Assembly: GCA_021730285.1 (NCBI GenBank)
Contig: CP082962.1
Span: 1,426,001 to 1,490,000, forward strand
Source of the DNA: Desulfovibrio sp. JY
GTDB taxonomy: Bacteria > Desulfobacterota > Desulfovibrionia > Desulfovibrionales > Desulfovibrionaceae
Length of the DNA: 64,000 bases
Direction: 5' to 3'
Shown: positions 1 through 64,000 of the stretch, piece by piece
Numbering within the stretch: position 1 is the stretch's first letter
Layout: each line of letters begins with the position of its first letter
The notes under the pieces: model-generated
What the model was told of the DNA's origin: nothing
Seen by the model: the letters and a program-made list of their open reading frames with translations, nothing else
Database searches by the model: none
Program-made: the position numbers and the translations under genes

Positions 1-390
1 GCCGGCGCCTTGCGCGGCGTGCGGTTAAGCCCCGAACTGTGGGAAGCCGTCAGGGACAACCTGCTGCCCGTCATCGAAAAAGCGCTGTATGTCCTGGACC
101 CGTCCTGTCGCCCGGAGCCGGAAGAACGTCCCGAGCCCATCGGGGACTGGGAGAACCTGCTGGCCTACTGGGATTTCACCTATGAGCCGAGCTATGACGT
201 GGCCTGCGCCCATTGCGGCGCATCCACCGAGGACTGGCGCCAGGACGACCCGCGCAAGTTCCGCTTGCGCGCGGCCAACCTCGGGGGACTGGTAACCTTC
301 CAGTGCCAGTCCTGCAAGTCCCTCGTGCTCAAAAAGCATTTCAAGAAGCATCTCACCGTGGAATGCCAGCCCTTCGTGGAGCACAAATAA
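1..390 (+). CDS. hypothetical protein with Cys pairs, 5' end probably outside window
   Basis: An open frame enters from the window edge and stops at 388-390. A TTG at 10 could be a start, but the frame stays open to position 1, so the gene is probably cut at its 5' end. The visible part has a CxxC pair (CAHC), a second CxxC pair (CQSC) about 36 residues later and a final Cys near the C-terminus, which suggests a small zinc-binding fold. I do not recognise the family. It runs towards parA and shares the bidirectional terminator at 405-440 with it. Confidence 0.6.
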   Translation, partial: AGALRGVRLSPELWEAVRDNLLPVIEKALYVLDPSCRPEPEERPEPIGDWENLLAYWDFTYEPSYDVACAHCGASTEDWRQDDPRKFRLRAANLGGLVTFQCQSCKSLVLKKHFKKHLTVECQPFVEHK

Positions 391-404
391 CCCTCGCACC
401 GCCC

Positions 405-440
405 AAAAAAGGCCGCTTCCGAGAGGAAGCGGCCTTTTTT
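405..440. terminator. bidirectional intrinsic terminator
   Basis: A perfect 10-bp stem GGCCGCTTCC / GGAAGCGGCC (411-420 and 425-434) with a GAGA tetraloop is flanked by A6 on the left and T6 on the right. It can therefore end transcripts from both the plus-strand gene before it and the minus-strand parA gene after it. Confidence 0.9.
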
Positions 441-455
441 GTTTCACGTGAAACA
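440..455. promoter_or_regulatory. parS: parS centromere site 1
   Basis: TGTTTCACGTGAAACA is a perfect 16-bp palindrome and an exact match to the bacterial chromosomal parS consensus bound by ParB. It lies between the terminator and the 3' end of parA. Confidence 0.93.
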
Positions 456-536
456 CCGTGTTACCGGCGGCATCGTGAAAAGAGAACGTCGAGGGTTATC
501 CGAAATATCTTCCTATAAGGCAGTACGGCACAAAAC

Positions 537-1304
537 TCAGGCCGGCTGACGTCGGACGACTTCCTGGGCCAGGGACAGATAGGCCGAGGCGCCACGGGAT
601 TTGACGTCGTGGGTCAGGACAGGCTTGCCGTAACTGGGCGCTTCGGACAGACGGATATTGCGCGGAATAAGGGTCTGGAAATACAGCTTGGGAAAGCATT
701 TCCATATCTCGCGCTTGACATGGCGATTGAGCTTGTTGCGGCCGTCATACATGGTCAGGGCCACGCCAAGCAGCGTCAGACGGTTATTGAAGCGTTTGCG
801 CACCTGGTCAAACGTACGCAGCAACTGGGCGATGCCTTCCAGGGCGTAGTATTCGCATTGCAGCGGCACGAGCAATTCGCTGGCCGCGCAAAGGGCGTTG
901 AGGGTCACCAGTCCCAGGGAGGGCGGACAATCGAGCAGGATGTACTCATAGTCATCCTGCACAGTGTCGATCAAGGCCCGGAGGAAATATTCCCGGCGCG
1001 GTTTGTCCACCAGCTCGATTTCTGCCGCCACGAGATCGGGACCGGAAGGAAGCACGCTCAGAAAGGGGAGTTCCGTGCCGACGATAGCTTCCTTGGCCCG
1101 GGCCGGTTCATACAAGACCGTGTACAGATTTTCGCTGACCTGGTCGGGATAGACGGAAAGACCGCTGCCGGCATTGGCCTGCGGATCACAATCGATCAGC
1201 AGGGTTTTTTTTTCCATGACGGCCAGGGATGCGGAAAGATTGACCGCCGTCGTGGTCTTGCCGACGCCGCCCTTTTGATTGGCAATAACGATGACCCGCG
1301 CCAT
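537..1304 (-). CDS. parA: ParA/Soj-type chromosome partitioning ATPase
   Basis: A 255-residue deviant Walker-A ATPase that in its family moves or positions ParB-parS complexes and, in Soj proteins, can also modulate DnaA. The start at 1304 gives [18 protein letters not shown] with the KGGVGKTT motif at residues 10-17, preceded by a GAGGAGG ribosome site. A longer frame to 1361 would add 19 unusual residues and run into the second parS. The conserved [12 protein letters not shown] stretch (Walker B region) and length are normal for chromosomal ParA. Two parS sites flank the gene. No parB gene follows in the usual position, since the next gene downstream is convergent and unrelated. Confidence 0.93.
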
Positions 1305-1360
1305 AAGCCCTCCTCGATCCCATATGATCAGCCAGGGCGCAACGCGCCACGGCGCAGACA

Positions 1361-1376
1361 TGTTTCACGTGAAACA
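1361..1376. promoter_or_regulatory. parS: parS centromere site 2
   Basis: A second exact TGTTTCACGTGAAACA palindrome lies upstream of the parA start, 921 bp from the first copy and 11 bp from the stop of the preceding gene. ParB bound here could also affect parA transcription, which is an inference. Confidence 0.93.
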
Positions 1377-1387
1377 GTGGAAAAGGC

Positions 1388-1678
1388 TTAATCGCGGAAC
1401 ATGCGATGGCAGTACGATTGCGCGTCATCAAGGGACTCGACGAGCATGACGCATCCTTCCACGTCGCCCTTTTTGACGGCATTGAGCAGCTGTCCGGCAA
1501 GATGGGAAAAATCCTCGGCCTCGTCCATCCACGTTTCACCGGCCTGCTGGTGCAGGCGCTGGGCTAAGCGGAAAAAACGATTCACATCCGCTTCTTCAGG
1601 AAGATTGGCTTCCGCGACCTGGCTTTGGATTTTCGTAAAAACCGTTTCAAGATCACGTTTCGTGGTCTGGAATTCCAT
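1388..1678 (-). CDS. small conserved-looking hypothetical protein upstream of parA
   Basis: Encodes 96 residues, acidic and predicted mainly helical from its composition, with no Cys pairs, signal peptide or membrane segment. I do not recognise the family. It is the gene directly upstream of parA on the same strand, separated by 83 bp that hold parS site 2, so the two may be co-transcribed. A TTGACA hexamer on the minus strand at 1747-1752 could be its -35 element, with only a weak -10 about 15-17 bp further. Confidence 0.7.
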   Translation of the reverse strand: MEFQTTKRDLETVFTKIQSQVAEANLPEEADVNRFFRLAQRLHQQAGETWMDEAEDFSHLAGQLLNAVKKGDVEGCVMLVESLDDAQSYCHRMFRD

Positions 1679-1746
1679 TACCTGGTTCCGTCCTTGAGGC
1701 AGTTTGAACGTTGGTAACAGCTTCGATTAGTGTACCTTATCCATCC

Positions 1747-1752
1747 TGTCAA
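1747..1752 (-). promoter_or_regulatory. possible -35 element for the parA-side transcript
   Basis: TTGACA on the minus strand, about 70 bp upstream of the ATG at 1678. The -10 candidates at 15-17 bp spacing (ACTAAT, TAATCG) are poor matches, so this is tentative. Confidence 0.35.
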
Positions 1753-1754
1753 TA

Positions 1755-2762
1755 TCAAGCCCGGTAATATTGCCGGTACCACTCAATAAACCGGGCAATG
1801 CCGGTTTCAATGGGCGTCGACGGCTTGAATCCCACGTCACGAATCAGATCGTCAACATTGGCATAGGTTGCCGGAACGTCGCCAGGCTGCAACGGCAACA
1901 TCTCCTTAATTGCTTTTTTACCCAATGCATCTTCAATAGTCTCGATAAAATGCATAAGGGTAACACTATTGTTGTTGCCAATGTTATACAGCCGATACGG
2001 TGCTATACTACTGCCGGGATCGGGAGATGCAGGATTCCAAGTTGGATTGGGTGTTGGAGTATTTTGCGTCACCCGGACAACCCCTTCCACTATATCGTCG
2101 ATGTACGTAAAATCACGCTCCATACGGCCGTGATTGAAGACCTGGATGGGCTTGTCTTCAAGAATGGCTTTTGTAAATAAAAACAAAGCCATATCCGGAC
2201 GTCCCCAGGGACCGTACACTGTAAAAAACCGCAATCCGGTACACGGAAGCCCATACAGATAGCTGTAGGAATGAGCCATCAACTCGTTGGATTTCTTGGA
2301 CGCGGCATACAGGCTGATAGGGTGGTCCACATTGTCGTGGACGGAAAAAGGCATGGTCGTATTGAGGCCGTACACGGAGCTGGACGAAGCGAAGACGAAG
2401 TGGTCGACCTTGTTCTGCCGGCAATTTTCCAGAATGTTGAAATAGCCGAGCAGATTGGTTTGAACATAGTCTTCGGGATGCGTCAGACTGTGGCGCACGC
2501 CAGCCTGGGCGGCCAGATTGACCACATGGCTGAATTTGCCATCGGCAAAAAGGCTGTCCATGGCCGGACGATCGGCCATATCGGCCTTGACGAAACGGAA
2601 CTGCTTCTCGGCGGCGAGAATATCGATCCGGTTCTGTTTGAGGCTGACGGAATAATACGGACTCATGTTGTCCAGGCCGGTCACGGTATGACCCATGGAC
2701 AGAAATCGGCGGCATAAATGGAAGCCGATAAATCCGGCAGCGCCGGTGACAAGAATGTTCAT
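1755..2762 (-). CDS. NAD-dependent sugar-nucleotide epimerase, UDP-glucuronate 4-epimerase type
   Basis: A 335-residue extended short-chain dehydrogenase. The start at 2762 (MNILVTGAAGFIG) follows a GAGGAG ribosome site. The N-terminal TGAAGFIG motif binds NAD, and the SSSSVYG stretch and YAASK (YxxxK) supply the catalytic Ser/Tyr/Lys triad. Length, the GVRHSLTHPEDYVQTN stretch and the ending match the UDP-glucuronate 4-epimerases that make UDP-galacturonate for surface polysaccharide. Exact substrate is an inference, because related UDP-glucose 4-epimerases look similar. It is last in a minus-strand cluster behind slipin and NfeD genes, 63 bp after the slipin stop. Confidence 0.88.
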   Translation of the reverse strand: MNILVTGAAGFIGFHLCRRFLSMGHTVTGLDNMSPYYSVSLKQNRIDILAAEKQFRFVKADMADRPAMDSLFADGKFSHVVNLAAQAGVRHSLTHPEDYVQTNLLGYFNILENCRQNKVDHFVFASSSSVYGLNTTMPFSVHDNVDHPISLYAASKKSNELMAHSYSYLYGLPCTGLRFFTVYGPWGRPDMALFLFTKAILEDKPIQVFNHGRMERDFTYIDDIVEGVVRVTQNTPTPNPTWNPASPDPGSSIAPYRLYNIGNNNSVTLMHFIETIEDALGKKAIKEMLPLQPGDVPATYANVDDLIRDVGFKPSTPIETGIARFIEWYRQYYRA

Positions 2763-2825
2763 GGCTCCTCTGGGTAGCTGTGAAAGGGTCCGCCGATTAC
2801 AAGACACATCGACATGGCAATGCGA

Positions 2826-3686
2826 TCACGCGTCGCCAAGCTGCTGGTTTTGTAGCGGATCGGATGGCGCCTCGACCGTGGAATCAGGTTCAGGATACTG
2901 TGTCGCGGGGTCCGGCGCAAGATCCGGCTGGGCTGCCGCGGCGTGGGTCGGAACATGAAAAAAAGAACGGATAAAATCAAGAGGAATAGGTAAAATAGTA
3001 GCCGCATGGCTTTCGGCGGCCATTTCCCGCATGGTTTGCAAATAGCGCAGCTGCAAGGCCTCGGGACGCACGGCGATGATGGTGGCCGCCTGGGCCAGAC
3101 GCGTGGCGGCCTGGTATTCGCCCTCGGCGTTGATGACCTTGGCCCGGCGTTCGCGTTCGGCCTCGGCCTGCTTGGCCATGGCCCGCTGCATCTCCTGGGG
3201 CAGGTCGATGTATTTGAGCTCCACATTGGCGACCTTGATGCCCCAGGGGCCGGCGTGCTGGTCGAGAATGCCCTGGACACGCTCGTTGACCTTGTCCCGA
3301 TGGGCCAGGATCTCGTCGAGTTCCACACCGCCGCAGACGCTGCGCAGGGTGGTCTGGGAAATCTGCGAGGTCGCGTACATGTAGTCCTCCACTTCCAGGA
3401 TGGCCTTGATGGGGTCCACGACCCGGAAATAGACCACGGCATTGACCTTGATGCTGACGTTGTCGCGGGTGATGACGTCCTGGTTGGGCACGTCCATGGC
3501 AAAAGTGCGCATGGAAAGCTTGGTCATGCGGTCGATGATCGGAAAAAGCAGGATGAGCCCAGGCCCCTTGGCCCCGATGATGCGGCCGAGACGGAAAATG
3601 ACGCCCCGCTCGTATTCGTTGAGCACGCGAAGCGAGGTCACGAGAATAAAAATGACAATGGCCAGGATGGGGATGAACGTGTACAT
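2826..3686 (-). CDS. slipin, SPFH/band 7 membrane protein
   Basis: A 286-residue member of the stomatin/prohibitin family. The start at 3686 has a GGAGGA site and gives one N-terminal membrane helix (residues 3-19), followed by the SPFH domain ([19 protein letters not shown] onward) and the basic coiled-coil stretch [20 protein letters not shown] typical of slipins. A Pro/Ala-rich tail ends the protein. The upstream gene encodes an NfeD protease. In archaea and bacteria slipin and NfeD are commonly paired and the protease cleaves the slipin C-terminus. The pair is thought to act in membrane microdomain or membrane-stress maintenance. Confidence 0.92.
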
Positions 3687-3706
3687 GGCTCCTCCTTTGC
3701 CGGTTG

Positions 3707-5056
3707 TTAGCGGGCGGATGCGGGGGCATCGCCAGCGGTGACGACAAGCGTCATGTCCTGCGCGGCGACAATGCGGACGGATTGGCCGGGCACGAGCCGG
3801 CAGTCGGCGCAACCGGCATCCAGCCGGGCATTCCAAATTTCGCCGTTGACGAACACCTTGCCTGAATCTCCCTCGAAATGACGCACGGTGGCGTTTTCCC
3901 CGACAAGGGCCTCCAGACCGGAGCGGGGCTTTTGCCGTTGGGCCTTGGCCACGATCCAGCCGGCCAAAAGCAGGATCAGAGAGACGCCGGCCACAGTCGG
4001 GGCAATGACGGACAAGGGAAGGCCGGCCTGTCCGTCGTGCCGGAAAAGCAGCATGGACCCGATAAAAAGGGCGGCCACGCCGCTGACGCTCAAAAGGCCG
4101 TAGCTGGTCACGTACAGTTCCAGCAGAAAAAGGCCGCCGCCGAAAAGAAGCAGCAGCAGTCCCGTGATGTTGGTCGGCAGGATGGACAGGGCGTAGAGCG
4201 CCGGCAGGATGCACAAGCCGCCGACCACGCCGGGCAGGATGGCCCCGGGCGTGGTCAGCTCGAAAAAAATGCCGGCAACGCCGATCAGGAGCAGAATATA
4301 GGCCACCTGGGGATCAAGAAGCCAGGTCAAGAAGCCGTAGCGCCAACCGGGCTCATAGGGCGAAACGACCACCGCATCCGGGGAAAACCGCAGAACCTTG
4401 CCGCCGGATTCCAGGCCGCGCTTGCCGATCTGGGTCAGCAGATCCTGTTGGTCGACGGCAATGAAGTCCACGACCCGCTCGCGCACCGCCTCGGCCGCGG
4501 TCAGGTTCTCGGCATTGGCGACAAAACGCTGATACCATTTGGCGTTGCGGCCATGGGACAGGGCCATGCCCCGCACCAGGCTTTCCAGATCGTTTTGAAT
4601 CTTCTTGTGCAGTGTTTTGCCCAGGTCGCCGCCGCCAGGCCCGACAGGCGATGCCGACCCGATGGTCGTAGCGGGAGCCATGGCGGTAATGGTCGCGGCC
4701 GCCATGAGAAAGACGCCGCCCGAGGCGGCTCTGGCCCCGGAAGGGGCAATCCAGATGGCAATGGGAACCGGGCTGCCGAGAATGGACGTCACCATGCGGC
4801 GCATGGGCTCGATACCGCCGCCCGGCGTATTGAGCCGCAGGACCAGCAGGGCGGCCCCGCGTTTTTTGGCCACGGCAATGGCGTCGTCGAGCATGTCGGC
4901 CTGGGCCGGGGAAATGGCGGCGTCCAGGGTGGCCGTGACAACGTCAATGGGCGCTTTCTGCGCCTGGGAAAGGGCCGGAACGAAGAGCAGCAGGGCGGCC
5001 AGCAGGCAAGAGGGGAAAAGGCGCTTAACCGCCGCCAAGGGCGCTGATGACTTCAT
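3707..5056 (-). CDS. NfeD-type membrane-bound ClpP-class serine protease
   Basis: A 449-residue protein. The start at 5056, with GGAGG upstream, gives a signal peptide (about residues 1-33, hydrophobic core ending PALSQAQ). A ClpP-like protease domain follows (about 35-230): LRLNTPGGG is the substrate-strand region and ARAASGG holds the likely nucleophile Ser. Then come several membrane helices (about 240-370) and a C-terminal OB-fold typical of NfeD (about 380-449). Known long NfeD proteins pair with SPFH proteins, as here with the slipin 20 bp downstream. The start overlaps the preceding gene by 32 bp, implying translational coupling. Confidence 0.92.
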
Positions 5057-5669
5057 GCCAGGCCTCCTTGTCGCCGCTGAGGAGGATGTCGGGATCGGCG
5101 AGCATGACAGGTTTGAGAGCAGGCAGTTGGCCATGCCAGGCAGCCGCTACTTCCGGGGCAGGGGCGCCGAAGACCGCCAGGATGGCCGGTTGCAGGAGCC
5201 GCAATCCGGCCAGGAAAATCGCCGTGTCGCGCGCCCGATCGTCGCTTTCCGGCAAACAGTAGGGCCAAAAGGCCACGGCATTGGCTCCGGAAAGTCCGAT
5301 ATCCTGGATGAGCCGCCGCCAAAGCCGGCCGCGCCTGGGGTCGGCCTGACCGGTCATGTCCAGGGACAAGGCCTCGTAGGTCAAAACGATACGGGGAGCG
5401 GAGGGCGCCTTGGCAAAAATCGAAGACCAGGGCTTGGGCCAGGCAGCCGGGTCCTCGCCAACCTGGGGAGGCGCTTCCACGGGCTCGGGCGATGTAAAGG
5501 GCTCAGGCGCAACATGCGGCGCGGGTTCGACCTGGAGAGCAGGCTCCCGCTCGGGCGCGCTCTCCGCGACCGCCTCGGCCAGGGGATCGATATAAAAATA
5601 CCGGATGCCCGCCTGCTGCCAGACACGAAGCCGTTCCGGCACGTTTAAAAGCGATTCGTTGAGTCCCAT
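5025..5669 (-). CDS. hypothetical protein, possibly a degenerate uracil-DNA-glycosylase-like fold
   Basis: A 214-residue protein in two parts. The N-terminal 40 residues (VPERLRVWQQAGIRYFYID) precede a Pro/Glu/Ala-rich linker (about 40-75) and a folded C-terminal domain. The order of segments there (LTYEALSLDMTG..DPRRGRLWRRLI..., then ANAVAFWPYCLPE, then ILAVFGAPAPEVA) resembles the strand order of the UDG superfamily, but no clear catalytic motif is visible. This resemblance is my inference. The gene overlaps coaBC by 25 bp and the NfeD gene by 32 bp, so it is embedded in the operon. Confidence 0.75.
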   Translation of the reverse strand: MGLNESLLNVPERLRVWQQAGIRYFYIDPLAEAVAESAPEREPALQVEPAPHVAPEPFTSPEPVEAPPQVGEDPAAWPKPWSSIFAKAPSAPRIVLTYEALSLDMTGQADPRRGRLWRRLIQDIGLSGANAVAFWPYCLPESDDRARDTAIFLAGLRLLQPAILAVFGAPAPEVAAAWHGQLPALKPVMLADPDILLSGDKEAWHEVISALGGG

Positions 5670-6865
5670 ATCTTCCAGGCCATTTCCGTTTTCGGCGCGC
5701 TTGCCCAGTGTTCGGTGCGGCCATCCGTGGCCAAAACTACGGCCTCGTTATCCAGGGCGGCAAACCCGGCATCGCTGCGGCCGATAGGATTGGCCACGAT
5801 CAAGTCGCAATTTTTGCGCGTCAGCTTTCCCTTGGCGTTTTCCAGCAAATTGTCCGTTTCGGCGCAAAAGCCGACAAGCCTCTGCCCGGGGCGCTTTTTC
5901 TGGCCCATTGCCGCCAGGATATCATGGGTGGGAGAAAATGCCAGGGTCAGTTCCTTGCCGGCCACGGCCTTTTTGAACTTGCCGCCGCTGGGATGGGGGA
6001 CGGGTGAAAAATCGGCCACGGCAGCGGTCATAACGGCCATGTCGCAGTCCGGCCAAGCGGTAAGACAGGCGTCGTGCATCTCTTTTGCGGTCGTGACCGG
6101 AACAACCGTGACATCGTCCGGAAACCACCAGGATACGGGTCCGGAAACCACGGTCACCGAAGCCCCGCGCAGCCAGGCGGCCATGGCCAGACAAGCGCCC
6201 ATGCGGCCGGTGGAGGGGTTGGACCAGAACCGGGCGGCGTCGAAATACTCGCGTGTCGGCCCGAGGCTGACCAGCACCTTCTTGCCGGCCATGTCCTGCG
6301 GGGTGAGCGCCTTGAGGATGGCCGTGAAAATGGCCTCCTCGCCGGCAAGCCGCCCCCGGCCGGATTCGCCGCAGGCCATCTCGCCGCATTCGGGCATGAC
6401 GCCGACGACGCCCCGCGAAAGGAGGGTTTGCCAATTGGCCTGGGTAGCGACGGCCTTCCAGAGCCGGGGGTTCATGGCCGGAGCCACGACCATGGTCCCT
6501 TCGAAAGCCAGGGCCTGGCAGGCGAGCAAATCGCCGGCCAAACCACAGGACAACCGGGCCAGGATGTCGGCCGTGGCCGGAACAATGGCCAGCACGTCGG
6601 CGGTCTGCGACGGGGCGAGATGGGCGAAATTGGCCGCTTCCGGGGAAAACATGTCGGTGTAGACGGGATCGGCCCCAAGGGCCTCGAAGGAAAGCGGGGT
6701 GACGAAACGTTGGGCGGCCGTGGTCAGGGTCACACCCACGGAAGCGCCCGAAGCGACAAGGCGTCGCAAAAGGGACAGGGCCTTGAAGGCGGCTACGGAA
6801 CCGGTCACGCCGAGGTGTACCCGTCGTCCGGAATATCCTTTGAAATCGCAATGTGTTGTTGTCAT
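5645..6865 (-). CDS. coaBC: bifunctional phosphopantothenoylcysteine decarboxylase / phosphopantothenate-cysteine ligase
   Basis: A 406-residue enzyme for two consecutive steps of coenzyme A synthesis. The ATG at 6865 starts MTTTHCDF. The N-terminal CoaC flavoprotein domain has VTGSVAAFK, the active-site His region NFAHLAP and the substrate-clamp motif PAMNPRLW. The loop GEMACGESGRGRLA carries the catalytic Cys. The C-terminal CoaB domain starts near KKVLVSLGPTREYFDAARFW with SNPSTGRMG and AVMTAAVADFSP for CTP and substrate binding. It heads the minus-strand cluster and is divergent from the Mut7-C gene, with a 95-bp shared upstream region. Confidence 0.95.
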   Translation of the reverse strand: MTTTHCDFKGYSGRRVHLGVTGSVAAFKALSLLRRLVASGASVGVTLTTAAQRFVTPLSFEALGADPVYTDMFSPEAANFAHLAPSQTADVLAIVPATADILARLSCGLAGDLLACQALAFEGTMVVAPAMNPRLWKAVATQANWQTLLSRGVVGVMPECGEMACGESGRGRLAGEEAIFTAILKALTPQDMAGKKVLVSLGPTREYFDAARFWSNPSTGRMGACLAMAAWLRGASVTVVSGPVSWWFPDDVTVVPVTTAKEMHDACLTAWPDCDMAVMTAAVADFSPVPHPSGGKFKKAVAGKELTLAFSPTHDILAAMGQKKRPGQRLVGFCAETDNLLENAKGKLTRKNCDLIVANPIGRSDAGFAALDNEAVVLATDGRTEHWASAPKTEMAWKIWDSTNRF

Positions 6866-6960
6866 AAGAATTCCCTGCGGCAATGCGCTAATAATCACCG
6901 GGATGATGGGGTATACGGCAAAGGCGGGAGAAGCGTAAAGATCGACCGGGAGGGTGGTCC

Positions 6961-7728
6961 ATGGACAAGGCGGCCACATTACTCTTTGCGGGCGCATTGC
7001 GGGAGCTCTTGCGAAAACCCGCCGCACACGGCGAAGTCCTCTATCCCGTGACGCGGCAAACCTCGATAAAGGACGTTATCGAGGCCCTGGGGCCGCCCCA
7101 TACCGAAATCCACGGCATCACCGCCGACGGCCTGCCGGTCGGGTTCGAACACAGGCTTGCCCAGGGCGAGCGCATCGAAATACGCCCGGCCGAACTTCCC
7201 ATCGACGTCTTCAGGCCGACCCTGCTGCGGCCAACGCCGCTTCCCCCCGGCCCAAAGCGCTTCGTGGCGGACGCCAACGTCGGCCGGCTGGCCACGCTCC
7301 TGCGGCTGCTCGGATACGACGTGGCCTACGATAGGGACATGGAAGACAGGGAGCTGGCCCGCATCGCCTCGGAAGAAGGGCGCATCGCCCTGTCCCGGGA
7401 CGTCAGCTGCCTGAAGCGGTCCAGGATCGTCCACGGCCGGCTGATCCGGGCCAACGATCCCCAACAACAACTGCGCGATATCCTGCGTGCCTATGGCCTG
7501 ACGCCGCCCTATGCGGCGTTTTCGCGCTGCCTGCGCTGCAACCGGGTGCTAAATCCGGTGGAGAAAAAGGACGTCCTGGACCGGCTGTTGCCGAAGACGA
7601 AGCGGTATTACGAAACGTTCTCGACGTGCCCGCAGTGCGGGCGCATCTATTGGGCGGGCTCGCATTACGAGCACATGCAGGGCTTTCTCCGGGAGATTCT
7701 CGAAGGGGAGGGGACGCTCAGCCGTTAA
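6961..7728 (+). CDS. Mut7-C RNase-domain protein with N-terminal ubiquitin-like domain
   Basis: A 255-residue protein with a GGGAGGGTGG ribosome site. Residues 1-80 look like the Mut7-C ubiquitin-like fold (ThiS/MoaD-like, LLFAGALRELL... and a PAELP end). Residues about 95-245 match the Mut7-C domain: the PIN-like RNase part begins RFVADANVGRLATLLRLLGYDVAY with acidic residues D(ADAN) and D(YDRDMED) and SRDVSCL. A zinc ribbon follows with two CxxC pairs (CLRCN and CPQCG). The family is predicted to be an RNase. Its 3' end overlaps the convergent PilZ gene by 11 bp. Confidence 0.88.
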   Translation: MDKAATLLFAGALRELLRKPAAHGEVLYPVTRQTSIKDVIEALGPPHTEIHGITADGLPVGFEHRLAQGERIEIRPAELPIDVFRPTLLRPTPLPPGPKRFVADANVGRLATLLRLLGYDVAYDRDMEDRELARIASEEGRIALSRDVSCLKRSRIVHGRLIRANDPQQQLRDILRAYGLTPPYAAFSRCLRCNRVLNPVEKKDVLDRLLPKTKRYYETFSTCPQCGRIYWAGSHYEHMQGFLREILEGEGTLSR

Positions 7729-8599
7729 GCCCCTTGTCGCGGTACAGGGCCAGATGCCACTCGTAAATGCGCTGGGCCATGTCGTCGATGACGTTGTCCG
7801 TGATCTTTTTCCACTCGACCTTGCCGGTTTCCTCCAGCCGCACGCCGTTGGCCACGAATTCCAGGCCCAGGGTCATGTCGTGGGACAGGGGATCGGGCTG
7901 CACATTGTTGATCTTGCCGACCAGCCAATACTCGCCGCGCAGCTTGGGTGCGTTCTCCACAAAGGTAAAAAACAGGATGAAGCGATCCCCCTTGTTGGGG
8001 GCGAGATTCTTTTCCTTGAGCAGATCCCGTCGCAACAGCAGGCGCAGGCCGCCGGCCGAGATGTTTTCCAACTGCGCCAGGGACGCCTTGAAATGGCTGT
8101 GGGAGACGGTGGGCTTGGCCAGATCGAAACCGCCTTTGGCATCGTAGCGCCAAAGGGCGATATGGCTGAATTGCTCCAGGTCGGGCTTCATCCGCAGGCT
8201 TTTGCGGCGCTGGGCCCCTTGCAGAGAACCGGGAAAGGAGATGGCGATCTGGGGAAGCCGTTGTTGTTGGTTGCGGATACGCAGGATGGTCGTATCGAAG
8301 CTATAAAAAATTTCCCGGTGGCGGTGCTCGCGTTCAACAATCTTAAAAAAACAGGTGATCGTCTGGCCGATGAATCGTTCCTTGACCGTGGCCAGGCCGC
8401 TGAGTTCCAGAACAAGTCCGACATCGTTTAAGGCCATGATGTTGGCCGTGACGCCTGTGATAGTGGTGGTCTGGGAATCGAATTTGACGTGGACCTTCGA
8501 GCGCTGGGCCATGGCCTCGTCCAGGATGCCGGCATTGCGCCGATGTTCCTGTTCCTCCTCACGGGAGGGCTTTTTCTTGCGAAGCATGTCCAGCACCAT
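7718..8599 (-). CDS. PilZ domain protein, YcgR-like c-di-GMP receptor
   Basis: A 293-residue protein. The C-terminal half carries both PilZ hallmarks: RRKSLR (RxxxR-type) near residue 132 and NISAGGLRLL (N/DxSxxG) near residue 190. The N-terminal half (KVHVKFDSQTTTITGVTANI...) resembles the YcgR N-terminal split-barrel partner domain. Proteins of this layout bind c-di-GMP and usually slow flagellar motors. The target here is unknown. No strong ribosome site precedes either the ATG at 8599 or one four codons later, so the start is uncertain. It is the last gene of the dnaA-gyrA run. Confidence 0.85.
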   Translation of the reverse strand: MVLDMLRKKKPSREEEQEHRRNAGILDEAMAQRSKVHVKFDSQTTTITGVTANIMALNDVGLVLELSGLATVKERFIGQTITCFFKIVEREHRHREIFYSFDTTILRIRNQQQRLPQIAISFPGSLQGAQRRKSLRMKPDLEQFSHIALWRYDAKGGFDLAKPTVSHSHFKASLAQLENISAGGLRLLLRRDLLKEKNLAPNKGDRFILFFTFVENAPKLRGEYWLVGKINNVQPDPLSHDMTLGLEFVANGVRLEETGKVEWKKITDNVIDDMAQRIYEWHLALYRDKGLNG

Positions 8600-8619
8600 G
8601 GCGTGGTATCCAGCTTGAT

Positions 8620-9398
8620 TTATTTTAAATGCTTGAGTTTTTGCGCAACCGCCAACGGGTTTGGATAGAGGGTGCGCACCCGCTCGTAATAGGTTCTGGC
8701 CGCAGCCTTGTCATGCGCGGTTTCGGATAACTGGCCCAGGGCGAAACCGGCCTCGCCGCGTACGGGAGCCGGGACGCGCTGATCGGCAAAAAGAGTATGC
8801 AAAATCGGTTCCGCTTCACGGGTCCGGTCGAGCTGCATGAAAAGCCGGGCCCGGGCCAGATCGCACCGGGATTTGCTCCCGGCATCATCGACCCGGTCGC
8901 GGCAAAGATCGTAGGCGGCAAGGGCCCCGGCCGTATCCCGGGCCAAAGCGCGGGCATGGGCCAGTTCCAGGCAGGCTTTGGCCTGCGTAGTCGCATCAAG
9001 GCCGGGCAGGACGATTGCGCCTTGAAGCAGTTTCGTCGCCTTGGCGTAATCCTTAAGCTCCAGATGCAGCCTGGCGGCCCGCAGCGCCAATCCGGCCTGC
9101 GTGGCGACATTCCCGGCGTTTTCGAGAACAGCGGTTTCCAGAAGCAGCGCGGCCTTGCGCGGCGAGACGCGGATATCCTGGCTGATATCGGCCAGTCGCA
9201 GCCAGGCTTCAAGCCGGGCCGCACCCTTGGGAAAATGTTCGAGATAGATCTGGTAGTCGTGCTCGGCGTCGCCGTAGCGACCATCAAGAAAGGCCTGTCT
9301 GGCCGTATCGAGAAGATCCTCCTCGGGCGACCGGACAGGCCTGTGACAGGCGGCCTGGAAAACGAAAAGAAGGATCAGGCCGCCTGTCAGGAAGGGTT

Positions 9399-9423
<25 letters not shown>
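8620..9423 (-). CDS. lipoprotein with TPR-like helical repeats
   Basis: A 267-residue protein starting at GTG 9423, inside the last 25 bp of gyrA, so translation is probably coupled. The N-terminus has a hydrophobic signal ([16 protein letters not shown]) ending in a lipobox-like FQAAC, consistent with a membrane-anchored lipoprotein. The rest is Ala/Leu-rich and helical, with repeated patterns such as [20 protein letters not shown] and [16 protein letters not shown] that look like TPR units, as in BamD/YbgF-type outer-membrane or periplasmic scaffold proteins. The specific role is unknown. Confidence 0.78.
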
Positions 9424-11843
<2,420 letters not shown>

Positions 11844-11864
11844 GGTATATCGCCTCCGGCGCGG

Positions 11865-11944
11865 GCAGGAGGGGCTTCGCCCCTCCTGCACCACCCCACC
11901 AGGGGCGCTGCCCCTGGACCCCGCCAGGGGAATAATTCCCCTGG
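11865..11944. repeat. type II palindrome cluster between gyrB and gyrA
   Basis: Three adjacent perfect hairpins: GCAGGAGGGGC/ttc/GCCCCTCCTGC (11865-11889), CCAGGGGC/gct/GCCCCTGG (11899-11917) and CCAGGGGAAT/a/ATTCCCCTGG (11924-11944). The first is preceded by GCCTCCGGCG and resembles the hairpin at 55518, with a matched base-pair change. Confidence 0.85.
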
Positions 11945-12004
11945 ACCCTTTAATGGGTTCTATTTATTTTCTATCCTGCGAATTTCCGCAGACCGCATTA
12001 CCCC

Positions 12005-12066
12005 GTTAAAAGTCTTTGGAAGGGGGGTCCGGGGGGAAACTTTTCTCCAGAAAAGTTTCCCCCCGG
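12005..12066. repeat. type I hairpin repeat, copy A (single unit)
   Basis: A tail GTTAAAAGTCTTTGGAAGG (from 12005) leads into a perfect 18-bp stem CCGGGGGGAAACTTTTCT / AGAAAAGTTTCCCCCCGG (12029-12046 and 12049-12066) with a 2-nt loop. It sits 15 bp beyond the gyrB stop on the minus strand. Confidence 0.9.
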
Positions 12067-12081
12067 ATGCCTTCCCCCTCC

Positions 12082-15701
<3,620 letters not shown>

Positions 15702-15817
15702 GCGCGTCTCCTTGGCCGGCGCGAAACGCACGCCGTCTTTTATCAAGCAAAGGGAAAGAATTTAGTTGGATCAGTAGAAGGCCGTTCGTTTGTTCCATTA
15801 TGTCATAACATCTTGTG

Positions 15818-15823
15818 ATTATA
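15818..15823 (-). promoter_or_regulatory. candidate -10 of the dnaN promoter
   Basis: A perfect TATAAT on the minus strand, right after the dnaA terminator T-tract and about 117 bp upstream of the dnaN ATG. The -35 region 17 bp before it is weak (CTTTGC/TTTGCG). An 11-bp palindrome TTATGTCATAA (15798-15808) lies just downstream of it and could be an operator. Nothing in this gap matches TTATCCACA well. Confidence 0.5.
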
Positions 15824-15826
15824 TCG

Positions 15827-15889
15827 AAAAAAAAGGAAACGCAAAGCGTCCTCCCGGCGACGGAGGGAGCCGCGCCGCGCACTTTGCGT
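15827..15889 (-). terminator. intrinsic terminator or attenuator after dnaA
   Basis: Read on the minus strand, ACGCAAAG pairs with CTTTGCGT across a GC-rich inner hairpin (CTCCC...GGGAG), followed by TTTCC and T8. It begins at the dnaA stop codon and would separate dnaA from dnaN transcripts. Confidence 0.75.
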
Positions 15890-17226
15890 CATGCCGGGCC
15901 TCCTTGGCGGCACTTTTTCGTCAACTGGCGGAACATCAGTTTCGTATCTCTGTCAGCATCCTGTAATTGCTGAAATTTTCGGATAGAATAGAGGACCGTG
16001 CTGTGGTCCTTGCCGCCGAAAACCTTGCCCAGGGCCGGGTAGGACATGCCGAGCAGCGCGCGGCAAAGGGCCATGGAGGCCTGGCGGGCGAAGACCAGTT
16101 CCTTGCGCCGGGAATGGCCGGTGATGTCGGCCACGCTCAGCTCGAAGTGGTCGGCGCACACGGCCAGGATGCGCTCCGGGGTCAGTTCCGGGGCCTTGCG
16201 GTCCTCGGACAGGCGGATATGGCGCGCCAGTTCCGCATCGGTCAGTTCCTGGCCGGTGTGGCGGCGGAAGGCCTCGATGCGCAGCAGCACGCCTTCGAGC
16301 TGGCGGAAGCCCTCGAACCGGCTGGCCAGGGTGAGCGCTTGTTCGCGGGAGAGCCCCAGGCGCTTGTCGCGGTTGGCGTGCTCCACGCAGCGCACGCGCA
16401 CGTCGAGGTCCGGGAGCTTCAAATGGACCATGAGCCCCCATTCCAGCCTGGATTTGAGGGTGGGGCCGAAGTCGCCGGAGGCCACGCGTTCCCGGCAGGA
16501 AAAGACCATCTGCTTGCCCGCGTCGTGAAAGGCGTTGAAAAGCAGCACCAGTTCCTGTTCCAGGATCGGGTCGCGTTTGACGTCGGCCAGCTCGTCTATA
16601 AAAAGGAAATCATGGGCCGCGATGGCGGCGCGGATCTCGTGCAGATTGGCCGTGGCGTCGGCATAGCGGTTGCCGATGTCGTCGATGGAGCCGAAAAAGA
16701 CGGTGGCGTCGGGGCGCGAGCGGCTTACGGCATTGGCCATGGCCCGCAGCAGATGGGTCTTGCCGGCGCCGGACGGGCCGCAAAGCAAAAACGGATTGTA
16801 GCGCACCTCGCGTCCGCCGGCCACTTCCCGGGCCAGGGCCAGGGGAAAGTGGTTTTTTTCGTTGGCTAAAAAGGTCTCGAAGGTGAAACGGTGGCCGTAG
16901 GGGAAATCCGTCACCGCCCGCAGGGTGGCCAGGGGCTGGCGCTTGTCGCCCCCGGCGCAGCGCGTCTGGTAGCGCACGGCGTAGCCGTTGCCGAGAAACC
17001 GGCCCACTTCCTTTTCGAAAAGGTCCCTGACGGAGGTTTCGAACCAGGCGGCGAAATAGGCGTGGGGAAAGCGCACGAGGCAGCAATGCTCCGACGCGCT
17101 GACCGAAAGGTCGAGCGGATCGTACCAGCGGCGCAGTTCCTGTTCGGGACAGGTGCGCGACAAATGCTGTCGGAGGTCGTCCTTGAGCACGCCGTCACCG
17201 GAATCGATCACAGGCACGGGCTTCAT
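15889..17226 (-). CDS. dnaA: chromosomal replication initiator DnaA
   Basis: A 445-residue AAA+ initiator. Domain I covers about residues 1-80. The AAA+ domain has the Walker A motif GPSGAGKTH, Walker B FLFIDEL and a sensor/arginine region KSRLEWGLMVHL. The C-terminal domain IV has the DNA-binding signature GKVFGGKDHSTV. The protein ends KKCRQGGPA. It heads the minus-strand dnaA-dnaN-gyrB-gyrA block and is divergent from the DUF39 gene. No consensus DnaA boxes were seen in the flanking gaps. Confidence 0.97.
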   Translation of the reverse strand: MKPVPVIDSGDGVLKDDLRQHLSRTCPEQELRRWYDPLDLSVSASEHCCLVRFPHAYFAAWFETSVRDLFEKEVGRFLGNGYAVRYQTRCAGGDKRQPLATLRAVTDFPYGHRFTFETFLANEKNHFPLALAREVAGGREVRYNPFLLCGPSGAGKTHLLRAMANAVSRSRPDATVFFGSIDDIGNRYADATANLHEIRAAIAAHDFLFIDELADVKRDPILEQELVLLFNAFHDAGKQMVFSCRERVASGDFGPTLKSRLEWGLMVHLKLPDLDVRVRCVEHANRDKRLGLSREQALTLASRFEGFRQLEGVLLRIEAFRRHTGQELTDAELARHIRLSEDRKAPELTPERILAVCADHFELSVADITGHSRRKELVFARQASMALCRALLGMSYPALGKVFGGKDHSTVLYSIRKFQQLQDADRDTKLMFRQLTKKCRQGGPA

Positions 17227-17424
17227 CGGTCCGCTCTAAATTTTACAGGCATATTGGTGTGTTGGGTACGATATCCGGGCCTCTCCCCCAGGCCGCCAGG
17301 AAATGCCTTTATAGCCTAGTTTTGCTTTGAAGCCAAGGGGGGACCCCACCGTGTTGCCAATAAGGCCGAAATGGGCCAAATAGAGCCCCTGCCGGCCGCA
17401 AGGCGGGACAAAGGGAGAGTCGCC

Positions 17425-18591
17425 ATGACCCATGAGGTGAAAAAAACCGTCGCGGAGATCAACAAACGCATCGAAAAGGGCAAGGCTGTGGTCCTGACGG
17501 CCGCCGAAATGGTCGATGCGGTAAGGCGCCTGGGCAAGGTCAAGGCGGCCAGGGAAGTGGATGTCGTGGCCACGGGCACCTTTTCGCCCATGTGCTCGTC
17601 GGGCATGCTTTTCAATTTCGGCCAGGAAGCGCCGACCATAAAAGCCCAGAAGGTCCGGCTCAACAATATCCCGGCCCATGCCGGCCTGGCCGCCGTGGAC
17701 GCCTACCTCGGCGCCACCGAGCTGCCCAAGGACGATCCCCTCAATAAGATCCACCCGGGCCGGTTCAAATACGGCGGCGCCCACGTCATCGAGGATCTCC
17801 TGCGCGGCAAGGCGGTGCGGCTCTGGTGCGAGGCCTACGGCACGGACTGCTATCCCCGCCGCAGCCTGGAAAAGGACGTGACGCTGGCCGACCTCAAGTA
17901 TGCGGCGCTTTTAAACCCCCGCAACTGCTATCAGAACTACAATGTGGCGGTGAACCTGACCAGCCGCATCGTCTATACCTACATGGGGCCGCTGCGGCCA
18001 AACGCCAAAAACGCCAATTTCGCCACCGCCGGCGAACTGTCGCCGCTTTTCAACGACCCCTATTTGAAGACCATCGGCCTTGGCACCCGCATCTTCCTCG
18101 GCGGCGGCGTGGGCTACGTCATCGGGGCCGGCACCCAGCACGACCCCAAACCCAAGCGCAACGAACGCGGCATTCCGCTTTCCGCCTCGGGCACGCTCAT
18201 GCTCAAGGGCGACCTCAAGGGCATGAACCCGCGCTACGTGCGGGCGGTGTCCGTGCTCGGCTACGGCGTGTCCATGGCCGTGGGCGTGGGCATCCCCATT
18301 CCCATACTAAACGAGGACATGGCCTTTTTCACCGGCGTTTCCGACGCCGATATCGAACTGCCGATCAAGGACTACGGCCACGACTATCCCAACGGCATCG
18401 GCCGGGTGCTCGGCTACGTCACCTACGCCGAATGCCGCTCGGGCGAAGTGGTCGTCAACGGCAAGCCGACCCAGGCCGTGCCGGTCACGAGCCTGTCCAT
18501 GTCCCTGGAAGTGGCGCAAACGCTCAAATCCTGGATCGAGCAGGGCAAGTTCCTGCTGACCGAGCCGGTGGAGCGCATTCCCTCGGAATAG
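17425..18591 (+). CDS. homocysteine biosynthesis protein, DUF39 (L-aspartate semialdehyde sulfurtransferase type)
   Basis: A 388-residue DUF39 protein. The ATG at 17425 follows AAGGGAGA. Members of this family make homocysteine directly from aspartate semialdehyde and sulfide, bypassing O-acyl-homoserine, as shown for methanogens and found in sulfate reducers. Two Cys residues in conserved-looking positions, C57 (FSPMCSSG) and C142 (GTDCYPRR), fit the pair required in the archaeal enzyme. The ferredoxin/NIL partner protein often found next to DUF39 genes is not adjacent here. The glycine-rich GLGTRIFLGGGVGYVIG stretch is another family mark. Confidence 0.88.
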   Translation: MTHEVKKTVAEINKRIEKGKAVVLTAAEMVDAVRRLGKVKAAREVDVVATGTFSPMCSSGMLFNFGQEAPTIKAQKVRLNNIPAHAGLAAVDAYLGATELPKDDPLNKIHPGRFKYGGAHVIEDLLRGKAVRLWCEAYGTDCYPRRSLEKDVTLADLKYAALLNPRNCYQNYNVAVNLTSRIVYTYMGPLRPNAKNANFATAGELSPLFNDPYLKTIGLGTRIFLGGGVGYVIGAGTQHDPKPKRNERGIPLSASGTLMLKGDLKGMNPRYVRAVSVLGYGVSMAVGVGIPIPILNEDMAFFTGVSDADIELPIKDYGHDYPNGIGRVLGYVTYAECRSGEVVVNGKPTQAVPVTSLSMSLEVAQTLKSWIEQGKFLLTEPVERIPSE

Positions 18592-18675
18592 GGGGGATGC
18601 AGGGGATTGCGGCTGGACAAGTCGCGCATCCTTTGCTACGGCATCGAGTTCTTTCATCAGACAGGAGGGTACGCC

Positions 18676-18789
18676 ATGTCCAAGCATAAAAAGATCGAGC
18701 GCCACAAGGAACTGGACCGTCGCCGCAAGCGCCGTAAGGAGCGCCTCAAAGAGCGCGTTCGCCAGGCCATCGCCGAAAAAAAGGCCTAG
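18676..18789 (+). CDS. very basic small protein, 37 residues
   Basis: The ATG at 18676 follows AGGAGG and encodes a 37-residue protein made largely of Lys, Arg and Glu (MSKHKKIERHKELDRRRKRR...). A longer in-frame reading from GTG/ATG-like codons at 18607 lacks a ribosome site. Such short basic proteins are annotated as uncharacterised in related bacteria; nucleic-acid binding is plausible but unproven. It lies 84 bp after the DUF39 gene and directly before repeat copy B. Confidence 0.75.
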   Translation: MSKHKKIERHKELDRRRKRRKERLKERVRQAIAEKKA

Positions 18790-18812
18790 CGCCTATTTTT
18801 TAGGAAAAGATG

Positions 18813-18974
18813 CCGGGGGGAAACCTTTTTGAAAAAAGGTTTCCCCCCGGACCCCCTTTCCCAAAACTTTTGCTAGGTTATGATGTTCGTACGATAACAT
18901 CAGCCACAGTTGAAAGTTTAGGAAGGGGAGAGCGCGAGAGGGGAGAACCCTTTTCAAAGGGTTTCCCCTCTCGC
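18813..18974. repeat. type I paired hairpin repeat, copy B
   Basis: Unit 1: CCGGGGGGAAACCTTTTT / AAAAAGGTTTCCCCCCGG (18813-18850, 2-nt loop), followed by ACCCCCTTTCCCAAAACTTT. Spacer with the inverted repeat TGATGTT/AACATCA (18881-18902). Unit 2: tail GAAAGTTTAGGAAGGGGAGA, then GCGAGAGGGG...CCCCTCTCGC (18934-18974) with one bulge. The two tails face each other. Confidence 0.9.
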
Positions 18975-19008
18975 ATTGCCTTTTCAATAAAGTACCGGAG
19001 GGGCTCCC

Positions 19009-19350
19009 ATGCCCTTGTATGAATACGAATGTCCGGCCTGCGGCCGGGTGTTCGAGGAACTGCGCCGGGCCGGCGACGAGAGCGACGCCGCCTGTCCGCA
19101 GTGCGGCAAATCCGCCCCGCGCATTGTCTCTCTGTCCGCTTTCGCGCTCAAGGGCACCGGCTTTTACGCCACCGATTACGTGAAACGCCGCCCCGGCTCC
19201 TTCCAGAAGGACGGCAAGGGCACCATCAAGGGCGCCACCGTGCCCATCCCCCAGCTTGCCCGCGATCCGTCCGTTCCCTTGTCCGAGGAAGAAGAGGAGG
19301 GCGACGGCCAATCCCCCGAATCCGGCGGCGACGCCAAGGAGAACGCATGA
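19009..19350 (+). CDS. FmdB-type zinc ribbon protein
   Basis: A 113-residue protein starting MPLYEYECPACGRVFEELR after a GGAGG site. The N-terminal FmdB/CxxC zinc ribbon has the two pairs CPAC and CPQC. The Glu-rich C-terminus (SEEEEEGDGQSPESGG) is probably disordered. FmdB-type proteins are called putative regulators, but their function is largely unknown. Its stop overlaps the purB start in an ATGA junction. Confidence 0.9.
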   Translation: MPLYEYECPACGRVFEELRRAGDESDAACPQCGKSAPRIVSLSAFALKGTGFYATDYVKRRPGSFQKDGKGTIKGATVPIPQLARDPSVPLSEEEEEGDGQSPESGGDAKENA

Positions 19351-20648
19351 TCGAGCGTTACACCAGAGAGGCCATGGGCGCGCTGTGGACCCTGGAAAAC
19401 CGTTTCCGGGCCTGGCTCGAGGTGGAGCTGGCCGTGTGCGAGGCCTGGACCGAGCTTGGCCGCATCCCGGCGGCGGACATGGATATCATCCGCCAGAAAG
19501 CCGATTTCGACGTCAACCGTATCCTGGAAATCGAGCAGGTCACCCGCCACGACGTCATCGCCTTCCTGACCGCCGTGGAAGAGCGGGTGGGGCCGGCCGC
19601 CCGGTTCATCCACCTGGGCTGCACCTCGTCGGACATCGTGGATACGGCCAACGGCCTGCTGCTCGGCCGGGCCGGTGACATGGTGCTCGCCACCATCGAC
19701 GGGTTGCTTGAGGTCATTCGCGACCTGGCCATGCGCTACAAGGGCCAGCTCATGATCGGCCGCACCCACGGCGTCCATGCCGAACCCTTGAGCTTCGGCA
19801 TGAAGATGGCCTCCTTTTACGCCGAATTCACCCGCCACCGTGAACGTGTGGCCACGGCCACGGCCGGGGTGAAGGTGGGCAAGATTTCCGGGGCCGTGGG
19901 CGGCTATGCCCACCTCGACCCCAAGGTCGAGGAAATCGCCCTCAAAAGGCTCGATCTGGCCGTGGACCCGGTTTCTACCCAGATCGTGCAGCGCGACCGC
20001 CATGCCGCCTTTTTCACCTCCCTGGCCCTTCTCGCCGGCGGGGTGGAGCGCATGGCCACCGAACTGCGCCACCTCCAGCGCACCGAGGTGCTTGAGGCCG
20101 AGGAAGGCTTCGCCAAGGGCCAGAAAGGCTCGTCGGCCATGCCGCACAAGAAAAATCCCATCTCGGCCGAGAACATCTGCGGCCTCTCCAGGCTTGTGCG
20201 CACAAACGCCCTGGCCGCCATGGAGAACATGGCGCTTTGGCACGAGCGCGACATCTCCCATTCCTCGGTCGAGCGCGTCATCATGCCCGACTCCACCATC
20301 CTGGCCGACTACACCGTGGCCCGGCTGACCAAAATTTTGAAGAATCTCAAGGTCAATCCGGACAACATGGCCCGCAACATGATGGCTTCCTACGGGCTTT
20401 TCTACTCCCAGCGCGTGCTTCTGGCCCTGATCGAGACGGGCATGGACCGGCAGAAAGCCTACGAGGCCGTGCAGAAGGTGGCCATGGCCTGCTGGGAAGG
20501 CCGGAAGTCGTTTCCGGACGCGGTGCGCGCCGATCCGGCCATAACGGCCAGATTGACGACCGGGAATCTCGATGCGCTCTTTGATCCGAGCTATTATCTC
20601 AAACACGAAAATTTGATTTATTCCCGCGTGTTCGGCAGCATTGCCTGA
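19347..20648 (+). CDS. purB: adenylosuccinate lyase
   Basis: A 433-residue purine-synthesis enzyme that removes fumarate from SAICAR and adenylosuccinate. The ATG at 19347 has AAGGAG upstream and overlaps the FmdB stop. The fumarase-superfamily signature SSAMPHKKNPI, with the catalytic Ser loop, is at about residues 261-271. The TSSDIVDTA and GRTHGVHAEP segments form the other active-site regions. A 141-bp gap separates it from pyrE. Confidence 0.96.
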   Translation: MIERYTREAMGALWTLENRFRAWLEVELAVCEAWTELGRIPAADMDIIRQKADFDVNRILEIEQVTRHDVIAFLTAVEERVGPAARFIHLGCTSSDIVDTANGLLLGRAGDMVLATIDGLLEVIRDLAMRYKGQLMIGRTHGVHAEPLSFGMKMASFYAEFTRHRERVATATAGVKVGKISGAVGGYAHLDPKVEEIALKRLDLAVDPVSTQIVQRDRHAAFFTSLALLAGGVERMATELRHLQRTEVLEAEEGFAKGQKGSSAMPHKKNPISAENICGLSRLVRTNALAAMENMALWHERDISHSSVERVIMPDSTILADYTVARLTKILKNLKVNPDNMARNMMASYGLFYSQRVLLALIETGMDRQKAYEAVQKVAMACWEGRKSFPDAVRADPAITARLTTGNLDALFDPSYYLKHENLIYSRVFGSIA

Positions 20649-20789
20649 TCGGCTCCGGGGTTGCCGGGACGCGCCGGATCGCGACAGGACGAGAAAGCGC
20701 CGGCGGTCGTCATACGGCTTGGCGAAACGCTTTCCAAACCGGCCCGTCATCTGGTACGAAACCGATAATCGGGCAAAACGGGGAATCTC

Positions 20790-21386
20790 ATGTCGTTTGC
20801 GTGCGGGGAATTGGATGCCGGGGCCATGCGTGGTCGTCTGGCCGCGTTGCTTCTGGAAAAATCCTATCGGGCCGGCGAAGTCACCCTGACGTCGGGCCGC
20901 AAAAGCGATTACTACTTCGACTGCAAGCAGACGGCGCTGTATCCCGAAGGGGCTTGGCTCATCGGGAATCTTCTTTTCGATCTGCTGCCCCAGGGCATCG
21001 TCGGCGTCGGCGGCATGACGCTGGGGGCCGATCCGCTGGTCACGGCGGTCAGCCTCGTTTCCCATCTGCGCGGCCGGCCCATGCCGGCGTTCATTGTGCG
21101 CAAGGCCGCCAAGGGACACGGCACCAACCAGTTTCTGGAAGGCCTTTCCAACTTCCGCCCCGGGGACAAGGTGGCCTTGCTCGAGGATGTGGTGACCACC
21201 GGCGGCACGCTCATGACGGTCATCGACCGGGTTCAGGACGCGGGGCTTTCGGTCGGCGCCGTGGTCACGGTGCTCGACCGGGAGGAAGGCGGGACCGAAC
21301 GCCTGGCCGAACGCGGGTTTCCGCTCCTTTCCATCTTCACCCGTCATGCTCTGCTGGCGGCGGCTGGCTCCCAACAGGGCACATGA
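20790..21386 (+). CDS. pyrE: orotate phosphoribosyltransferase
   Basis: A 198-residue type I phosphoribosyltransferase making OMP in pyrimidine synthesis. The PRPP loop is VALLEDVVTTGGT (about residues 127-139). The flexible-loop region FIVRKAAKGHGTNQF and the N-terminal TLTSGRKSDYYFD match PyrE. Its stop overlaps the next gene's start by ATGA. The upstream ribosome site is weak. Confidence 0.95.
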   Translation: MSFACGELDAGAMRGRLAALLLEKSYRAGEVTLTSGRKSDYYFDCKQTALYPEGAWLIGNLLFDLLPQGIVGVGGMTLGADPLVTAVSLVSHLRGRPMPAFIVRKAAKGHGTNQFLEGLSNFRPGDKVALLEDVVTTGGTLMTVIDRVQDAGLSVGAVVTVLDREEGGTERLAERGFPLLSIFTRHALLAAAGSQQGT

Positions 21387-23653
21387 CGCGAGAGGCCATG
21401 AAGCGCATTGGCCAGATCATAATCGTCGCCTGTCTGCTGCTGGTTTGCGGCGGCCGGGCGAGGGGCGAATGGACGGCGGACATTGTGGACATGGATTCCA
21501 CGCCGCCGCGTTTCGTGGCTGTCGACAAGAAAGCCCAATCCTTCGCCCTGCTCTCCCGCCACAGCCCGCTTCGGGTCCTGGCGGAGATTCCCTGCGCCAC
21601 GGGGCAGGCCCTGGGCGACAAGTTCAAGGAAGGCGATCTCAAGACCCCGGAAGGGGTCTATTTTATTACCCGTCGCAAGTCCTCGGGCCTCAACTACGAG
21701 CTTTACGGCGATCTGGCCTTTCCGCTTAATTTCCCCAATCCGGCCGACGTGTTGCGCCGTAAATCCGGCCACGGCATCTGGATCCACGGCCGGGGCCATC
21801 CCATCACTCCCTACGAGACCCAGGGCTGCGTGGCTCTGAGCATGGCCAACATCCATCAGGTGGACCCGGAGATGGCCGAGGGCATGCCCGTGGTCATCGC
21901 CGACCAGGTGCGCTTCGGCGGCCGGGACGCGGCCAAGCTGCGCGAAGAGGCCAAGGAAGTGGTGGCCGACACCTACGCCTGGGCCAAGGCCTGGCAGAAT
22001 AAATCGCCGGCCTTTTTCGATTTCCACGACCCGGAAAAGTTCTCCATCACCGAGGGCTCGCCTTTTTCCGCTTTTCGCAGCCACAAGGAACGCCTGTTCC
22101 GGGCCCTGCCCTGGATCAAGGTGGACCTCTCCGACGTGCGGGCCATTGCCGGCCCCGATTACTGGGTCACCTATTTCGTCCAGCTCTACCGCTCGCCGAC
22201 CCTGACCTCCCAGGGCATAAAGCGCCTGTACTGGCAGCGCGGGGCCGACGGCCGCTTCCGCATCGTCGGCATGGAATACGAGGAGATGCCCGTCACCCTG
22301 GCTTCGGCCAAGACGAGCGGCAAACCGGCTTCCCCCGACGAGGCGGACACCGATACCCGCAAGCCCGACAGCCCGAGCGAGGAAGAGGTGCAGGTTCGCC
22401 AGCTCGTGGACGCCCATCAGGCGATCATGGAAAAGATGGCCCGCAAGGCCTTCAGCACGTTGTCGCTGCCCCCTCAGCATACGCCCGAGGATGAGGCCAT
22501 CCTGGAAGTGGCCAACAGCGGCCAGGTCAACCAGTCGACCGGCGCTCCCGTGGCCACGGACGCCATGCGCCAGGTGCCGCCCGCGCCGCCGGCCATTGCC
22601 CAGGCCCCGGCGCAACCGGCCCCGGCGACCCCTGCCAAGCCGACGCCGGTCCCCGCCCCGGCCGTGGCAACCGCCCCGACGCCGCCCACGCCTGTCACCG
22701 TGGCCGTGGCCACGCCGGCTCCGGCCCAGGCTCCGGCTGCGGCCAAGGACCGCCAGGAAGCCGCACCGGACGCGTCCGCCGGGCCCTGGGCTCCCGCCAC
22801 CGCCGCCAAAGCGGCCGGTCCCGCGCCCCTTGACGCCGGACAGACCGCCCGCATCGCCGCCACGGTCGCGGGTTGGAGCAAGGCCTGGGAAAATGCCGAC
22901 ATGGACGGCTACCTCAACTTTTACGCCGATGGCGCGCGCCTGGGCAACCTGCGCGGCAAGGACGCCATCCGCCGCCAGAAGGAAGGCGTGTGGCGGGGAG
23001 CCAGGCCCGAGCGCGTGGACATGCGGGTCGTTGCCGCCGGCAAGGCGGCGGACGGCTTCGACGTGGTCTGCGCCCAGGTCTACCAGGCCAAGGGCCGGCG
23101 GGAGAGCAAGGGTTTCAAAAGCCTGACCCTGGTGCCGTCGGGCGATCGGCTGCTCATCAGTGCCGAGCGCTGGTCCAAGAATCGTCCGGAAGTGCCGACC
23201 GCCGCTGCGGTGACCGTTGCCGCGACGCCCGCGCCCCCCGCTCCGGGCGCGCCCCAGGCGGCGACTGCGGCCAAGGCCCAGACTCCGGCCAAAGCCACGG
23301 AAAAGGATCGGGAAGCCGCTGTCGCGGCCATGGTCGAATCCTGGCGCAAGGCCTGGGAAAGCGGCAAACTCGACGCCTACAGCGATTTTTACGCCGATAA
23401 CGCCATCCAGGGCGATCGCCGCAGCCGGCAGGCCATCCGCGAGGATAAGGCCGATCTGTGGAAGGACAAGGCCCCGAGCAAGGTCGTCTTGTCGGATGTC
23501 CGGATACGTCCCCGCAAGGACGGATTCGTGGTAACCTGCGTCCAGGATTACGCCAGCAAGGACGGCGGGTCGGATCATGGCCGCAAGACCCTGACGCTCG
23601 AGCCTTCGGGCAACGGCTACGCCATTGTCGATGAACAATGGAGCCGGATGTAG
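21383..23653 (+). CDS. secreted L,D-transpeptidase with three NTF2-like modules
   Basis: A 756-residue protein. The ATG at 21383 overlaps the pyrE stop; an ATG five codons later is the alternative. A signal peptide (IGQIIIVACLLLVCGGRARG) is followed by a YkuD catalytic domain (about residues 40-175), with HGIWIHGRG and the active-site TQGCVAL holding the Cys. Then come three NTF2/SnoaL-like modules: residues about 190-310, 490-600 and 640-756. They share patterns such as WSKAWENADMDGYLNFYADG and WRKAWESGKLDAYSDFYADN. Pro/Ala-rich linkers join them (about 390-480). L,D-transpeptidases crosslink peptidoglycan or attach proteins to it. The NTF2 modules may bind a wall ligand, which is an inference. 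Confidence 0.85.
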   Translation: MTREAMKRIGQIIIVACLLLVCGGRARGEWTADIVDMDSTPPRFVAVDKKAQSFALLSRHSPLRVLAEIPCATGQALGDKFKEGDLKTPEGVYFITRRKSSGLNYELYGDLAFPLNFPNPADVLRRKSGHGIWIHGRGHPITPYETQGCVALSMANIHQVDPEMAEGMPVVIADQVRFGGRDAAKLREEAKEVVADTYAWAKAWQNKSPAFFDFHDPEKFSITEGSPFSAFRSHKERLFRALPWIKVDLSDVRAIAGPDYWVTYFVQLYRSPTLTSQGIKRLYWQRGADGRFRIVGMEYEEMPVTLASAKTSGKPASPDEADTDTRKPDSPSEEEVQVRQLVDAHQAIMEKMARKAFSTLSLPPQHTPEDEAILEVANSGQVNQSTGAPVATDAMRQVPPAPPAIAQAPAQPAPATPAKPTPVPAPAVATAPTPPTPVTVAVATPAPAQAPAAAKDRQEAAPDASAGPWAPATAAKAAGPAPLDAGQTARIAATVAGWSKAWENADMDGYLNFYADGARLGNLRGKDAIRRQKEGVWRGARPERVDMRVVAAGKAADGFDVVCAQVYQAKGRRESKGFKSLTLVPSGDRLLISAERWSKNRPEVPTAAAVTVAATPAPPAPGAPQAATAAKAQTPAKATEKDREAAVAAMVESWRKAWESGKLDAYSDFYADNAIQGDRRSRQAIREDKADLWKDKAPSKVVLSDVRIRPRKDGFVVTCVQDYASKDGGSDHGRKTLTLEPSGNGYAIVDEQWSRM

Positions 23654-24430
23654 ATGGCGGCCGGCGGCAAGATAGATATCCTGCTGCTGCGCGATGGCGC
23701 CGGCGTGCGCCGTTATCGGACCTCGGTGTGGCTGTTGCGCTGCCTGTGGCTCGTTCCCCTCGGTTTGCTGCTTCTTCTCGCGGCGGCTGTTGCCGTGGCC
23801 TACCATCTGCGCCAGGACAACCTGCTTTTGGCCCGGCATCAGGCCGCTACCAGCAAGGAACTGGACGCGGCCGGCGAAAAGCTCATCCGGCTGGAAAATA
23901 TCGAAAAAATTTTGCGCACCCGGGATATCACCGAGCTTGAGACCCTGATCGGCTCCTACAATCCCGACGATCCCGGCTGGTGGAAGCCCCGGGCCGGGGC
24001 CGGCGGGGAAGTCGCCAAAAACGGCGGCAAGGAGCGCGAACCCGCCAAGTCGGAGCGCCCGGACCTGGCCAAACTGCTGACCCGGGTGGATGCGGGGCAG
24101 ATCGGCATCGACAATCTGCGCATGAAGGTCGAGGGGAAAAAGCTGCTGCTCGGTTTCGACCTCAGTAACGTCACCCCCCAACAGACCAACCTTTCCGGCC
24201 GCGTCGAGGCGGCGCTCGTCGGCAACGACGCCAGCCTGCTGCCGCTTACGGCCGACAAGGACGAACTGTCCTTCCAGATCCAGCACTTCAAACAGATATC
24301 GGCCAGCCTGCCCCTGCCGCAAAAGGCCGACGTCCGGGACGCCTACGCCCTCAAGCTCACCGTGCTGGACCCGTCCGGCAAGATCATCTTCGCCCAGACG
24401 TACCCCATGAAGGAAGGAATGAAGAAGTGA
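23654..24430 (+). CDS. single-pass membrane protein with coiled coil, function unknown
   Basis: A 258-residue protein whose ATG directly follows the stop of the transpeptidase gene, so the two are co-translated. One membrane helix (about residues 27-50, LWLVPLGLLLLLAAAVAVAY) precedes a charged helical stretch that suggests a coiled coil (KELDAAGEKLIRLENIEKIL). A C-terminal beta-rich domain ends KIIFAQTYPMKEGMKK. I do not recognise the family. Its position suggests a role in the same envelope process as the transpeptidase. Confidence 0.78.
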   Translation: MAAGGKIDILLLRDGAGVRRYRTSVWLLRCLWLVPLGLLLLLAAAVAVAYHLRQDNLLLARHQAATSKELDAAGEKLIRLENIEKILRTRDITELETLIGSYNPDDPGWWKPRAGAGGEVAKNGGKEREPAKSERPDLAKLLTRVDAGQIGIDNLRMKVEGKKLLLGFDLSNVTPQQTNLSGRVEAALVGNDASLLPLTADKDELSFQIQHFKQISASLPLPQKADVRDAYALKLTVLDPSGKIIFAQTYPMKEGMKK

Positions 24431-24447
24431 AGGAAGGGCAGAGAGAT

Positions 24448-24605
24448 GCGAGAGGGGAAACCCTTTTGCAAAGGGTTCTCCCCTCTCGCGCTCTCCCTTT
24501 CCTAAACTTTTCAACTGGATTGGACGAATAACATACTGATACCGTTAAAAGTTTTTGGAGAGGGGGTCCGGGGGAGAACCTTTTTTCAAAAAGGTTCTCC
24601 CCCGG
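24448..24605. repeat. type I paired hairpin repeat, copy C (reverse order)
   Basis: The GCGAGAGGGG...CCCCTCTCGC unit (24448-24489) comes first here, then its tail, a spacer with ATAACATACTGATACCGTTA and the tail AAAAGTTTTTGGAGAGGG. The last part is the perfect stem CCGGGGGAGAACCTTTTT / AAAAAGGTTCTCCCCCGG (24568-24605). Relative to copy B the whole element is inverted. Confidence 0.9.
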
Positions 24606-24628
24606 CGCCATTTCGATAAGGCAAACCC

Positions 24629-25447
24629 ATGACCCGGTACTACGTCAATTTGAACCTGCGCGTGGCGGATCGCGATCCGGCCCTGGTGCTGCGTCACCTT
24701 GAGGGTGGGGTGCCGCCGGAATTGGGCCTCGATCCGGTGCTCATGGATGCCAAGACGCCGGCCTGGCACAGGGAATTGGCCAAGCGGCTGGCGGACGCCG
24801 GCCTGCCGTGCACCCTGCATCTGCCGTTTTTCGATCTCCAGCCCGGCAGCGCCGACGCCCGCATCCGGACGGCCACCCGGGACAGGCTGCTGGCGGCCCT
24901 GGAAACGGCGGCCATCTACGCCCCCCGTCGCATGGTCGGGCACAGCGCCTACAACCGGTTTCTCTACATCCGTTCGTTTAGCGACTGGGCGGCCCGGGCC
25001 GCCGACACCTGGGCCGCTGTCCTGGCCGCCTGGCCCGACCATCCGCCGTTGTGCCTGGAAAACACCCACGAGGCCGACCCGGCCACGGTGACCGGCGCGG
25101 TCGAGGCGCTGCGCGAACGGCTTGACGAGGGGCAACGGGAGCGCGTCGGCATCTGCTTCGACATCGGCCACTGGCACAGTTTCGCCGGGGGCAGCGTCCG
25201 GGGCGATCTGGCCGACTGGGTCGCGGCCTTTGCCCCGTATCTGCTCCACATGCACCTGCACGACAACGACGGCGCTTTCGACGAGCATCTGGGACCGGGG
25301 CAGGGGAGCATTCCCTTTGACGCCCTGTTCGAGCTGCTGGCCAGGCGCGGCCTGCGTCCCACCGTGACCTTCGAGCCCCACTCTTCCGCCGCCTACGCCC
25401 AGGCCCTGGCCTTCGCCCGGTCCCGGCCGGACTTCTTCGCCAGCTGA
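24629..25447 (+). CDS. sugar phosphate isomerase/epimerase-like TIM barrel protein
   Basis: A 272-residue xylose-isomerase-like TIM barrel. Likely metal ligands are visible in order: Glu in LCLENTHE, Asp and His in CFDIGHWHS, His in HMHLHDNDG and Glu in VTFEPHSS. The family includes endonuclease IV-type and sugar isomerase proteins, so the substrate is not known. The last residues precede a 185-bp gap in which no convincing signal was seen. Confidence 0.82.
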   Translation: MTRYYVNLNLRVADRDPALVLRHLEGGVPPELGLDPVLMDAKTPAWHRELAKRLADAGLPCTLHLPFFDLQPGSADARIRTATRDRLLAALETAAIYAPRRMVGHSAYNRFLYIRSFSDWAARAADTWAAVLAAWPDHPPLCLENTHEADPATVTGAVEALRERLDEGQRERVGICFDIGHWHSFAGGSVRGDLADWVAAFAPYLLHMHLHDNDGAFDEHLGPGQGSIPFDALFELLARRGLRPTVTFEPHSSAAYAQALAFARSRPDFFAS

Positions 25448-25632
25448 CGCGGCCCGCTTGCGGCAACGCAAGGGGCCAACCGGCCGTCCATAGGGCCGGA
25501 GGCAGCCTTTTTGGGCATTTTTCAGGAAAAAACGATGCTGCGTGCGCCGCTTGGAAAAAAGCGGCCAAAATGCGTCTTTTGCCCCATTAGGAAGGTGGGG
25601 CGGGAAGGGGGCTTTGGCCTGACCGGTCCGCC

Positions 25633-25902
25633 TCAGCGCAGGTAGTTCGGAATATTCATGAAAAGCTCCTTCGTGAAGTTGATCATCTTGTCCATCATCC
25701 AGGGGAAGGCGACGAGCAGGGCGATGAACATGGAGAGGATCTTCGGCACGAAGGTGAGCGTCATTTCCTGAATCTGGGTGGCGGCCTGGAGCACCGAGAT
25801 CACCACACCCACGACCAGCGACACCCCGAGCATGGGCAGGGCCAGAAAAAGCGCCGTTTCGATGGCCTGTCGCGACAGGGCCACAACCATATCCGTCGTC
25901 AT
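25633..25902 (-). CDS. fliQ: flagellar export gate protein FliQ
   Basis: An 89-residue inner-membrane component of the flagellar type III export gate, with two hydrophobic helices (ALFLALPMLGVSLVVGVVIS and ILSMFIALLVAFPWMM) around the conserved QAATQIQEMTLTFVPK loop. It is the last gene of the fliLNOPQ run. fliR does not follow. Confidence 0.96.
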   Translation of the reverse strand: MTTDMVVALSRQAIETALFLALPMLGVSLVVGVVISVLQAATQIQEMTLTFVPKILSMFIALLVAFPWMMDKMINFTKELFMNIPNYLR

Positions 25903-25915
25903 GGGACGGACCTCC

Positions 25916-26749
25916 TTACGTATTAAACGAGTTGACGAGGGAGGCTACCATGAGCCCCCAGCCGTCGACCAGCACGAAGAGCAGCAGCTTGAACGGCATG
26001 GCGATGGTGGCCGGCGGCAGCATCATCATGCCCATGGCCAAAAGAATGCTCGAAATGACCATGTCGAGGATGAGAAAGGGGATGTAGATGAGAAAGCCGA
26101 TGGTAAAGGCGGTCTTGAGTTCGCTGATGATGAATCCGGCCGCGAGCATGGTCGTCGGCACCTCGGCCTTGTCCTTGGGCCGCTCCATCTTGGTCACGGT
26201 GTAAAAAACCGACAGGTCCTTTTCCCGAGTGTGCTTGAAGAGAAATTCCCGCAGCGGCGCCTCGGCCTTTTTGAGCGCCTCGGTGAAGCCGATCTGTTCG
26301 TTCAGGTAGGGCTGGAGCGCATTGTCGTTTATGGCCTTGCCCGTGGGGTACATGATGACGCAGGTCAAAAAGATGGCAAGGCTGGCCAGGATCTGGGACG
26401 GCGGCACCTGCGGCACGCCCATGGCCTGGCGCAGAAACGAGAAGACGATGATGATGCGGGTAAACGACGTCACCGTCAGCACGAAGGCCGGCGCCAGGGA
26501 CAGCACGGTCAGGGCGAAAAGGATTTCGAGCAGGGTGGAGACGCGTTCCGGCTGGGTCTGCCCGGCGGCCAGGGACAGGGTCAGGCTCGGGGTGTCCTGG
26601 GCCAGGGCCGAAGCGGCGGCCACGAGCACGATGCCGACAGCGGCCGCGAGAACGAGCAGGCTAGGACGGAGAATCGTCGCCCTGGCGGCGGGTTTTTTCG
26701 GCCAGGGCAGCGGCGAATTCGGTGGCGGCAGCGGTGTCATGGGGCGCAT
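25916..26749 (-). CDS. fliP: flagellar export gate protein FliP
   Basis: A 277-residue export-gate protein with a signal-like N-terminus, the conserved TSFTRIIIVFSFLRQAMG segment and the C-terminal helices ending ASLVNSFNT. The start at 26749 overlaps fliO by 89 bp. No better in-frame start follows the fliO stop before the signal peptide, so the long overlap appears real. FliP forms the core of the FliPQR channel. Confidence 0.95.
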   Translation of the reverse strand: MRPMTPLPPPNSPLPWPKKPAARATILRPSLLVLAAAVGIVLVAAASALAQDTPSLTLSLAAGQTQPERVSTLLEILFALTVLSLAPAFVLTVTSFTRIIIVFSFLRQAMGVPQVPPSQILASLAIFLTCVIMYPTGKAINDNALQPYLNEQIGFTEALKKAEAPLREFLFKHTREKDLSVFYTVTKMERPKDKAEVPTTMLAAGFIISELKTAFTIGFLIYIPFLILDMVISSILLAMGMMMLPPATIAMPFKLLLFVLVDGWGLMVASLVNSFNT

Positions 26750-27080
26750 GGTCCTCGGTCAAAAGCGTGATGGAGTGGTCCGTGACGCCAAGGACCATAT
26801 CCTTGGCCACATTATCGGCATTCAAGAATCGGACCACGATGATGCTTTTGCGGGGACCAAGACTCAGGTGGGCCATGAGCCGCAGCATGCCGCCCCGGCC
26901 GGCCGGTCCCAGGCCGAACTTGGGCCCGAAGCGGCGCAACACCCAGTAGGCGGCGAAAATGATCGCCAGAATGAGGAGCAGGGCCAGGCCCATGTGGATG
27001 GCCGCTCCGGCCAGCCCGTAGTCCGAGGCCGGGGGCATCGGCGGCGTGGCGGCGGAGACAGCGGTTGCGGGATCAGGCAA
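26661..27080 (-). CDS. fliO: flagellar biosynthesis protein FliO
   Basis: A 139-residue protein with one N-terminal membrane helix (GLALLLILAIIFAAYWVLRR) and a small cytoplasmic domain (LSLGPRKSIIVVRF...DMVLGVTDHSITLL). This is typical of FliO, which helps stabilise FliP. It overlaps the fliN end by 8 bp and the fliP start by 89 bp. Confidence 0.9.
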   Translation of the reverse strand: MPDPATAVSAATPPMPPASDYGLAGAAIHMGLALLLILAIIFAAYWVLRRFGPKFGLGPAGRGGMLRLMAHLSLGPRKSIIVVRFLNADNVAKDMVLGVTDHSITLLTEDHAPHDTAAATEFAAALAEKTRRQGDDSPS

Positions 27081-27651
27081 GCTGTTTCACCCGTTCGATG
27101 GGGCTTATGATGTCGGTTAGGCGCACGCCGAACTTTTCGTTGATGACCACGGCTTCGCCCCGGGCCACCAGCTTGCCGTTGACGTAGATTTCCAGGGGCT
27201 CGCCGGCCAGCTTGTTGAGTTCGATGACCGAGCCCTGGCCGAGTTGCAGCAATTCGTTGATGAGCAGCTTGGTGCGGCCGAGTTCGGCCGAGACGTCCAG
27301 CGGAATGTCCAGGATGAAGTCCAGGTCGCGGCGCACGCCTTCCGGACGCGGGGCCTTGGCCTCCGCCGTCAAATTCTTGAATTGGGCCGCGGCGCTTTGC
27401 CGGGACAAGGCTTCCTGGTTCCGTTCGCTCTTGATGGACTGCTCTTCCTCGTCGGCCAGGGCGGAGGCCCATTCGGAGGCCAGGGCGTCGTCCTGGCCGG
27501 CGCCGCTGTCCCCGGCCGGGGCTGCGCCGCCGGGCTGGTCGAACAGAGCGTCGATGTCCGACTGGGAGGCCGGCTTTTCGTCCTCCTGATCCTCCAGAGC
27601 CGCGGCCCATTCGGCGGCGAGCTTGTCCTGATCGATGTCGTCGGGAGTCAT
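27073..27651 (-). CDS. fliN: flagellar motor switch protein FliN with extended N-terminus
   Basis: A 192-residue protein whose C-terminal ~90 residues are the SpoA/FliN domain (LDFILDIPLDVSAELGRTKL, ending in ISPIERVKQLA). The N-terminal 100 residues are unusual for a short FliN: an EWAAALEDQEDE block is repeated as EWASALADEEEQ, and between them lies SQSDIDALFDQP. This resembles the FliM N-terminal motif that binds phosphorylated CheY. fliM is absent from its usual place between fliL and fliN. Confidence 0.93.
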   Translation of the reverse strand: MTPDDIDQDKLAAEWAAALEDQEDEKPASQSDIDALFDQPGGAAPAGDSGAGQDDALASEWASALADEEEQSIKSERNQEALSRQSAAAQFKNLTAEAKAPRPEGVRRDLDFILDIPLDVSAELGRTKLLINELLQLGQGSVIELNKLAGEPLEIYVNGKLVARGEAVVINEKFGVRLTDIISPIERVKQLA

Positions 27652-27675
27652 GGAAATCCCTCGCGCGGCGACGCG

Positions 27676-28248
27676 CTATTGAATGACGAAGTCCGTGAAA
27701 TAGACCCGGGCCACCTTGGCCTGGCCGATCGCCTGGTTGAGGCGGTCCACGATCTCCTTGCGCAGCAGGATCTTGCCCTCGAGCGTACTCAAATCCTGGG
27801 AGGTCTTGGTGGACAAAAGCATCAGCAGCGCGTCGCGGATCTTGGCCTGGTTGGCTTCCAGCAGTTCCGGGTTGCCGGTCATCTCCACGCTGAGCACGAT
27901 CTTGAGGTACCGCCGGGCATTGGGGTCGGCCAGGTTGACCACGAACGCCGGCAGGGGCACGAGGTTGGACGGGGCTTCTTTGCCCCCATGGCCGCCTTTT
28001 TTCGCTTCGCCATGGCCGCCCTCGGCTTTTTTCTCATCGGCCGGGGCGTGTTGTTCCTCGGCCTTCTTTTCCTCGGCCGTGGCCTGCTCCTTGGTCTGTT
28101 CCGCCGTTGTCGGCGGCTTGGCCGCGAAAAATTTGAGATAGGCGAAGTAGCCGCCGCCGGCGAGCACAAGCAGCAGCAGCACCAGAATGATGTATTTGAG
28201 AAAACTGGATTTCTTCTTGCCTTCAGGCTCTTCGGGCGCGTCTGCCAT
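27676..28248 (-). CDS. fliL: flagellar basal body protein FliL
   Basis: A 190-residue inner-membrane protein with one helix (YIILVLLLLVLAGGGYFAYL), a Lys/Glu/Gly/His-rich periplasmic linker (about 45-90) and the C-terminal FliL domain (PLPAFVVNLADPNARRYLKI...) that surrounds the stator. It begins 31 bp after the yggS stop. Confidence 0.95.
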   Translation of the reverse strand: MADAPEEPEGKKKSSFLKYIILVLLLLVLAGGGYFAYLKFFAAKPPTTAEQTKEQATAEEKKAEEQHAPADEKKAEGGHGEAKKGGHGGKEAPSNLVPLPAFVVNLADPNARRYLKIVLSVEMTGNPELLEANQAKIRDALLMLLSTKTSQDLSTLEGKILLRKEIVDRLNQAIGQAKVARVYFTDFVIQ

Positions 28249-28279
28249 GTGCGTCTCCCGGCGTCAAAAACCTAACGCC

Positions 28280-28993
28280 TTATCGCTGTCTCGGGCCGAA
28301 CAGATCCGTGCCCACGCGCACGTGGGTGGCCCCTTCCATGACGGCGGCCTCCAGGTCGCCGCTCATGCCCATGGACAGGACCGGAAGCGGCAGCCCCAGG
28401 CGCGCGGCCAGCGCGTCGCGAAGCCCGCGCAACCGGGCGAAAACGGGCCTGGCGCCTTCCGGATCGTCAAAGACCGGCGGGATGACCATAAGTCCCGTCA
28501 GGCGAAGGGCGCCCATGGCGGCCACGGCCTCGGCCAGTTCCGGCAGGTGCTCCGGGTCGATGCCGGACTTCTGCGCTTCCCCGGCCACGTTGACCTGCAG
28601 GCAGATGTCCTGGGTCAGGCCTGATGCCGCGGTCTTTTTTTGCAATATTCCTGCCAGATCCAGGTTGTCCACCGTGTGGATGAGGGCGAAGCGGCCCACG
28701 GCCAGCTTGGCCTTGTTGCGCTGCAAATGGCCGATGAAGTGCCAGACGAGTCCGGCCGGGGCGGCCTCCATCTTGGGCAGCGCCTCCTGGATGTAGGATT
28801 CCCCGAAGATCCGCTGTCCGCAGGCGGCCATGGCCGCCACTTCCGTGACGTCGTGCAGCTTTGACACCGCAACGAGGGTCACCGTGGCCGGGTCCCGGCC
28901 GCAGACCGCGCAGGCGCGGGCAATGCGCTCTTGTACCTGGGCCAGATGTTTGGCCGCTTGCGTTTCCACCAGCCTGTCTCCGACTTCCGTCAC
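28280..28993 (-). CDS. yggS: PLP homeostasis protein YggS
   Basis: A 237-residue PLP-binding protein. The Lys in VAVSKLHDVTEVAAM is the PLP attachment site, FGESYIQEALPKM and WHFIGHLQRNKAK are the core motifs, and GMSGDLEAAVMEGATHVRVG is the C-terminal phosphate-binding loop. I take the GTG at 28993 because of normal length, although no strong ribosome site is visible. The family keeps vitamin B6 and amino acid pools balanced. Confidence 0.92.
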   Translation of the reverse strand: MTEVGDRLVETQAAKHLAQVQERIARACAVCGRDPATVTLVAVSKLHDVTEVAAMAACGQRIFGESYIQEALPKMEAAPAGLVWHFIGHLQRNKAKLAVGRFALIHTVDNLDLAGILQKKTAASGLTQDICLQVNVAGEAQKSGIDPEHLPELAEAVAAMGALRLTGLMVIPPVFDDPEGARPVFARLRGLRDALAARLGLPLPVLSMGMSGDLEAAVMEGATHVRVGTDLFGPRQR

Positions 28994-29049
28994 TTTTCGA
29001 TTGCCCGACCCTACCCGCCCGGGCGGGCGATGTAAAACGGCGCGGCAGC

Positions 29050-29997
29050 CTATTCCCCAAGGCCCAGTTCGCGCAGCAAAGCCGGGTCCAGGTCCCAGTT
29101 CGGCCGCACCTTGACCCACAACTCCAAAAACACCTTGGCCCCGAGCATTTCCTCGATCTCGGTCCGGGCCTTGGACCCGATATCCTTGATGCGCTCGCCG
29201 CCCTTGCCGATGACCATGGGCTTGTGGCTCTCCCGGCCGACCAGGATGGTGGCCTGGATCTTGGTCAGTCCGGGTTTGCTCTTTTCGTCCCAGTTGTCCA
29301 CGGTCACGGCCGTGGAGTAGGGGAGTTCCTCGCCAAGAGCCAAAAAGAGCTTCTCGCGCACGATCTCCCCGGCCAGAAAGCGCACCGGGGCCGTGGAAAT
29401 CTCGTCCGGGTCGTATTGGTGCGGCCCCTCGGGCAGGCGGGCGAAAAGGGCGGCCAGGAGCGTGTCCACGCCCTGTCCCTTCAAGGCGCTGACCGGAAAA
29501 AGCTCGGCCGCGGGCAGCGCTTCGCCAAGGGCCTGCAGCACCGGCAGCATGCGGGCCTTATCTTTCACGGCATCGGATTTGTTGAGCGCCACGACGACCG
29601 GTATGTTGATGCTTTCCACCGCCTTGACGATGGAGCGCAGGTCGTCGCGCATGGCCTCGAGGTCCCGGGCGTAGCGGGCGCCGTCGAGCAGCACCAGCAC
29701 CACGTCGGCCTGGCCAAGGGCCGCGTAGGCGCTGCGCAGCAAAAGCGGGGCGATGCCGCGTTTCTGACGGTGCAGCCCCGGCGTGTCCAGAAGCACGGCC
29801 TGGGCGCCGCCTTCGGTCAGGATGCCGCTTATGCTGTTGCGGGTGGTCTGGGGCTTGGGCGAAACAATGGACACCTTCTGCCCGATCAGGCGGTTGAGCA
29901 GGGTGGACTTGCCGGCGTTGGTCGGTCCAAGCATGACCACATGGCCGAAACGTTGGGCTTGCTCCAAGGACGTCTCCAGGCGCGGTTCCGGTGGCAA
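29050..29997 (-). CDS. era: GTPase Era
   Basis: A 315-residue GTPase that binds 16S rRNA and helps mature the small ribosomal subunit. G1 is GPTNAGKS, G2 KPQTTR, G3 DTPG and G4 NKSD. The C-terminal KH domain has ILVGRESHKPMVIGKGGERI. The best start is TTG at 29997, with weak ribosome-site context, and is uncertain. It heads the run era-yggS-fliLNOPQ. Confidence 0.95.
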   Translation of the reverse strand: MPPEPRLETSLEQAQRFGHVVMLGPTNAGKSTLLNRLIGQKVSIVSPKPQTTRNSISGILTEGGAQAVLLDTPGLHRQKRGIAPLLLRSAYAALGQADVVLVLLDGARYARDLEAMRDDLRSIVKAVESINIPVVVALNKSDAVKDKARMLPVLQALGEALPAAELFPVSALKGQGVDTLLAALFARLPEGPHQYDPDEISTAPVRFLAGEIVREKLFLALGEELPYSTAVTVDNWDEKSKPGLTKIQATILVGRESHKPMVIGKGGERIKDIGSKARTEIEEMLGAKVFLELWVKVRPNWDLDPALLRELGLGE

Positions 29998-30114
29998 CCG
30001 CTGTTTAATTTGTTAAAAAGTCATACGGGCCCAATAAAAAACAACGAGTAGCCCGCAAGGAAACAAACGGCAACCCTTGCGTTGCCACCTTGGGGTGGCT
30101 ATAGCACGCCTGCC

Positions 30115-32376
30115 ATGGGAAAGGACCTTATTATCGTCGAGTCGCCGGCCAAGGTGAAAACCATCAAGAAGTTTCTCGGCAATGCCTATGCCGTGGAAGC
30201 CTCGGTGGGCCACGTGCGCGATCTGCCCTCCAAAAAACTGGGGGTGGATGAAACGGAAGATTTCGCGCCGCAATATCAAATCATTCCAGGCAAACAGAAG
30301 GTTGTTTCCAGACTCAAGGAAGCGGCCGCCTCCGCCAAGACCATCTATCTTGCACCGGACCCGGACCGCGAAGGCGAGGCCATCGCCTGGCACGTGGCCG
30401 AGATATTAAAGGATGCGGGCGCGCCCATCCATCGCATCCAGTTCAACGAGATCACGGCCCGGGCCGTGCGCGAGGCCCTGGCCCACCCCCGCGACATCAA
30501 CGAAAAACTTTTTCTCTCCCAACAGGCCCGCCGGATTCTCGACCGGCTGGTCGGCTACAAGGTGTCGCCCATCCTGTGGCAGAAGGTCAAAAGCGGCATC
30601 TCCGCCGGCCGGGTGCAGTCCGTGGCCCTGCGGCTCGTGGTCGACCGCGAAAAGGAGCGCCGCGCCTTCGATCCGGTCGAGTACTGGGTGTTCAAGGCCC
30701 GGCTGGCCGGGGATACGCCGCCCGAATTCGAGGCCGAATTGGCCAAGTACAAGGGCAAGAAGGTCGAGATCGGCAGCCGCGAGGCGGCCGAGGAGGCCGA
30801 GGCCGCGATCACGGGCAATCCCTTCGTCGTTGCCGCGGTGACCGAAAAGGAACGCAAGAAATCCCCGCCCCCGCCCTTTATCACCTCCACCCTGCAACAG
30901 GCCGCCAACCAGCGGCTGGGCTACTCGGCCAAGCGCACCATGGGCGCGGCCCAGAAACTCTACGAGGGCCTGGATCTCGGCGAGCGGGGCACGGTGGCGC
31001 TTATCACCTACATGCGTACCGATTCCACGCGCATCGCCGACGAGGCCCGGGACGCGGCCAAGGAATTCATTACCTCCACCCTTGGCCCGGACTATTACCC
31101 GGAAAAGGCCCGTCACTTCCGGACCAAGGCCGGGGCCCAGGACGCCCACGAGGCCATCCGGCCCATCGACGTGACGCTGACTCCGGCCGAGGTCAAGACG
31201 CTTTTGCCCAAGGACCTCTTTTCGCTCTACAAGCTCATCTGGGAGCGGTTCGTGGCGTCGCAGATGAGCGAGGCGCGCTTCTGGGACACCGCCGCCGACA
31301 TCGCGGCCGGGCCGGCGCTGTTCAAGGCCAAGGGCGAGCGGCTTATTTTCCCGGGCTACCTCAAGGTCTACGGCCAGGAGGCCGGGGATGCGGCCAAGAC
31401 CCTGCCGCCGCTGACCAAGGATCAGGAACTGACGCTCCTTGAGCTCAAGAAGGACCAGAAGTTCACCCAGCCGCCGCCGCGCTACACCGAAGCCTCGCTG
31501 GTGCGCGAGCTCGAGGAAAAGGGCATCGGCCGTCCCTCGACCTACGCGGCCATCATTTCGACCCTGCTCGACCGCGACTATGCCCGGCTCGAGGAGAAGC
31601 ATTTCGTGCCCTCCGAGCTTGGCGAGACGGTTTCGGATTTGCTCGCCGAGCATTTCGTCAAGATCATGGACGTGGGTTTCACGGCCGGCATGGAGGAAGC
31701 CCTCGACGCCGTGGCCGAGGGCCGGGGCGATTGGGTGAGTCTTCTCAAGGACTTCACCAGCGACTTCAATCCGACCCTGGCCAAGGCGGCCAAGGACATG
31801 GCCAAGGTCAAGGCCGGCAAGGAAACCGACATCAAGTGCGAGCTGTGCGGCAAGCCCATGGTCATCCGCTTCGGCAAGGCCGGCGAATTCCTGGGCTGCT
31901 CGGGCTATCCGGACTGCAAGAACACCAAGGAGTTCGACCGGGCTCCGGACGGCGCGGTCGTTCCCCGGGAACGCAAGCCCGAGGAAGTGGTTTCCGTCGG
32001 CGAGTGCCCCCAGTGCGGCAAGCCGCTGGCCATCAAGAAATCCCGCACCGGCAGCCGGTTTATCGCCTGCACCGGCTGGCCGGAGTGCAAGTACGCCAAG
32101 CCCTTTTCCACCGGCGTGCCCTGTCCCCGCGAGGGATGCGAGGGCATGCTCGTGGAGAAAAGCTCCAAGCGCGGCAAGGTGTTTTATGCCTGCGACCATT
32201 ATCCCCAGTGCGATTTCGCGGTCTGGGACTGGCCGGTCAACGAGCCTTGTCCCCAGTGCGACTCCAAGATCCTGGTGCGCAAGAAGACCCGCGACGGCGA
32301 GGTGATCGCCTGTCCCAACCGGGGCTGCCGCTACCGGCGCTCGGTTGCGGAAAAAAAGGACGAGGACGGGGAATAG
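30115..32376 (+). CDS. topA: DNA topoisomerase I
   Basis: A 753-residue type IA topoisomerase that relaxes negative supercoils. The ATG at 30115 gives MGKDLIIVESPAKVKTIKKF. The TOPRIM acidic motif is APDPDREGEAIAW and the catalytic Tyr sits in VALITYMRTDSTRIA. Four C-terminal zinc fingers (about residues 575-745) are seen, starting CELCG, CPQCG, CPREGC and CPQCD. The leader has a small GCCACC/TTGG/GGTGGC hairpin and no obvious ribosome site, which is odd for an essential gene. Confidence 0.96.
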   Translation: MGKDLIIVESPAKVKTIKKFLGNAYAVEASVGHVRDLPSKKLGVDETEDFAPQYQIIPGKQKVVSRLKEAAASAKTIYLAPDPDREGEAIAWHVAEILKDAGAPIHRIQFNEITARAVREALAHPRDINEKLFLSQQARRILDRLVGYKVSPILWQKVKSGISAGRVQSVALRLVVDREKERRAFDPVEYWVFKARLAGDTPPEFEAELAKYKGKKVEIGSREAAEEAEAAITGNPFVVAAVTEKERKKSPPPPFITSTLQQAANQRLGYSAKRTMGAAQKLYEGLDLGERGTVALITYMRTDSTRIADEARDAAKEFITSTLGPDYYPEKARHFRTKAGAQDAHEAIRPIDVTLTPAEVKTLLPKDLFSLYKLIWERFVASQMSEARFWDTAADIAAGPALFKAKGERLIFPGYLKVYGQEAGDAAKTLPPLTKDQELTLLELKKDQKFTQPPPRYTEASLVRELEEKGIGRPSTYAAIISTLLDRDYARLEEKHFVPSELGETVSDLLAEHFVKIMDVGFTAGMEEALDAVAEGRGDWVSLLKDFTSDFNPTLAKAAKDMAKVKAGKETDIKCELCGKPMVIRFGKAGEFLGCSGYPDCKNTKEFDRAPDGAVVPRERKPEEVVSVGECPQCGKPLAIKKSRTGSRFIACTGWPECKYAKPFSTGVPCPREGCEGMLVEKSSKRGKVFYACDHYPQCDFAVWDWPVNEPCPQCDSKILVRKKTRDGEVIACPNRGCRYRRSVAEKKDEDGE

Positions 32377-32432
32377 CCGGCCCTGTGCGTGTGCCGCCGG
32401 CCGGTCCCTGACCGGCGGCCCGGGAAGTCGTT

Positions 32433-33350
32433 ATGCCCGTCACCCCCCGTTTGGTCGGCATCCTGGCCGCCCTGGGCGCCACCGTGCTCTGGTCCGGCAA
32501 CTTTGTGGCCGCCCGGGGCATCGCCCACGACATCCCGCCCTTCACGCTCAATTTCTGGCGCTGGCTGGTGGCGCTTGCTTGCCTGCTGCCCCTGGCCCTG
32601 CCGAAGCTTAAGGCCGACTGGCCGGGCATGCGCCGCAGTTGGGGCTACATGGCCCTCATGGGCCTGCTCGGCGTCACGGCGCTCAATACCTTCGTCTACA
32701 AGGCCGCCCAGACCACGGCCAGCCTCAACATGGCCCTGCTCGTGCCGACGGCCCCCATCACCATCATCATCCTGTCCCGGATTTTTCACGAAGAACCCAT
32801 CACTCCCCGCCGGCTGGCCGGGGTGCTGGTGGTGCTTTCGGGCGTGCTGATTCTTTTTTCCCGGGGCGACTGGCAGGCGCTGGCCCGGGTGCGCTTTGCC
32901 GCCGGGGACTTATGGGCCCTTGCCGGCGTGGTCTGTTTCGGCGTGTATTCCTTTTGCACGCGCTACCGGCCGGCCGATGTGTCCCTGGAGGGGTTCAACG
33001 CCGCCACCTTCGCGTGGGGGCTTTTGCTGTCCCTGCCGGGGCTTGCCTGGGAGATGGCCCTTCTGCCGTCACCGGAGGTCAGCGCCCAGGTGGTGGGCGG
33101 CGTCCTCTACGTCGGCATCGGCTGCTCTTTTGCCGCCTATCTCCTCTGGACCAAGGCCATAACGGCTGTCGGTCCGGTGCTGGCCGGCCTCGTCTACTAC
33201 TCCCTGCCGCTTTTTACCGCCGTGGAGGCGGCGTTCGTGCTTGACGAGCGCATCGCGCCCTTTCATGTGGCCGGCGGCGTCTGCATCGCCTGCGGCATCG
33301 TGATCGCCACCTGGCGGGTGCGGCCGCGGTTGCGCCGGGCCGCGTCATAG
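32433..33350 (+). CDS. EamA/DMT-family transporter
   Basis: A 305-residue protein with about ten membrane helices and two EamA repeats (residues about 10-145 and 160-295). Motifs include WSGNFVAARG at the start and LFTAVEAAFVLDERI near the end. Members export amino acids, metabolites or drugs; the substrate is unknown. It starts 56 bp after topA. Confidence 0.88.
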   Translation: MPVTPRLVGILAALGATVLWSGNFVAARGIAHDIPPFTLNFWRWLVALACLLPLALPKLKADWPGMRRSWGYMALMGLLGVTALNTFVYKAAQTTASLNMALLVPTAPITIIILSRIFHEEPITPRRLAGVLVVLSGVLILFSRGDWQALARVRFAAGDLWALAGVVCFGVYSFCTRYRPADVSLEGFNAATFAWGLLLSLPGLAWEMALLPSPEVSAQVVGGVLYVGIGCSFAAYLLWTKAITAVGPVLAGLVYYSLPLFTAVEAAFVLDERIAPFHVAGGVCIACGIVIATWRVRPRLRRAAS

Positions 33351-33398
33351 CGCACGGCCCACGCCCTGCCTTGCCCCGGTTTCATGCGGCCGGGCGCA

Positions 33399-34085
33399 TC
33401 AATGCACGATATAGAACCAATGGTCGTCGAGCCGCGTTATCTTGTATGATCTGAGGATGACCGGATCGTCGGGGTAGCTGCCGTCGAAACGATACAGAAG
33501 CGCTTCCCAGTAGCTGAAAAATCCCCATCGCGTGTAGAAAAGCGCCTGCGGCCGCATGGTGTCGCATTCGATATCCACATGGTCGCTCATAAGCGAAAGC
33601 GCCTGCCACTTTCGCGGCAGCTGTACGCAGCGCTCGCAATCGCCTCGTTCCAGGGGCAGTTTTCCGGCACAGTAGGATGTCGCGACGTATTCTCGCTCTT
33701 TTTTCCAGAACTCGTGGTAGGAACGGATATTGGTGAGGACCGGATCGGTGTGGTTTACGATACAGTGGGCAAGGAAAACGATGCAAAAAGGGTAGAGCGA
33801 GCGAAGGTGTGCTGTTCGAAAATAGCGGATAGGAAGGTAGATGCTGTAGAGTTCCGTGGCGATGACGATGACGGTAAGAAAAGATGGCCCCCAGTCGTAG
33901 AATGCCGGCGGCAGATACGAAAAGATGATGAATTCGTAATAGTCGAACGGCCAAGTGAGGCCTTCGACGCAAAGTGTCCAGATAAGCGCCTGCTTGCAAC
34001 GGCGTATGGCTTTGTCGCGCAAGGGGCGAGATGAGTGATTCAGTGGACACACGATCTTTGAATAGAGGATAGATATTTTTTTCAC
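33399..34085 (-). CDS. unknown protein with aromatic-rich and membrane-like segments
   Basis: An open frame of up to 256 codons. I place the start at GTG 34085 because the upper part overlaps the terminator at 34118-34149. The product would be 228 residues. It has hydrophobic segments (SFLTVIVIATELYSIYLPI and LRSLYPFCIVFLAHC), many Tyr and Trp residues, and Cys pairs around ERGDCERC. It is visibly less GC-biased than its neighbours and may be acquired. I do not recognise the family. The start is uncertain. Confidence 0.55.
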   Translation of the reverse strand: MKKISILYSKIVCPLNHSSRPLRDKAIRRCKQALIWTLCVEGLTWPFDYYEFIIFSYLPPAFYDWGPSFLTVIVIATELYSIYLPIRYFRTAHLRSLYPFCIVFLAHCIVNHTDPVLTNIRSYHEFWKKEREYVATSYCAGKLPLERGDCERCVQLPRKWQALSLMSDHVDIECDTMRPQALFYTRWGFFSYWEALLYRFDGSYPDDPVILRSYKITRLDDHWFYIVH

Positions 34086-34117
34086 TCGCCGACTGCCATA
34101 TTCTCCCGTACAAAGTA

Positions 34118-34149
34118 AAGCGGGCCGCCTCATCCGAGACGGCCCGCTT
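34118..34149 (-). terminator. terminator after the glutamate synthase operon
   Basis: A perfect 10-bp stem AAGCGGGCCG / CGGCCCGCTT with a 12-nt loop, followed on the minus strand by a T-rich run (TTTACTTTG), about 75 bp past the stop of the last glt gene. Confidence 0.75.
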
Positions 34150-34223
34150 CGCTTTTGCTGTCTAAGCAATATGCTGGGGTCAGGAGGGCAACGCCCCCCT
34201 GGTCGACGAAGGCGTATTCCCGG

Positions 34224-36554
34224 CTACACCAGCGGCGTATTCTCCACCAGGGTCCAGACGCCGCAGGGGCAGGCGTTGCCGCAAAAGCCGCAACCGATGC
34301 ACTTGTCTGGGTCGGACACCATCTCGAATTCCTTGCCGCCCAGCTGCTTGCGCGAGATGGCCCCGGTCGGGCAGATGGTCTCGCACAGCCCGCAGTCGCG
34401 GCAGGCCCCGCAGGAGGAGCACTGGCTGGCGCAGGAATTCAGGTCGTTGAACTCCATGATGCGCGGATCGAAATACTCGAGCTTGGCCCGCTTGTAGTCG
34501 ATCATCTTGCGCGTGTCCTCCACCGGCCGCTTGCCGGCGAAGATGTCCTCGATGGCCTTGGCCGCGTCGCGGCCCATGCCGATGGCCTGGGTAAGCAGGC
34601 CCGGTTTCACGATGTCGCCGATGGCGAACACCTTGGGATTGGTGGTCTGGTTGATGCCGTTGACCTTCACATGGCCGCGCTCGGTGGCGATGGTGTCGTC
34701 CAAAAACTCCAGGTCCGGGACGTCGCCGACCGACAGGATGACGGTGTCGGCCGGGATCACTTCACCGGATTGCAAGGTCACGCCCGCGGCCGTGATTTCC
34801 TTGGTGAAGCAGGGCCACTTGAACTTGGCGCCAGCGGCCTCGGCATCCTTGCGTTCCTTGCCGAAAGAGGCCGGGGTCTGGATGTCGATGAGGGTGATGG
34901 ACTCGGCCCCCAGGCGGGCGGCCTCGGTGGCCACGTCGCAGCCCACGTTGCCGGCGCCGATGATGACCACGGTCTTGCCGACCTTGGCCGTGCCCTTCTT
35001 GGCGGCCTTGAGGAAGGTCAGCGCCGGGGTGGCCAGCTCCTTGCCGGGAACGGGCAGCATGCGGGGCTTGTTGGCCCCGACGGCCAGCACCGTGAAGTCG
35101 TAGTCCGTGACGATCTGGGCGAACTCGTCCTTGGCCAGCGCCTTTTTGAGCTGGATGTGCGGCAGCACTTCCTGGGCCCGCGCGATTTCGGCCTCCAGCA
35201 CGTCCTTGGGGATGCGGCTGGACGGAATGGCCGCCGAGATCTTGCCGCCGAGCTTTTCCTCGAGGTCGTAGATCACGGCTTCATGGCCGGCCAGCCGGAG
35301 CTGCCAGGCCACGGACATGCCGGCCGGGCCGCCGCCGATGACGGCCACCCGCTTGCCGGAAAGGGGCGGGAGCTTGGGCATGTGGCCGGCCTTGACGTTG
35401 GCCTTGCCGAGCATGGCGGTATCAAGCGGCGTCAGGTGGCCGATATTGCGCGTACAGCCCTGCATGCACAGGTTCGGGCACAGATAGCCGCAGACCGTGG
35501 CCGGGAAGGGCGTGTAGGCGAGCGCCAGGTCCATGGCTTCGTCCATGAGCCCGTCGCGCACCAGCTGCCAGCGCTGCTGCACCGGGATGCCGGTGGGGCA
35601 GCTGGCCTGGCAGGGCGAAAGGTATTTTTTGTTTTCCCAGACCGGCACGAAACGGCGCAGCTCGCCGTTGACGATCAGCGGAATGGGGGTTCTGTCGCTG
35701 GTATCCAGGTCGCCGATAAGCCCGCCCTTGCCGAGCTCCGCATCCCAGACGTTGGCGCGGAAATCGGCCATGGAACGGCGGGTCTTGCCGGTTTTTTCGT
35801 AGGGGGTGCGGGCGGCGATGCACTGCCAGTCGTCGCGCGCCGACAGGGTGTCGAAGAGCGCGGACTGGCCGATGGCCTCGAGGTAGGAGCGCAGGTTCTC
35901 GGTGAGCCAGGCATAGGCCGCGTCGTCGATGGGCACGAGCTTGGCGTCGGCCAGGGAAAAGCCCTTGTGCGGGCCGCGAAAGAAGATCTGGCCGCCGACC
36001 ATGCCCACGCACGGACGGTAGCCGAGCACGTTGTCCGGATTCTGGGGCTCGTGGCCGCAGACCACCGCCGTTCCGCCGGCCATGAATTCGGCGAAATAGT
36101 CGCCAACGCTCCCAAGCACCCACATTTCCGGGGCCGCGTACTTGGGGTTGCGCTTGGTCATGGTCATGCCGCGCGCGCCGAGGTTGCCGGCGACCATGAC
36201 CTTGCCCTGGGCCATGCCGTTGGCCGCGCCGTTGCCGGCGTTGCCGAGCACCGTGATCTCGGCGCCGGCGTTGAGCCAGCCGATGTCGTCCGAGGTCGGG
36301 GCGTCGATGATGATCTTCGTGCCCGGGAAGCCCATGGAGCCGGTGCGCTGGCCGGGTGCGCCGGTGATGCGCACGGTGACGGGTTCGTCGCGGGAGACGA
36401 AAAGCCGGCCGCCGATGCCGTGCTGGCCGTCGGCCTCGACGAGAAGGTCGCGGGCGCCCTGGGTCACGGCCCGCTGGATGCGTTCCTCGAGGATGCGGGA
36501 GTCCACCCGGTGGCCGTTTTCGATGCCGTGTATGGTGACGCTTTGCTGTGCCAT
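34224..36554 (-). CDS. glutamate synthase piece: GXGXG domain fused to GltD-like oxidoreductase and ferredoxin domain
   Basis: A 776-residue fusion. Residues 1-240 are the GXGXG beta-helix domain found at the C-terminus of GltB (ITVLGNAGNGAANGMAQGK...MGFPGTKIIIDAPTSDD). About 280-700 match the GltD small subunit: Cys-rich CQASCPTGIPV and CGYLCPNLCMQGC cluster motifs, VAVIGGGPAGMS for FAD and VVIIGAGNVGCD for NADPH. The last 70 residues hold two [4Fe-4S] motifs (CGLCETICPTG and CIGCGFCGNACPCG). It is the third gene of the split operon, converting glutamine plus 2-oxoglutarate to glutamate using pyridine nucleotide. Confidence 0.9.
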   Translation of the reverse strand: MAQQSVTIHGIENGHRVDSRILEERIQRAVTQGARDLLVEADGQHGIGGRLFVSRDEPVTVRITGAPGQRTGSMGFPGTKIIIDAPTSDDIGWLNAGAEITVLGNAGNGAANGMAQGKVMVAGNLGARGMTMTKRNPKYAAPEMWVLGSVGDYFAEFMAGGTAVVCGHEPQNPDNVLGYRPCVGMVGGQIFFRGPHKGFSLADAKLVPIDDAAYAWLTENLRSYLEAIGQSALFDTLSARDDWQCIAARTPYEKTGKTRRSMADFRANVWDAELGKGGLIGDLDTSDRTPIPLIVNGELRRFVPVWENKKYLSPCQASCPTGIPVQQRWQLVRDGLMDEAMDLALAYTPFPATVCGYLCPNLCMQGCTRNIGHLTPLDTAMLGKANVKAGHMPKLPPLSGKRVAVIGGGPAGMSVAWQLRLAGHEAVIYDLEEKLGGKISAAIPSSRIPKDVLEAEIARAQEVLPHIQLKKALAKDEFAQIVTDYDFTVLAVGANKPRMLPVPGKELATPALTFLKAAKKGTAKVGKTVVIIGAGNVGCDVATEAARLGAESITLIDIQTPASFGKERKDAEAAGAKFKWPCFTKEITAAGVTLQSGEVIPADTVILSVGDVPDLEFLDDTIATERGHVKVNGINQTTNPKVFAIGDIVKPGLLTQAIGMGRDAAKAIEDIFAGKRPVEDTRKMIDYKRAKLEYFDPRIMEFNDLNSCASQCSSCGACRDCGLCETICPTGAISRKQLGGKEFEMVSDPDKCIGCGFCGNACPCGVWTLVENTPLV

Positions 36555-36603
36555 GTGCGTTGCTGCCTTGCTGCTGCTGGGGTTCTTTTTCGCCGGGCCG
36601 CCG

Positions 36604-38238
36604 CTAGACCACGTACTTGATCTTGAGGCGCTGGGCCGCGTGGTAATCGCTTATGCCGAGCGCGTCGGACATGCCGATGGGCAGCGACGTGGAACGTCCG
36701 AGCGGGGCGACGATCTTGCGCAGTTCGGTGTCGAAGGAGAGGAACACGTCGACCAGACGCTCGGCCACCTTTTCCGGGTCCAGCCGCCGGTACAGGCGGG
36801 GGTCCTGGGAGGTGATGCCCTTGGGGCACACGCCGATGTTGCATACGTTGCAACGGTCGTGTTCGGAGCCCAGGCAGCCGGCGGCGGCCTGCATCATGTA
36901 CTTGCCGGACTGCACGGCGCTGGCGCCGAGCATGATCAGCGCGGCGGCGTTGGCGGCCAGGTTGCCGTTCTTGCCGATGCCGCCTCCGGCGATCAGCGGA
37001 ATCTCGTTCTGCTTGCCGGCGGTGCACAGGTCTTCATAGCAGTCGCGCAGGTTGGTGGCGATGGGGTGCCCCATGTGGTTCATGGAGACGTTGTAGGCCG
37101 CGCCCGTGCCGCCGTCCTCGCCGTCGATGGCGAGCCCGGCCGCGTAGGGGTTGCGGATGAGGTTGTTGAGCACCGCCGTGGACGAGGTGGTGCCGGAAAT
37201 CTTCGGGTAGACCGGCACGCGGAATCCCCAGGCCATGGACATGGACTGGATCATCTTGGCCACGGACTCCTCGATGGAATACTGGGTCTGGTGGGTGGGC
37301 GGGCTCGGCAGGGACACGCCCTGGGGCACGCCGCGGATGGCGGCGATGAGCTTGTTGACCTTGTACCACATGAGCAGCCCGCCGTCGCCGGGCTTGGCGC
37401 CCTGGCCGTACTTGATCTCGATGGCGCAGGGGTCCTCTTTCATGTCCGGCAGGGCCTTAATGATCTCGTCCCAGCCGAAGTAGCCCGAGGCGATCTGGAG
37501 CACCACGTACTTGAGGAAGCGGGAGCGCAGAAGGCGCGGCGGACAGCCGCCCTCGCCCGTGCACATGCGCACCGGCATGTTCAGTTCCTCGTTTAAGTAG
37601 GTGACGCCCATGATCAGCCCTTCCCACATGTTGGGGGAGAGCGCGCCGAAGGACATGGAGCCGATCATCAGCGGATAGATCTCGCGCACCGCCGGCACCC
37701 AGGCGTGCTCTTCCAGGGCGTGGAGGCCTTCCTCGGGCGGCTGCACCCGGCCGAGCAGGGTGCGCAGCTCGAACTCGTGCCGGCCGGCGTCCAGGGCCGG
37801 GTCGGTGAGCATGGAGATGCGGATGAACTTGATCTGGTCGAGCAGGCTGCCGGAGTCGTTGCGCCGACCGCCCCGGGTGCGGGCCTGGCCGCCACGATTG
37901 TTGTGGAACTTGAGCGTGGTGGCTTCGGGGCGCAGGCGCGGGGTGATGGCGTTATTGGGGCATACCATGTTGCACATGGCGCAGCCGATGCAGCGGTAGG
38001 CCGGATCGGTGCGCTGGCGGATGCCGTAATAAATGGAATAGTTGTTGGTGGGCTTTTTCTGCAAAGCCAGGGTGGCCTCGACGGTGCGCTTGCGGAACAC
38101 GCCGAGTTCGATGGCGCTTACCGGGCACACGGAGGTGCAGCGCCCGCACAGGGTGCAGGTGTGTATGTCCCAGTCCACCTGCCAGGGCAGGTCGTTGACG
38201 CTTAGTGTGGACGGGGTAAGGATTGGAGCTGATTGCAT
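36604..38238 (-). CDS. glutamate synthase central/FMN subunit with N-terminal ferredoxin domain
   Basis: A 544-residue archaeal-type GltB core. Residues about 25-90 hold two [4Fe-4S] motifs (CTLCGRCTSVCPVS and CIGCAMCNMVCPNN). The FMN-binding domain follows, with IGSMSFGALS, the CTGEGGCPP stretch, EIKYGQGAKPGDGG and AIDGEDGGTGAA for FMN and 2-iminoglutarate. The CNVCNIGVCPKGI segment gives the 3Fe-4S ligands. The ATG at 38238 has AGAGGT upstream and overlaps the amidotransferase gene by 37 bp. Confidence 0.93.
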   Translation of the reverse strand: MQSAPILTPSTLSVNDLPWQVDWDIHTCTLCGRCTSVCPVSAIELGVFRKRTVEATLALQKKPTNNYSIYYGIRQRTDPAYRCIGCAMCNMVCPNNAITPRLRPEATTLKFHNNRGGQARTRGGRRNDSGSLLDQIKFIRISMLTDPALDAGRHEFELRTLLGRVQPPEEGLHALEEHAWVPAVREIYPLMIGSMSFGALSPNMWEGLIMGVTYLNEELNMPVRMCTGEGGCPPRLLRSRFLKYVVLQIASGYFGWDEIIKALPDMKEDPCAIEIKYGQGAKPGDGGLLMWYKVNKLIAAIRGVPQGVSLPSPPTHQTQYSIEESVAKMIQSMSMAWGFRVPVYPKISGTTSSTAVLNNLIRNPYAAGLAIDGEDGGTGAAYNVSMNHMGHPIATNLRDCYEDLCTAGKQNEIPLIAGGGIGKNGNLAANAAALIMLGASAVQSGKYMMQAAAGCLGSEHDRCNVCNIGVCPKGITSQDPRLYRRLDPEKVAERLVDVFLSFDTELRKIVAPLGRSTSLPIGMSDALGISDYHAAQRLKIKYVV

Positions 38239-39332
38239 ATGGTGACCTCTTGGCATTCGGGGCGCACGATGGCCGTATCCAGGTGCATGGGTTGAAAATC
38301 GGCGTGCTCGTCGCGATCGGGGATGGCCGCGTCGAGGCCGCAGATTTCCGAGGAAAAGGCAAACATGCCGTCCTTGCCGCCAACCACGCCGGGGCGCAGC
38401 TTCTTGCGGTCCTGGACCATGAACATGGTTCCCTCGGGCAGGCAGCCGATGACGCAATTGGGCCCGTCGATGATGAGCTTGCGGCAGGTCTGCTTGATGC
38501 GGGCGAGCAGTTCGCGGTCCGGATGGCCTTCCATCTCGGCGTTGGACAGCGGCGTGATGACGTGCTTGTAGTATTCGATGCCAAGGCCAAGGCGCTTGAG
38601 CGTGAAATGCATGATATGGGCGAAGACTTCCGAGTCGGACTGATAGCCCATATAGCCGGGAAACCCGCGCGAGAGCAGGTATTCCTTGATGGGAATAAAG
38701 GCCGTGTTCTCGCCGTTGGTCATGGTGCAGACGCCCTGCAGGAAGAACGGGTGGCAGGCGTAGAGATTGATGGCGTAGTTGGTGTTCTGGCGGCCCTGGG
38801 CCAGGATGCGGCGGCAGAAAAGCTCCGGCCGGTCGAGGCCGAGGTATTCGGCCACGGTCAGGGGATCGCCGACTTCCTTGACCATGATGGTGTCGGGCCA
38901 GAACGAAAAGACGCGGATGTCTTCCTTTCCCTCGCCCATGAGGCGAAGCGCCACGCGCAGGGTCATATAGGTCAGTTCGCGCTCGGCCTGATCCTTGCCT
39001 TTGAGGTCGGCCGGGACCTCGTAGGCCCGGGCCATGTAGGTCCCGCGTACCGGGGTGCCGGCCGGAACCTTGGTCTTGGGGTCGAGCACAAGGGTGGACT
39101 TGGTGACGAAGCCCCGTTCATCCATGAAGGCGTCGAGGCGCTTTAATCCGTCGTCCGTGAAAATGCCGGAGAGGATCGGCGCGTCCTTCATCTCGCCGAA
39201 AGGACCGCCCAGATCATGCAGAAACAGGCCGACGCCGGAGCCGTCGTGTCCTTCCTTCATGACATTGAGGGCCTCGATGGCGCGCATGGGGGACACGGGG
39301 TCCCGGCTGCTGAGGGCGAATAAGCGGCACAT
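38202..39332 (-). CDS. glutamate synthase glutamine amidotransferase subunit
   Basis: A 376-residue class II amidotransferase. Met-Cys at the start (MCRLFALSS) supplies the N-terminal nucleophile Cys2 after Met removal. GHDGSGVGLF and other class II loops follow. It releases ammonia from glutamine for the FMN subunit. It is first in the operon; a 478-bp AT-rich region lies before it. Confidence 0.92.
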   Translation of the reverse strand: MCRLFALSSRDPVSPMRAIEALNVMKEGHDGSGVGLFLHDLGGPFGEMKDAPILSGIFTDDGLKRLDAFMDERGFVTKSTLVLDPKTKVPAGTPVRGTYMARAYEVPADLKGKDQAERELTYMTLRVALRLMGEGKEDIRVFSFWPDTIMVKEVGDPLTVAEYLGLDRPELFCRRILAQGRQNTNYAINLYACHPFFLQGVCTMTNGENTAFIPIKEYLLSRGFPGYMGYQSDSEVFAHIMHFTLKRLGLGIEYYKHVITPLSNAEMEGHPDRELLARIKQTCRKLIIDGPNCVIGCLPEGTMFMVQDRKKLRPGVVGGKDGMFAFSSEICGLDAAIPDRDEHADFQPMHLDTAIVRPECQEVTICNQLQSLPRPH

Positions 39333-39689
39333 GGTCTACTCCGAATAACGCTATCTATTTGAGGGGGGTTTTTTCATAGTGACAAAATAGGGCATCGTAA
39401 AGCAAAAAATAAAAAAGAGGGACTTCTTGCGAAAAATGTAAATAATTTCCGGCGGAAGATTATTTCATACAAAAGCAATACCCCCGTGACCTTTCGCCTT
39501 TTTTGAAAAGTTCGACCGGGCGGCGTGCGCCGCCATCGCGATCACGCCGACGAATCTTCGGTCCGCCAAGGCGCTCTTCCGGGGGCATGCGCCGTCCCAT
39601 CCGTCACGGCGCGGGCCGCGGCCAATCCCGGCCCAGGCGCCCAGTTTAGGATAATAAGATCGAAACGGCCTGCGTCAAACGCCGCCGGC

Positions 39690-39718
39690 TTGACAAGCGC
39701 CCCAGCCCCTGCTTACCA
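39690..39718 (+). promoter_or_regulatory. candidate sigma-70 promoter of the bet regulator operon
   Basis: TTGACA (39690-39695), 17 bp, then TTACCA (39713-39718). The -35 is perfect and the -10 is poor. The operator at 39721 would lie over the transcription start, as expected for repression. Confidence 0.5.
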
Positions 39719-39720
39719 AA

Positions 39721-39729
39721 GGTCCTACC
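39721..39729. promoter_or_regulatory. FadR-type operator 1
   Basis: GGTCCTACC fits the GGT-N3-ACC core (TNGTNNNACNA) of FadR-subfamily GntR repressors. Its reverse complement GGTAGGACC is the core of site 2. Confidence 0.7.
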
Positions 39730-39744
39730 AATTGCCGCTTTCAT

Positions 39745-39773
39745 ACCCATAACAAGTCTTTTTATGGGTTTTT
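39745..39773 (+). terminator. possible attenuator hairpin
   Basis: ACCCATA pairs with TATGGGT (39745-39751, 39763-39769), followed by a T run. The stem is weak (7 bp), so it may be chance. It lies between the two operators. Confidence 0.3.
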
Positions 39774-39794
39774 AGCGCAATACTTCGTGATTAA

Positions 39795-39803
39795 GGTAGG
39801 ACC
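39795..39803. promoter_or_regulatory. FadR-type operator 2
   Basis: GGTAGGACC, the inverted copy of operator 1, 74 bp downstream and 7 bp before the regulator ATG. Confidence 0.7.
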
Positions 39804-39810
39804 ATTAAAG

Positions 39811-40578
39811 ATGCCATCCCTGGAAGCCGCCACCCTGTTTTCCCCGGCCCGGCCCGGTCGGGCCAGCGAGGACGTGGCCCTGCAAATCGAGGCCGCCATC
39901 ACGGACGGGTCCATCGTGCCGGGGCAGAGCCTGCCGAGCGAGCGCGAGTTGCAGGCCCAGTTTCGCACCTCGCGCGGCGTGGTGCGCGAGGCCTTGCGGG
40001 CGCTCAAGCAAAAGGGCCTGCTCGAGATCCGAAAGGGGGCCCACGGCGGGGCCTACGTCAAGGCCGTTGGCGTGGACAACGTCAGCGAATCCCTGGCCCT
40101 GTTCCTCAAGCAGCGCCAGGTGTCGCCGGCCCGGTTGATCGAATTTCGCGAGGCCGTGGACCGGGCGCTCATCGTCATGGCCGTGGCCCGGGCCACGCAG
40201 GCGGACACGCTGGAGCTGACCGCCCTGGCCGACGCCCTGGCCGCGGCGGCCGGAGGCGACGCCCCGGACCTCGACCTGGTGGCCGAGCACGACCGCGAGT
40301 GCAACCTGGCGCTGGCCCGCATGGCCGACAACCCGGTCTTCGAGTGGGTCATGCGCGCGGTGCAGCTCGGGTTCAGTTCCCTGGACATGGCCCTTTACGA
40401 GGACCCGGACTGCCGGGAGCGCACCGTGGCCAACTGGCGCGACACCGCCCGGGCCATTGCCGAGCGGGAGCCCCTGGCCGCCCTGTCCCACGTTTCCCTG
40501 CATTACGCCTGGCTGCGCCGCCGGCTTGGAAAAAGCGGCTCCAGCGACGCGGACCGCAAAGATAAGGAGCAGACATGA
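39811..40578 (+). CDS. GntR-family regulator, FadR subfamily, of the betaine genes
   Basis: A 255-residue regulator. The ATG at 39811 is preferred over GTG 39787, which would overlap operator 2. The N-terminal winged helix (LQIEAAITDGSIVPGQSLPSERELQAQFRTSRGVVREALRA region) is clear. The C-terminal half is an FCD ligand domain (EFREAVDRALIVMAVARA... HDRECNLALARM... HVSLHYAWLRRRL). Its ATGA stop overlaps betA, so it likely controls its own operon in response to a choline-related or other small acid ligand. Confidence 0.88.
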   Translation: MPSLEAATLFSPARPGRASEDVALQIEAAITDGSIVPGQSLPSERELQAQFRTSRGVVREALRALKQKGLLEIRKGAHGGAYVKAVGVDNVSESLALFLKQRQVSPARLIEFREAVDRALIVMAVARATQADTLELTALADALAAAAGGDAPDLDLVAEHDRECNLALARMADNPVFEWVMRAVQLGFSSLDMALYEDPDCRERTVANWRDTARAIAEREPLAALSHVSLHYAWLRRRLGKSGSSDADRKDKEQT

Positions 40579-42239
40579 AGCATTATGATTTCATCATTAT
40601 CGGCGGCGGTTCGGCCGGGTGCGTCCTGGCCAACCGCTTAAGCGCCAATCCCAAGCACAAGGTCCTGGTCCTCGAGGCCGGACCCTGGGACCGCCGGCTC
40701 GATTTCCGCATCCACATGCCCGCCGCCCTGACCTATCCGCTGGCCGGCAAGACCTACAACTGGTGGTACGAATCCGACCCCGAGCCGCACATGCACGGCC
40801 GGCGCATCTACCAGCCGCGCGGCAAGGTCCTTGGCGGATCGAGCTGCATCAACGGCATGATCTACATCCGGGGCAACGCCCGGGACTTCGAGAACTGGGC
40901 GGCGCACGAGGGCCTTGCGGACTGGGACTACGCCCATGTCCTGCCCTATTTCCAGCGCGTGGAGACGCGTCTCGCCGGAGCGGACGGCTACCACGGCGTG
41001 GGCGGCCCCCTGGCCCTGACCACGCCCGAGTGCGACAACCCGCTTTTCGACGCTTTTTTCAAGGCCACGGTGGAAGCCGGCTACAACCTGACCGACGACG
41101 TCAACGGCGAGCGCCAGGAGGGCTTCGGCCGCTTCGACCGCACTACCTATCGCGGCCGCCGCCACAACGCCGCCCGGGCCTACCTCCATCCCATCAAGAA
41201 CCGCGAGAACCTGGACATCGTGACCCGGGCCACGGCCAACCGCATCCTGTTCGAGGGCGACCGGGCCGTGGGCGTGGAATATCGCCGGGGTAAAAAGCTC
41301 CGCGTGGCCAAGGGCGGGGAGGTCATCTGCTGCGGCGGGGCCATCAATTCCCCGCAACTGCTCCAGCTTTCGGGCGTGGGCAACGCCGACGAGATCGCCT
41401 CGCTCGGCATCACGCCGGTGGCCGATCTGCCGGGCGTGGGCGAAAACCTCCAGGACCATCTGGAACTCTATGTCCAGTACGCCTGCAAACAGCCGGTCAG
41501 CATGTTCCCGTCGCTCAAATGGTGGAACCAGCCCAAGATCGGCCTGGAATGGCTCTTTTTGCGCAAGGGCATCGGCGCGACCAACCACTTCGAGGCCGGC
41601 GGCTTCATTCGCGGCAACGACGAGGTCAGCCACCCCAATCTCCAGTTCCACTTCCTGCCCATCGCCATCCGCTACGACGGCTCGGCCCCGGCCGCCGGCC
41701 ACGGCTACCAGGTCCACATCGGCCCCATGAACACCGACGTGCGCGGTCGCGTGAAGATCACCTCCCACGACCCGGCCGTCTATCCGAGCATCCTCTTCAA
41801 TTACCTGTCCACGGAAAAGGAGCGCAAGGAATGGGTCGAGGCCATCCGGTGCGCCAGAAACATCCTCACCCAGCCGGCCTTCGACCCCTTCCGGGGCGAC
41901 GAACTGGCCCCGGGCGCGGATGTTGCGACCGACGAGCAGATTCTCGATTTCGTGGCCCGGGAAGGGGAGAGCGCCTACCATCCGAGTTGCACGTGCAAGA
42001 TGGGCAGCGACCCCATGGCCGTCACCGACGGGGCGCTGCGCGTCCATGGTCTGCGCGGGCTCCGCGTGGTGGACGCCTCGGTCATGCCTTCCATCACCAA
42101 CGGCAACATCTACGCTCCGGTGCTCATGCTGGCCGAAAAGGCCGCCGACGCCATCCTCGGCAACACGCCGCCCGAGCCGTCGTCGCGGCCGTTTTACCGC
42201 CACGAACCCGCAACCGCGTCCCCCTCGGACGCCATCTAA
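40575..42239 (+). CDS. betA: choline dehydrogenase (GMC oxidoreductase)
   Basis: A 554-residue FAD enzyme that oxidises choline to betaine aldehyde. The FAD-binding GGGSAGCVLANRL is at residues 10-22, GGSSCINGMIYIRGN is GMC signature 1 and GAINSPQLLQLSGVG signature 2. The catalytic His region is AYHPSCTCKMG. Length and neighbours (betB 10 bp downstream) fit BetA; other alcohol dehydrogenases of the family share these motifs. Confidence 0.92.
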   Translation: MKHYDFIIIGGGSAGCVLANRLSANPKHKVLVLEAGPWDRRLDFRIHMPAALTYPLAGKTYNWWYESDPEPHMHGRRIYQPRGKVLGGSSCINGMIYIRGNARDFENWAAHEGLADWDYAHVLPYFQRVETRLAGADGYHGVGGPLALTTPECDNPLFDAFFKATVEAGYNLTDDVNGERQEGFGRFDRTTYRGRRHNAARAYLHPIKNRENLDIVTRATANRILFEGDRAVGVEYRRGKKLRVAKGGEVICCGGAINSPQLLQLSGVGNADEIASLGITPVADLPGVGENLQDHLELYVQYACKQPVSMFPSLKWWNQPKIGLEWLFLRKGIGATNHFEAGGFIRGNDEVSHPNLQFHFLPIAIRYDGSAPAAGHGYQVHIGPMNTDVRGRVKITSHDPAVYPSILFNYLSTEKERKEWVEAIRCARNILTQPAFDPFRGDELAPGADVATDEQILDFVAREGESAYHPSCTCKMGSDPMAVTDGALRVHGLRGLRVVDASVMPSITNGNIYAPVLMLAEKAADAILGNTPPEPSSRPFYRHEPATASPSDAI

Positions 42240-42249
42240 GGAGGCGGAT

Positions 42250-43743
42250 ATGGTTCGCGACACGCTCTTTATCGACGGTGTCTGGCGACCGGCCGCCTCC
42301 GGGGCCACGCGCCCGACCGTCAACCCGGCCACGGGCGAGACGTTGGCCCGGGTGGCCGATGCCGGCCGCGAGGATACGCTGGCCGCCATCGCCGCCGCCC
42401 GCCGGGCCTTCGATGCCGGCGTCTGGTCCGACGTGCCGGCCCCCAAACGCGGGGCCATGGTGCGACGCCTCGGCGACCTGATCGAGGAACACGCCGAGGA
42501 ACTGGCCGAACTGGAGACCCTCGACACCGGCAAGACGCTGGAGGAATCGCGCTGGGACATGGCCGACATCGCCGGTATCTTCCGCTACTTCGGCGGGTTG
42601 GCCGACAAGGAGGGCGGCGAGGTCATCGCCTCACCCAACCCGGATTCCACAAGCCTGCTCGTGCGCGAGCCCGTGGGCGTGTGCGGCCAGATATCGCCCT
42701 GGAATTATCCGCTGCTCCAGGCCGCCTGGAAGATGGCCCCGGCCCTGGCCGCCGGCTGCGCCATCGTGGTCAAGCCGAGCGAGCTTACGCCCCTGACCAC
42801 CCTGCGCGTCACCGAACTGGCCGAGGAGGTCGGATTTCCGGCCGGCGTCTTCAATATCGTAACCGGCCCGGGCGATCCGGTCGGAGCGGAGCTCGCGGCC
42901 AACCCGGACGTGGATCTGATCTCCTTCACCGGCGGCATCGTCACCGGCAAATCCATCATGCGGGCGGCCGCCGGCAACGTGAAAAAGGTCGCCCTGGAAC
43001 TGGGCGGCAAGAATCCCAACATCGTCTTCGACGACGCCGACTTCGACGTGGCCGTGGACTACGCCCTGAACGCCGTCTTCTTCCACGCCGGCCAGATCTG
43101 CTCGGCCGGGGCGCGGCTCATGCTCCAGGACGGCATCCACGACGCCTTTGTCGCGGCCCTGGCCGAACGCATCCGCACTATCCGCCTGGGCAGCGGCCTT
43201 GACGAGGGCACGGAGATGGGGCCGCTAATTTCCGCCGCCCACCGGGACAAGGTGGAAGGCTACGTGGAAATCGCCCGAAAGGAAGGGGCTAGGCTCGTCT
43301 GCGGCGGAGCGCGCCCCGACGATCCGGCCCTGGCCGCCGGCTATTTCTACCTGCCCACGCTTTTTACGGGTTGCGAAAACGCCATGCGCGTGGTCCAGGA
43401 AGAAGTATTCGGTCCGGTCATCACCGTGGAACGCTTCAAGACCGAGGACGAGGCGATAAGCCGCGCCAACAGCACCATCTATGGTCTGTCGGCCGGGTTC
43501 TGGACCCGCGACCCGGACCGCATCGCCCGGGTTTCGCGCAAACTCCGGTTCGGCACGGTCTGGGTCAACGACTTCAACGTGTATTTCACCCAGGCCCCCT
43601 GGGGCGGCTACAAGCAGTCCGGACTTGGCCGCGAACTCGGCCGCATCGGCCTGGAAGAATACCAGGAGGTCAAGCACGTCTACCAGAACCACGCGCCGAA
43701 GGCGGTTGCGTGGTTTGGTGCAACCGGGGGGAAACCTTTCTGA
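42250..43743 (+). CDS. betB: betaine-aldehyde dehydrogenase
   Basis: A 497-residue NAD(P)-dependent dehydrogenase that makes glycine betaine. The start at 42250 has AAGGAGG. The catalytic Glu is in VALELGGKNPN and the Cys in HAGQICSAGAR. SPWNYPLLQAAWKMAPAL and the Rossmann loop FTGGIVTGKSI bind NAD. The last codons (GGKPF and stop) are read from the left arm of a type I repeat hairpin, so the repeat has contributed or replaced the C-terminal end. Confidence 0.93.
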   Translation: MVRDTLFIDGVWRPAASGATRPTVNPATGETLARVADAGREDTLAAIAAARRAFDAGVWSDVPAPKRGAMVRRLGDLIEEHAEELAELETLDTGKTLEESRWDMADIAGIFRYFGGLADKEGGEVIASPNPDSTSLLVREPVGVCGQISPWNYPLLQAAWKMAPALAAGCAIVVKPSELTPLTTLRVTELAEEVGFPAGVFNIVTGPGDPVGAELAANPDVDLISFTGGIVTGKSIMRAAAGNVKKVALELGGKNPNIVFDDADFDVAVDYALNAVFFHAGQICSAGARLMLQDGIHDAFVAALAERIRTIRLGSGLDEGTEMGPLISAAHRDKVEGYVEIARKEGARLVCGGARPDDPALAAGYFYLPTLFTGCENAMRVVQEEVFGPVITVERFKTEDEAISRANSTIYGLSAGFWTRDPDRIARVSRKLRFGTVWVNDFNVYFTQAPWGGYKQSGLGRELGRIGLEEYQEVKHVYQNHAPKAVAWFGATGGKPF

Positions 43744-43870
43744 AGAAAGGTTTCCCCCCGGACCCCCTTTCCCAAGACTTTTAGCGATAACAGATTGTCA
43801 CCGTTAAAAGTTTTGGGGAGGGGAGAGCGCGAGAGGGGAACCCTTTTTTCAAAAAGGGTTCCCCTCTCGC
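43724..43870. repeat. type I paired hairpin repeat, copy D, overlapping the betB stop
   Basis: Unit 1: CCGGGGGGAAACCTTTCT / AGAAAGGTTTCCCCCCGG (43724-43761, 2-nt loop). The betB TGA (43741-43743) occupies the loop. Spacer with ATAACAGATTGTCACCGTTA. Unit 2: tail AAAAGTTTTGGGGAGGGGAG, then GCGAGAGGGGAACCCTTTTT / AAAAAGGGTTCCCCTCTCGC (43829-43870, 20-bp perfect stem). Confidence 0.92.
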
Positions 43871-43909
43871 CCACCCCAAGCTCCCACCACCTCAACTCAA
43901 GGAGGTCGA

Positions 43910-44869
43910 ATGCTTCGATTGGTAACCAGGAAAGCGGTTTTGGGCCTGTGTTTGGCGTTGTCTGTGGCGCTGATGGCCGGGCCGGCGTTGGCCAAGTCCG
44001 GCGAGATCACCTTCGCCAGCGTGAGCTGGACGGGCGTGACCATCAAAACCGAGCTTGCGGTCAAGATTCTGGATGTGCTCGGCTACAAGGCCCGCAACCT
44101 CATGGTGTCCGTGCCGCTGGCCTACAAGGCCATGTCCACGGGCGAGGCGGACGTGTTTCTCGGCAACTGGATGCCGTCCATGGCCACCATCGCGGAGAAA
44201 TATTTCAAGGACGGCTCGGTCATCAAATACTGCGAGAACATGGCCGGGGCCAAATACACCCTGGCCGTGCCCACCTACGAGTACGAAGCCGGTCTCAAGG
44301 ATTTTTCCGACATCCATAAATACGCCGACAAGCTGGACCACAAGATCTACGGCATCGAGGAAGGCAACGACGGCAATGAGATCATCCAGGGCATGATCGA
44401 CAAGAACATGTTCGACCTGGGGGATTTCAAGCTCGTGTCGTCGAGCGAGGCGGGCATGCTCGGCCAGGTGCAGGCCTTTGCCAGGAAAAAACAGTGGATC
44501 GTCTTTCTCGGCTGGTCGCCCCACAGCATGAACGAGACCATCGACATGAAGTACCTGACCGGCTCCACCGACGCGACCTTCGGCCCCGACAACGGCACCG
44601 CAAACGTCTACACCAACATCCGCAAGGGCTTCGACAAGCAGTACCCCAACGTGGCCAGGCTTCTTAAAAACCTGACTTTCCCCATCCCCATGATGAACAC
44701 CATCATGACCACGCTGCACAACAGCAAAGAAGAACAGCCCCGGCGCGCGGCGCTCAAGTGGCTCAAGGCCAACCCGGATATCCTGAAAAAATGGCTCGAC
44801 GGCGTCACCACCAAGAAGGGCAAACCGGCCCTGCCCGTGGTCACGGCCTTCCTGGCCAAGGTGCATTAA
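43910..44869 (+). CDS. choline/glycine betaine ABC transporter substrate-binding protein
   Basis: A 319-residue periplasmic protein with a signal peptide (cleavage near MAGPALA). The body resembles ChoX/ProX-type binding proteins: the Trp-containing stretches TFASVSWTGV, LGNWMPSM and FLGWSPHSMN probably build the aromatic box that holds quaternary amines. It follows betA-betB, consistent with supply of choline. No permease or ATPase gene follows. Choline versus betaine cannot be decided. Confidence 0.88.
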   Translation: MLRLVTRKAVLGLCLALSVALMAGPALAKSGEITFASVSWTGVTIKTELAVKILDVLGYKARNLMVSVPLAYKAMSTGEADVFLGNWMPSMATIAEKYFKDGSVIKYCENMAGAKYTLAVPTYEYEAGLKDFSDIHKYADKLDHKIYGIEEGNDGNEIIQGMIDKNMFDLGDFKLVSSSEAGMLGQVQAFARKKQWIVFLGWSPHSMNETIDMKYLTGSTDATFGPDNGTANVYTNIRKGFDKQYPNVARLLKNLTFPIPMMNTIMTTLHNSKEEQPRRAALKWLKANPDILKKWLDGVTTKKGKPALPVVTAFLAKVH

Positions 44870-44882
44870 GGCGGAGAGGAAG

Positions 44883-45049
44883 CCGGGGGGAGAACCTTTC
44901 TTGCAGAAAGGTTCTCCCCCCGGACCCCCTTTCCAAAGACTTTTACCGGTTACATATGGTTAAAGATAACATGCTGTAACCGTTAGAAGTTTTTGGGAGG
45001 GGAGAGCGCGAGAGGGGGACCCTTTTTTCAAAAAGGGTCCCCCTCTCGC
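44883..45049. repeat. type I paired hairpin repeat, copy E
   Basis: Unit 1: CCGGGGGGAGAACCTTTCT / AGAAAGGTTCTCCCCCCGG (44883-44923, 3-nt loop). The spacer has GGTTACA/TGTAACC and ATAACATGCTGTAACCGTTA. Unit 2: GCGAGAGGGGGACCCTTTTT / AAAAAGGGTCCCCCTCTCGC (45008-45049, 20-bp stem). It lies between convergent genes. Confidence 0.92.
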
Positions 45050-45056
45050 ACGCTTC

Positions 45057-46226
45057 TCATTTTCCTCTTCCTCTTCCTATCCACCGGGCGGCGGGGACTT
45101 CCACGAAGCGGGCCAGGAGGATGCCGGCGGCGATGGTGGCGGCCATGCCGGCCAGGGCGGCGGCGGGCCACAGCGGGCCGGTCGCCGCGAAGAGGTATTT
45201 CCAGGGCTCGAGGGCAAAGGGCTGCACGAGGTAGATGGACAGGCTCGCCCCGGCGATGTGGCTGATGAGGCGGTTTGAGGCAAAGGCCGGGGGCCGGGCG
45301 GACAGGGACAGGCACAGGGCGGCCAGGGACGGGGCGTAGAGGGCGTTGTTTTTGAGGATGGCGAAGAAAAACCAGTCCTCCGGCACGGGAACGTACAACA
45401 GGATGGCGAGGAGCGTTGCGGCGGCCGGGGTAAGCCAGGCCGGCGGTCGCGCGCCCAGGACGAACAGTCGCGCCGTGGCCATGCCGATGATGAATTCGAA
45501 GATGCGCAGATACGGGCTGGTGTAGGTCAGCCACTCGAACAGCAGCCCGGCCAGCCGCGTCTGGTCGCCGGCCAGGGCGGGATGGGCGCGAAGCGCCCAG
45601 GCGAAAAGCGCGGGCCAGTGTGCACCGATGCTGGCGTCGAGGCCGACGATCGCGCCCAGGGCCACAAGCCCCGCGCAGCAGGCCGCCCGCCGGCTGGCCA
45701 GGGCCGACACGCCCCGGCTCAGGATCGGAAAGAGCAGGTAGAAAAAGACTTCCGTGCTGACGGCCCAGGCCAGCGGATAGACGCTCGGGGCCTCGGCCAC
45801 GAAAAACCAGCTTTGGGTCAGCGTCAGCGCGGCCAGCACGCTCTGGCAGAATCCGGGGACTTCCCAGGGCCGGCCGAAGCGGATGAAAATGTCGGTCAGG
45901 GAGACCGCGAGCAGCAGTAGGTAGACCGGGTGGATGCGGGCCAGCCGGGCCGTGGCGAAGCGGCCCAGGCCCCGCAGGCCGGTGATGGGGCGCGCACCGT
46001 AGTTGTATTGGAGCACGAAGCCCGACAGCACGAAGAAGCCGGATAACCCGCACTGGGTGAGCCGGGCCAGGGGCGCGTGGAGGGCGGGCAATCCCGGCAG
46101 GGGCGTCAGCCAGGAGGCGGCGTGGCCGACAAGGACGGCCAGCACGGCCAGGGCCCGAAAGCCGCCAAGCCCGGACAGAAACGGCGGCTTGCCGTGGGCG
46201 TGCTGCATGGTCAGCGGCCCTAGCAT
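45057..46226 (-). CDS. acyltransferase 3 family membrane protein
   Basis: About 389 residues and about ten membrane helices, starting PFLSGLGGFRALAVLAVLVGH as in acyltransferase-3 proteins. The conserved His of this region is present, and AWAVSTEVFFYLLFP is a second family mark. These proteins O-acylate sugars or peptidoglycan. ATGs at 46226 and 46208 are both possible starts with weak ribosome sites. It is convergent with the betaine-binding gene. Confidence 0.85.
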   Translation of the reverse strand: MLGPLTMQHAHGKPPFLSGLGGFRALAVLAVLVGHAASWLTPLPGLPALHAPLARLTQCGLSGFFVLSGFVLQYNYGARPITGLRGLGRFATARLARIHPVYLLLLAVSLTDIFIRFGRPWEVPGFCQSVLAALTLTQSWFFVAEAPSVYPLAWAVSTEVFFYLLFPILSRGVSALASRRAACCAGLVALGAIVGLDASIGAHWPALFAWALRAHPALAGDQTRLAGLLFEWLTYTSPYLRIFEFIIGMATARLFVLGARPPAWLTPAAATLLAILLYVPVPEDWFFFAILKNNALYAPSLAALCLSLSARPPAFASNRLISHIAGASLSIYLVQPFALEPWKYLFAATGPLWPAAALAGMAATIAAGILLARFVEVPAARWIGRGRGK

Positions 46227-46348
46227 AATCGCCGGCCCCTGCAAAGGCGGCGGTGGTGACAAATCGTTCGTTAGCCCGTATCAGGGGGAAGCAGCTCCGC
46301 GCCCGGTCGGGCGCCTTTCCCATAACGCCTATCGCCCCTATGGTATCC

Positions 46349-48766
46349 ATGACGAAAATCCTTCGCGCCTCTATGCTTCGTGCCGCTTGTCCCCCGGATA
46401 GCCTGCCCTACGCCGACAGCCGGGACATCCCCGATTCCCCCGACGCCTTGTCCAGAACCCAGCCCCGGGCCCATGCCGCCCTGGATTTGGCTCTGTCCAT
46501 CGGCGGCCGGGAATATAACGTGTATCTGGCCGGCGAGCCCTCCATGGGCCGCACCCATTTCGCCCGCACCTTTCTCGACCCGGCGGCGGCCAAGGGGGCC
46601 ACGCCCCCGGACTGGCTCTACGTCCACAATTTCGACGACCCGGATCGCCCGCGCGCCATCTCGTTGCCGCCCGGCCAGGGCAAGGGCTTCAAAACCGCCC
46701 TGGCCAAGGCCGTGACCGACATGCGCGAGGAGATCCCGGCCCGGTTCGAGCGCGAGGCCTACCAGACCCAGAAGCAGAATCTTATGCGCGGCTACAACGC
46801 CGACCGCGAAACCGTCCTCGACGAGATGGAGGAGCGGGCCAAGGGCGAGGGCTACAGTCTTTTTATCGACGACCAGGGCGGCTTCACCCTGTATCCGCTG
46901 CTCGAGGGCAAGGTGGTTTCGGACGAGGAGTTCGAGCGCCTCGACCCGGAGCTCAAAAAGACGCTCAAGGCCAAAAGCGACCGGCTGCTCGAGGAAATGG
47001 GCTCGGTGCTGCGGCGCCTGTCCAAGGAGGAGCGCGGCTACCGGGATCGGGAAAAGGACCTGGAGCGCACCACGGCCGGCGAGGTGGCGGACACCCATCT
47101 GGCCCCCCTGGCCGAGCTGCGCGCCGCCCATCCGGCCATCGACACGTTTCTCAAGGCCATGCGGGCCGACATCCTGGACAACATCGACGCCTTCATGCCC
47201 GGAGCCCAGCCCGCCCCGGCTCCGGCCTCCCATGGCGAGCCGCCCCTGCCCGACGACATCTTCTATCGCTACGAAGCCAACCTGTTCGTGGACAACGGCC
47301 AGCTCTCCGGCGCGCCGGTGGTCATCGAGGACCACCCCACCTATTTCAACCTCATGGGCTGCATTGAGCGCGAATCCGAAATGGGCGCGCTCTATACCGA
47401 TTTCACGCTGATCAAGGCCGGCTCCCTGCACAAGGCCAATGGCGGCTTCCTCATCATCCGGGTGGACGACATCTCGGCCAACGTCGGGGCCTGGGAAGGG
47501 CTTTTGCGGGCGCTTCGCTCGGGACAGGCCAGGGTCGAGGACCCGGCCGAGGGCGGTGAGCACGTGCGCACCCGCACCATCGAACCCGAGCCCATCCCCT
47601 TGGACCTGAAAGTGGTGCTGGTGGGCCCGGACGAGGCCTACGAACTGCTGCTCTATAACGACGAGCGTTTCGGCAAGCTTTTCAAGCTCAAGGCCCATCT
47701 CCAGGAGACCATGCCGCGCACGCCGGAAAACATCCTTGTCTACCTGACCCTGGCCGCCCGGGTGATCCGGGACGCGAAACTGCCGCCATTCGACCGTTCG
47801 GCCCTGGCCAGGCTGGTGGAATACGGCTCGCTTCTGGCCGAGGACCAGAAAAGGCTGTCGCTCAAGCTTCCGCTGGCCCGGGAGCTCATGATCGAAGCCG
47901 CCGCCCTGGCCCGGGGCGAGAAGGCGGACATGGTCGCCGCCTCCCATCTGGAGCGTGCCCGGCGGGCCCGCGATTTCCGGGTCAACCTCTACGAAGAGGA
48001 TTACCTGGAGGAATACGACCGGGAGATGATCAAGGTTTCGACCACCGGCGAGGCCGTGGGCCGGGCCAACGGGCTTTCGGTGCGCATGTACGGCGACTAC
48101 GCCTTTGGGCTGCCCCACCAGATCGCCTGCACGGTCGGCGTCGGCCACGGCGGCATCCTCGACCTCGAACGCGAGGCCGAGCTTGGCGGGCCGATCCACA
48201 CCAAGGGCATGATGATTTTAAAAAGCTACCTGCTCGGCCGGTTTGCCCAGGACAAGGCGCTGGTCATGACCGGGTCGCTGTGCTTCGAGCAGAGCTATGC
48301 CGAGGTGGAGGGCGATTCGGCCTCCGGGGCCGAACTGGCCTCGCTGCTCTCGGCATTGGCCGAGCGGCCGATCAAGTTGTGCTACGCCATGACCGGGGCC
48401 GTGTCCCAGTCCGGGGACATCCTGGCCGTGGGGGGGCTTAACGAAAAGATTCGCGGCTTTTTCACGGTCTGCCGCCGCCGGGGCCTGACCGGCGCGCAGG
48501 GGGTGCTTTTGCCGGCGGACAATGTGGTCAACCTCATGCTCGACGACGACATCCTGGACGCCGTGGACCAGGGGCTTTTTCGCATTTTCCCGGTGACCAC
48601 CATCGAGGAGGCCATGGAGATCCTGACCGGCTTGCCGGCCGGGACGCGCGGCGCGGACGGCAAGTTCCCGCCCCAGACCCTTTACGCCCTGGTGGACGAG
48701 CGGCTGGCAAGGCTGGCCCGGTGCGCCCCCCCGGGTTTTCCCGGACAGGCGCCCGACCGGGGATGA
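46349..48766 (+). CDS. Lon-like AAA+ protease (LonB/LonC-related, AAA_32 family)
   Basis: About 805 residues. The likely start is ATG 46349; others nearby have no clear ribosome site. The N-terminal part has an ATPase-type loop GEPSMGRTH, where the usual Lys is Arg. The middle has a long charged helical insert (about 120-280). The C-terminal Lon-type S16 protease domain has EGDSASGAEL with the catalytic Ser and GGLNEKIRGFF with the catalytic Lys. Lon-related proteins of this kind are common in proteobacteria; whether they hydrolyse ATP is not settled. Confidence 0.9.
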   Translation: MTKILRASMLRAACPPDSLPYADSRDIPDSPDALSRTQPRAHAALDLALSIGGREYNVYLAGEPSMGRTHFARTFLDPAAAKGATPPDWLYVHNFDDPDRPRAISLPPGQGKGFKTALAKAVTDMREEIPARFEREAYQTQKQNLMRGYNADRETVLDEMEERAKGEGYSLFIDDQGGFTLYPLLEGKVVSDEEFERLDPELKKTLKAKSDRLLEEMGSVLRRLSKEERGYRDREKDLERTTAGEVADTHLAPLAELRAAHPAIDTFLKAMRADILDNIDAFMPGAQPAPAPASHGEPPLPDDIFYRYEANLFVDNGQLSGAPVVIEDHPTYFNLMGCIERESEMGALYTDFTLIKAGSLHKANGGFLIIRVDDISANVGAWEGLLRALRSGQARVEDPAEGGEHVRTRTIEPEPIPLDLKVVLVGPDEAYELLLYNDERFGKLFKLKAHLQETMPRTPENILVYLTLAARVIRDAKLPPFDRSALARLVEYGSLLAEDQKRLSLKLPLARELMIEAAALARGEKADMVAASHLERARRARDFRVNLYEEDYLEEYDREMIKVSTTGEAVGRANGLSVRMYGDYAFGLPHQIACTVGVGHGGILDLEREAELGGPIHTKGMMILKSYLLGRFAQDKALVMTGSLCFEQSYAEVEGDSASGAELASLLSALAERPIKLCYAMTGAVSQSGDILAVGGLNEKIRGFFTVCRRRGLTGAQGVLLPADNVVNLMLDDDILDAVDQGLFRIFPVTTIEEAMEILTGLPAGTRGADGKFPPQTLYALVDERLARLARCAPPGFPGQAPDRG

Positions 48767-48848
48767 ACGCGTTTTTCTGGCGAAAGGGTGCGCCGGTTAG
48801 GAAAGAGGACGACAACACAACTTCTCTTTTTCAATCATAAGGCGAGTT

Positions 48849-49643
48849 ATGATTGAAATGGTTCGAGGCGGCATGCAAAGCAACTGGTTCGACGAAAAGC
48901 GCGCCGAGTTTATCCGCGACCTCTTGCGCGACTACTGCCTGTCGGTGCAGGTGCTGGAGGGGCTTTTCCAGGAATTCGACCGGTGCGGGGCCATGGCCTT
49001 CGAGGAATTGCGCGATCTCTTGGGCGAAGAGATGAACAAGGGGCTTCTGTGGCGCCTCAAGGACACGGCCCACCATCTCTTCCGCAACGGCGGCGCCTCG
49101 AGCCTGGTCGGGCAGTTTCTCGACTGGTGCATCGGCTACATCTTCCACGAGTCCATGAAGCTCAAGGAAGACGCCTACCAGCAGCAGAATTACGCCCCCT
49201 GGTTCCGGTCCATGCAGGAGCGCGAGCTGCCCGAGCCCGACCTCATCATCAGCCGGGAGCTGTTCCAGCTCCTCATGCAGACCGCCGAGAGCATGCAGCG
49301 CGAAATCCGGCGCATCCGTTTTCTTTTCGGCGAGTGCCGCAAGCTTTTTCCGCTCTACCTGGCCGACCAGAAGGAAAACCACTGGCTGGCCCGGCTCATG
49401 TTCAAGCGCAACGAACTGGTACGCGAGGTGTTCGGCGGCGGCTATCGGGAGCTTCTGCGCGGCGTCTACGGCGACACGCCGGAATTCATGTACGTGATGG
49501 CTTCGCGCAGCCTGCGCGAGGGCGGCTGGATGCAGCAGGCGGCCGAGGCGGCCGAAGAGGCCTGCCGCATGTGCCCGGACAGCGAGCCGGCCCGCCGCGA
49601 AAAGGAAATCGTCGACACCTGGCGCGCCCACCTGCGGGCGTGA
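48849..49643 (+). CDS. conserved-looking hypothetical helical protein
   Basis: A 264-residue protein rich in Glu, Arg, Leu and aromatics, predicted largely helical, with no signal peptide, membrane segment or known motif that I can see. A weak AAGGCGAG site precedes the ATG. It follows the Lon-like gene by 82 bp and may be co-transcribed. Function unknown. Confidence 0.75.
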   Translation: MIEMVRGGMQSNWFDEKRAEFIRDLLRDYCLSVQVLEGLFQEFDRCGAMAFEELRDLLGEEMNKGLLWRLKDTAHHLFRNGGASSLVGQFLDWCIGYIFHESMKLKEDAYQQQNYAPWFRSMQERELPEPDLIISRELFQLLMQTAESMQREIRRIRFLFGECRKLFPLYLADQKENHWLARLMFKRNELVREVFGGGYRELLRGVYGDTPEFMYVMASRSLREGGWMQQAAEAAEEACRMCPDSEPARREKEIVDTWRAHLRA

Positions 49644-49656
49644 GTATTTTAAGAGA

Positions 49657-49817
49657 CCGGGGGGAAACTTTTCTGTAGAAAAGTTTCCCCCCGGACCCCC
49701 TTTCCAAAGACTTTTTCCAGAAGAGGGGAGGTTGCCGAGGTGACGCCCTTGAAAAGTTTTTGGGAGGGGAGAGCGCGAGAGGGGAAGCCCTTTTTTCAAA
49801 AAGGGTTCCCCTCTCGC
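49657..49817. repeat. type I paired hairpin repeat, copy F
   Basis: Unit 1: CCGGGGGGAAACTTTTCT / AGAAAAGTTTCCCCCCGG (49657-49694, 2-nt loop). The spacer is GC-richer than in other copies. Unit 2: GCGAGAGGGG...CCCCTCTCGC (49775-49817) with one bulged base. Confidence 0.9.
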
Positions 49818-49858
49818 ACTGCCGCATCTTCCCCATCCCCCCATCCCGAGGCGAGGCC

Positions 49859-51085
49859 GTGACCAACCCGGTGCGCGTGTGGCGGCGGGTGATCGCTTCC
49901 CCCTTTGCCACAGCCTTGTTATTGGTCGCGGCCATTCTCATTTTGGCCACGGCCGGGTTCTATTACCTGGAGCTGCGCCACAACCCCGATAAGACCCTTT
50001 TCGACGCCCTGTGGTGGGCCATGGTCACCCTGACCACGGTCGGGTATGGCGACATCGTGCCGGGCACGGTCGCCGGCCGGCTGATCGGCATGGTCATCAT
50101 GGTCGCCGGCATCGGCGTCATGGCGGCCTTGAGCGCCAATCTGGCCTCGGTGCTCATCGAACGCAAAAACCGCAAAAGCCAGGGGCTCCTGCCTGTGAAA
50201 ACCGCCGGACACAGCCTTGTTTTGGGTTTCAATGCCCAGGCCCCGGAGCTGCTCCGGGCGCTCATCGCCTCGGCCCCGGCCGGGATAACGCCGGCCGTGG
50301 TGCTGGTTGCGACCATCACCCCGGAAGCCTTTGCCGAGCTTTCCGCCGACATCGGCCAGGGCGAACGGCTGGCCTTTTGCCGGGGCAATCCGGCCAACGA
50401 GCTGACGCTTGGCCGCGCCTCCCCGGCCACTGCCCGGGCCGCCTACATCCTGTCCCAGGACGGCCTCACCCGGGAGGACGCGGACCAGCAAAGCCTGCTT
50501 GCCGCCCTGACCGTCAAGAGCCTGGCCCCCAAGCTGCGGCTCTACGCCGAGGCCATGCTCGAATCCAACCGCAAGCACTTAAGCCGCGCCGGCGTGGACG
50601 TGACGCTCATCCCCGGCGAACTGGCCGGACGGGCGCTCGGGGCCATGGGCGAACACCCGGCCCTGTGGCATTTTCTGGAGCACCTGCTCGGCCATCCGGG
50701 CGAGCGGCCCATGCACGCCCGCAACCTTACCGCCGAGGAAAAGGGCCTGCCCTGGTCCCAGCTCGTCGGCCGCGCCCTGGCGGCCGGGGGCGGCGAACTG
50801 CCGGTGGCCGTGTTCCGGCTGCCCCGCGACATCGCCATAAAGGACCTGCTGGACGTGGACGCGGCCCTGGACAGCTTCATCTTGGAGATGCTGACGGCCT
50901 ACGGCCAGGACGGCCGCATCGCCAGCCAGGGGCCGAGCGTGGTGGTCAATCCCGGCGACGGGGTTGCGCTGACCGGCTTTGACGGCCTGATCGCCTTGCG
51001 CATGGGCGGGGAGGCGCGGGGACACGACGCGCCGGCCGCCGCGCCCGCATCGGCGCCGCAGCCGGGCGCGGGAGGGCGGTCATGA
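49859..51085 (+). CDS. two-helix potassium channel with RCK-like cytoplasmic domain
   Basis: A 408-residue protein starting at GTG 49859 with a GAGGCGAG site. Membrane helix 1 (ATALLLVAAILILATAGFYY) and helix 2 (LIGMVIMVAGIGVMAALSA) flank the pore with the K+ filter TVGYGD. A Rossmann/RCK-type region (about 115-390) follows, without a clear GxGxxG. Its stop overlaps the next gene, a cyclic-nucleotide-binding protein, in ATGA, so they likely work together. Confidence 0.88.
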   Translation: MTNPVRVWRRVIASPFATALLLVAAILILATAGFYYLELRHNPDKTLFDALWWAMVTLTTVGYGDIVPGTVAGRLIGMVIMVAGIGVMAALSANLASVLIERKNRKSQGLLPVKTAGHSLVLGFNAQAPELLRALIASAPAGITPAVVLVATITPEAFAELSADIGQGERLAFCRGNPANELTLGRASPATARAAYILSQDGLTREDADQQSLLAALTVKSLAPKLRLYAEAMLESNRKHLSRAGVDVTLIPGELAGRALGAMGEHPALWHFLEHLLGHPGERPMHARNLTAEEKGLPWSQLVGRALAAGGGELPVAVFRLPRDIAIKDLLDVDAALDSFILEMLTAYGQDGRIASQGPSVVVNPGDGVALTGFDGLIALRMGGEARGHDAPAAAPASAPQPGAGGRS

Positions 51086-51606
51086 GCGGGGATTCCTGGA
51101 CCAGGGCCGAGCTTTTCGCCGGGCTGTCCCCGGAGGATCTGGCCGCCGTGCACCCGTCCTTCGACACCGTGGAGCTGTCGGCCGGCCAGGACGTCATCGT
51201 CGAGGGCGAGCCCGGCGACGACATGTTCATCCTGGTCTCGGGCAAGGTGCGGGTGCGCAAATCCATGGTGCTCAAGGGCATCGCCGTGCCGGCCCTGGAC
51301 GCCGAGGCCGGCGGCAAGACGCTCTGCGAACTCTCCGACGCCCAGAGCCCCTTTTTCGGCGAGATGGCGCTGCTCGACCGCGACATCCGCTCGGCCAGCG
51401 TCACCTGTCTGACCGACTGCCGTTTTTTGCGTATCGACCGCGACCGGTTTTTCGCCCTGATCGCCGCCCGGCCGGACATCGGCGTGCGCATGGTCACGAC
51501 GCTGGCCAGGCGACTGGCCAAGGTGGTGCGCAAGAATAACGAGGACCTGGTCAAGCTGACCACAGCCCTGGCCCTGGTGCTCAGCCGCCGCGACCGGGGG
51601 CGTTGA
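51082..51606 (+). CDS. cyclic-nucleotide-binding domain protein
   Basis: A 174-residue protein that is almost entirely one cNMP-binding (CAP-like) domain. The phosphate-binding cassette reads FFGEMALLDRDIRSASV, keeping the Glu and Arg used for cyclic nucleotide. No DNA-binding helix-turn-helix is attached. Co-translation with the K+ channel suggests it senses cAMP or cGMP for that channel. Confidence 0.85.
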   Translation: MSGDSWTRAELFAGLSPEDLAAVHPSFDTVELSAGQDVIVEGEPGDDMFILVSGKVRVRKSMVLKGIAVPALDAEAGGKTLCELSDAQSPFFGEMALLDRDIRSASVTCLTDCRFLRIDRDRFFALIAARPDIGVRMVTTLARRLAKVVRKNNEDLVKLTTALALVLSRRDRGR

Positions 51607-51614
51607 CCGGGCCC

Positions 51615-52082
51615 CTACCTCCCCTTGCGCTGATACCGTCCCATGAGCGTGGCCGAGGCCAGGATATGGCCCTTGGCCGCGCGCAAAAGCTCCCCCTTGG
51701 TCGCTCCGGGGGCCAGGTCGAGCATGGCGTCGAGGGCGTAGAGCGTGAAAAAGTAGCGGTGGACGCCGCGTGGCGGACAGGGACCGCCGTAGCCGCAGCG
51801 ACCCCAGCTGTTGCGGCCGGACATGCTTCCGTCGGGATAGCGTTCCGCGCTGTGCAGCCCTTCGGGCAGGCCGGGAGTGGCCGGGGAGAGGTTGTAGAGC
51901 ACGAAATGATCCCACACCCCGGCCGGGGCGTCGGGATCGTCGCAGACAAGCGCCAGGCTTCCCGTGGTTTTCGGGACATCGCCGAAGGTCAGGGGCGGGG
52001 ATATGTCCGCACCGTCGCAGGTGTGGCGCTCGGGAATGCCGCCCTCATGGACAAAGGCCGTGGAAGTCAGGGTCATGGCCAT
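51615..52082 (-). CDS. YbhB/YbcL-type PEBP-family protein
   Basis: A 155-residue protein with an AGGAG ribosome site before the ATG at 52082. The conserved PEBP core has CDGADISPPLTF, DDPDAPAG, and GRCGYGGPCPPRGVHRYFF. Bacterial members are small cytosolic or periplasmic proteins of unclear role. It is convergent with the cNMP protein. Confidence 0.9.
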   Translation of the reverse strand: MAMTLTSTAFVHEGGIPERHTCDGADISPPLTFGDVPKTTGSLALVCDDPDAPAGVWDHFVLYNLSPATPGLPEGLHSAERYPDGSMSGRNSWGRCGYGGPCPPRGVHRYFFTLYALDAMLDLAPGATKGELLRAAKGHILASATLMGRYQRKGR

Positions 52083-52192
52083 GGCGCGCTCCTTGGGCTG
52101 TTGCGACCGGCCCGGCAGATGGCTTGTCACGGGTCCCGGCCGGGGGAGTCTCCCCGGCCGGATGCTCGGGGAAGGGGAAAAGCCCCTTCCGG

Positions 52193-53467
52193 TCAATCGT
52201 CGAAATTACCCTCCGGTCCCTTGTCGCGGCTCATGCCCGCCGCGCGCGCGGCAATCTTGTCACGGGTCCAGTCGGCCGGGTTTTCGATGCGGTCGGCCTT
52301 GGGGCCGAGGTCGTAGGAACCGGCCGTGGTCAGGGCGTCGATGCAAAGCGGCGCGGTGTCGGCGGCATTGAAGACGTCGGTCAGGAGCCAGGAGACGAAT
52401 TCCGCCACGGCCCCGGCCATCCGCTCGCGCACCGCCGTCGGCTGGGCGAGGAGCTTGTGCTCGAAGGCGCAGTTGAGCTTCTTGTAGTCCCCGGCCTTGA
52501 GCGCCTTGCCGTCGGCATAGGCCACCATCTGCTCCCACAGTTCCGGGGAAACGCCCTTGTCGGGTTCCTTGATGAAGTTTCCGGCCGCGTCCATGATGGC
52601 GTTGCCGTAGTCGTTGACGGCCACGCCCCAGGAAATCATCTGCAGGGCCGTGGCCACGTTGGCCTTGGTCGTGGCGGTCTTGGCCGCGATCTCCTTGAGC
52701 TTTTCCGAGGAATTGCCCGAGGTGCCGTGCTGGGCGCCGGAGATGCCGTAGGGGGCCAGGGCCTCGTGGATGCGGGCGGTAAGCTCCACCTGGATGCCGT
52801 TGCCCGAGGCCTCGATGCCGTGGGTGGTGCCGTTGTTGAGCGCGATCCAGTCCGGGTGCACGCCGTTGGCGTTTAGGCCCCTGATGAGAAAAAGCGCTTC
52901 CTCGGGCGTGGACAACCCGTCCTTGCCCTTGATCTCGCCCACTTCCGTCTCGTAGCCGGCCCAGGACGGCACGAACGGGGCCAGTTCGAGGTTGGCGATC
53001 AGGTTGTCGGCGTCGGGCAGGTGGGAGGCGTCGATGGCGATGGAGGTGATGCCGGCCTCGAACAGCGTCGGAATCTCCACCTTGGCCTCGGCCACGTCGC
53101 CGGGCTTTTTGATGCCGTAGTGGTCGGCGTGGATGGCGACCGGCACGGTGATGCCCAGTTCGTTGGCGGCCTGGTCGGCCTGGCGGGCGATGTTCCACAT
53201 GGAGACGTCGCAGTAGTTGGACTCGGACCGGGCGATTTCCAGGATGATGGCGGCGTTCGCCCGCTGGGCGGCCATGAGCGCCCCGCGCAGCACGAAGCTG
53301 TTGCGGGAGTTGGCGGCGATGGTCATGGCGTGGCCTTTCTTGATCATGCCCCTATCCACGGCCTTGCCGCTGACGATAAGCGCCCGGGAATTGGGAAAAA
53401 GCTTTTTGATGTTGGGCGGGCGGCCCACGGCCAGGGCCTGTTCAAACGCGGGGTCCGTCTTGGTCAT
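52193..53467 (-). CDS. class II fructose-bisphosphate aldolase-like protein
   Basis: A 424-residue protein with class II aldolase features: AIHADHYGIKKP supplies the zinc His/Asp motif, and the later GISGAQHGTSGNSSE is the substrate and metal loop. Members of about this length split fructose-1,6-bisphosphate in glycolysis or gluconeogenesis; a related tagatose activity cannot be excluded. Confidence 0.9.
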   Translation of the reverse strand: MTKTDPAFEQALAVGRPPNIKKLFPNSRALIVSGKAVDRGMIKKGHAMTIAANSRNSFVLRGALMAAQRANAAIILEIARSESNYCDVSMWNIARQADQAANELGITVPVAIHADHYGIKKPGDVAEAKVEIPTLFEAGITSIAIDASHLPDADNLIANLELAPFVPSWAGYETEVGEIKGKDGLSTPEEALFLIRGLNANGVHPDWIALNNGTTHGIEASGNGIQVELTARIHEALAPYGISGAQHGTSGNSSEKLKEIAAKTATTKANVATALQMISWGVAVNDYGNAIMDAAGNFIKEPDKGVSPELWEQMVAYADGKALKAGDYKKLNCAFEHKLLAQPTAVRERMAGAVAEFVSWLLTDVFNAADTAPLCIDALTTAGSYDLGPKADRIENPADWTRDKIAARAAGMSRDKGPEGNFDD

Positions 53468-53566
53468 GCGATCCTCCTTGGCGTCGGGGCGGGCGGGGCC
53501 GGCCGCCTGGGCCGGGCGCGGACCTCCCTGATAGCGCCTGTTTGTTACGATACGGTCTGAGATGTC

Positions 53567-54010
53567 CTAGGCGGCGAACGTATCCGCCAGCTTGTGGCGT
53601 GAAACGATCTCCAGGGCGGCCGGATTGTCGGCCACGGCATTAAGCAGCGCGGCCACGGCCGGGGCGAGCCTGGCCCGTTCGGCCGGTTCCGTGACGGCGG
53701 CGAGCCGGGTCGCCAGATCTTCCAGCCGGGCCAGGTTGGCGTCGGCCGGCGCGGACTGGCAGCGGCCCAGGAAATCGCACGACACCACATCCCCGGGCGT
53801 CTGGGTCGACAGCCCGGCCACGAACACCGCGCCGCCGCAGACGGCGCAGGACAGTTCGCCCGGAGCGCTTTCGGCCACGGGAAACGTCCACTGGGCCGTG
53901 GTGTTGCCGCAGGCGTCGTACTTACGCATGTGGAAAAACGTGCTTTTGGCGGCCCAGCCGAAGTCGGCGTGGGTGGGGTCGTTGACGCAGAAAAGTTTGC
54001 GCGACAGCAT
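53567..54010 (-). CDS. Cys-rich hypothetical protein
   Basis: A 147-residue protein starting MLSRKLFCVNDPTHADFGWA after AGGAGC. Cys pairs in LSCAVCGG and nearby Cys (KYDACGN, VSCDFLGRC) suggest a zinc-binding site. The second half is Ala-rich and helical. I do not recognise the family. Confidence 0.75.
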   Translation of the reverse strand: MLSRKLFCVNDPTHADFGWAAKSTFFHMRKYDACGNTTAQWTFPVAESAPGELSCAVCGGAVFVAGLSTQTPGDVVSCDFLGRCQSAPADANLARLEDLATRLAAVTEPAERARLAPAVAALLNAVADNPAALEIVSRHKLADTFAA

Positions 54011-54187
54011 GCTCGCTCCTTTTGCCCCGACACGGGGCGCATCGTTTGCAGCAATAGTACGGCCGGCGGAAACAATCAACAAATCGCCCGCAATTCCCCT
54101 TACGGGCAGGGGTTTTCCCTTTCAATGACAACCGCTTTCTGATAGCGCCTTGCCACGCCGGATACTGTCGACCGGCCGGGAGCAAGC

Positions 54188-55090
54188 GTGGCCGGATACC
54201 TGTACGTTTTGTGCGCCGCCTCGTTGTGGGGGCTTATCGGGCCGCTGTCCAAGCTGTCGTTCGCCGCCGGCATGGACACGGTGGAAGTCGCCTTCTGGCG
54301 CACCACCCTGGCCTGGTTTTTCTTCGCCGGCCAGGCCATCGCCGGGAAGGAAGTCCGCATCGCCCCCCGCGACCTGCCCGCCGTGGCCGGATTCGGCGTG
54401 TGCGGCATCGCCGGGCTGTTCGGGGCCTATGTCGTGGCCGTGGAAGCCGGCGGAGCGGCGCTGGCCTCGGTGCTGCTCTACACCGCCCCGGCCTGGGTGG
54501 CGCTTCTGTCCTGGTTTTTCCTCAAGGAACCCATGGGCGGCTACAAGGTGGCCGCCGTCGTCGCCACCATCGTCGGTGTGGCCGGCATCAGTCTCGGGCC
54601 GGGCGCAAGCGGCCATGCGGCCATCGGGAGCAAAGCCATCGTCTTCGGTCTGCTCTCCGGAATCACCTACGCGCTGTATTACATCTTCGGGAAATACTAC
54701 CTGGGCCGCTACCGCACCCCGACGCTGTTCCTCTACGCCCTGCCCGTGGGGTCGCTGACGCTTTTGCCCTTTGTCCACTTCACCCGGCCGACCCTGGCCG
54801 GAGCCGTACCGTGCGTGGCCCTGGCCATCTTCTCCACCTACGCCGCCTACTCGATCTACTACGCCGGGCTGCGGCGTCTGGAAGCCACCCGGGCCGCCGT
54901 GGTGGCCACCATGGAGCCGGTCATCGCCGCCATCCTGGCCTATGCCATGTTCGGCGAGCGCTTCGACTTCGTGGGCTACCTCGGGGCCGGACTCATCCTC
55001 GCCTCGGTGCTCATGACCATCTGGGACGGGGCGCGCCAGCGCTTTCGCGCGCCGCTGCCCACCCCGACCGGGCAGCAGGACAAAGGCTAA
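54188..55090 (+). CDS. EamA/DMT-family transporter
   Basis: A 300-residue protein starting at GTG 54188, with about ten membrane helices in two EamA repeats. The second repeat has TRAAVVATMEPVIAAILAY, the common glutamate motif of these exporters. Substrate unknown. Confidence 0.88.
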   Translation: MAGYLYVLCAASLWGLIGPLSKLSFAAGMDTVEVAFWRTTLAWFFFAGQAIAGKEVRIAPRDLPAVAGFGVCGIAGLFGAYVVAVEAGGAALASVLLYTAPAWVALLSWFFLKEPMGGYKVAAVVATIVGVAGISLGPGASGHAAIGSKAIVFGLLSGITYALYYIFGKYYLGRYRTPTLFLYALPVGSLTLLPFVHFTRPTLAGAVPCVALAIFSTYAAYSIYYAGLRRLEATRAAVVATMEPVIAAILAYAMFGERFDFVGYLGAGLILASVLMTIWDGARQRFRAPLPTPTGQQDKG

Positions 55091-55163
55091 AGAACGCCAC
55101 GCCCCCGGCCGATCGATTTATGGGGAGCCCCGCCCGAAAGCAGCACGCGGCTGGGAAACGGCC

Positions 55164-55487
55164 ATGAGCGAAATCGACCCGACGCAATCCGCCAATCCAT
55201 TGCCGGCGCAAACGCCCGAGACGACCGGGACGTCGGCAAGTTCCCGTCCAGCCGCCCCCAGCCGCGACACGCCCCTTTCCGATGCCGACACGGTCAGCAT
55301 CGAGGCGCTTTTCCCCACCCGCAACATCCGTCTCGTCATCGACCAGGCCACCAACATCGTCCAGGTCGTGGTCCGCGACGCCGCCACGGGCAAGGTGCTG
55401 CGCAAGCTCCCCGACGACGACTGGCTCAAGGTCGTCCGGGAACTGCGCGCCTTTGCCAGCGAAGCGATCATTGATCGGAAAGCCTAG
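55164..55487 (+). CDS. FlaG-like flagellar protein
   Basis: A 107-residue protein with a Ser/Thr/Pro-rich N-terminus (residues 1-45) and a C-terminal FlaG-like domain (IRLVIDQATNIVQVVVRD..KVLRKLPDDDWL). FlaG proteins influence filament length. It is 73 bp after the transporter gene and is not in a flagellar cluster. Confidence 0.78.
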   Translation: MSEIDPTQSANPLPAQTPETTGTSASSRPAAPSRDTPLSDADTVSIEALFPTRNIRLVIDQATNIVQVVVRDAATGKVLRKLPDDDWLKVVRELRAFASEAIIDRKA

Positions 55488-55517
55488 GCGGGAGGGGAAG
55501 GAAGATGCCTCCGGCGG

Positions 55518-55573
55518 GCAGGAGAGGCGGGCCTCTCCTGCACCTCTCCTCCGGGGGGCTTGATGCCCCCCGG
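55518..55573. repeat. type II palindrome copy after flaG
   Basis: GCAGGAGAGGC/gg/GCCTCTCCTGC (55518-55541) and CCGGGGGGC/ttgat/GCCCCCCGG (55551-55573). The first matches the hairpin at 11865 with a compensated G:C to A:T change and follows the same GCCTCCGGCG lead-in. Confidence 0.85.
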
Positions 55574-55618
55574 ACCCCTGGATGGGCTAACTGGCCGAGA
55601 AACAACGCTTGCCACAGG

Positions 55619-55652
55619 ATTCGAAACATTCTAACATCGAAACATGTCGAAT
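55619..55652. promoter_or_regulatory. likely operator of the ArsR-type regulator
   Basis: The inverted repeat ATTCGA (55619-55624) / TCGAAT (55647-55652) spans the ATG at 55644, and TCGAAACAT is repeated directly at 55621 and 55637. This suggests autorepression. Confidence 0.55.
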
Positions 55653-56021
55653 TGTGAAATCGCGGAAGCGGAAGCCGAGAAGCGCCTGCTCGCCGCGGCC
55701 AAGGTGTTCAAATGCTTGTCCAACCCGCACCGACTGACGATTTTTCTCAGGATAGCGAGTTGCATGGGCGTTGGATCCAACTGCGAGACCAATGACGCGG
55801 AACTCGCCCAATACCAGTTCGAACACGCCAAGGCCCTTGGCCTTGCGCCGTCCACGGTGTCGCATCATTTCAAGGAGCTGCGCGAGGCGGGCCTCGTCCG
55901 CATGGCCCGCCAGGGCAAGACCGTGCGCTGCTGGATCGACGCCGCGACCCTCGAACTCGCCAGGGAAACGCTCGGCGCAAGCCCGTTCGCCCCGGCCCCT
56001 GCAGAAACGAAACCGGAGTAA
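55644..56021 (+). CDS. ArsR-family transcriptional regulator
   Basis: A 125-residue winged-helix repressor. The HTH lies around LAPSTVSHHFKELREAGLV (residues 72-90). Cys residues in MSNCEIAE and SNCETND and in ASCMG could sense metal or redox, but no canonical metal site is complete. It is followed 3 bp later by the flavoprotein gene. Confidence 0.9.
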   Translation: MSNCEIAEAEAEKRLLAAAKVFKCLSNPHRLTIFLRIASCMGVGSNCETNDAELAQYQFEHAKALGLAPSTVSHHFKELREAGLVRMARQGKTVRCWIDAATLELARETLGASPFAPAPAETKPE

Positions 56022-56024
56022 ATT

Positions 56025-56615
56025 TTGTCTACAAGGATTCTTTTCCTCCACGGCAGTCCCCGCCCACAGGGCAATACCCGCGCAGCGGCTCACATCGCCA
56101 TGGAAGAGCTTACGTCTCTGGGAATAACGGCCGATGGCGTCGAAACCGCCAAACTCACGTTCAAACATCCCGGCTGCGTCAGTTGCTACCAGTGCCAGCA
56201 GTCGGAGGCCTACGGTTGCCACTTGGACGACGCTGTCGCCAGGGTCGTGGCCAGCATTCCGAACTATGACGCGTTGGTGCTCGCTACGCCCGTTTACTCG
56301 TTCAGCTTCCCCGCGCAAATGAAGATTGTCATCGATCGGATGTTCAGCCTGATCAAGTTTACCGAGACGGGAAGCTGGCGGAGTCCGCTTACCGGCAAGC
56401 CGATGGGCCTTTTAGCCACGGCCGGCGGTGGCATCGAGTCCAATCTGGCCTTGCTTGAGGCCCAATGGAAGATCATCGCTGAGAAGCTGGGGAGTCCCCT
56501 GTGCTCCTGCCTGCTGCCCTTTACCCAAGGCCCCGGCACCCTGGCCAAAGACGCAGCCGCCGTGATCCAAGTCCGGGAATTTAGCCGGAACCTGGGGAAA
56601 CGCATACTGGGGTAG
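56025..56615 (+). CDS. flavodoxin-like NAD(P)H-dependent oxidoreductase with Cys cluster
   Basis: A 196-residue protein starting at TTG 56025 after GGAGT. HGSPRPQGNT binds the FMN phosphate. A four-Cys segment (PGCVSCYQCQQSEAYGC) is of the type that binds an iron-sulfur cluster in iron-sulfur flavoproteins. It probably reduces a small molecule under ArsR control. Confidence 0.87.
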   Translation: MSTRILFLHGSPRPQGNTRAAAHIAMEELTSLGITADGVETAKLTFKHPGCVSCYQCQQSEAYGCHLDDAVARVVASIPNYDALVLATPVYSFSFPAQMKIVIDRMFSLIKFTETGSWRSPLTGKPMGLLATAGGGIESNLALLEAQWKIIAEKLGSPLCSCLLPFTQGPGTLAKDAAAVIQVREFSRNLGKRILG

Positions 56616-56689
56616 CGGTATTGCACGCCCGAAAAGCCCCCAGGCCTTGTCTCGCGCCTGACAAGCACCATGGAGAAGTTCGGCGAGGG

Positions 56690-57289
56690 TCAGCTCTTTT
56701 TACGGGCGCGCAGGTCGTCGAACTGACGACGCACGGTCTCCAGGCGTTCCCGGTAGCTTTCGGCGTCGCCGTATTCCAGGAAAAAGCGGTAGCGGGAGTG
56801 GACGGAGTTCGGGGTGCGGGCGTGGCGTACCGGGCACCAATACTGTTCGGTGCGGGCGGCCACCTCGCGGACGAAGCCAAGCAGGCCGTTGAAATAACCG
56901 CAATAGACGCAGTTCAGCTTCTCGATCCAGTTCAGATAGGAGAGCGACTGGCGGTCTACAATCATGAAATCGCCGCGTCGCACGCTGGGGATGCCGTAAA
57001 TCGGGAAGCAAATCCGCTGGTAGATGCTGACGGTTATATCCATGAGCACGGCCGGGATGACCGCCCCCCAGATGACTGGGATGGTGAGAATCATCAGGAA
57101 CCCGGATTCATAGACATAGGCCATCCATTTCTTGACCAGAAGCTTGTGTTGCCGCTTGATTTCCCTGGTGAAACGGACCTTTTTGCGCTCGATGGTGTAG
57201 CGGGCTTCACCGCCCGCCTGCTCGAACGCCTCGGCCAATTCCTTTTCCAGGGACTCCATCCGGGCGATGATGTCGTCGATTTTCGTCAT
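56690..57289 (-). CDS. hypothetical membrane-associated protein
   Basis: A 199-residue protein. The N-terminal 50 residues are charged and helical, followed by two hydrophobic helices (FLMILTIPVIWGAVIPAVLM region, about 63-90) and a soluble part with paired Cys (NCVYCGYFNGLLGFVREVAA and WCPVRHA). It resembles an uncharacterised protein type, but I cannot name it. No ribosome site is visible before the ATG at 57289. Confidence 0.72.
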   Translation of the reverse strand: MTKIDDIIARMESLEKELAEAFEQAGGEARYTIERKKVRFTREIKRQHKLLVKKWMAYVYESGFLMILTIPVIWGAVIPAVLMDITVSIYQRICFPIYGIPSVRRGDFMIVDRQSLSYLNWIEKLNCVYCGYFNGLLGFVREVAARTEQYWCPVRHARTPNSVHSRYRFFLEYGDAESYRERLETVRRQFDDLRARKKS

Positions 57290-57310
57290 GGGGGAAAAAT
57301 GCCTCCGGCG

Positions 57311-57426
57311 TTCGGGAGGGGCCAAGCGCCTCCCGGACCCTCCCGAACGGTGAAAACGCGACCAACGCCGCAAGCGATTCCGCGACCATTCCCCTTTTCA
57401 AGGGGCCGGGGCGATGCTCCCCCCGG
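57311..57426. repeat. type II palindrome copy upstream of the membrane protein gene
   Basis: After GCCTCCGGC lies GTTCGGGAGG / CCTCCCGAAC (57311-57320, 57340-57349), then CCCCTT/ttc/AAGGGG (57391-57405) and an imperfect GC hairpin (57406-57426). Confidence 0.7.
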
Positions 57427-57444
57427 ACGCCGGCCGCCTCGTAA

Positions 57445-57712
57445 TTATTTATAATCTTTGTCGGCCGCTTTGACGGCCTGGATAAGGCGCATGAAATCGA
57501 CGCCGGCCTTGTGCAGGTCGGTGTAGTGTTCGGCGTAGTTGATGTCGATGCCGGACATGGACTGGGCGACGCGGATATCGTCGAGGAAGCGTTTGACGTC
57601 GGCCGGGTCGGCGGCGGGGCCGAATTGCTTGGCGACGGCGTCGGTGATCAGGCTGCGGATTTCCTCGGCCTTTTCGGGCCGCAGGCGGGCGATGATGGCG
57701 TCGAGGGTGGGA

Positions 57713-57723
<11 letters not shown>
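57445..57723 (-). CDS. small hypothetical protein after livF
   Basis: A 92-residue helical protein (MDNNPTLDAIIARLRPEKAE...) that overlaps the livF end by 11 bp, so it is translated with the liv operon. No recognised domain. Function unknown. Confidence 0.75.
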
Positions 57724-58429
<706 letters not shown>

Positions 58430-58431
58430 GG

Positions 58432-59655
58432 CTACTCCGAATCGTCCGAACGTTTGCCCAGGCGTGCCGCCGGCCACAGTCCGGCCGGACGCACGATCAT
58501 CATGAGGGCCATGGCCCCGCCGAAAGCCAGCATGCGGTAGAGCTCGAATCCCCGGAACACTTCCGGCAGCGCGACCAGGGCCAGCGCGCCGAGGATGACC
58601 CCGGGGATGGAGCCCATGCCGCCGAGGACCACCATGGCCAGCACCATGGCCGACTCGATGAAGGTGAAGCTCTCGGGGCTGACGAAGCGCATGCGCGCGG
58701 CGAAGAAGGCTCCGGCCAGGCCGCCGAAGACCGCGCCCAGGGCGTAGGCCAGCAGCTTGAAGCGGAAGGTGTCGACGCCCATGAGTTCGGCCGCGGTCTC
58801 GTCCTCGCGGATGGCCTCGAAGGCGCGGCCGATGCGCGAGAAGTTGATGCGGTAGACGGCGATGACGGTGAAAACGGCCAGGGCCAGGATGATGTAGTAG
58901 AGGTATTCGAGCTTGCGCAGATAGAGGTGCTCGAAGGAGAAGGCGCCGTCGGCGAAGCTCGGCACGTAGACGCCCGGGGCCTTGATGCCGAGGATGCCGT
59001 TGGGGCCGCCGGTCAGGTCCATCCAGTTGTTGAGCACGATGCGCACGATCTCGCCGAACCCCAGCGTCACGATGGCCAGATAGTCGCCGCGCATGCGCAG
59101 CGTCGGGTAGCCGATGATGCAGCCGGCCATGGCGGCGAAGGCGGCGCAGACGGGCAGGCACACCCAGAACGGCACGGCGTAGTGCACCGAAAGCAGGGCG
59201 TAGGTGTAGGCCCCGACGCCGTAAAAGGCGATGTAGCCGAGGTCGAGCAGGCCGCACAGCCCGACCACCACGTTGAGCCCCAGGCCCAGGCAGATGTAGA
59301 CCAGGACGTTTATGGCCACGTCCTGGGCATAGCGGTTGGTGAGCATGGGGTAGGCCAGGGCGAAGGCGGCCAGGGGCACGTAGAGCATCCAGCGCGGGGT
59401 TTTCCCCAGCCCTTCGGCCACGGCGTCGCGGGCCTTGCCGAGAGGGTTGAGCACCGGGTCGAGGACGCCGCGCTTGCCGAGGCGGTAGAGCACGAAGCAG
59501 ACGGTGGCGGCCACGGCCACCCGCAGCCAGACCAGAAACGACCTCTCGAAATGGAGTTCGCCGTCGTGGATTCCCAGCAGCGGCCACAGCAGCAGGTAGA
59601 ACCAGGCCAAGCCCAGGCCGAAGTATGCCCAGGATTTCCTAGACCCGCGTGTCAT
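58432..59655 (-). CDS. livM: branched-chain amino acid permease LivM
   Basis: A 407-residue membrane permease with a long N-terminal extension of helices and charged loops before the LivM core (NVLVYICLGLGLNVVVGLCGL). The EAA-like loop IGRAFEAIREDETAAELMG contacts the ATPases. Overlaps livH by 17 bp. Confidence 0.95.
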   Translation of the reverse strand: MTRGSRKSWAYFGLGLAWFYLLLWPLLGIHDGELHFERSFLVWLRVAVAATVCFVLYRLGKRGVLDPVLNPLGKARDAVAEGLGKTPRWMLYVPLAAFALAYPMLTNRYAQDVAINVLVYICLGLGLNVVVGLCGLLDLGYIAFYGVGAYTYALLSVHYAVPFWVCLPVCAAFAAMAGCIIGYPTLRMRGDYLAIVTLGFGEIVRIVLNNWMDLTGGPNGILGIKAPGVYVPSFADGAFSFEHLYLRKLEYLYYIILALAVFTVIAVYRINFSRIGRAFEAIREDETAAELMGVDTFRFKLLAYALGAVFGGLAGAFFAARMRFVSPESFTFIESAMVLAMVVLGGMGSIPGVILGALALVALPEVFRGFELYRMLAFGGAMALMMIVRPAGLWPAARLGKRSDDSE

Positions 59656-60556
59656 CGACGTTTTCTCCCATGATGCCGGTCGGCATGAAATAGAGGACGA
59701 GGATGAGGATCACGAAGGCGAACACGTCTTTGTACTCGCCGCCGTGGGGAATGTAGGCCGCGGCCAGGATTTCCACCATGCCGATGATGAAGCCGCCGAT
59801 CATGGCCCCGGTGATGTTGCCGATGCCGCCGAGAACGGCCGCGGCAAAGGCCTTGATGCCGGGCACGAAGCCCATGTCGTAGCGCACCGAGCCGTAGTAC
59901 ATGCCGACCATGATGCCGGCGGCGGCGGCCAGCGCCGCGCCGATGGCGAAGGTGGTGCTGATGACTTTGTCGGAGTGGATGCCGACCAGGGCGGACATGA
60001 CCTTGTCCTGGGCCGTGGCCCGCATGGCCTTGCCGATGCGGGTCTTAAAGACCAGGGCGTTGAGCAGGAAAAGGAGCAGGGCGGTGACGCCGATGATGCC
60101 GATCTGCATGTAGCTGACCCGCACGCCCCAGGCTTCGAAGCCGCCGTGGGTGAACTCGGTGGGGTAGGCCTTGTCGTAGACGCCCTGGGTGAGCATGAGC
60201 CCGTTTTGCAGAAAAATGGACATGCCGAGGGCCGAGAGCAGGACCGAAAGGCGCGAAGATTGGCGCAGCGGCTTGTAGGCGACCTTTTCCACGGCCATGG
60301 CCAGCATGGCGCAGTAGCCCATGGCCAGGATCAGGGCGAAGGCCAGCCCGAACCAGGGGTGGGTGGCCATGAGCCCCTTGGAGGTCATGTAGCTTAAAAG
60401 GATCACGCCCATGTAGCCGCCCGCGGCGAAGATCTCGCCGTGGGAGAAGTTGATGAGCGCGATGATGCCGTAGACCATGGTGTAGCCAAGCGCCACCAGG
60501 GCGTAGACGCCGCCGAGGGTCAGGCCGTTTATGAACTGCTGTATGAAGTATTCCAT
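59639..60556 (-). CDS. livH: branched-chain amino acid permease LivH
   Basis: A 305-residue permease with about eight helices, starting MEYFIQQFINGLTLGGVYAL. The EAA-like loop IGKAMRATAQDKVMSALVG and the glycine-rich GGIGNITGAMIGG are typical. Repeat copy G lies between it and the binding-protein gene. Confidence 0.96.
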   Translation of the reverse strand: MEYFIQQFINGLTLGGVYALVALGYTMVYGIIALINFSHGEIFAAGGYMGVILLSYMTSKGLMATHPWFGLAFALILAMGYCAMLAMAVEKVAYKPLRQSSRLSVLLSALGMSIFLQNGLMLTQGVYDKAYPTEFTHGGFEAWGVRVSYMQIGIIGVTALLLFLLNALVFKTRIGKAMRATAQDKVMSALVGIHSDKVISTTFAIGAALAAAAGIMVGMYYGSVRYDMGFVPGIKAFAAAVLGGIGNITGAMIGGFIIGMVEILAAAYIPHGGEYKDVFAFVILILVLYFMPTGIMGENVDDTRV

Positions 60557-60596
60557 GCTGCCTGCGGTGCTGCTGTTGTTGCTGCTGCGGTGTTTT

Positions 60597-60762
60597 CCGG
60601 GGGAGGGGGCTTTTTGAAAAAAGCCCCCTCCCCCGGACCCCCTCCCGCAAAAACTTTTCGCGGGGGGCGATGTGCTCCATCAAGATGCTTCCGTCCCCCT
60701 TATGAAAGTCTTTGGAAAGGGGGTCCGGGGGGAAACTTTTCTTCAGAAAAGTTTCCCCCCGG
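60597..60762. repeat. type I paired hairpin repeat, copy G, inside the liv operon
   Basis: Both units are of the CCGGGG type: CCGGGGGAGGGGGCTTTTT / AAAAAGCCCCCTCCCCCGG (60597-60636) and CCGGGGGGAAACTTTTCT / AGAAAAGTTTCCCCCCGG (60725-60762), with mirrored tails. Sits between the liv binding-protein gene and livH. Confidence 0.92.
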
Positions 60763-60778
60763 CATCTTTTTTAATGTC

Positions 60779-61906
60779 TTAGTACTTCTTGCCGGTCTGC
60801 GGGTCCCAGTAGTTGACGAACTTGCCGTCTTTGACCACGCGGATGATGTAGTTGGAGCCGGATTCGCCATTCTTGGCGAACCTGATCTTCTTGGACGCGC
60901 CGTCCATGTTCATCTTGAGCAGTTCGGCCTTGATCTTGGCCGGGTCGGTGGACTTGGCTGCCTTGATGGCGGACAGCAGCGAGTAGGCGGCGTCGAAGGA
61001 GTAAGCGGAATAGGCGCCGGGCTTGCCGTACTTCTCGTAGGCGGCCAGGAACTTCTTGTAGGCCGGGGTGGTGTCGTCGATGTAGCCGAAGGTCAGGTAC
61101 ATGCCTTCGGCGGCGTCCTTGGCGATTTCCATCAGCTGGGGATGGTAGACCGCGTCCTGGCCGATGATGGCGGCGGTGACGCCGGCGCGCTTGGCCTGGA
61201 TGAGCATGAGCGCCCCGGAGGCGGAGTTTTGCAGGCTCATATAGAAGACGTCGGGCTTGGCTTCCTGGATCTTGGTAAGGACGGCGGAGAAGTCCTTGTC
61301 GCCCTGGTTGACGTGGTCATGCTCGATGACCTTGATGCCTTCCTTCTTGGCCAGCTTCTCGACGTTGTCGGCCAGGCCCTGGGAATAGGTGGTCTTGTCG
61401 TCCACGATGAAGATGGTCTTGCCCTTGAGCACGTCCTTGATGAACTTCATGGCGGCGATGGACTGGTCGTCGTCGCGGCCGCAGACGCGGAACATGTAGG
61501 GCAGGCCGCGCTCGGTGACCTTTTCCGAGGTGGAGGCCGGGGTCAGCATGGGGATGTCGGCGTCGGCCAAGGCCTCGGAGGCCGGGATGGTGGCCGAGGA
61601 GCAGTAGGCGCCGACGACGCCCACGACCTTTTCGTTGATCAGCTTGTTGGCGGCGGCCACGGCCTGCCGGGGATCACAGGCGGTGTCCTCGGCGAAAAGC
61701 TCGATCTTGTCGTAGCCGGGGATGCCACCTGCCTTTTCGATGACGGCGATGGCCGCCCGGGCACCGTTGGCGATGTCGTTGCCGTCGGCGGCGTAGGAAC
61801 CGGTCAAGGGGCTCATGCTGCCGATTTTGAGGGTTTTCGCCGTGGCCGTGCCGGCCATGACGAGGCAGATGGCCAGGGCCGTGAGGATGATGCTTCTCGT
61901 CTTCAT
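60779..61906 (-). CDS. livJ: branched-chain amino acid ABC transporter substrate-binding protein
   Basis: A 375-residue periplasmic binding protein. The start at 61906 follows GGAGGT. A signal peptide (LTALAICLVMAGTATA) precedes the binding-protein fold, starting KIGSMSPLTGSYAADGNDI and with VVGVVGAYCSSATIPASEAL and the Cys pair of that region. Family members bind Leu, Ile, Val or other amino acids; the ligand is not known. Confidence 0.93.
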   Translation of the reverse strand: MKTRSIILTALAICLVMAGTATAKTLKIGSMSPLTGSYAADGNDIANGARAAIAVIEKAGGIPGYDKIELFAEDTACDPRQAVAAANKLINEKVVGVVGAYCSSATIPASEALADADIPMLTPASTSEKVTERGLPYMFRVCGRDDDQSIAAMKFIKDVLKGKTIFIVDDKTTYSQGLADNVEKLAKKEGIKVIEHDHVNQGDKDFSAVLTKIQEAKPDVFYMSLQNSASGALMLIQAKRAGVTAAIIGQDAVYHPQLMEIAKDAAEGMYLTFGYIDDTTPAYKKFLAAYEKYGKPGAYSAYSFDAAYSLLSAIKAAKSTDPAKIKAELLKMNMDGASKKIRFAKNGESGSNYIIRVVKDGKFVNYWDPQTGKKY

Positions 61907-61987
61907 GTCTCGCAAACCTCCTGTCTCCTTGGTCTCGCCCCCCTCGCCGCGACGTGCGGCCATGCGGGCGTATTCGCGGCTATGTGG

Positions 61988-62755
61988 TCATGCCTCGGTC
62001 TCGGAGCCGAGATAGGCCTCGATGACCGCCGGGTTGGCCCGGACCTCGTCTGGGGTCCCCTGGCAGATGCACACGCCATGGTCGAGCACCACCAGCCGGT
62101 GGCTGACGTTCATGACCACGCTCATGTCGTGTTCGACCAGAAGCACGTTGATCCCGGTTGCGGCGATGCGCTGAATGGTTTCCATCAGCTCCCGGCTTTC
62201 CGAGGGATTGAGCCCGGCGGCCGGCTCGTCCAGAAGCAGGGTCTTGGGGTCGGACCCCAGCGCCCGGGCGATCTCCAGGCGGCGCTGCAGGCCGTAGGGA
62301 AGATTCTTGGCTACCGTGTCGGCATGGTCGCCCAGTCCGGCGAACTCCAGGGCCTCCATGGCCCGGCGGCGCACTCCGGATTCCTCGCGGCGCTGGAAGG
62401 GCGAGCGCAGCACCGCGCCCAAAACGCTGGCCTTGGTGCGGCAATGCCTGGCCACCATGACGTTTTCCAGGGCGGTCATGGCGGTGAAAAGCCGGATGTT
62501 CTGAAAGGTGCGGGCAATGCCTCGGGCCAGGATGTGGTGGGGCCGCAGCCCGGAGAGGGGGGCGTCGTCGTAGGTGACCTGGCCGCCGGAAATTTTGTAA
62601 ACACCTGTAATGACGTTGAAGATGGTGGTCTTCCCGGCGCCGTTGGGCCCAATGAGGCTTAAAATCTCGCCGGGGCGAAGATCGAATGACACTTCCGTGA
62701 GGGCTTGGAGACCTCCGAAGTGGACGCTGACATCGGTGAGACGCAAGTGGGCCAT
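61988..62755 (-). CDS. livG: branched-chain amino acid ABC transporter ATPase LivG
   Basis: A 255-residue ATPase starting MAHLRLTDVSVHFGG. Walker A GPNGAGKTT, a signature-like region NLPYGLQRRLEIARAL and Walker B TLLLDEPAAGLNPSE, then the switch VEHDMS. First gene of the minus-strand liv operon. Confidence 0.95.
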   Translation of the reverse strand: MAHLRLTDVSVHFGGLQALTEVSFDLRPGEILSLIGPNGAGKTTIFNVITGVYKISGGQVTYDDAPLSGLRPHHILARGIARTFQNIRLFTAMTALENVMVARHCRTKASVLGAVLRSPFQRREESGVRRRAMEALEFAGLGDHADTVAKNLPYGLQRRLEIARALGSDPKTLLLDEPAAGLNPSESRELMETIQRIAATGINVLLVEHDMSVVMNVSHRLVVLDHGVCICQGTPDEVRANPAVIEAYLGSETEA

Positions 62756-63129
62756 GGAACAAGGTTCATACGAAAAAATCCGTCAAAAAACAAAGGGAAA
62801 ATTGCAAAGCATCCAACGGGTTAATGTCGCTTCTTAGGCTGTGGTTCCTGTGCCGGTCGTCGCGCGGAACTTGGCGGATTTGTTAAAACTTCGTTACGCC
62901 GCCTGGCCTTTTCAACCGTGATTCCCGGCCGGAGGGGCGTATTTTTGCCCGGGAAAGGATCGACGAATATTTTCCCGCCGGACAGGGAAAAATTCTGATT
63001 TTGTCAAAATGCTCGTCGAAGTTTCGGGAAACGGCCTCTCCGCCGCCGCGTCCGTTTTTTTCCTCCGGACCGGCCGTCCGCCATGCCGGGCACGGCCGTT
63101 GCATCGTGCACGGCCAGGAGGTGTCGCGC
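62756..63129. other. intergenic region between livG and the NlpC/P60 gene
   Basis: About 374 bp between divergent genes. AT-rich around 62760-62890 and 62940-63005. It must hold promoters for both directions, but I could not identify convincing hexamers, operators or a terminator. Confidence 0.5.
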
Positions 63130-63606
63130 ATGCGGAGCGCCCTACGCATCGCCCTGATGGTTTTTCTCGGCCTGTCGCTCGGCGGCTGCGCCTTTTTCGG
63201 TTCCGACCGCCTGCCGCCGCCCATCGCCCCGGGCAAGGGGTCGATCGTGGACACGGCCCGGTCGCAAATCGGCGTGCCCTATCGCTATGCCGGGGAGTCG
63301 CCCCGCAACGGCTTCGACTGCTCGGGCTTCGTCCAGTGGGTCTACGCCCGCCACGGCATACGCCTGCCCCGCCGGACCGACGACCAGCTGCGGGTCGGCC
63401 GGCCTGTGTCCAAAAGCGAGCTAAGACCCGGCGATCTGGTCTTTTTCATGCCGTCGACCAAGTCCGGCAGCCTGCATGTGGGCATCTTCGACGGCCACGG
63501 CAGCTTCATCCACAGCCCCTCCTCCGGCGGCCGGGTGCGCGCGGACAGCATGCTCGCCCCGTACTGGCGCGCGACGTATTACGCGGCCAACCGCGTCACA
63601 CGCTAA
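63130..63606 (+). CDS. NlpC/P60 family peptidoglycan hydrolase lipoprotein
   Basis: A 158-residue protein starting at ATG 63130 after AGGAGG. The signal ends in the lipobox LGGC. The NlpC/P60 domain (about residues 37-150) has the catalytic Cys in NGFDCSGFVQWVY and His in GSLHVGIFDGHG, plus a second polar residue in FIHSPSSG. It cleaves peptide bonds in the wall. Confidence 0.92.
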   Translation: MRSALRIALMVFLGLSLGGCAFFGSDRLPPPIAPGKGSIVDTARSQIGVPYRYAGESPRNGFDCSGFVQWVYARHGIRLPRRTDDQLRVGRPVSKSELRPGDLVFFMPSTKSGSLHVGIFDGHGSFIHSPSSGGRVRADSMLAPYWRATYYAANRVTR

Positions 63607-63849
63607 CTGACGGGCTTTCGGGACGTTGCGCGCCTTGTTGGTTTCGATGCCGGTGCATGGGAACGGGGTTTTCTTTCCTGGAACTACTGTCGTATTCTTT
63701 GCGCGGGAGGCGGTCGGCCAAAGGCTTTGACAGTCTCCGGGCTTTCTTTTTAAATTCATAGAAAATCAAACGGTGCGCCGTTCGCACCATCTTTTTTGTC
63801 GGCCAAAGCGCGACCACCCGCCCGTTCGCGGCCGAAAACCGGGAGTCCC

Positions 63850-64000
63850 ATGCGCCACGCGTCCTTGCGGGTAAAAATCAATATCGCGATACTGCTGGCG
63901 TTTCTCATGGCCGCCATGGCCTTTGGGATGATCCTGACCCGGTATATGGGCAATCGCAAGGTTGCCGCCCAGAACCGGGCCCGCGTCCTTTTGGCCGTCG
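63850..64000 (+). CDS. N-terminus of a membrane sensor protein, cut by window end
   Basis: ATG 63850 after GGGAGT starts a frame that runs off the window. The first 50 residues have one membrane helix (INIAILLAFLMAAMAFGMIL) followed by a basic stretch, as at the start of histidine kinases, chemoreceptors or diguanylate cyclases. Type cannot be decided. Confidence 0.65.
   Translation, partial: MRHASLRVKINIAILLAFLMAAMAFGMILTRYMGNRKVAAQNRARVLLAV

Follow-up and report, generated by a model that had tools for sequence, protein, structure and literature searches.

The DNA analysed, referred to here as the window, was a stretch of 64,000 nucleotides of the Desulfovibrio sp. JY genome that starts at genome position 1426001 (1426001–1490000). 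Positions are counted from the first nucleotide of the window, and negative positions lie to the left of it. Near the left end of the window, parA (537–1304, minus strand; the start codon was picked by conservation) encodes a chromosomal ParA/Soj-type ATPase of 255 aa with the sequence KGGVGKTT, which matched AAA_31 at 207.6 bits (cut-off 27). The second-closest match to parA within the genome was 33% identical. The parB gene was located outside the window at -1128 to -196 (genome 1424872–1425804, minus strand), and its product of 310 aa was of the ParB/Spo0J type [ParB_N: E 3e-34; TIGR00180: 194.5 bits (cut-off 58.45)]. No other ParB_N match at E ≤ 0.001 was found in the genome, a single contig of 4,686,982 bp. 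The N-terminus of ParB starts with MAQAQKGLGRGLEALLG, and its segment LGRGLEALLG includes the LG(R/K)GL motif.

The parA and parB genes are on the same strand with a spacing of 732 bp and have one gene between them. This intervening gene lies on the plus strand from an inferred start at -41 to 390, is convergent with parA and divergent from parB, and encodes a zinc-ribbon protein of 143 aa. Between the intervening gene and parA, a bidirectional intrinsic terminator was found at 404–441, consisting of a perfect inverted repeat (404–420/425–441) with 17-nt arms, a 4-nt loop, an A-tract and a T-tract. The folding energies of the two strands were -30.6 and -27.6 kcal/mol (z -6.9 and -6.3). This terminator was absent from the output of a scan for consensus promoters and terminators; pairing of its T-tract with the A-tract is the probable reason. 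Elsewhere in the window, the near-perfect palindrome GGGGAAACTTTTCTNNAGAAAAGTTTCCCC was present at 12033–12062, 43728–43757, 49661–49690, and 60729–60758 (four copies at ≤3 mismatches and 0 in 100 shuffles), and visual inspection showed one more copy to the left of the window (L004, about 14400). These copies probably represent an intergenic repeat or terminator family.

The parS palindrome TGTTTCACGTGAAACA occurred with 0 mismatches at two sites that flank parA and are 921 bp apart. One (1361–1376) is upstream of parA, 56 bp from the inferred start codon of the gene. The other (440–455), a perfect 16-bp palindrome, lies downstream of parA, and its first two bases overlap the inverted repeat of the terminator. 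No further parS was found in the 64-kb window at ≤3 mismatches (100 shuffles gave a mean of 0.14 sites, with at least two in 3 of them) or in the 4,686,982-bp genome at ≤2 mismatches (reversed control pattern, 0). A search with the inner 12-mer at ≤1 mismatch added three scattered single-mismatch sites in the genome (reversed control, 1). Many scattered parS sites were rejected for the source genome, which has two sites only at ≤2 mismatches, and these two sites, parA and parB all lie inside about 2.5 kb. According to two papers, parS sites are usually found close to the origin, and a single site can be enough (PMC7333895, PMC7022226).

To the right of the par locus lies a dnaA-dnaN-gyrB-gyrA block, in which dnaN, gyrB, and gyrA were named by eye. 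The dnaA gene (15889–17226, minus strand) has its start codon at 17226, 15.9 kb from the parS site at 1361. The DnaA encoded next to dnaN-gyrB-gyrA scored 247.9 bits, well below the NCBIfam DnaA cut-off of 343.9. No DnaA-box cluster was found near dnaA; 100 kb contained 2 strict boxes, neither of them near dnaA. The cumulative GC skew, which was coarse (20 stretches of 10 kb), had its minimum at about 0.96–1.7 Mb and its maximum near 3.6 Mb, and is compatible with an origin in the par region. The local skew was left unused, as it seemed to track gene strand.

ParABS is generally presented as an operon of two genes accompanied by parS, and an uninterrupted operon is the usual arrangement but not a universal one. 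The present locus resembles chromosomal ParABS systems in having parA, parB and the canonical 16-bp parS grouped in a small region, at a distance of about 16 kb from dnaA-dnaN-gyrB-gyrA. It is unlike the usual form in that parA and parB are split by a conserved antisense gene, a promoter-like element and a terminator. The ParABS system itself is known; the architecture of the locus appears to be new, as judged from the literature matches listed. From what is known of the family, the locus is very probably a working chromosomal ParABS system with ParB loading at both parS sites: ParB-CTP clamps would load at the two sites flanking parA, and the loaded ParB would spread across the parA region and be moved by ParA. 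With an antisense gene and a bidirectional terminator between them, parA and parB look like separate transcription units; judging from the anatomy of the locus, this is the most likely arrangement.

An earlier note, made from the window alone, had described two perfect parS sites around parA at about 15 kb from dnaA, and both statements agreed with the measurements above. It had further proposed that the centromere is centred at parA, that parA has no adjacent parB and unrelated next genes, and that parB is encoded elsewhere. The part on the centromere was supported at the level of sequence, as the only two parS sites of the genome (≤2 mismatches) flank parA. The part on parB did not: parB begins 196 bp beyond the left window edge, on the strand of parA, and a single gene, not several, separates the two. 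The note had suggested a look for parB elsewhere in the genome and a scan of the chromosome for more parS; the former returned the single ParB_N match 732 bp from parA, and the latter returned no other site at ≤2 mismatches. A parB just outside the left edge in the same operon, which the note had named as evidence against its own proposal, was found as far as its position is concerned, but not as part of the same operon, given the convergent gene and the strong bidirectional terminator that intervene. The impression of an orphan parA arose from the cut of the window 196 bp to the right of parB. A parA lacking a neighbouring partner accords with the window itself, which shows no parB, and two relatives (G017 and G527) appear to carry parA away from parB; for the source genome, however, the place and strand of its single ParB_N match refute this proposal, which retains practically no probability.

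The conservation of the locus was examined in a family sample of 99 genomes, drawn evenly from a larger group, an order sample of 120 genomes and a phylum sample of 395 genomes; the family and order draws follow GTDB. In the family sample, parA was found in 95/99 genomes and parB in 95/99, with both found in 95/99, and the two were on the same contig and strand in 93. In 91 of these 93 family loci, a parS with at most 2 mismatches was located no more than 400 bp upstream of the parA match (median start, -59); in G015 and G018, the stretch read contained none at this threshold. A parS beyond the parA end was present in 5 of the 93 loci: G000 and its sister G058 as well as G031 had an exact copy, and the copies of G073 and G092 had 2 mismatches. 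The seven Solidesulfovibrio-type loci L218–L224 (L224 = G097) had the upstream parS only. Among 16 further loci of the order, hand-picked from 120, parS was upstream in 8 and at or beyond the parB end in 7 (G486, G489, G495, G503, G511, G515, and G522); G522 had an additional 1-mismatch parS between parA and parB, and G492 had only a 2-mismatch site, inside parA. The loci with parS at or beyond the parB end in place of an upstream site, from other families of the order, were L257–L259, L262, L265, L270, and L271. One family genome (G056) had, on several contigs, 12 parS-like sites at ≤1 mismatch, compared with 0–4 in the other 98 family genomes.

The upstream site in 91/93 loci against the downstream site in 5/93, together with the upstream parS only in L218–L224, suggests that the upstream parS is ancestral in the family and the downstream parS recent. 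The downstream parS, overlapping the terminator, would then be a recent second loading site, and the upstream parS is placed where ParB could also damp the transcription of parA. Two other explanations of the sites were weighed. The upstream parS might mainly be an operator for autoregulation of parA by ParB, with the second site as the working centromere; its distance of 56 bp from the inferred parA start and the similar position (median -59) in 91/93 loci would suit such a role. However, in 88 of the 93 family loci, no parS was seen past parA within the stretch read, so that the upstream parS would have to serve as the centromere there, and some parS sites of other families are at or beyond the parB end and cannot be a parA operator, which leaves this explanation improbable. 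The second site (440–455) might also be no more than a fortuitous or inert product of the terminator repeat, the end of which it overlaps by two bases, and among the Solidesulfovibrio-type loci examined it was present only in the source species and G058. Against this, an exact 16-mer by chance is very unlikely, with no third site (≤2 mismatches) in 4.69 Mb; the site is exact in G058 despite a diverged convergent spacer, and G031 has a downstream parS at the same place. A chance or inert origin is rated as still less probable than the operator role.

A homologue of the intervening gene was found between parA and parB in 67 of the 93 family loci, always on the opposite strand (weakest E 4e-23). 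In a whole-genome profile search, the gene was detected in 68/99 family genomes with one copy each, of which 67 were between parA and parB and one (G017) was beside parB. The 26 family loci without the gene had no match anywhere in their genomes. The gap between the parA and parB matches was <300 bp in 23 of the 93 loci and ≥393 bp in 70; of the 26 loci without the gene, 24 had a gap of ≤393 bp, and G053 and G056 had longer gaps.

In the order Desulfovibrionales, the intervening gene was found in 109/120 genomes, parA in 117/120 and parB in 115/120. Wherever all three were on one contig, the intervening gene separated parA from parB and was oriented against them (102/102), and this count included 47/47 genomes from five other families. 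Seven other order genomes had the gene on a contig without parA, parB or both. Most of these look like contig breaks or missing matches, while G527 is a probable true exception to the order parA, intervening gene, parB. Of the 11 order genomes without the gene, eight had parA and parB 53–304 bp apart, one had parA only and two had neither. In the phylum draw of 395 genomes, of which 359 were not itemised, the 16 matches to the gene all fell in the family of the window. A tblastn search of 72,556 plasmid and 50,697 phage records gave no match at E ≤ 1e-3, and the gene was therefore rejected as mobile-element cargo. One contig filed as a Bacillota MAG (L232) carried a Desulfovibrionaceae-like par locus with a parA 79% identical to that of the window; this contig is probably mis-binned.

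In two genomes, G017 (L253, L254) and G527 (L255, L256), parA with an exact upstream parS was well inside another contig. The intervening gene was still divergent to parB in both, and the place of parA was taken by an epimerase gene or by a gene called hemC-like on the basis of its translation. The separation of parA from parB in these genomes seems to be true, with misassembly as an alternative. This arrangement suggests that the stable pair is the intervening gene plus parB.

The divergent spacers between the intervening gene and parB were compared in the 67 loci. The k-mers found there were mainly of the ribosome-binding-site and TTGAC type (AAGGAG, CTTGACA), and no operator palindrome was apparent in this k-mer listing. 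The pattern TTGAC-N16-20-TANNNT, which was chosen after viewing the enriched k-mers, occurred in the direction of the intervening gene in 20/67 spacers, including that of the source genome, with 0.42 spacers expected from base shuffles; towards parB it occurred in 0/67. On this pattern, the intervening gene looks likely to have its own promoter. The dN/dS values of the intervening gene were 0.045–0.242 in 8 pairs, one of which (G079/G057) was saturated; those of parA were 0.010–0.088 and those of parB 0.061–0.236. By these estimates, the intervening gene is under purifying selection.

In the consensus, the intervening protein starts with a beta-beta-alpha part, followed by a linker containing PEPL.DWE.L..YWDF.YP and by a CxxC...CxxC zinc ribbon. 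All Pfam matches of the 42 members scanned were below the cut-off or not significant, and NCBIfam gave no match above the cut-off for two full-length members and the truncated one of the window. The PDB sequences gave no significant match (best: RPA12, E 0.12; MqsA N-terminus, E 0.22–0.78). A known Pfam, NCBIfam or PDB family was therefore rejected for the protein; the sub-threshold matches were mostly zinc ribbons. The homologue of S. alcoholivorans (L223, 78% identical to the part encoded in the window) was modelled with a mean pLDDT of 87.4 for the whole protein and 88.5 for the ribbon alone, and Foldseek searches with either the complete model or only its ribbon returned nothing at E ≤ 0.001 among the matches listed.

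Among the 50 matches listed, the tightest superpositions of the predicted zinc ribbon were with NrdR zinc ribbons (five entries), with 1.6–1.8 Å over 40–41 residues at Z 3.4–4.3, which is below the level at which the aligner is trusted. One of these entries (9a6n) is a model titled as a Soj-NrdR complex; no paper on a Soj-NrdR contact was evident by title among the matches listed. The intervening protein differs from NrdR in having no useful sequence similarity to it, and the ATP-cone was absent from the 10 Pfam matches (E ≤ 1) of the protein of the source genome. Kinship to NrdR by sequence was rejected, as hhalign gave no meaningful alignment. The resemblance of the modelled ribbon to that of NrdR is thus a lead, not a result.

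The locus was also compared with the parA-parZ/parB-parS system of the Borreliaceae (PMC9712426), which likewise has a non-operonic par locus and an extra gene that is family-restricted and formerly had no known function. ParZ is in an operon with parA, has a ParB-like LG(R/K)GL peptide, a motif for ParA control, and replaces ParB in the control of ParA (PMC9712426). Unlike parZ, the intervening gene faces the opposite way and its product lacks LG(R/K)GL, the motif being present in 0/67 of the family proteins, whereas the ParB of the present locus keeps it. Among the literature matches listed, none was a paper on the intervening gene as judged by its title or the beginning of its abstract.

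A quick maximum-likelihood tree was constructed from the joined ParA and ParB sequences with 109 rows, comprising the 93 family loci and the 16 hand-picked order loci (G328 of the same family and 15 of other families). The tree has long branches, and the outgroup does not form one side of a branch, as G033 groups with it. The presence or absence of the intervening gene required 7 changes on this tree, at least 5 of which were forced by well supported branches, compared with an average of 26.6 changes for shuffled presence labels; the tree shows no direction, so that gain and loss are not distinguishable on it. Since the gene was present in all six families sampled, the simplest reading would be one early gain followed by repeated loss. 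With its presence changed at least 5 to 7 times, the gene is dispensable in lineages that keep parAB.

The gene order next to parA was examined in the loci with ≥950 bp upstream of parA, 5 of the 93 being dropped as too short. An epimerase gene was present in the 1 kb upstream of parA in 55/66 loci with the intervening gene and in 6/22 loci without it, a flank of 1 kb that underestimates the epimerase linkage; with longer flanks, the epimerase was near parA in 12 of 14 named Desulfovibrio-type loci (L218–L231). A GAK-system XXXCH-domain gene, which in the window lies directly upstream of parA (1388–1678, minus strand; 86.4 bits, cut-off 40), was found within the same distance in 21/66 loci with the intervening gene and in 0/22 loci without it, which makes 21 of all 93 family loci. 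As the neighbouring gene order is conserved too, linkage alone proves no shared function, and that of the intervening gene could reflect descent.

Two explanations of the linkage were weighed. The strict linkage, the divergent arrangement and the precedent of the Borrelia ParZ suggest that the intervening protein may act in partition or in the regulation of par, as a locus-linked regulator or accessory factor; this is possible, at rather less than even odds in our judgement. A more specific form of this proposal, in which the zinc-ribbon protein would be a fourth, order-specific component that binds DNA of the par locus or touches ParA or ParB and so sets their balance, is more tentative still and somewhat unlikely. 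The gene may instead have a function unrelated to segregation, and the chances of this are about evenly balanced. The corresponding scenario, a single insertion near the base of the Desulfovibrionales and retention by the conserved gene order of the origin region, was given the same even weight. Such a history would fit the conserved neighbouring synteny (the epimerase count of 55/66 being an underestimate), the repeated changes in presence while parAB stayed, and the lack of a known partition domain in the protein. However, the linkage of the gene looks stricter than that of the two neighbours tested (XXXCH 21/66, epimerase 55/66), the gene was beside parB in 68/68 family genomes that carry it, and it stays with parB where parA is elsewhere (G017, G527). 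On balance, a function other than segregation is considered somewhat more likely than a role in par.

These results showed that most of the genomes examined in the Desulfovibrionales, an order of sulfate reducers, carry an additional gene of opposite orientation between parA and parB. Across the family sample, this gene was located at parB and at no other place, and where it is absent, parA and parB are mostly direct neighbours. The intervening gene is a candidate for a previously unrecognised factor of partition or of par regulation in hosts whose cell cycle has been little studied, and the several independent changes in its presence provide a natural experiment on its role.
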